Positions 1 through 24,195 of a stretch of DNA of 24,195 nucleotides are shown one piece after another. Both the position numbers and the translations under genes were made by a program. The stretch comes from a virus. The notes under the pieces are model-generated. The model was not told where the DNA came from. It saw only the letters and a program-made list of their open reading frames with translations, and did not search any database. The stretch covers positions 1-24,195 of the IMG/VR virus record IMGVR_UViG_3300007541_000214; one strand, given 5' to 3'. The first letter of the stretch is position 1. Every line of letters begins with the position of its first letter.

Positions 1-416
1 TATGGTCTTTTGTTATATTTAAAAGTTGTTGATTTAGTTATAGAAACCCAAGTACCTGGATCAGTTCTAAACATTTCTATACTACCATCTATTGAAGACA
101 CTGTGCGTATAATAGGACCAAACATACCATCAAAAATTGTTGGTAGCTTTTCTTTAGTTCTTTTGAAGTAACATCCTGAGTAAACACCGGTACAACCAGC
201 CTCCACCTTATCCACATCTATTAACTCTACATAAGGAAGAACATTGAATATAGAACTTAACTTCATAAGTCTAAACATATTGTCTTCTCTCTTTAAAAGA
301 GTTTTACCGTACTTAATTATGGAATAGTAAATAGTTCTGTCTGTTAAGAATGGGTCTTCTTTTACAGCCTTCATTGTATTTCTTACTCTTGATATTGCTT
401 CTCCTATTGTTGTCAT
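1..416 (-). CDS. Connector/ring-type virion protein, C-terminally truncated by the window edge
   Basis: Reading leftward from the ATG at 416 gives 138 complete codons and the frame is still open at base 1, so only the N-terminal part is visible. It begins MTTIGEAISRVRNTMKAVKED and continues with helical segments, then a beta-rich part containing KVEAGCTG, FKRTKEKLPTIFDG and GPIIRTVSSIDGS. From memory this resembles conserved proteins that lie among the head-tail connector (ring) genes of crAss-like and other Bacteroidota phages; I could not search for it. Its start codon overlaps the stop of the preceding gene as ATGA (416-413), so the two are probably translationally coupled. The connector role is inferred from resemblance and position. 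It is too short for T7-like tail-tubular domains to be checked in full. Confidence 0.6.
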   Translation of the reverse strand, partial: MTTIGEAISRVRNTMKAVKEDPFLTDRTIYYSIIKYGKTLLKREDNMFRLMKLSSIFNVLPYVELIDVDKVEAGCTGVYSGCYFKRTKEKLPTIFDGMFGPIIRTVSSIDGSIEMFRTDPGTWVSITKSTTFKYNKRP

Positions 417-997
417 ATATCAAATTCATTATATGTTTTTAGCCTTTCTGAATCTAAATAAGCATAGTGTTTTTTCACATACTCCTTTTTATCATAGGCT
501 AACTTTAGTTTTTTTCTTGCATCCACTTCAACATACATATTCCAGTTTTCTGGATATGATTTAGCAACAGCTCTTTTAAATTCTCTACATGCAACAAAAC
601 TCCAAAACTCTCTATTCTTTATTTTGTGTTTTGTAGCATAATTTGTAAAAAATATTTTAGCAAGTTTTCCATCACTTGCCCAATTTTTATTAGTTACTTT
701 TACTCCATATTCTTTAGACTTTGCAAAATCTATATTTTTCTTTTTACTCTTTTGACATGTACCAATAAAAAGCCAACCTATAGATTCTGGTAATCTTATA
801 CCATCTCTTGTATCTATAACTTTTTGAAATAAAAACTTATTAAATTTTTTAATAACTTTTCTTATTTCACCATTATCCAAATTTTTATATTTTGGATGCT
901 GTTTTTTAAAACTTTCAAAGAACTCCTTTTTTAAAATGTTGTGGACTTCTGGTCTATATCTTGGAGCACTTAAATTAGGCTTATTAAAACTTTCCAT
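413..997 (-). CDS. Conserved phage structural-region protein, 194 aa, function unknown
   Basis: A basic 194-residue protein rich in Lys and aromatic residues. Residues about 1-60 are helical and lead into a short beta motif (DGIRLPESIGWLFIGTC, about 63-80). The second half has NWASDGKLAKIFFTNY and REFKRAVAKSYPENW. The helix-helix then G-x-I-x-LPE-x-IGW pattern faintly recalls HU/IHF-type or small connector folds, but no DNA-binding arm is clear. I recall the same overall pattern (start NKPN-x-x-APRYR, then LPE-x-IGW-x-FIG) as a gene conserved in crAss-like phages next to ring proteins. It starts just downstream of a terminator hairpin and overlaps the following connector gene by four bases, so it probably opens a new transcription unit for neck proteins. 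The function is not known to me. Confidence 0.75.
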   Translation of the reverse strand: MESFNKPNLSAPRYRPEVHNILKKEFFESFKKQHPKYKNLDNGEIRKVIKKFNKFLFQKVIDTRDGIRLPESIGWLFIGTCQKSKKKNIDFAKSKEYGVKVTNKNWASDGKLAKIFFTNYATKHKIKNREFWSFVACREFKRAVAKSYPENWNMYVEVDARKKLKLAYDKKEYVKKHYAYLDSERLKTYNEFDI

Positions 998-1006
998 AGA
1001 TAATAA

Positions 1007-1042
1007 ATAATATACTAAAAATTAATGACAATAACAAATATA
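1007..1042 (-). promoter_or_regulatory. Candidate AT-rich promoter region ahead of the 194-aa gene
   Basis: Between the terminator at 1055-1074 and the ATG at 997, the minus strand carries TATATTTG (1042-1035), which fits the Bacteroidota -7 box TAnnTTTG, and GTATATTAT (1015-1007). An imperfect direct repeat of TTTTTAGTATATT occurs twice, about 28 bases apart. No convincing -33 TTTG box sits at the expected distance. A promoter is expected here because a terminator precedes it, but the assignment is weak. Confidence 0.25.
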
Positions 1043-1044
1043 CT

Positions 1045-1074
1045 AAAAAACAAAACCCTCACTAGTGTGAGGGT
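1045..1074 (-). terminator. Rho-independent terminator after the 614-aa fibre gene
   Basis: The sequence is a perfect inverted repeat, ACCCTCAC (1055-1062) and GTGAGGGT (1067-1074), with a TAGT loop. On the minus strand it is followed by TTTGTTTTTT (complement of 1054-1045). It lies about 40 bases past the fibre stop and before the next gene, as expected for an intrinsic terminator. Confidence 0.88.
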
Positions 1075-1115
1075 CTGCTTTGTTTGTCACAGAAACCAAC
1101 AAACCTGTAACAATA

Positions 1116-2960
1116 TTATCCTATTACTACAATTCTGTCAATATTAGAACTACCGTTTGCAAAAGTTAATTGTGTAGTACTTGTCATTGTAAATACAGTT
1201 GTACTTGTAACATCTGCTGTTCCAAGAAAAGCTCTAGCAACAACCCACTGATTACCTAAACCATGATTATAAGTTTGTGCTGGATCACTTAATGTATATG
1301 TTACAGCACTCTCACTTATATTTACAGGAGATGTTATAGTTAAAGTTGTACCTGTAGTATTTGTAGTAATACCATTAGCACCCGCTACAGTCAATGCATC
1401 AGTTGTAGTTGTGGCCGCAATTGCACCACCTGTATCACCCTCAAATGTTAACCATAACAATTGATCTACATTAGGAGCATCATTAGTAATAGTTAATGTA
1501 TCACCTACAATAGCTGTAGAAATACCAGTACCTCCAGCAACTGTTAAAGTATCTGTTGTTGAGTCAGCAGTTGTGCTACCGCTATCTGATGTAATAGTTT
1601 CCCAAAGATTTTGATCAACGTTAGGAGCATCGTTAGTAATTGTAAGTGTATTGTTAGGTCCTACAACTCCTGCTGTAGAAATGCCTACTCCACCTAAAAT
1701 TTCTAAAGTAGAAGTTGTAGTAGGTGCTTGTAATGATACAGCATCATCACCAACAATGTTTGAATAAATGTTATCAATTGTACAATCAATTGTAATTGTA
1801 TTACCTGTTGATGTTACATCAATATCAGATCCACCAGCAATTGTAAATGAATCACTATTACTTGCAGCAACAATAGTACTTGCATCATCAGGAATATTTA
1901 TTGTTTTAAATATATTTTGATCAGAACCTTTATCTGTGTTTGCTAATGTAAATACAGCAGCACTTCCTGTTCCTGATAAGATAGCACTAATACCATCTGT
2001 AACAGAATCAGCAGTAATTGTCAAAGAAGCATTAGCTACACTTGGGTCAAGGGATGTTCCTGCAAAATCAAATAATCTAAACCATCTTTCAGGATCAGTA
2101 AATGTACTTGCAATAACAGCTTGATGTAATACAGGATCATATGTGATTTGGATACCAGCTCCTTCAACAAGACCTAAATCAGTAGGACCTGTTGATACAA
2201 GTTGATCCATTATAGATTCCATTAAAGCAACATCATCTAAACCAAGTGTAAATAACTGATCATATGCTGGTGCAATACCACCTGTTGCAACTACAGTCAA
2301 CCTTGCATCTCCTGATTGTACATCCGTAGATACAACATCTAATCTATACTGAGTATCATTTGGGGTAGGAAAGTTATTTACAGTAGTTACAATGACATTA
2401 TTACTTGTTCCTTGTGCTACAGATACTTCTCCTAAGTCTTGAGCTACTTCATTAATATCTAATGTAATAGTAACTATATCATCATCACCTACTTGTGTAG
2501 TAGTAACATCAATATAATCATCTCCAGATTGAACATCTGTACCTTGTGCAGTTACAGTAAATGTAGTTGTTGAACCTACTGTATTTTCATCCACAGTTAC
2601 ATTAGTTCCACCTGCTTCTACAACATATGTTTGTTGACTAGGAAGATTAACTAAATCTAATACCCATGTAGTTGTATTTCCTACTGTAGTAGATGTAACA
2701 GTTAAAAATTCTGAATCAGATTCAATTATAGTAACAGGCATGCTGTTTTTAACTGAACATATATAATTCACTAATTTTGTGATTACTGTGTCTAAGTAAT
2801 CATATCTCTTGATTACAGAATCTTGATCACAAAGAATATCAGTACCTGTATAAACAATGCACTGAGAGTTAAATACCTCTGAACATGCCGGAGGACACGG
2901 TGGTGTAACAGTATATGTATTATTACATCCGCAATTTTGATTACAATTTGAAGTTGCCAT
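1116..2960 (-). CDS. Repeat-containing tail fibre / appendage protein, 614 aa
   Basis: The N-terminal 70 residues contain a Cys module (C26, C34, C44, C68) that matches the module in the next gene upstream and probably anchors the protein to the virion. Residues about 75-345 are Thr/Val/Asp-rich beta-strand sequence typical of fibre shafts. Four tandem repeats of about 50 residues follow (about 347-397, 398-448, 449-498, 499-543), with consensus DQNLWxTI near the start, TxxLTVAGGxGIST in the middle and DTLTITND at the end. The C-terminal 65 residues (HGLGNQWVVARAF to IDRIVVIG) look like a compact fibre-tip domain. There is no enzyme motif. The protein is very low in Lys and Arg and rich in Thr, as expected for a beta-structured extracellular fibre. 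Family resemblance supports a fibre, but the receptor cannot be inferred. A terminator follows. Confidence 0.8.
   Translation of the reverse strand: MATSNCNQNCGCNNTYTVTPPCPPACSEVFNSQCIVYTGTDILCDQDSVIKRYDYLDTVITKLVNYICSVKNSMPVTIIESDSEFLTVTSTTVGNTTTWVLDLVNLPSQQTYVVEAGGTNVTVDENTVGSTTTFTVTAQGTDVQSGDDYIDVTTTQVGDDDIVTITLDINEVAQDLGEVSVAQGTSNNVIVTTVNNFPTPNDTQYRLDVVSTDVQSGDARLTVVATGGIAPAYDQLFTLGLDDVALMESIMDQLVSTGPTDLGLVEGAGIQITYDPVLHQAVIASTFTDPERWFRLFDFAGTSLDPSVANASLTITADSVTDGISAILSGTGSAAVFTLANTDKGSDQNIFKTINIPDDASTIVAASNSDSFTIAGGSDIDVTSTGNTITIDCTIDNIYSNIVGDDAVSLQAPTTTSTLEILGGVGISTAGVVGPNNTLTITNDAPNVDQNLWETITSDSGSTTADSTTDTLTVAGGTGISTAIVGDTLTITNDAPNVDQLLWLTFEGDTGGAIAATTTTDALTVAGANGITTNTTGTTLTITSPVNISESAVTYTLSDPAQTYNHGLGNQWVVARAFLGTADVTSTTVFTMTSTTQLTFANGSSNIDRIVVIG
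1332..1922 (-). repeat. Four tandem 50-codon repeats in the fibre gene
   Basis: Four protein repeats lie head to tail within the 614-residue fibre. The last junctions are also similar in DNA: 1463-1500 and 1613-1650 match at 32 of 38 bases and are exactly 150 bases apart. The two older copies keep only protein-level similarity. Confidence 0.8.
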
Positions 2961-2992
2961 TTTTATTTATTTTAATTTATATATATACATTT

Positions 2993-4852
2993 TTAAGGAC
3001 AGCTTGTTGGTTTTTGATCTGTTGTACAAACATCTACGTAAGCTGTTAGACCATCTAAGTTAATTCCAAATCCTCCAAGATTATTTGCTATACTTGCATC
3101 TAAACCAGATGCATCTACAATGGCTGGCCATTGAGTACCTAGTCCACTTGCAGGATTTGTATAAAAAGTTGTTTCACTTCTATATTTATATAATAACTGT
3201 GAAATACCTGTTAATGCTGTTGCGCCTGTAGCAATAAAACTTGTTCCAGGATTATTATTTACTGCACCTACTAAAGTAAAGTCATCTGCTCCATCTCTAG
3301 CAATAATAGTATATAAAGCACCTGCAGTAAGACTAGTACCAGCAGCTATTATAGGTGAATCAGTTGCTGAATCAGAACCATCATAAAAAGGAGTATTTCC
3401 TCCATAGTTTACCATAAAAGATCTACTATTAAATTTAGTTGTTATATTTCTTAATGATGCATTACCAATTAAATTAGCACCTGCATCATCATAAATACTT
3501 TGTTCTAAAACAGATAATGGAGAAAACCTTAAAGTTTTATTAGCATTTATTCTTAATGTACCTGCTGCTCCACAAAGTGCTGTTCCAAATATACCTGAAC
3601 CTTGAAAGGTTTCTACTGCTAATTCTCTATTTAAATAAAATCTAGGATGTCTATAGGCACTATCTAATGGTGTAAGTGTGTCAACAACAGATGTTGGAAT
3701 AACAGGCTGTGCGCCTATTCCATCATTGTTAAAGAATAAATTACCATCTGTATCAATAAATACTCCATTAGGTCCTACATAAGGAGTAACATAATTATGA
3801 GTTCTATATGTATTAGCGTTAGCTATAGGTAATACAGCTGTGCCTGCTGTATCTCTTAATGGTATTACAGCAAGACCTCTAAAGTGAATTACATTACCAA
3901 TTCTTCGACATTGTGGTAAACCTATTGCAGCTTGATGAGCAAATCCATTTAAATCTACCCAACCTGTATCATTTATTGTAGCTTGTATAACACCACTAGT
4001 TACTGTTACATCAACTGAATTTGAAGTAGAACCTGTTACGCTAATTGCAGCTACAGCATTATATATATCACAAAGTGCCACCCATAAATTATTAATAGCA
4101 TCTGCAACAGTATCATAGTTTCCTGCAGTTACCCAATCAGGATTTGTAGAAAATGCTGTACCTGTAGTTAATTGTAAATCTGTATCTAATATACATATAG
4201 ATTGTACAGCATTACTAAGTTCTGTAGAAGTACCTGTAGTTGCTGAAAAATCACACCATATATTATTTATAAATTCTTCAAGAATAGTATTTATAAATTG
4301 TTGACCACTTAATGTACCTATTGTACAAGCTAATGTAAAGCTATCTTGTACAAAAGTTGGTGTAGGTGCGTTTTCTAAATTTTCAACCCTAATTATAAGA
4401 TCAGAAATTTGTGAACTTAAAAAACTAATTTGAGTAACTAATGAACAAACTTTATTTGCAATCATTTGAACATAGTCAACAAGTTGCATTGTAGTTTGAT
4501 TGTTCTCTACAAAACATTCAGCTACTGTAACAACACAATCAGGGCAAGTCGCATCTGTTCTTGGAACATCTGTAGTTACACCTTGATTTTCACAAATCTT
4601 ATCTATTAATAATTGTATGAGAGCCTGAAAGTCTTTTGGTCCACATGTAGTAATACCAAGACATGTAAGATCATAATTACTTACATTTGTTTGATCTAAA
4701 ATAGTACATAATTCTGTTGCAAGAGCAGCTACTACATCAGATACCGTATCTCCTTTACAGATATTAATACAAGAAATATCAGGTCCTTGCCATACCACAC
4801 AATTAGATGATATAGGAGAACACGGCTTATTATCTAAATTTAAAGGCTTCAT
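2993..4852 (-). CDS. Tail fibre / receptor-binding appendage protein, 619 aa
   Basis: The N-terminal Cys module (C11, C18, C28, C49, with CVVWQGPDISC) matches the following gene and probably docks the protein to the tail. Residues about 35-267 hold several helical segments that often end in Cys (for example ATELCTIL, LLIDKICENQ, MIANKVCSL, NNIWCDF, WVALCDIYNAV), consistent with a helical oligomeric stalk. From about 296 comes a domain starting TGWVDLNGFAHQ with QCRRIGNVIHFRG (314-326), a motif I recall from distal domains of many phage fibres. Residues about 501-552 contain a small module with YTIIARDGADDFTLVGA and ATGATAL, also seen in unrelated fibres. It probably recognises the host surface. 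No glycosidase or peptidase motif is evident. It ends in a Cys-containing tail (DVCTTDQKPTSCP). Confidence 0.8.
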   Translation of the reverse strand: MKPLNLDNKPCSPISSNCVVWQGPDISCINICKGDTVSDVVAALATELCTILDQTNVSNYDLTCLGITTCGPKDFQALIQLLIDKICENQGVTTDVPRTDATCPDCVVTVAECFVENNQTTMQLVDYVQMIANKVCSLVTQISFLSSQISDLIIRVENLENAPTPTFVQDSFTLACTIGTLSGQQFINTILEEFINNIWCDFSATTGTSTELSNAVQSICILDTDLQLTTGTAFSTNPDWVTAGNYDTVADAINNLWVALCDIYNAVAAISVTGSTSNSVDVTVTSGVIQATINDTGWVDLNGFAHQAAIGLPQCRRIGNVIHFRGLAVIPLRDTAGTAVLPIANANTYRTHNYVTPYVGPNGVFIDTDGNLFFNNDGIGAQPVIPTSVVDTLTPLDSAYRHPRFYLNRELAVETFQGSGIFGTALCGAAGTLRINANKTLRFSPLSVLEQSIYDDAGANLIGNASLRNITTKFNSRSFMVNYGGNTPFYDGSDSATDSPIIAAGTSLTAGALYTIIARDGADDFTLVGAVNNNPGTSFIATGATALTGISQLLYKYRSETTFYTNPASGLGTQWPAIVDASGLDASIANNLGGFGINLDGLTAYVDVCTTDQKPTSCP

Positions 4853-4866
4853 AATTTTCTCTATTT

Positions 4867-4875
4867 ATAATATAC
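4867..4875 (-). promoter_or_regulatory. Copy of a recurring GTATATTAT intergenic motif
   Basis: The 26-base gap ahead of the 619-residue fibre gene reads GTATATTAT on the minus strand. The same nine bases occur ahead of the genes starting at 997 and 9045. It could be a -10-like element. At this AT content chance matches are expected, and one copy also lies inside a coding region near 22151. Confidence 0.2.
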
Positions 4876-4878
4876 AAA

Positions 4879-6975
4879 TTAATTTTTACAATTGCAAGAA
4901 GATTTAGTACATGAACAGCTACAAGCAGAACATTTATAATTTGGATCTTTTAGTGCTTGTAAGTCAATTAATTCTTTTTCTATTATCCATTTCATGTCTT
5001 CATCTGGACAGCAGTTACTAATTCCGTATCTTTTCTCCAGTGCATCTTTATACATTGCTTGTGCAAACTTACATGTTATCTTATCATATTTTTCTGCAGA
5101 GCATATAGGTGTATTATATCCTGGTTTTACAGTTCTATTGTTTTTAAAAACTGGCTGTGGACATACTCCATGTTGACAATCTCCGAAGTATTCTGGATAT
5201 AAAAACTCATTAGCTGGAAGAGGTTGTTCTGTTGTTAAATCCCACTTCTTTAAACATATTTTTTCAGATGTTTCTCCTACAGCTAAAGTAAGTTGTTGTA
5301 TTTCATTATTACAATCAGTATAACTTACTGTTTGCTCAGATGATGTTATATTAGTTAGTCTAGAACATACGCAAGGTATATCTATACCACAGTCTTCACA
5401 GTTATCATATGATTCTACTAGTGTTACAACAGCAAGTTCTGTAAATACTCTAGTTTCAGATACTTCCCAACAGGTATCACAATTTTCTATTTTTATTGTT
5501 TGACCTAAATAGGTAGATAAATCAGTTGCTGTTACAATATCAGCTGCTTCACCTAAACAATCTGTTAATCTATAATATTTAGATAAACAAGCATTACAAG
5601 TCTTAAATGAATTGTCTACTGTAATTAAAGTAACTGATGGTGGTACGTAATTAATTTCTTCAACTGTCCAACAACCGCAATCATCTTCTATTACTTGTCC
5701 TACATAAGCAGAAAGGTCTTGTAAGGTATATTGTACCTCATATATTTTCTCACAGTTTTGAAGTTTGTATGCAATTGTTGGTTCACATGCTGTACATGAA
5801 TCATATTCTTGAATTATTGTAACATCTACTGCACAATCACAAGGTCCGACACATCTCTCAGTTTCTAATCCAATATATTCTACACCATCTTCTAAAACCC
5901 AACCTGTTTCTGATCCATCTGTAATTAATTCAGGACAATTTACATCAGCTTTACTTGTAGCAATAACAGGCCAAATAAATTCTCCTATACCAGGATAACC
6001 ATTTCTAGTAATTTGCCATTCTAAACCATCAAACCAAATGTAATACAAAGAGGCTCCAATTTGATAACTGTAGACATTTTTACCATTCCAAATACCTATT
6101 GAATTTGCTATATATTCTGTTGTACCTGTTTCTTCTTGTATAGTTACAGTAATACAATCACAACCTGGATTAATAGATTCTTCTACTGACCAACAGCCTG
6201 TATAACCAGCTAATGTTAATACTGAAGATGTGTTTACATATTGAGATAAACTTTGTAGAGTAGAATAAATTACTTCATCAGTATCACAGTTTGTAAGTTT
6301 ATAGCAAACTTCACCACAAGCACCATCTGAACATAAACCATTACTTGCAATTGCAAAATCTCCTGGAGTACCCGTTACAAATGGATATACTCTTGAACAA
6401 AACTTAGTTATAGTAAAATCTTTAACTATCTGATTATCGCAATCTACATATAATAAAGTTTTAACAATACCGTTTATTTCATAACATATACATGGACATG
6501 GTTCTGGGGCAATTCCTACAACAGTTATTGGACTAGCAGGATTATTACAGTTACCATCATTTTCAATAACAAACCAAGTACCAGCTTCTTCTTCTATTTC
6601 AATAAATTGACCTACATAAGCAGATAAATTTTCTAAAGTATTAAAGAAAATACCTTCACAATTTACTAATCTATAACAAGTAGGAGTACCTCCACAATCA
6701 GGACATAACTCATTTTCACAATCATTTAAAATTGCAGATACTTCTACAAACTCAGATATTGGTGGAGCAGAAGGATATGGTGGATTAAATTGTGCTCCTA
6801 CATTCTCAATTGAATAACAATTACCATTTATAAAATTTACACCTCCTATTGTAACATCTGTTCCTGTAAATGTAAATGTTCCGCTAGTACTTGCTAACGC
6901 TTCTAATATTACAAATGTACCTTCTTGTGTTGGGTCACAGCAAGATGTAATTCTAAAATATGGTGAACCGGCCAT
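4879..6975 (-). CDS. Cysteine-rich repeat virion/appendage protein, 698 aa
   Basis: I count about 53 Cys in 698 residues. Four copies of a roughly 40-residue unit (about 99-138, 224-266, 403-441, 467-507) share YxLxNC...LxxLSxYVGQxIxxxxxxCWxVEE. A second repeat type (about 162-194 and 535-574) has Cys-x-Cys, then Y-x-DC-x-N-x-I. An inserted non-repeat domain (about 285-375; VYSYQ, YYIWFDGLEW) resembles a small binding module. The C-terminal 80 residues are helical (ICSAEKYDKITCKFAQAMYKDA) and end in a dense Cys tail with CSACSCSC and CNC. I recognise the repeat from hypothetical proteins of uncultured Bacteroidota phages but know no assigned function. A disulfide-stabilised or metal-binding appendage is an inference. 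Its ATG overlaps the stop of the 47-residue gene before it (TAATG). Confidence 0.75.
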   Translation of the reverse strand: MAGSPYFRITSCCDPTQEGTFVILEALASTSGTFTFTGTDVTIGGVNFINGNCYSIENVGAQFNPPYPSAPPISEFVEVSAILNDCENELCPDCGGTPTCYRLVNCEGIFFNTLENLSAYVGQFIEIEEEAGTWFVIENDGNCNNPASPITVVGIAPEPCPCICYEINGIVKTLLYVDCDNQIVKDFTITKFCSRVYPFVTGTPGDFAIASNGLCSDGACGEVCYKLTNCDTDEVIYSTLQSLSQYVNTSSVLTLAGYTGCWSVEESINPGCDCITVTIQEETGTTEYIANSIGIWNGKNVYSYQIGASLYYIWFDGLEWQITRNGYPGIGEFIWPVIATSKADVNCPELITDGSETGWVLEDGVEYIGLETERCVGPCDCAVDVTIIQEYDSCTACEPTIAYKLQNCEKIYEVQYTLQDLSAYVGQVIEDDCGCWTVEEINYVPPSVTLITVDNSFKTCNACLSKYYRLTDCLGEAADIVTATDLSTYLGQTIKIENCDTCWEVSETRVFTELAVVTLVESYDNCEDCGIDIPCVCSRLTNITSSEQTVSYTDCNNEIQQLTLAVGETSEKICLKKWDLTTEQPLPANEFLYPEYFGDCQHGVCPQPVFKNNRTVKPGYNTPICSAEKYDKITCKFAQAMYKDALEKRYGISNCCPDEDMKWIIEKELIDLQALKDPNYKCSACSCSCTKSSCNCKN

Positions 6976-7118
6976 TATTTAATATATTTACTTAAATCTT
7001 CTTTTAATTTATTTTCATAAGAGACTTTGCATGAAGCGCAAACTGTTGTACCATTTGATGCTTTTTTTCTTTGACATCCGCATGATAATTTTTTTCCGCA
7101 ATTAGGACAAGCACTCAT
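6975..7118 (-). CDS. 47-residue zinc-ribbon-like protein
   Basis: An ATG at 7118 opens a 47-codon frame ending TAA at 6977-6975. The product begins MSACPNCGKKLSCGC and has a second pair, CASC, at residues 27-30, giving Cys at 4, 7, 13, 15, 27 and 30, as in a small zinc ribbon. The C-terminus is a charged helix (VSYENKLKEDLSKYIK). The stop overlaps the start of the 698-residue gene by one base (TAATG), the coupling seen elsewhere here, which supports it as a real gene. I recall very similar tiny CPxCGKxLSCGCQ proteins beside structural genes in other phages. The role is unknown; metal binding is inferred from the Cys pairs. Confidence 0.8.
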   Translation of the reverse strand: MSACPNCGKKLSCGCQRKKASNGTTVCASCKVSYENKLKEDLSKYIK

Positions 7119-7138
7119 AGTTGTTGGTTTTAAAGTGT

Positions 7139-7681
7139 TTAACAATTTCTACAATCTAATTTATTTAAAAGTTTTACAGCATAATTAAACAATGTCATTC
7201 CTTCTTGATTTTCATGACATGTTTCTACTTTAGCTTTAGCAGCATCTAAGTACATTTTAATTAAATGTAATTCTTTTAATTTTTCTTTTACTTTTGATGG
7301 TGGATCACAATCTGATACACTTATATCACAAAGTATTTTTTCATATGTATTAAGAGCACAAGTCATTCTTAAATGATTATACTCTACATATACTGTACAA
7401 TCTGGTGATGTAACATATTTTATTCCATATATCCCATCAGGTAGATTAACATATGATGAACCACAGTTTTCAGTTTGAATTCCTAAATCACATCCTGTTA
7501 ATGTAGGACTAGATTCTGGTACAAAAGATACTTCTGCAGCTTCTGAAAATCCTGGAACTACTATCATTAAAGTTGGATTAACTAAACCTACTAATGGAGA
7601 ATAAACACTTGTATCAAAAATCTTCATTACACATGAATTTGATACAGTTGGAATTTCTAAACTTAAAACATGATTTGCCAT
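7139..7681 (-). CDS. Conserved virion-region protein, 180 aa
   Basis: The protein has two parts. Residues 1-105 are beta-rich (ANHVLSLEIPTVSNSCVMKI, LMIVVPGFSEAAEVSF, NLPDGIYGIKYV, VYVEYNHLRMTC). Residues about 110-180 are helical and charged (KEKLKELHLIKMYLDAAKAKVETC, FNYAVKLLNKLDCRNC). There are several Cys. I recall this arrangement as a gene conserved among uncultured Bacteroidota phages directly beside the Cys-rich appendage gene, without an assigned role. Its place between an abundant-looking virion protein and the fibre block suggests a tail or appendage assembly component. It starts 10 bases after the terminator hairpin at 7691-7728, so it may depend on read-through or on a promoter overlapping the hairpin. 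Confidence 0.7.
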   Translation of the reverse strand: MANHVLSLEIPTVSNSCVMKIFDTSVYSPLVGLVNPTLMIVVPGFSEAAEVSFVPESSPTLTGCDLGIQTENCGSSYVNLPDGIYGIKYVTSPDCTVYVEYNHLRMTCALNTYEKILCDISVSDCDPPSKVKEKLKELHLIKMYLDAAKAKVETCHENQEGMTLFNYAVKLLNKLDCRNC

Positions 7682-7692
7682 AATATTATAAT

Positions 7693-7728
7693 AAAAAAGG
7701 AGAGGAGAGATAACCTCTCACTCTCCTT
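7693..7728 (-). terminator. Rho-independent terminator after the 430-aa virion gene
   Basis: AAGGAGAG (7697-7704) pairs with CTCTCCTT (7721-7728) and GAGAG (7705-7709) pairs with CTCTC (7715-7719), leaving a single bulged A and a five-base loop. The minus-strand 3' side runs into TTTTTT (complement of 7698-7693). It lies 25 bases past the stop of the 430-residue gene. Confidence 0.85.
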
Positions 7729-7752
7729 ACTATGAAAGTTAATAATAACTAA

Positions 7753-9045
7753 TTAAGCTCCTGTTGGAAGCGGAACCGATGGACTAGCACAAGCTGCACC
7801 AGATTCAGCTCCAGGATCTGTACAATCATTACCACAACCAGCAGCATAACCTTCTAGGAATGCTTTTACTGTAGCAAGATTAGCAGAACCAGCTGCAAAA
7901 ATTAGATCTACTAAGTATTGATCATTATCAAATGTACCTGTTGGATTGTTAAATCTTGGAACATTGTGTAACAAGAACAATCTGTCATAAAGTGCATTTC
8001 TATCAACCAAACCTGCACAACCTACAAGTGCATCACCTTGAGTAATCTCACGGATACGTAGATCAGTTGCAAAATGATTTTGTCTATAAGATTCTGATAA
8101 GATAAAGTCTCTTGCTACTGTTTCACCAAGACCATTTGCTTGACGACCAGCACATTCAACTACTGTACAAATACCTTCAAACTCACATGGGTTACCATTT
8201 AAGTCTGTTTCTGAAGCGTACAATCTTACAGGCTCTTTTTCATAGAAATCACTTGTTTGGAAAGTACAATCTCCAAACTTAGTATCTTCATAAGCACCAA
8301 TAAGAGTAAGACCTGCACATTCACCTTCAGTATGACCCGCAGATGTATAATTATCCCAAGTATCAGCACCTACAGGAAGACCTGTTGATCCTGGTGGGTA
8401 ATATAAATCACCATCTTCAGATGTTACAACTGGAAATACAAATGGAGAAAGAATAGGAGATTCTACAATTTGTTCTGCCCATTGAATCATCATTAATGTT
8501 GAATCTACAGCTACTGGAGCAATAGTTTCATCAGCACAACATCCACCATAAGCAGATACTGTTAAGTATGCTTGATGATTTAACAAACGTAGTGCAGGAG
8601 ATCCTTTAGCATCAATACGTAAATAATAAGTTTCTCCACACAAGAATGTTTTACAACATTCCCCTGTTGCAGGAGGATTAGCTGATGAATAAGAAGTATT
8701 ACCTACATGCAAGATGTAGTTTTGAGCAGCATTTGATAAACCTCGATATATTTTAGAAATATATTTAGGGTTTACTGCTTTAGTTTTGATAGATTCTTGG
8801 TATCCTCCGTGAAAAGGTCCAATCTTATCATTTGGATAAGGAGATCCAACTGCAAGAACAAAGTTACAGCAATCATCTGGAGTAGCATTAGTAATATCTA
8901 AAGCTTCCCAAGTTTTTGCGTTAAATGCTCCAAGTTGTCCAGGGTTAAGAGTAATGTCTACTCCTAAAACATCCCCAGCTTGACCAGCTGATGTTAGACT
9001 ACTAACAATCGCTGATTTTCTAAAAGCGTGATTAAAATAAGCCAT
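7753..9045 (-). CDS. Probable abundant virion structural protein, 430 aa
   Basis: It begins MAYFNHAFRKSAIVSSLTSA, followed by LNPGQLGAFNAKTWEALDI. It carries GPFHGGYQESIKTKAVNPKYIS (about 77-98), YYLRIDAKGSPALRLLNHQAYLT and several Cys pairs (DDCCNF, GECCKTFLC, GGCCAD), plus a Cys-rich C-terminus. I recall proteins with the same MAYFNHAF start and FHGGYQES motif in many uncultured Bacteroidota phages but cannot name a function; a tail, collar or decoration protein is possible. Signs of high expression are the dedicated terminator, an isolated 64-base AT-rich upstream gap, and more C-ending codons than TerL (5 of the first 9 Asn codons are AAC). It is not the MCP, which is clear elsewhere. Confidence 0.75.
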   Translation of the reverse strand: MAYFNHAFRKSAIVSSLTSAGQAGDVLGVDITLNPGQLGAFNAKTWEALDITNATPDDCCNFVLAVGSPYPNDKIGPFHGGYQESIKTKAVNPKYISKIYRGLSNAAQNYILHVGNTSYSSANPPATGECCKTFLCGETYYLRIDAKGSPALRLLNHQAYLTVSAYGGCCADETIAPVAVDSTLMMIQWAEQIVESPILSPFVFPVVTSEDGDLYYPPGSTGLPVGADTWDNYTSAGHTEGECAGLTLIGAYEDTKFGDCTFQTSDFYEKEPVRLYASETDLNGNPCEFEGICTVVECAGRQANGLGETVARDFILSESYRQNHFATDLRIREITQGDALVGCAGLVDRNALYDRLFLLHNVPRFNNPTGTFDNDQYLVDLIFAAGSANLATVKAFLEGYAAGCGNDCTDPGAESGAACASPSVPLPTGA

Positions 9046-9065
9046 TTTTTAAAAATTTAATTAAA

Positions 9066-9086
9066 CAAAAATATAATATAATATAC
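9066..9086 (-). promoter_or_regulatory. Candidate promoter for the 430-aa virion gene
   Basis: The AT-rich gap before the gene reads, on the minus strand, GTATATTAT (9086-9078) and then TATTTTTG (9073-9066), the latter fitting the Bacteroidota -7 consensus TAnnTTTG. No clear -33 TTTG box is present. The leader to the ATG would be about 15-20 bases. Confidence 0.3.
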
Positions 9087-9109
9087 GAAAAAGTTTTTAA
9101 TAAACAAAA

Positions 9110-9619
9110 TTATTTCAAGAAAAGTAATTTATACTTTGCTGAGTTAATTGAGTCTTTAACTAGATCTAAATTATTTACTATCTCAGAGTAAGGTAACATA
9201 CCCTGTAATTTATTTATCATTCCGTACATATCTCTTAAATATGATATGCCGTCAGCCACGGTATCCAATGATCTAGGAGATACTTCTTTATATGATAAAA
9301 TCTTTTCTGCTACACCTTGATATCCTTCTATTAATGTATCGGCATGTTCAGGCATTGCATCATATAGTTCATTTAAAGCTTTATGTGCTGCATATGATCC
9401 AACACCTTGTACTTTTAAATGTAGTTTATGAAAACTAGTTGCAGCATTCATAAGTTCAGTTGCACATGAACTTACCATATTATCTAATGAACTACCGCCT
9501 ACACCTGTATCTTTTACAGGTTCTGCTTTTATTTCATTAGTTTCCATCATTGGTGTCTGAGGTCTACTAATTTTTTTAGCAGGCTCAGTTCTTTTTAACA
9601 TTCTTGATGTAGTTTCCAT
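9110..9619 (-). CDS. Dps/ferritin-like protein in the virion operon, 169 aa
   Basis: After a flexible, charged N-terminus (about 1-45) comes a helical bundle. The segment LHLKVQGVGSYAAHKALNEL with EHADTLIEGYQG resembles the Dps ferroxidase region. H67, H79, N83, D94 and E98 have the same spacing (12, 4, 11, 4) as H51, H63, D67, D78 and E82 of E. coli Dps, with Asn (followed by Glu84) where Dps has Asp67. I recall small Dps-like phage families of unknown function (possibly Pfam DUF5856). Two more helices follow (about 103-168), so the chain is about the size of Dps. It sits between a connector-type gene and a virion gene, two bases after the former. It may be packaged or may protect DNA or bind iron; none of that is shown. 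The fold call is fairly firm, the activity is not. Confidence 0.7.
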   Translation of the reverse strand: METTSRMLKRTEPAKKISRPQTPMMETNEIKAEPVKDTGVGGSSLDNMVSSCATELMNAATSFHKLHLKVQGVGSYAAHKALNELYDAMPEHADTLIEGYQGVAEKILSYKEVSPRSLDTVADGISYLRDMYGMINKLQGMLPYSEIVNNLDLVKDSINSAKYKLLFLK

Positions 9620-9621
9620 AA

Positions 9622-10320
9622 TTAGTTGTTACGTTCTGCAGTTTCTGTACCTCTAGAGAATTGATTACCTGATTCAATATCTCCAGCAATTATACTAGCT
9701 GCTTCATCAATTATTAATTCTATAATGTCATCTTTAAACTCACATTGCACTTCTGTTGTAGTAGCAACTTGAGTATAAGGATCTATGCAATTTAAGATTT
9801 GAATTTTAACAGGTTGTCTGTAATATATAAGGTCTGCTGACTCAATGTCAAATTCCTCATTAGTATATATATTTACTTTATTACCTTTTAAAGTAGCAAA
9901 TGTTTCTGCCCATTCAAAATTTGGTTGTTTAGATTTATCTCTTAAGAGTTGATTAAGGTTTCCTTCTTCTGCAAGATATACTGTCATTCTTCTTTTATCA
10001 CAGCATTCTTTTTTAGCTAAGATATCAACTCTTTTCCATTGTAGATAATCTTCTGGTATTGCACCATCATAATAATACTCTTTGTTGCTAATGCTTAAAG
10101 GATCTGTAACTAAAAGAACTTGTAAGTCATCTTTTCTTCTTGTAGAACCTTCATCACCTTCTTTAGTAAGATTTATACCATGCAACTGTCTTCTAGCCCA
10201 TTCTACTTGAGCTTTATTAAAAGCTTCAACAATTTGCCAGCATTCTATATTATCATAGTCTTGACTATCAAGCTTGTTGAGTCTTTCTTTAATCTTTATG
10301 GTAATAGTACTATTAAGCAT
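9622..10320 (-). CDS. Head-tail connector / tail-tubular-like protein, 232 aa
   Basis: The N-terminal helices (TIKIKERLNKLDSQDYDNIE, CWQIVEAFNKAQVEWARRQLHG) are followed by a mixed beta region with AIPEDYLQWKRVDI (about 78-91), MTVYLAEEGNLNQLL, and KGNKVNIYTNEEFDIESADLIYYRQP (about 145-170). A C-terminal helix (FKDDIIELIIDEAASIIAGD) follows. An early helix pair, an LPEDY-like motif, strand pairs and a final helix ending in an acidic GD(I/L)xxxNQ segment are typical of connector or adaptor proteins of the gp6/gp11/tail-tubular type in podoviruses. I recall this gene as conserved in uncultured Bacteroidota phages. It follows the basic-protein cluster by one base and is followed closely by the Dps-like gene. 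The connector role is inferred. Confidence 0.65.
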   Translation of the reverse strand: MLNSTITIKIKERLNKLDSQDYDNIECWQIVEAFNKAQVEWARRQLHGINLTKEGDEGSTRRKDDLQVLLVTDPLSISNKEYYYDGAIPEDYLQWKRVDILAKKECCDKRRMTVYLAEEGNLNQLLRDKSKQPNFEWAETFATLKGNKVNIYTNEEFDIESADLIYYRQPVKIQILNCIDPYTQVATTTEVQCEFKDDIIELIIDEAASIIAGDIESGNQFSRGTETAERNN

Positions 10321-10491
10321 CTATTTCTTTTTACGGTTTTTAGCAATTTTTTTAAAAGTCTTAGCAAGTGCTTTAGCTTTACCTGTGCAACCTGGTTTAG
10401 TTATAGGAGTGCATTTACCAGCAGTACCACGTCTTTTTATAGATGCGGTAGCTTTCTGTATCCACTTCTTATCTTTCTTTTTAGTTGCCAT
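10321..10491 (-). CDS. 56-residue Lys-rich protein of the small basic cluster
   Basis: An ATG at 10491 overlaps the preceding stop as TAATG and opens a 56-codon frame ending TAG at 10323-10321. The product starts MATKKKDKKWIQKATASIK and contains KRRGTAGKCTPITKPGCTG, then a basic helix ending KNRKKK. I recall the WIQKA...KRRGTxGKCTPITKPGCTG pattern as a recurring tiny protein in aquatic phages and some large DNA viruses, function unknown. The high Lys content and the two Cys suggest nucleic-acid binding, perhaps with metal or disulfide, but that is inference. The one-base overlap and matching codon style support it as real. Confidence 0.8.
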   Translation of the reverse strand: MATKKKDKKWIQKATASIKRRGTAGKCTPITKPGCTGKAKALAKTFKKIAKNRKKK

Positions 10492-10934
10492 TATTTTTTT
10501 CTTTTATTTCTTTTAGCCGCAGTAATAATATCACCTCTAGTAATTTTATTAGGATCTCCATACATAGCTGCTAATTCTCCACCTTTTTTAAGGGATCTTC
10601 CTTGAATAGTTCTTGGATTGTTAGAATACTTAGGCATTGATCCACCACATTTAGCACAGGCTATTCCACCTTTTTTCATACTTGGTCTTAGCCCTTGTTC
10701 TATTTCTTTATTATATTGTTTTCTGGCACTTCCTCTAGATTTACCAGTTTCATCCATAATTTCATTAATAGCTTTTCTTTTTTTTAAACCTTTAGCAATA
10801 GCTTGACCTGCCATACCTGCAAGACCTGCTCCAAAAGCACCAATAGTACCTTTAGGTATAGTTTTTAAAACTGAACCTCCAGGTTGATATTTCATCATTT
10901 TAATATCTCTTTTTGTTTTAATTCTTCTTTCCAT
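10491..10934 (-). CDS. Basic protein with glycine-rich hydrophobic segment, 147 aa
   Basis: The N-terminus is strongly basic (MERRIKTKRDIKMMKYQPGG). A Gly/Ala-rich hydrophobic stretch follows at about 29-49 (GTIGAFGAGLAGMAGQAIAKG) and could insert in membranes. Then come basic helices (KKRKAINEIMDETGKSRG), a Cys pair (CAKC, about 93-96), and a C-terminal KKGGELAAMYGDPNKITRGD followed by AAKRNKRKK. The C-terminal pattern (LKKGG...YNKITRxDIxTAAxxNKxKK) is one I recall at the ends of small phage virion-region proteins. It could be co-ejected DNA-binding or membrane-active material; this is inference. It overlaps the next gene by one base and starts 17 bases after the previous stop. Confidence 0.7.
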   Translation of the reverse strand: MERRIKTKRDIKMMKYQPGGSVLKTIPKGTIGAFGAGLAGMAGQAIAKGLKKRKAINEIMDETGKSRGSARKQYNKEIEQGLRPSMKKGGIACAKCGGSMPKYSNNPRTIQGRSLKKGGELAAMYGDPNKITRGDIITAAKRNKRKK

Positions 10935-10950
10935 GATATATATAATTATG

Positions 10951-11238
10951 TTAACAATTCCATTTACGTAAAGACTTGTTAATCCTAGAGTTAGGATCCT
11001 TAGCAGTCTTTGAACTTGTTAGTTTTTTCTTCATACCTTTCATTCTAGCACAAAAAGATTTTCTTCTTTTAGCATCTTTACTGTCAGGATCAAGTTGTGA
11101 TGGTTTTTTAGTAACAGCAGTCTTTAGTTTACTTCCTGGATTAGCTTTTCTATAAGAAGCAACACCTTTCTTGTTAAGTCCTCCTGATTTAGACTTACCT
11201 TCTTTTCTTTGCCAAGCAGGAGTTTTTTTAGTTGCCAT
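10951..11238 (-). CDS. Small basic phage protein (DUF6321-like), 95 aa
   Basis: It begins MATKKTPAWQRKEGKSKSGG and continues GLNKKGVASYRKANPGSKLKT. The second half has KDAKRRKSFCARMKGMKK and ends SRINKSLRKWNC. The pattern PAWQRKEGK...GGLNxKGxxSYR...RRxSFxARMxGM...SLRxW matches, from memory, a small protein family of phages and marine viruses with no known role (Pfam DUF6321 is my recollection; the call needs a profile search). It is almost entirely basic and polar and probably binds DNA or the negatively charged virion interior, by inference. It begins two bases after the previous stop, in the middle of the basic-gene cluster. Confidence 0.7.
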   Translation of the reverse strand: MATKKTPAWQRKEGKSKSGGLNKKGVASYRKANPGSKLKTAVTKKPSQLDPDSKDAKRRKSFCARMKGMKKKLTSSKTAKDPNSRINKSLRKWNC

Positions 11239-11240
11239 GA

Positions 11241-11495
11241 TTACATCTTTTTACCTGAAGCTATATCATTAAATTCTTTAGCTTTTGCTGCAGCCATTTT
11301 TTTAATATCATTCATTAAGCTCTTATTCTTTTGAATATCAGCAGCTCTTTGTAATGTATTCATAGCAGATTCAACTTCCCATTTTTTCATATCTGCTTTA
11401 CTTCCGCCTAAAATAGAAATACCAACTGAAGAAGATTTCTTAGCTGGTGCTTTTCTAGTTGTTGTCTTTCTAGTTGTTGTTTTTCTAATTGCCAT
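11241..11495 (-). CDS. Small protein with histone-tail-like N-terminus, 84 aa
   Basis: Residues 1-22 (MAIRKTTTRKTTTRKAPAKK and onward) are a Thr/Arg/Lys repeat reminiscent of histone or H1-like tails. Residues about 35-84 form an amphipathic helical part (ADMKKWEVESAMNTLQRAAD, KNKSLMNDIKKMAAAKAKEF). The tail encodes a short repeat (RKTTT twice). Its ATG overlaps the previous stop (TAATG). It matches no family I can name. A DNA-condensing or packaged protein is a reasonable guess from composition, as is an unstructured scaffold helper. Confidence 0.7.
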   Translation of the reverse strand: MAIRKTTTRKTTTRKAPAKKSSSVGISILGGSKADMKKWEVESAMNTLQRAADIQKNKSLMNDIKKMAAAKAKEFNDIASGKKM

Positions 11496-11749
11496 TACTT
11501 TCTTTTTTTAATTGAACTTGTTCTTCTACCCATACCTACTTGTTTCTTTTCTCTAACAGCAGCAGCCTTTTGAGATTTAGATAAAGACCCCCATGTTCTA
11601 GGGGTCTTTTCTGAAACCTTTTTAGTTGGTCTACACTTTTTAGTTTTCTTATTTTCATCAGAACCGCAAGGATTACCTTTTTCATCCTTCCATTTTTCTT
11701 TAAACCACCTTTTAAGTGCAAGACCTTTTGCTGTTTTTCTAACCGCCAT
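11495..11749 (-). CDS. Small basic protein with RWFKEKW motif, 84 aa
   Basis: I chose the ATG at 11749, whose A overlaps the previous stop (TGATG); a GTG one codon upstream is less likely. The product begins MAVRKTAKGLALKRWFKEKW and continues KDEKGNPCGSDENKKTKKCRP and KTPRTWGSLSKSQKAAAVREKKQ. The order RWFKEKW-x-D/E...PCG...KCxPxKxVSxKTPxTWG...KxAxVRxKK is one I recall from small proteins in phages and giant viruses (possibly Pfam DUF5872). No function is known to me. The two Cys at about 29 and 39 may pair or bind metal. The gene contains a strong hairpin (11583-11609). Confidence 0.75.
   Translation of the reverse strand: MAVRKTAKGLALKRWFKEKWKDEKGNPCGSDENKKTKKCRPTKKVSEKTPRTWGSLSKSQKAAAVREKKQVGMGRRTSSIKKRK
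11583..11609 (-). other. Terminator-like hairpin inside a small basic gene
   Basis: AAAGACCCC (11583-11591) and GGGGTCTTT (11601-11609) are a perfect nine-base inverted repeat with a nine-base loop. On the minus strand it is followed by ATCTAAAT rather than a long T run. It covers the codons for KTPRTWGSL in the 84-residue protein. It may be an attenuator, an RNA processing signal, or an effect of coding constraint. Confidence 0.5.
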
Positions 11750-11940
11750 CACCCAATTTTTCCTTTACGTTTTCTACATTTTGCAATGTATCCACTAGCA
11801 TAAGCTGAAGGAAAAACTGCATATTTAGCTTTAGCCTTATGATAACAAGCATCTTTTTTACTACCACCCGTTTTCATTCTTTCTAGATTAGCCTCTCTAA
11901 AGAACTTTAAAACTTTTGTAGGATTTGTAGTATTAGGCAT
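11749..11940 (-). CDS. Small basic protein with PSAYASG motif, 63 aa
   Basis: The 63-residue protein carries GGSKKDACYHKAKAKYAVFP and PSAYASGYIAKCRKRKG. The KKDACYxKxKxKYxVxPSAYASGxxxKCRK signature is one I recall in small proteins across many aquatic phages and some giant viruses, usually without function. The two Cys (about 32 and 55) flank the motif and may coordinate metal or form a disulfide. It starts 6 bases after the previous stop and overlaps the next gene as TGATG. The role is unknown; its composition suggests nucleic-acid binding. Confidence 0.75.
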   Translation of the reverse strand: MPNTTNPTKVLKFFREANLERMKTGGSKKDACYHKAKAKYAVFPSAYASGYIAKCRKRKGKIG

Positions 11941-11946
11941 AACTTA

Positions 11947-12303
11947 TTATTTTCTAATTGCTCCACCTTTTTTCTTAATCTGTCTTGAAGATTTCATTTC
12001 TTTACTAGAAACGCTACCTGTTTTTTTAAAGTCTTTTTTACCTTTTCTAGTAAATGGAATGTATACACCTTTATCATCTGAAGGATTTGCTCCCATAATA
12101 CGATCTATAATTCCTTTACCTTTTCCTGCTTTTCTTTCAGCTGCTTTTTCACTAATATCTTTTCCTCTTACACGTCCTCCCATTTGTGCTTTTGGAAGAG
12201 CTGTTTTAGGTGCTTTAGAAATTCCACCCACTTTACCTTTAGAGCTTTTACTAGCAGAGGTAAGTTTTTTAGACTTGGTCTTTGTTACATTTGAAGTTTT
12301 CAT
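11947..12303 (-). CDS. Lys/Ser-rich basic protein, 118 aa
   Basis: The first gene of the basic cluster. The N-terminal 35 residues are a Lys/Ser/Thr tail (MKTSNVTKTKSKKLTSASKS), followed by KAQMGGRVRGKDISEKAAER, a short less basic part (IIDRIMGANPSDDKGVYIPF), and a basic C-terminus (SRQIKKKGGAIRK). It is probably largely disordered. No family is recognised. It begins 11 bases downstream of the 339-residue gene and the rest of the cluster follows without a gap over 17 bases, so all are likely one transcript. Function unknown; possibly packaged with DNA. Confidence 0.65.
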   Translation of the reverse strand: MKTSNVTKTKSKKLTSASKSSKGKVGGISKAPKTALPKAQMGGRVRGKDISEKAAERKAGKGKGIIDRIMGANPSDDKGVYIPFTRKGKKDFKKTGSVSSKEMKSSRQIKKKGGAIRK

Positions 12304-12314
12304 TTTATTTTAAT

Positions 12315-13334
12315 TTATGTGTTCCAATACTTTTCACAGCTTGCGCTTAAGTCTAAAAGAATATCCTCATTTAAAGGACTCTTTAAAAACTCAACCACAT
12401 CTGATACATTTCTACCTAATAAAGAACCTTTCTTATTATGATAGATATATCCATCAGGCTTAGTTACAATATACTTAAAAAATACTGAATCTCTAACAAT
12501 AGATTTAATTTTTAATGTTTCCATGTCAAGATTAACAGCATCCATAAATTGATTAACTGCTCGTTCTTTATTTGTTTCTGCTCCTTCACCATTAATATGT
12601 CTATCCATATTTTCATATATAATATCTATAGGTGTTGAAGTTTTATATTGCGGGCTGTTTATGTCAACAACTTTTGCAACATAAAATAATTTTTTACTAT
12701 TCTTATCAAATAGTTTTTGTAATTCTGAAAGTGCTTTATTACGCATTTTCTTGTACTGCGTTCTTACTGCAACAGTATCTTCTTCTTTATCTAAATAAAA
12801 CTTAGGTGGTACTGCTTTAGCTTTTGCATCTTCATAGCTTTTAGCAATCATTGAAAACCCTCCAGCCTCTATAGCATACAGCTTAATTAGGTCATATGGA
12901 TTAGTAGTATCTAAATAAACAGGCTCATTACCACATGCTAATGATATCTTGTTCCAAAACTCCATATTATTTGGCTTAAGTAAAGTTACTTTATTCCAAA
13001 AATCTTTATCATCTGGTTCAATAATATTAGCAGCTAAATCTTTTTCTAATTGACAAACTGTTTCTCTAATTTGTTTTACTTTAGCATCTCTTCTTTCAGG
13101 ATCTAGTTTTTTGATCTCTGGTGCAAATTCATTAAGTCCAGTAATATATCTTATAACTCCATTTATTTCTAAGCAAGCTAATTGTTCAAAATGCTTAACT
13201 CCATCAAATAAAGTTATACCATAGTTTTCTAGACCCATGTTAGACATGTCACTATTAAAATAAGGTCTAATAGCAATTTTAGTTTTTTTTGTAACTGAAG
13301 GTGTTGTCTCCACCATTGTGAAATTGTTTTCCAT
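12315..13334 (-). CDS. Conserved protein downstream of the MCP, 339 aa, function unknown
   Basis: After a short tail (1-20) come TKIAIRPYFNSD, MGLENYGITLFDGVKHFEQL, and GVIRYITGLNEFAPEI (about 58-73). Charged helices with LDPERRDAKVKQIRETVCQLEKDLA and a doubled DFWNK/EFWNK motif (about 111-130) follow, then NPYDLIKLYAIEAGGFSMIAKS and a mostly helical C-terminal half. I recall this pattern (KPYF..GLENYG, RYLTGLNEFAPE, FWNK, AIEAGGFS) from crAss-like and related phages, where it follows the MCP, but without an assigned role. A capsid-associated or head-completion factor is plausible from position. It starts past the MCP terminator, so it needs read-through or its own promoter in 13335-13367. 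Confidence 0.75.
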   Translation of the reverse strand: MENNFTMVETTPSVTKKTKIAIRPYFNSDMSNMGLENYGITLFDGVKHFEQLACLEINGVIRYITGLNEFAPEIKKLDPERRDAKVKQIRETVCQLEKDLAANIIEPDDKDFWNKVTLLKPNNMEFWNKISLACGNEPVYLDTTNPYDLIKLYAIEAGGFSMIAKSYEDAKAKAVPPKFYLDKEEDTVAVRTQYKKMRNKALSELQKLFDKNSKKLFYVAKVVDINSPQYKTSTPIDIIYENMDRHINGEGAETNKERAVNQFMDAVNLDMETLKIKSIVRDSVFFKYIVTKPDGYIYHNKKGSLLGRNVSDVVEFLKSPLNEDILLDLSASCEKYWNT

Positions 13335-13367
13335 TTTTTGTTGGTTTTTAGTTAAAATTTAATATTA

Positions 13368-13395
13368 AAAAAGGAGGAGTTTCCCCCTCCTTTTT
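13368..13395 (-). terminator. Intrinsic terminator directly after the MCP gene
   Basis: AAAAAGGAGG (13368-13377) and CCTCCTTTTT (13386-13395) form a ten-base stem with an eight-base loop, 15 bases past the MCP stop. The T-rich arm is on the 3' side on either strand, so it could work in both directions. Placement after the MCP would favour extra MCP transcript. Confidence 0.85.
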
Positions 13396-13409
13396 ATATT
13401 TATGATAGA

Positions 13410-15032
13410 TTAGAAAGAGCCACCAGTAATTGGGTTTCTCATAACAATTTTCAACACTTTAGTTGGGTCTTTAACCCAAATAGCTGGCATTGTTTGAGAC
13501 ATCATTACACGGTAACCATTGAATTGTCCAGAAGACTGGAATCCTTGGCTACGACCCATGTAGTCCATAGTACCATTTTGATACCACCACTTCAATTGAT
13601 TATCCCAAGATAATTTCAACAAGAAAATGTTGTCATTAGTATTATCTGTGATATCAAAGATAATGAATGAGTATGAGCTTAATGGGAAACCATCAATGAT
13701 TGGGTTCTCAATGTCATTTGTATGAACATTGTCAAATGCTGGGTTAATTACAAACTTAACATTTGCCAAGAATGGAATTACATATGAAGTATAAGCAAAT
13801 CCAAAGTTCAAGTCCATTCCTTTACCAGTAATTGCACCGATGTCAGCAGCTTGAATAGTAAGACCTGATGCAAGAGCTTCTCTCTTGATAGCCTCATTTA
13901 CCATTCTCATACCACCCATACCAGTTTGAACTACTAGAGATCTTTTTGGATCTGGACCATCAAACTCAACTTTTCCATTAAAGAAATTATAAATCTCTGA
14001 ACGGAACAACTCAAGGCTGAAGTTATTTTTGTTGTATACTCTTTTGAAAGAGTTATCCAACTGCTTCCAAAGACCTACAGAAAGTCTCATATCATCTGGA
14101 CCATCTTGCTTAATACGTCCACCGTGTCCCCACATTAAGTAAGACTCAATGTCATTAGCAATTTTAGTCAAGTGAGCAGCTTCCATAGTAGTCAAGAATG
14201 TTCTTGATAAATCACCGTTATCAAACGCTTTCTTAACTTTATCTTTACCCATAACTTTTACCATATCTTCTAAAGATGTGATAGATGGATCAGAATTCAT
14301 GTTTCTGTCATGTGTTCTCCAGATCTCAGTTACAGGAACTGTACCATCTGCATTCATACCACCTTTAATCATCAAGTCTGCGCGAGATGAAATAGAGTAA
14401 TGAACGTGAGCTTCAGCACCACCTACAAAGTTGTAGAATTCACGGAATCCAGCTGTAGTAGTGATATCAGAGAATCTTTCACCATACTCACCACGAGCAG
14501 AACCTTTTCTAAAGAATTTAGTTCCATTTGCTAAATAAGCATTATCAAGAAACCTTAGATTATCATTATTTACAAGAGCAACAGTATAGATGAATCCGTC
14601 TCCTACAGGAAGAATATCTTCATCTGTTACATATAATTCAGCTCCGTTATACTTGTCATAAGTGATGATATCACCGTGACCAAATTCACGTTTGCTAATT
14701 TTAATGCGGAAAGTAGTACCTTCTACACCTTTGTGTTCATTGTTTGGTTCAATGTCCTCAATGATATAAGGTAAATCCTGAGAAACAGGAGTTTGCCACT
14801 TATATTCACCTCTATGGTTATCAACCATAATTACATTTTTACCACCAAAGCTAGACATTTGGTAAAGAGGCATTTCTACCTTCTGAGCCATAGCCCAAAG
14901 GTCCACTGGACCTAAATCCATTGGTTCTGCATCCTTCAACATGTTAACCAAGTGGTAAGAGTCTACGTGTGAGCTTGCGTTATACGCTGTATCCCGTAGA
15001 AAGATACCATTGTTTAAAACTGGAGTTGCCAT
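13410..15032 (-). CDS. Major capsid protein, HK97-type expected, 540 aa
   Basis: Position after portal and scaffold-like genes, a size of 540 residues and crAss-like motifs support this call. Motifs seen include ILPVGDGFIYTV, REFYNFVGGAEAHVHYS (about 196-212), TTMEAAHLTKIANDIESYLM, GHGGRIK (about 302-308), SEIYNFFNGK, and a C-terminal region with DYMGRSQGFQSSGQFNGYRV ending in NPITGGSF. It would form the icosahedral shell. Asn codons include more AAC than TerL (6 of the first 11 against 1 of 8), and Arg codons include CGC and CGT, as in a highly expressed gene. It starts 28 bases after the scaffold-like gene, with the A-rich leader TAAAAACAAATATAAAATG. A strong terminator follows. Name based on recalled family resemblance plus synteny. 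Confidence 0.88.
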   Translation of the reverse strand: MATPVLNNGIFLRDTAYNASSHVDSYHLVNMLKDAEPMDLGPVDLWAMAQKVEMPLYQMSSFGGKNVIMVDNHRGEYKWQTPVSQDLPYIIEDIEPNNEHKGVEGTTFRIKISKREFGHGDIITYDKYNGAELYVTDEDILPVGDGFIYTVALVNNDNLRFLDNAYLANGTKFFRKGSARGEYGERFSDITTTAGFREFYNFVGGAEAHVHYSISSRADLMIKGGMNADGTVPVTEIWRTHDRNMNSDPSITSLEDMVKVMGKDKVKKAFDNGDLSRTFLTTMEAAHLTKIANDIESYLMWGHGGRIKQDGPDDMRLSVGLWKQLDNSFKRVYNKNNFSLELFRSEIYNFFNGKVEFDGPDPKRSLVVQTGMGGMRMVNEAIKREALASGLTIQAADIGAITGKGMDLNFGFAYTSYVIPFLANVKFVINPAFDNVHTNDIENPIIDGFPLSSYSFIIFDITDNTNDNIFLLKLSWDNQLKWWYQNGTMDYMGRSQGFQSSGQFNGYRVMMSQTMPAIWVKDPTKVLKIVMRNPITGGSF

Positions 15033-15060
15033 TTTATATTTGTTTTTAAATTGTTACTAA

Positions 15061-16326
15061 TTAAAATCTCTTGAACAAATTATTTGATCTAGAGATTGTT
15101 CTTTTTGGTTTTGAAGAAGTAGTTCTTGTTGGTTCTGCTTCTTCTATACCAGAAGATCCTAATTTTCTTGATTGCTCAGTTTTTAATTGTCTTACTGTAT
15201 TTTCAATAGCTGCTTTTGATCCTTGTTGTTTTACTTTAGTTTTATATCCATCCGGATCAGAAAGTAACCATAAAGCCTCAGCAATCAAATCATGTCTTGG
15301 TTCTACAAATTGATACTTTTCAAGTAAGTGTCCTAATAAATTTGTAGGTTTTCCAGAAATTGATGGATAGTTTGGTTGTACTAATCCTGAGTAAAGATGA
15401 CCTTGAATTTTTTTGTCAAGTTTTACACCTCCAAGTTCACCTGTAGAAAGTACATTATAAACATTATCCATATACATTTTAGCAGCATTTTCTTGTTGCT
15501 TTTTCTTTTGTTCTTGCTCAGCAAGTTGTCTAGCAACAATACTTTCTTGCATCTTATCTAACTTAGGTTTAAATTGTTTAGCTTTTTGCTCCATTTTACC
15601 TAAGTCTTTCCAATCACTTATTTCTGCTTCAATTTCTTCTGGAGTTCCAAATTGAGTTGCATGCAAATATTGTCTAGCAATTTCTTCTTGATCTGACTCA
15701 TCTGTAGGATCTAATTGAACCATTTCTTCTACATAAGCTAAAGTTCTAAATAGACCTTTAAGATCTTGACCTCCATCAGCTACATATTTAGCAGCAATTT
15801 GAAGTTCTTCAGGTAATGATTGAAAAAATTCTTTAGGAGTATTTTGTCTAATTTGATTTTCTCTTTCTTGAAAGTTAGCTTCAAATAGTTCTCTAAAGTC
15901 TTTAGTAGTATACTCTTCTAAAGGTTTGTCGTCATCAAATCCAAAGAGAGTTCCTTCTTCAATCATCTTTTGAGTTAATTCAGCAAGACCTGACTTATCT
16001 ACTTTAGGCCTACCTGTTTTAGTTTCTGATTCTTCTTCTTGAGTTATCATATCATCTAACTCAGCTAAAGCTTCATTAACTTCAGAATCACTTGTAGATT
16101 GATTAACTGTATTTTCAGTTTCTTCTGGCGTTGCAGCTTTTTTATCAGCTGGCTTGTCAAGGAACGATGTGTCTACAACATCTTTTGTAAACATTGATTT
16201 TGGTTTTTCTTCTGCAGGAATCATTACATTTTCTGCACCTACCCCAAATAATTCATCAATATCTACATCTACTTGTTCTACCGTTGTAGAATCTTTTACT
16301 TCTGTTTCTTGTGTGTTATCACTCAT
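15061..16326 (-). CDS. Scaffold-like capsid-assembly protein, 421 aa
   Basis: The protein is highly charged, with an acidic, low-complexity N-terminal third (for example TVEQVDVDIDELFGVGAENV, LDDMITQEEESETK). A helical part with a long coiled-coil-like stretch follows at about 240-295 (MEQKAKQFKPKLDKMQES, RQLAEQEQKKKQQENAAKMY), and then a basic C-terminus (RTTSSKPKRTISRSNNLFKR). This layout of acidic, helical and then a short basic tail is typical of scaffolding proteins, and its place between portal and MCP is the usual one. No protease motif was seen. Alternatively it is an internal core protein. The function is inferred from composition and position. Confidence 0.65.
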   Translation of the reverse strand: MSDNTQETEVKDSTTVEQVDVDIDELFGVGAENVMIPAEEKPKSMFTKDVVDTSFLDKPADKKAATPEETENTVNQSTSDSEVNEALAELDDMITQEEESETKTGRPKVDKSGLAELTQKMIEEGTLFGFDDDKPLEEYTTKDFRELFEANFQERENQIRQNTPKEFFQSLPEELQIAAKYVADGGQDLKGLFRTLAYVEEMVQLDPTDESDQEEIARQYLHATQFGTPEEIEAEISDWKDLGKMEQKAKQFKPKLDKMQESIVARQLAEQEQKKKQQENAAKMYMDNVYNVLSTGELGGVKLDKKIQGHLYSGLVQPNYPSISGKPTNLLGHLLEKYQFVEPRHDLIAEALWLLSDPDGYKTKVKQQGSKAAIENTVRQLKTEQSRKLGSSGIEEAEPTRTTSSKPKRTISRSNNLFKRF

Positions 16327-16431
16327 GTTGGTTTTTTTTATTGGTTTTCTATTAATAATATAACAATTAAATTTTAAAAATTTAAAAATAATATCAAATT
16401 ATTTAAAAATTTTTGGCACTATATAGCTAAA
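16327..16431 (-). promoter_or_regulatory. 105-base AT-rich gap between portal and scaffold; possible promoter
   Basis: This is the longest gap of the packaging/capsid block and is nearly all A and T, with self-complementary runs such as AAAAATTTTT and AAATTTTTAAAATTT. No GC-rich terminator hairpin is present. It is a likely place for a promoter driving the scaffold and MCP genes, but no consensus box is convincing. Confidence 0.3.
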
Positions 16432-19194
16432 CTATTTTTTCTTTTTCTCATTATCTTTATTTCCTGACTTAAAGTCATATTTATTTTTATTTTCTCTAGC
16501 TATTTGTAATTGTTTGTCAGCTATATCTTTTTTAGCTTGTAGTTTTTCTTGTTCAAGATCCATCTTTTGATTATGCTTTAGCATATCATTATTTTGTTTT
16601 GATCTTTGTAATTCAGTTTGCTGTTGATATTGTTCTGTTTTTCTAATATCTTCCATAGCATCTCTATAATCAGACATTTGATTTTGATTAAGATCTACCA
16701 TAGAACCATAACCAGCGGCTCTAATTTCTGCAACTAAGATATCTCTTTGTCTATCTTTTTCTTTTTCAGCAGCTTGAGCATCAAGTTTCATTTTCTCTAT
16801 TTCTTGTTGTTGTTGCAATTGTTCTTGCTGCATTTGCTGTTGTTGTTGCATTTCTTGCTCTTTCATCTTAGCATTTTTCTCTTCAGATGATTTAAGCGCA
16901 GTATTCAACTCAGCTATTGAATCTGACTGAACAACTTTACCAAGATCATAAATACTAGCACCTGTAGTATTATTCTGCATAGCCATTTGCTTTAACTGTT
17001 CAAGAACAGCTCTATGATTTGCAGTTGTAGTACAGAATATATTTAAGTCTCTTAATAAAAGATCTGTTCCGTTTATTTCAAAGTTTACTTTTTCATCAGC
17101 AGAAGTTATATATGTAAGTCTTGCGGATGGTTTATTAGAATGATAGTACTGAGCTAGATCAGTTCTCATTTGATGTACTCTAGGCATTAAATAATCTGAA
17201 TGCTGCATAAAGTAAGTTTCTGTTTGAGCATAAGATGCATTTACAGCTTGCTCTACTCCAGTAGCAGTTGTTTGTGATAACTGCTGCCCCATTCTTTGTG
17301 GATTAACACCAATTACTTCATATGCCTGTTGTTTAAAGTAATTAGCTAACTGTATCCTAGACATTAGTCTATTAGTTTGATCTAGATCTAATTTTTGGAA
17401 ATGCTGAAAGTTTAATGCGTTTTCTGTATTTGTAATAGATGTATCTAGAGGTAGCATTTGGAAATTCTTCATTGCTACATATGCTTTAGCTAAATTACCT
17501 TTACCCCAATCTTCTCCTAACGAATGTCTAGGTAAAGTATTTTGATCAAGCATGATTATAGTACCTAGTTCATCTACTAGTATATCAGCTATTTGGTTAT
17601 TTACAATATTGTACCCTATCTGGTATGGTTTCATTAAATCTATTAATGCAGTTGATTTTGTATTTCTATCTGAAAATACTGCACCTTCAACTGGTAACTT
17701 ACAACCATATAAAGTATTATCACCTTTAAATTGAAATTTAAGCGGTCCAATATGATTTTTATCTACACCTATATAAATAGGAGAAAACCCACCAGGATTA
17801 TTCATACCCCAAAAAGATGGAATATTTGGTCCAATCTTTACACCACCCCATACTTCATTAATCCAAATCCAGTCTATATGTTCACCAAATATAATATTGT
17901 CTTTAGTTTTATTTTTAAATAACCGGGTATCATAAATTGCCTTATCTGTTATTTTATAAGATTCTGTAACTATTTCGTTGGTAACTTCTCCTTGCTCAGA
18001 TACTTTAGTAAGATGACCTATTCTTCTTTGAGATTTCCAATAACCTGTAGTAACTCTTAATAAATATGCTGTACCTTGATCAAAGTAATCTTCACCTTCA
18101 GAAAGTATTTGATTAATGATATCACCACCATCCATAACAGATCCTGACATAGCAGTTGTGTATTGCCTATAAGCTAGTGATGGCATTTGTGTATTCCACT
18201 CATGAGATTTAGTACCATCATAGTATGATCCATCATTTTGATAACCTCCAATAATATAACCAGCTGATCTAATAGGGTATACAGCTTCTAATGCTTCTAA
18301 TTGCTCTTCTGTCATTAGATAACCATATTTATCTATTACATCAGAAGGTGTCATCATATCTGTTTTACCTACCCAGTTACACTGAGAAATATATCTAGCA
18401 TCTGGAGACTTATGATAGAATGTAAGAACAGGATTCCAAAGTTCTACTTCATAATCATCTTCCATCATCCTCATATGCCAGAATTCTCTATCTGTAATAA
18501 GCATATCACGGAAGGCTCTTTCTTCAAGCTCTTCCATACGGAACCTTTCTGTATCAATTTTATGCTGATGAGTAGCCCATTGCTCAATCATAGATCTATA
18601 ACTCTTTTTAAAGAATTGTTCTATTTCAGGAAGGCTTTTTAAATTTTCTGGAGCTAATTGTTGTTGAGCTTCTTCAGATTCTGGATCTAAACCTTGCTCA
18701 AGCATAGCAGCCATTATTTTAGTATTAGCTTCTGCAAGTAAAGTTTCCTCTACCATAACTCTTTTTTCTTCCATCATCTCATTATATGAGAAGTCATCAA
18801 CTGCTCTATAATTTAATTTAGTAGAACGTTTAGCAAATTCAGCAACTAATACATTAATTACATTTGGAATAATTGGATAAAATTTTAATTCAAGAGCTGA
18901 AGCATCTTCTTTAGTTAAGAGTTCAATAACATCTCTATATTCATTATCCTCTTCAATTATATAATCTGATTTATCTATAATACCTTTAGCAAGCTTGTAG
19001 TTCTTCATTAACCTACGAGCATTTCTACGGATTTGTTTAAGACCATTCCATTCTAGCCAATCAAGATTCCAAGCTGCCCACTCATCATCTTTTTTACTCT
19101 TAGGTAGAAATTGTAAAGGTTGAGTAATACTACCTAATCTATTTTGTTCTACTTTGGCCCCTTTTTTTAATTGTAATGCGTTATATACTTGCAT
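16432..19194 (-). CDS. Portal protein with long Gln-rich C-terminal tail, 920 aa
   Basis: A 920-residue protein between TerL and the scaffold-like gene. The N-terminal 120 residues are helical with WNLDWLEWNGLKQIRRNARR. A clip/stem-like region contains SAGYIIGGYQNDGSYYDGTK and DHLD-free helical stretches. The centre has EVWGGVKIGPNIPSFWGM and GPLKFQFKGDNTLYGCKLPV (about 450-510), then YQIGYNIVNNQIADILVDEL and a helical core with VNPQRMGQQLSQTTATGVEQ (about 635-655). From about 770 on it is a charged coiled coil with Gln tracts (MQQQQQMQQEQLQQQQEIEK) ending in a Lys run. The size and motifs match, from memory, crAss-like portals. It would form the dodecameric ring through which DNA enters. The tail may be the portal barrel extending into the head, by analogy with P22. 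Confidence 0.87.
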   Translation of the reverse strand: MQVYNALQLKKGAKVEQNRLGSITQPLQFLPKSKKDDEWAAWNLDWLEWNGLKQIRRNARRLMKNYKLAKGIIDKSDYIIEEDNEYRDVIELLTKEDASALELKFYPIIPNVINVLVAEFAKRSTKLNYRAVDDFSYNEMMEEKRVMVEETLLAEANTKIMAAMLEQGLDPESEEAQQQLAPENLKSLPEIEQFFKKSYRSMIEQWATHQHKIDTERFRMEELEERAFRDMLITDREFWHMRMMEDDYEVELWNPVLTFYHKSPDARYISQCNWVGKTDMMTPSDVIDKYGYLMTEEQLEALEAVYPIRSAGYIIGGYQNDGSYYDGTKSHEWNTQMPSLAYRQYTTAMSGSVMDGGDIINQILSEGEDYFDQGTAYLLRVTTGYWKSQRRIGHLTKVSEQGEVTNEIVTESYKITDKAIYDTRLFKNKTKDNIIFGEHIDWIWINEVWGGVKIGPNIPSFWGMNNPGGFSPIYIGVDKNHIGPLKFQFKGDNTLYGCKLPVEGAVFSDRNTKSTALIDLMKPYQIGYNIVNNQIADILVDELGTIIMLDQNTLPRHSLGEDWGKGNLAKAYVAMKNFQMLPLDTSITNTENALNFQHFQKLDLDQTNRLMSRIQLANYFKQQAYEVIGVNPQRMGQQLSQTTATGVEQAVNASYAQTETYFMQHSDYLMPRVHQMRTDLAQYYHSNKPSARLTYITSADEKVNFEINGTDLLLRDLNIFCTTTANHRAVLEQLKQMAMQNNTTGASIYDLGKVVQSDSIAELNTALKSSEEKNAKMKEQEMQQQQQMQQEQLQQQQEIEKMKLDAQAAEKEKDRQRDILVAEIRAAGYGSMVDLNQNQMSDYRDAMEDIRKTEQYQQQTELQRSKQNNDMLKHNQKMDLEQEKLQAKKDIADKQLQIARENKNKYDFKSGNKDNEKKKK
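16804..16860 (-). repeat. CAA/CAG-type repeat encoding Gln tracts in the portal tail
   Basis: Low-complexity TTG-type triplets on the plus strand encode runs of Gln (about residues 778-797). Such tracts vary easily in length by slippage. Confidence 0.6.
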
Positions 19195-19200
19195 ACTAAA

Positions 19201-21408
19201 TTATTTAATGTTCTTAAAAGGTGATTTTTTAAAAACTTTACCGTTAGCTAATCTTCCATTTCCACCAATATGACGGAATGGGCTGTTATTTAATTTAAAC
19301 AAATTTTTTGAATTTTGCAACTTTTTTGCTGCATCATCTCTTTCAATTCTTTTATTATATCCTCTATTTGAGGATTGTATTCTCATAAATGCAACCAGTG
19401 CTGCAAATGATACAAGTCTATCCACGTTAACTCCATCAGCATATTCTCTCATTTCTTTGATCAACATTGGATCTGGAATTCTTTCAATTCCATAATGTGT
19501 TTTAACAATTGTACCATCAGGTTTTGTTTGTTGGTCTATTTCTTCTTTAGTATACTCTATAGCATAACTAAGAAGATGAGCTTTAAATAATGTTCCAGTA
19601 TTTCTCCAACCATATTCCTGGTATACATTTGAGTTAGCACCTAAATCTTTAAGAAATAATACTTGACTTTTTGGAACTAGATACTTTTGCTTTCTTCTTG
19701 ATATCATATACTGAATAAAAAGAGAAATGTTATTTTCAATAAGAGTCCAAGCATTATACCATTCAATTATAAGCTCTAGCATCTGATGTGTTTTATTTAT
19801 ATCATCATATCTTCCACACCAGGTAGCTACAATTTTATCTCTTTCAATATATGATTCTGTTTCTTCTCCAGTCATTTTAGTTACTTCTACCGGAGCCTTC
19901 ATTACATATATAGAACATAAAGATTCAGATGTTGTAGTCTTACCTTCTGATACGGGGTCAATAGAAGCATAATATGTTCCAAATTCTAAACCTTTTACAG
20001 GTCTTTCCCAAACTACTAGACATCCTGTTTTATCTTCTGTTTTTTTATTTACTGGAAATTCTTTTATTGGTTGTTTATTGCTTTTTTTAACAGTAGGTTT
20101 TCCATCTTCATCAGTCATTATATCTAAATACTCATAAGGATATTCTTTATCTTCTATTCTTCTTTCTTGTGCTGACAATAAATGTGTTGGAAAAACTGAT
20201 ACTGATCTATGATCAAAAGCTTCTTTAATATTTCTTGGATGCTGAGATATCCTTAGCTGGTAGTCTTCTGGTGCTAATTCTTCTTTCCATTTTTTAAACT
20301 GATCATCTAAAGCTTGTAATGCATCTTCTACAAGTGAATTACCATGATTATCAATGTGTGGTGGCATAGACCACTGTTCTGGAATAAAAAGACCTGACTC
20401 ACCTGTAGTACCTTTATCATCTATTAAATCTGTATCTACACTATATATATCTTTAGCTCCAGGAAACATTATCATTTCTTTTAAAGGCATACACTGTGAT
20501 AAATCACCCACAGATCCTGCTGCAATAAACATCCCTGTAGTAGTAAGTCCTGATCTCATTGCAGGTCTCATATACTCATATGTCTTATCCATTTTAGGTG
20601 CAATTCCAGCCTCTTCATGAAAGAAGTATTTTACTGGACCACCAACACCATTTGTTGGATCTTTCTCAAATGACATAGCTTGTATAGTACCTTTAAGACC
20701 TACTTCAGTTTTACGGTCTCCTTTTCTTACTTCAATCTTTTGCTGCCACATCATTACCTTACTTGGATTCATTGGTCTATACCAAGCAGTATGCTCATTT
20801 AAGAATGCTGCATATTCATCTAAAAATTTCCAAGATCCTTTTTCATTAATGTAATCTTTGAGACTAGCTCCTATTTTTAAAGTAACTCCTGGCTCAAACC
20901 ATAATTGATTTATAAGTTTAGCCATATGATAATATGAGGATGCTATCTGACGTTTCTTTAGTATAGCAACATGTTTGTAATTTAGTTCTGCTAGTAGCTC
21001 GTATAATGCCATATGATACTGAGCATCTCTAATATCTGCAAAACCAAACTTTTGTATTTCTTTGTTAAAGATTGGTAAGAAATTTAACCACATATAGTAT
21101 TCTCTTGCAAGAAACCATATATTTTTTCCATCTTTAATTATTACACCTTTTTTGCATTTTTGTTTTTGATCATCCCAATAACTTACAAAGTCTTTTGATC
21201 TGAAAGGAGCTGTACAATATACTCCATCTTTATTAAACGTTGTTGACTCTGTAACAAATAGTTTACTGCTAAGTTCATTGAATTTGTACTCTCCTGGTTT
21301 TTTAAAAAGTTCTTTGATAAAGTCTGCGAAGTCTTGTCTGGATTCAAAACTTGTGGTTGTCCATTTTTCTTTTTCATAAGTTGGTATGTCTTGATAAATT
21401 TCACTCAT
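19201..21408 (-). CDS. terL: Terminase large subunit (TerL), 735 aa
   Basis: The packaging motor and nuclease. ATPase part: an atypical Walker A, KKRQIASS (151-158); a Walker B-like KYFFHEEAG (260-268), with His where Asp is usual and Glu265/266 as catalytic candidates; and a coupling motif MFIAAGSVGD (293-302). The nuclease part has YYASIDPVSEGK (Asp484), LIENNISLF (Glu558) and EYADGVNVDRLVSFAALVAF (Asp663), matching the three-acid RNase-H-like site of TerL nucleases. The C-terminal 50 residues are a basic, disordered-looking tail (NSPFRHIGGNGRLANGK). It overlaps the previous gene by one base (TAATG) and is followed six bases later by the portal, the standard packaging order. Motif placement is by eye. 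Confidence 0.92.
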   Translation of the reverse strand: MSEIYQDIPTYEKEKWTTTSFESRQDFADFIKELFKKPGEYKFNELSSKLFVTESTTFNKDGVYCTAPFRSKDFVSYWDDQKQKCKKGVIIKDGKNIWFLAREYYMWLNFLPIFNKEIQKFGFADIRDAQYHMALYELLAELNYKHVAILKKRQIASSYYHMAKLINQLWFEPGVTLKIGASLKDYINEKGSWKFLDEYAAFLNEHTAWYRPMNPSKVMMWQQKIEVRKGDRKTEVGLKGTIQAMSFEKDPTNGVGGPVKYFFHEEAGIAPKMDKTYEYMRPAMRSGLTTTGMFIAAGSVGDLSQCMPLKEMIMFPGAKDIYSVDTDLIDDKGTTGESGLFIPEQWSMPPHIDNHGNSLVEDALQALDDQFKKWKEELAPEDYQLRISQHPRNIKEAFDHRSVSVFPTHLLSAQERRIEDKEYPYEYLDIMTDEDGKPTVKKSNKQPIKEFPVNKKTEDKTGCLVVWERPVKGLEFGTYYASIDPVSEGKTTTSESLCSIYVMKAPVEVTKMTGEETESYIERDKIVATWCGRYDDINKTHQMLELIIEWYNAWTLIENNISLFIQYMISRRKQKYLVPKSQVLFLKDLGANSNVYQEYGWRNTGTLFKAHLLSYAIEYTKEEIDQQTKPDGTIVKTHYGIERIPDPMLIKEMREYADGVNVDRLVSFAALVAFMRIQSSNRGYNKRIERDDAAKKLQNSKNLFKLNNSPFRHIGGNGRLANGKVFKKSPFKNIK

Positions 21409-21923
21409 TACATATCATATGCTAATCCTTGCCCACCTCTTACTTTACTTTGCTGTTCTTCTTGTAAATCTTTATAAACACCTTTAAAAGATTGTCTAAT
21501 GCTATCAAAATCTTTTGCCACTGCTCTAATCTGACTTATGTTTCCATCTTTACCATCAGTAATTTGCGTAGTAGATAAATAATTAGCAATTCTATCTAAA
21601 GCTTTTTTCATTCCTTCATATGCTCTAGATGTTGGTGTTTCATATAATCTTTCACAGAATTTTAATGCTGCATAAACATCTTCATCTTCTGTAGAAAATT
21701 CAGCATCTAGTTCTCTCATTATTAAATGTTCTTTATCTCTTTCTGGTGTATTAAAAAAAGGATTTAAATCTGGATTAGGACATGTCATATAAAATAAATA
21801 CTGATATATCTTAAGATAGTCTTCTGGATAATTATCCATTAAATCTTTTAATGCTTTTAAAGTGTAACAATGTTCTGTTGGAACTACCTTACCATTTTGT
21901 ACGTCAAATAATTTTATAATCAT
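21408..21923 (-). CDS. Conserved protein overlapping TerL, possible small terminase, 171 aa
   Basis: A helical, acidic protein. Features are LKALKDLMDNYPEDYLKIYQ (about 24-43), a Cys/Pro-rich turn (MTCPNPDLNPFFNTPERDKE), VYAALKFCERLYETPTSRAY, and a C-terminal coiled-coil-like helix (RAVAKDFDSIRQSFKGVYKD) with a short basic/Gly tail (KVRGGQGLAYDM). There is no clear helix-turn-helix. I recall it as a conserved gene just before TerL in related phages. Being directly upstream and overlapping (TAATG) makes it the best positional candidate for the small terminase, which is otherwise unidentified here. That role is inference only. Confidence 0.6.
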   Translation of the reverse strand: MIIKLFDVQNGKVVPTEHCYTLKALKDLMDNYPEDYLKIYQYLFYMTCPNPDLNPFFNTPERDKEHLIMRELDAEFSTEDEDVYAALKFCERLYETPTSRAYEGMKKALDRIANYLSTTQITDGKDGNISQIRAVAKDFDSIRQSFKGVYKDLQEEQQSKVRGGQGLAYDM

Positions 21924-21924
21924 A

Positions 21925-22758
21925 TCATTTCTTTTTTAGCTTGTGCCTATTATCATGAATATAGTGAATTATTGCCAATACCTCATCAATCAAGTAGTCT
22001 ACAGGTATTATTTTTACTTCTTTTACAATAGGATCTCCATTTTCAGCATGTTTTGTAATAGGATATCCATATTTATCTTCACCTTCTGTTTCAAATAAAA
22101 TATGGTGTATAAATATTCTTCCTGGTTTTAATTTAGGGTTATGTTTTAATATAATATACATGTACACACTTAACTGTAGACTATAATGATAAAAATTACA
22201 GTCATCCAAGTTGTTAACTGGAAAACCCATCTTTTCAGAAATACCTTCCCAATTTACATATGATTCCATTTTAATTTCTTTATTAGTCTTGTAGTCAATA
22301 ATATTTACTTTACCATTGACTACTTCAACTAAATCAGATTGACCACAGATACCTGCTGATCTTAGGTAAACCATATGTTCTGGATACACGCCTGGTTCTA
22401 ATTTTTGTGAAGGTGCTATTTTTATACCATTATCTGATTCTACTGGTTTAAAAACAGGAACAGTTGTACCTTCTCTTTCTATTGAAGCAAATGAACATAA
22501 ATCTGCTTCTCTTTGGTTATGATAAAATGTACCTAAATCAGTTGCGCGTTTAGATTCATTTTGCCAAATTTCTTCTATAAGTGTAGGTTCAATGCCATAC
22601 CACTTTGAGTTTTTTCTTTTAGTAACTTTTTTTGCAATTGCTTTTGCATCAAATGGTTTTTTAAAATGTGATATAAGAGTAGTTACACTTATCCAATCAA
22701 TTGAATCTTCTTCTACACTTACATAACTATGATCTATTGAATTAAATATTATACTCAT
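21925..22758 (-). CDS. PD-(D/E)XK nuclease, RecB/Cas4-like, 277 aa
   Basis: I chose the ATG at 22758 over an in-frame TTG six codons upstream. Motifs, numbered from this ATG, are GTFYHNQRE (His80, Glu84), GICGQSDLVEVV (Asp142), IIDYKTNKEI (Asp155, Lys157) and YHYSLQLSVYMYIIL, with the Gln-x3-Tyr seen in RecB-family nucleases (Gln195). These are the catalytic D...D-x-K and accessory motifs of Cas4/RecB-type enzymes, so it should cut or trim DNA with divalent metal. No Fe-S Cys cluster is visible, so it is closer to RecB-like phage nucleases than to classic Cas4. It lies between a zinc-ribbon gene and the TerL block, suggesting a role in processing DNA for packaging; that part is inferred. Confidence 0.85.
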   Translation of the reverse strand: MSIIFNSIDHSYVSVEEDSIDWISVTTLISHFKKPFDAKAIAKKVTKRKNSKWYGIEPTLIEEIWQNESKRATDLGTFYHNQREADLCSFASIEREGTTVPVFKPVESDNGIKIAPSQKLEPGVYPEHMVYLRSAGICGQSDLVEVVNGKVNIIDYKTNKEIKMESYVNWEGISEKMGFPVNNLDDCNFYHYSLQLSVYMYIILKHNPKLKPGRIFIHHILFETEGEDKYGYPITKHAENGDPIVKEVKIIPVDYLIDEVLAIIHYIHDNRHKLKKK

Positions 22759-22772
22759 TATTATAAAATTTA

Positions 22773-23072
22773 TCAATTTTTAAGGTTATCTAATTTTTCT
22801 TCTTCTTCTTCAGTAGCAATAGCATCCCACTTACCAAGTGGACAATCTGAAGATAAAGATCTTGTTTTAAAATTTAAAGAACATCCGCATTCATTGCAAC
22901 ATGGAGCAGTACCTTTTACAGCACACTTCTTTCCTTTATGTTCACATTCATCACAAATAGAATATCTAAGTCTAGCAATTTCTTCAACAGTTTCATCTCT
23001 AAGAACTGAGTTAGTAATTCCTTCAAGTATCTCTTTTCTATTTTTCCAAATAAGTTTAAGGGTGTTTTTCAT
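22773..23072 (-). CDS. Zinc-ribbon-type conserved phage protein, 99 aa
   Basis: A short helical N-terminus (MKNTLKLIWKNRKEILEGIT) is followed by a Cys-rich core: CDEC (40-43), Cys50, CCNECGC (58-64) and a final CPLGKW (from Cys77). The C-terminus is acidic. Eight Cys and one His suggest one or two bound zinc ions. I recall similar proteins, with the ending CPLGKW, encoded near packaging genes in many phages of Bacteroidota. The function is unknown; it may assist packaging or the neighbouring nuclease. The start overlaps the preceding HU-like gene by 17 bases, and the stop is 15 bases before the nuclease ATG. Confidence 0.8.
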   Translation of the reverse strand: MKNTLKLIWKNRKEILEGITNSVLRDETVEEIARLRYSICDECEHKGKKCAVKGTAPCCNECGCSLNFKTRSLSSDCPLGKWDAIATEEEEEKLDNLKN

Positions 23073-23427
23073 TTCTTTTAATTTTAATTTCTTCTTTTCT
23101 TTTAATTTCTTCTGAAATCTTTACGTTAAGTTTCTTAAGTTTTTCTAATCTTTCTTCAAGCATCTTTTTGTTATAATATGCAGAGTATGTTGAAGTTTCA
23201 TGATTCTCTAACATTTTTTCAATCTTTGGTATTGAAGTTTTTATAAAGCCTGGTTTTGTAACAAATTGACCTAAACCTTCAATATTTAATCTAGGATATT
23301 TTAATTCACCCATTTGTTTTCTGACTGTAGAATAATAATACTCAATTAAATCTTCTATGTAATTTTTTGAAATATTATTTTCTTCTGAAAATTCTTTATA
23401 TAAGTCTTTAATTTTTTTTGGAGTCAT
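23056..23427 (-). CDS. HU/IHF-like DNA-binding protein, 123 aa
   Basis: Residues about 1-45 form two helices (KIKDLYKEFSEENNISKNYI, EDLIEYYYSTVRKQMGELKY). They are followed by a beta motif PRLNIEGLGQFVTKPGFI (about 43-60) that resembles the HU segment with GFG-x-F. The C-terminal half is a basic helix (KKMLEERLEKLKKLNVKISE, then KRKEEIKIKRNEK) rather than the long HU arm. IHF-like genes are known in crAss-like phages. It would bend or bind DNA, perhaps in packaging. It overlaps the preceding gene by four bases (ATGA) and the next by 17. The HU fold is likely but needs a profile or structure match. Confidence 0.7.
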   Translation of the reverse strand: MTPKKIKDLYKEFSEENNISKNYIEDLIEYYYSTVRKQMGELKYPRLNIEGLGQFVTKPGFIKTSIPKIEKMLENHETSTYSAYYNKKMLEERLEKLKKLNVKISEEIKRKEEIKIKRNEKHP

Positions 23428-23783
23428 GTACCTAAAAAATTATATTCTAAAAGTACTTTTCCCTCTACTTGAACTTGTACATTAGGATTTATACTTATAA
23501 TTTTTTTATTGTTAGGATCTTTATTAACAAGACTACTTTTTTCACATTTATTAATGCAATTTCTTACAGTCTGCGAAGACTTAAATATTTTATATTCTTC
23601 AGAAGCGTCATAACAAAAATCTGTAAGTTCAATAGGTCCTATCTTACTAAGAAGAGTTAAACAATCTAAATCAGAATCACTCACTGTTATTTTATTTATA
23701 TAACAGTGAGTTAGAATCTGAAATTTAATTACAGCATCTTTTGGCATTATGACTCTCTTTTGAACTTTATTTACAAGAGCCAT
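23424..23783 (-). CDS. Winged-helix-like small protein, 119 aa
   Basis: The middle of the protein reads as a helix-turn-helix followed by a wing: VSDSDLDCLTLLSKIGPIEL, then FCYDASEEYKIFKSSQTVRN with CINKCEKSSLVNK, then strands KKIISINPNVQVQVEGKVLL. This pattern (ITDxELxCL.LL...LTxFC...IFKSxQxxRN...K.ISLNP) is one I recall from small conserved proteins of Bacteroidota phages, thought to be regulatory or DNA-binding. It overlaps the HU-like gene by four bases and starts five bases after the 89-residue gene's stop. A transcriptional or packaging-related DNA-binding role is inferred. Confidence 0.65.
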   Translation of the reverse strand: MALVNKVQKRVIMPKDAVIKFQILTHCYINKITVSDSDLDCLTLLSKIGPIELTDFCYDASEEYKIFKSSQTVRNCINKCEKSSLVNKDPNNKKIISINPNVQVQVEGKVLLEYNFLGT

Positions 23784-23788
23784 TATTT

Positions 23789-24058
23789 TTATTTTTTAAG
23801 TTTTCTTTCTTTAGGTTGCTGTTGATTTGTTTCTTCTATAGAATCTTCATTTTGAATATCTTCAGGAGGTGCCATCATCATTGCATATTGCATTTGGATA
23901 TTAGCTCTCTTAAATCTCATTTCATCAATTTCACAAAGTTTCTTTTCATAATTTAATTGTGCTTCTAAATATGGCATAGAATCTTTATAAAAATTAAGCA
24001 TCTCATCTTTCTTTTGAGATAATTCTTCCGCTGTTAATTCTTCTTGTTGGTTTTCCAT
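23789..24058 (-). CDS. Small coiled-coil protein, 89 aa, function unknown
   Basis: The sequence is helical and charged, with ELTAEELSQKKDEMLNFYKD and YLEAQLNYEKKLCEIDEMRF. A Met/Ala/Pro stretch (YAMMMAPPEDIQ, about 58-69) follows, then a Gln/Lys-rich tail (TNQQQPKERKLKK). It probably forms a coiled coil. No family is recognised. It begins the block of small genes before the nuclease and TerL; a 50-base AT-rich gap with a hairpin separates it from the gene at the right edge. The leader is TTTAAAAATCAAAACAAATG, without a Shine-Dalgarno sequence. Confidence 0.65.
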   Translation of the reverse strand: MENQQEELTAEELSQKKDEMLNFYKDSMPYLEAQLNYEKKLCEIDEMRFKRANIQMQYAMMMAPPEDIQNEDSIEETNQQQPKERKLKK

Positions 24059-24088
24059 TTGTTTTGATTTTTAAATTAAACTTTTTGT

Positions 24089-24107
24089 ATAACGCATTTT
24101 GCGTTAT
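24089..24107. terminator. Hairpin between the edge gene and the 89-aa gene; possible terminator
   Basis: ATAACGCA (24089-24096) and TGCGTTAT (24100-24107) form a perfect eight-base stem with a TTT loop just past the stop at 24109. The T-rich side (24107-24110) lies on the plus strand, while the minus strand reads into ACAAAAAG. It fits poorly as a minus-strand intrinsic terminator, though it is placed like one. Confidence 0.45.
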
Positions 24108-24108
24108 T

Positions 24109-24195
24109 TTAATATACTGATATAGTTACTTCAAAATTAGAATGCCTATCAGCAGTACTAATAGTTTTACAAGATACAAGATACCCATTGTATGA
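24109..24195 (-). CDS. C-terminal end of a gene cut by the right window edge
   Basis: The minus-strand frame open at 24195 gives 28 residues (SYNGYLVSCKTIS, then RHSNFEVTISVY) before TAA at 24111-24109. A hairpin follows directly, as expected at a gene end. Too little is visible to name it. Confidence 0.55.
   Translation of the reverse strand, partial: SYNGYLVSCKTISTADRHSNFEVTISVY

Follow-up and report, generated by a model that had tools for sequence, protein, structure and literature searches.

A Dps/ferritin-fold protein of the DUF5856/PHROG_858 family is encoded at the same place in the capsid operon throughout a large environmental clade of crass-like phages, and the alignments indicate that one Asp ligand of the Dps metal site has been lost across the clade. 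This unvarying placement and the apparent clade-wide loss of the Asp are what is new here; phage Dps-like proteins as such (PMC8008677), their presence in particles and the Ferrojan Horse reading of them have already been published for relatives. The protein was found in a viral DNA stretch of 24,195 nucleotides (the window), which its major capsid protein, portal and terminase large subunit genes identify as part of a crass-like phage (Table 1). We see about an even chance that this capsid-operon protein serves as a minor metal-binding cargo of the virion that limits iron damage to DNA.

Table 1 Features of the window discussed in the text (positions count from its first nucleotide)
Feature	Position	Strand	Basis
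Dps/ferritin-fold protein, DUF5856/PHROG_858, 169 aa	9110..9619	-	PF19174 and PHROG_858 profiles, AF2 fold, Foldseek
N-terminal tail, residues 1-43, Pro-rich, basic, net charge +2	9491..9619	-	pLDDT, charge count, length variation in relatives
H67 codon, equivalent of the Dps site-A His	9419..9421	-	unvarying in 106 crass-like and 11 distant homologs
H79 codon, equivalent of the Dps site-B His	9383..9385	-	unvarying in crass-like and distant homologs
N83 codon, place of the Dps Asp ligand	9371..9373	-	Asn/Gly in the crass-like clade; D, E, N or G in distant phages
D94 codon, equivalent of the Dps Asp ligand from the partner subunit	9338..9340	-	unvarying in crass-like and distant homologs
E98 codon, equivalent of the Dps bridging Glu ligand	9326..9328	-	unvarying in crass-like and distant homologs
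Capsid auxiliary protein, crAss001 gp36 fold, 430 aa	7753..9045	-	AF2 model compared with the PDB
Tail ring/connector protein, crAss001 gp34 (R4/R5) type, 232 aa	9622..10320	-	profile matches; PHROG_29507 2.4e-14
Crass-like major capsid protein	13410..15032	-	PF23898 3e-29
Portal protein	16432..19194	-	PHROG_6547 5.4e-100
Terminase large subunit	19201..21408	-	PHROG_6681 4.7e-55

The + strand of the 9110-9619 interval is riddled with stop codons, and the translation of 169 aa is read from the - strand. Membership in DUF5856, for which a profile search had been suggested in the original prediction, was confirmed above the curated cut-off: PF19174 matched residues 75-165 at 9.7e-14 (52.6 bits against 34.6). 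PHROG_858 matched the protein at 3.5e-20, and the general ferritin profile PF00210 remained sub-threshold (14.5 bits, cut-off 24.5), which sets the protein apart from Dps proper. When a family profile built from 39 homologs was compared with the PDB, mostly Dps-family chains were retrieved, all of the best ones included, with the ligand helices aligned, although the best E-value was only 0.0065; the few non-Dps matches lay near E = 1 and were unrelated.

The AlphaFold2 model, a single-chain prediction based on 39 related sequences, contains four confident helices (residues 44-69, 75-104, 121-141 and 145-166) arranged as a four-helix bundle. Its best PDB matches in Foldseek were MrgA and other Dps proteins (e.g., 2chp and 1n1q) with a probability of 1.00 and TM values of ~0.56-0.68, at modest E-values of about 0.004-0.02 (best 0.004), and many phage Dps-like proteins were present among the viral matches. 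The predicted structure thus agrees with the proposed likeness to Dps, and the label "ferritin-like" is well supported. In Dps, the BC helix is located at the dimer two-fold, and the ferroxidase site is common to two subunits; in the prediction, the stretch from residue 104 to residue 121 contains no such helix, a further departure from Dps proper. In BFVD, the model is also matched by several proteins of uncultured phages (333-763 aa) that are labelled "prohead protease", which suggests that other phages may have Dps domains joined to proteins of capsid assembly.

The residues H67, H79, N83, D94 and E98 are spaced 12/4/11/4, exactly as the ligands of Dps, and both the numbering and the spacing given in the original prediction proved to be correct; likewise, HMMER aligned this stretch with the part of helices A and B that carries the ligands in MrgA and B. 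brevis Dps. The pattern H-x11-H-x3-[DEN]-x10-D-x3-E appeared in ~5 of 100,000 shuffles of the protein, but the invariance of the ligands among homologous sequences is stronger evidence than this statistic.

These data raise a further question: is the Asn at position 83 private to this protein, or is it a property of its relatives? In total, 58 distinct near homologs from 80 viral contigs were compared, and 48 more divergent ones were added, giving 106 distinct crass-like sequences. Both sets were free of variation at H64, H67, H79, D94 and E98, while position 83 was occupied only by Asn or Gly (N30/G29 in the near set and N42/G6 in the divergent set), never by Asp or Glu. Thus, the Asp-to-Asn exchange noted originally is real but is not private; the substitution is clade-wide. 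Among 11 distant phage proteins (~30% identity or less), H67, H79, D94 and E98 were also unvarying, and position 83 was E, D, N or G. Glu84, to which attention had been drawn as a neighbor of N83, was considered as a substitute ligand and rejected, since close relatives do not conserve this position (D25/E19/K5 and others).

The core of the protein is under purifying selection (pN/pS 0.23). Four of the five members of the H, H, D, D, E ligand set are kept, one fewer than in Dps proper. We take H67, D94 and E98 to represent the tight site A of Dps, and H79 together with position 83 to represent the weaker site B. Because site A is complete and site B has lost its Asp, the protein is expected to bind metal, but its ferroxidase activity would be weak or altered and would fall short of the full mineralisation seen in Dps. 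The missing ligand and the absence of a BC helix from the model make full oxidation of iron doubtful.

Another important question is whether the location of the gene is meaningful. It had been described as lying between a connector-type gene and a virion gene, and the identification of both neighbors bears this out. In the window, the ring gene is located upstream, with two bases separating its stop codon from the ATG of the Dps-like gene. The best profile match of the ring protein was phi4:1 gp062 (2.4e-20), a structural protein confirmed by mass spectrometry (MS), followed by JY46 (3.8e-15), phi14:2 gp100 (2.1e-5) and crAss001 gp34 (0.0013), the last of which has been named as rings R4/R5 (PMC10172136). 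For the 430 aa protein on the other side, the AF2 model had a single significant match in the PDB, at E 1.2e-10 and a probability of 1.00: chain a of 7qof, the phicrAss001 capsid. The length of this chain (333 aa) and the entry in which it occurs identify it as the capsid auxiliary protein gp36. The ring gene was found directly upstream of the Dps-like gene in all 143 loci with a visible neighbor (80/80 of the first loci and 63/63 of the wider set), and the capsid auxiliary gene was found downstream in all 130 loci with both flanks (72/72 and 58/58).

Other parts of this region deserve mention. Six tandem genes for small, very basic proteins (10491-12303, - strand; pI 10.2-10.9, 24-34% Lys+Arg) stand between the gp33-type gene and the ring gene and include DUF6321 (10951-11238, 1.3e-20) and DUF5872 (11495-11752, 8e-14); they are possibly DNA-packing or cargo proteins. 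Two of the proteins (10951-11238 and 11749-11940, - strand) match internal or terminal stretches of the much larger families phrog_727 and phrog_3477, as if the domains of one multidomain protein were encoded by separate genes here. Downstream (2993-9045, - strand), the proteins are acidic and Cys-rich, with 53 Cys in the 698 aa protein, 20 in the 619 aa protein, 16 in the capsid auxiliary protein and 10 in the 180 aa protein, which suggests disulfide-rich or metal-binding surface parts. A weak HU/IHF-like match (PF00216, 5.5e-4, just under the cut-off) was observed at 23056-23427 (- strand).

Crass-like phages are known from Bacteroidota, and the closest cultured relative by major capsid protein is the cyanobacterial Leptolyngbya phage Lbo-JY46 (27% over 99%). 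The search for a host returned a single genome match, a 7.9 kb contig in a Sphingomonadaceae MAG with the same gene order, which is probably a misbinned phage. The set of basic proteins differs among relatives, and none is listed at that place in this contig.

One additional line of evidence concerns the particles of other phages. LIMEstone1 ORF78 (13.15 kDa) was identified in particles from 3 unique peptides, at a coverage of 28.21%, and was reported as a "confirmed structural protein" (PMC3296691); its record and sequence show a 117 aa homolog of the window protein. Sajous1 gp217 was detected in particles with 10 spectra and a Phyre2 match to "ferritin", although its authors warned that low spectral counts may represent debris (PMC10892097). 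The paper places it beside a "tail completion" gene, and we considered whether a different gene was meant, but the record shows a 117 aa DUF5856 homolog. phiR1-37 g280 is annotated in its record as "phage structural protein"; for this gene (6001-6438), the family match continues in the upstream direction beyond the annotated start, across one TAA, and the start may deserve a check. Detection of the relatives in the particles of other phages is at a low level. By analogy with them, virion association of the window protein is probable; it probably rides in the virus particle as a metal-binding passenger and is not a wholly new invention, because relatives have already been found in such particles. 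A literature search for DUF5856 by name returned no paper; reports on Yersinia phage YerA41 and Vibrio phage pir03 mention host Dps and ribonucleotide reductase rather than this family.

The N-terminus was originally described as a disordered tail with a possible targeting or DNA-binding function. The disorder is supported by the AF2 model, in which residues 1-41 have pLDDT values below 50, but the targeting role is not: tail lengths in the wider set of relatives span 10 to 47 residues, and the tail changes faster than the core (pN/pS 0.49 vs. 0.23). A conserved targeting domain was therefore rejected, and these features indicate a flexible tail.

On the basis of the homology, predicted fold, ligand conservation and operon position established above, the following course of events can be suggested. 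The Dps-like protein would be produced late, together with the tail ring and capsid auxiliary proteins, and would travel inside the particle as a minor cargo protein. Its chains would self-associate across a Dps-like two-fold, with H67/H79 of one chain and D94/E98 of the partner holding a metal ion, most likely Fe2+ and possibly Zn2+ or Mn2+. The basic tail could touch DNA, and iron-driven damage to packaged or freshly injected DNA would thereby be limited. A stronger version, namely, that the environmental crass-like clade builds a Dps-type metal binder into every particle as an obligate part, with a site re-tuned from Asp to Asn/Gly so that it binds iron without mineralising it and shields the packaged DNA, is put forward only tentatively and is on the unlikely side of possible.

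Could the protein instead act inside the cell? It might be a late intracellular Dps-like protein that shields the pools of phage DNA, or the host, against iron or peroxide stress late in infection and uses the virion operon only for the timing and amount of its expression. Gut-phage Dps genes have been read in this way in print (PMC8008677), and the same family occurs outside the virion genes in crAss001 and T4-like phages; however, all 130 loci with both flanks lock the gene between the ring and capsid auxiliary genes, and three relatives have been detected by MS or annotated in particles. We regard this explanation as rather unlikely, if still to be taken seriously. The same fixed position, together with the loss of the Asp throughout the clade, would suit a metal-stabilised structural piece (an adaptor, plug or assembly factor) at the interface of the tail ring and the capsid auxiliary protein, in which the ligands serve folding or dimerisation only, without iron chemistry. 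Nevertheless, the ligands are also kept in phages that lack such an operon context, and phi4:1, phi14:2, Lbo-JY46 and crAss001 build their ring and capsid without such a gene at that place, which makes this possibility improbable.

Finally, iron on the protein could be presented to a siderophore receptor and aid entry, the Ferrojan Horse role raised in the original prediction. This role has already been proposed for Sajous1 gp217, a family member found in particles, but in the one host examined, Salmonella, strains deficient in TonB or FeoB were infected by Vi01-like phages to about the same extent as the wild type (PMC10892097), and instead of tail fibers, the neighboring genes identified in the window encode a tail barrel ring and a capsid auxiliary protein. 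The idea is weakened accordingly, and we consider it highly improbable for the window protein. The virion cargo reading, which we prefer, has a broader meaning: iron in phage particles has so far been proposed without a clear carrier protein, and the DUF5856 ferritin-fold family, with its conserved predicted metal site, relatives in particles and capsid-operon lock, offers a specific candidate for this role. The carrier idea can be tested directly, as laboratory E. coli phages such as RB49 encode homologs.

The family as a whole has no general link to virion genes, because the crAss001 copy lies among tRNAs and the copies in RB49, CC31 and PS2 adjoin rI. No Dps-like gene was found between the ring and capsid auxiliary genes of crAss001, phi14:2, phi4:1 or Lbo-JY46, and a PHROG_858 search elsewhere in the latter three gave no match; phi4:1 gp060 was rejected as a candidate, as its profile match was weak (E 0.076) and the ligand motif was absent on reading. 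The profile from our homolog alignment detected nothing in crAss001, but PHROG_858 found gp7 there, so this negative result is a matter of sensitivity. A scattered accessory gene can turn into a fixed part of a virion module, as the present clade shows.

The window protein has the fold and the helix A/B ligand spacing in common with bacterial Dps and MrgA (2chp, 1n1q), which differ in having the Asp ligand and the BC helix, whereas the window protein has Asn or Gly in its clade, a model without that helix and a score below the PF00210 cut-off. EncFtn is a ferritin-family cargo inside the HK97-fold encapsulin shell, and it can be compared with the window protein by analogy only. In RB49 rI.-1, LIMEstone1 ORF78, Sajous1 gp217, CBA120 orf108 and phiR1-37 g280, the helical core is alike by alignment and the equivalents of H67, H79, D94 and E98 are unvarying; these proteins are shorter (117-132 aa), some of them keep Asp or Glu at position 83, and their genes are located among early/middle or scattered structural genes, whereas the window protein has a longer basic tail and its gene is locked in the capsid operon. 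The "putative DpsA protein" gp7 of crAss001, also a crass-like phage, matches PHROG_858 at 4e-7 and possesses the H, H, D and E ligands plus an Asp at position 83, but its gene is located in a tRNA cluster far from the structural block, whereas the gene described here lies inside the virion operon.
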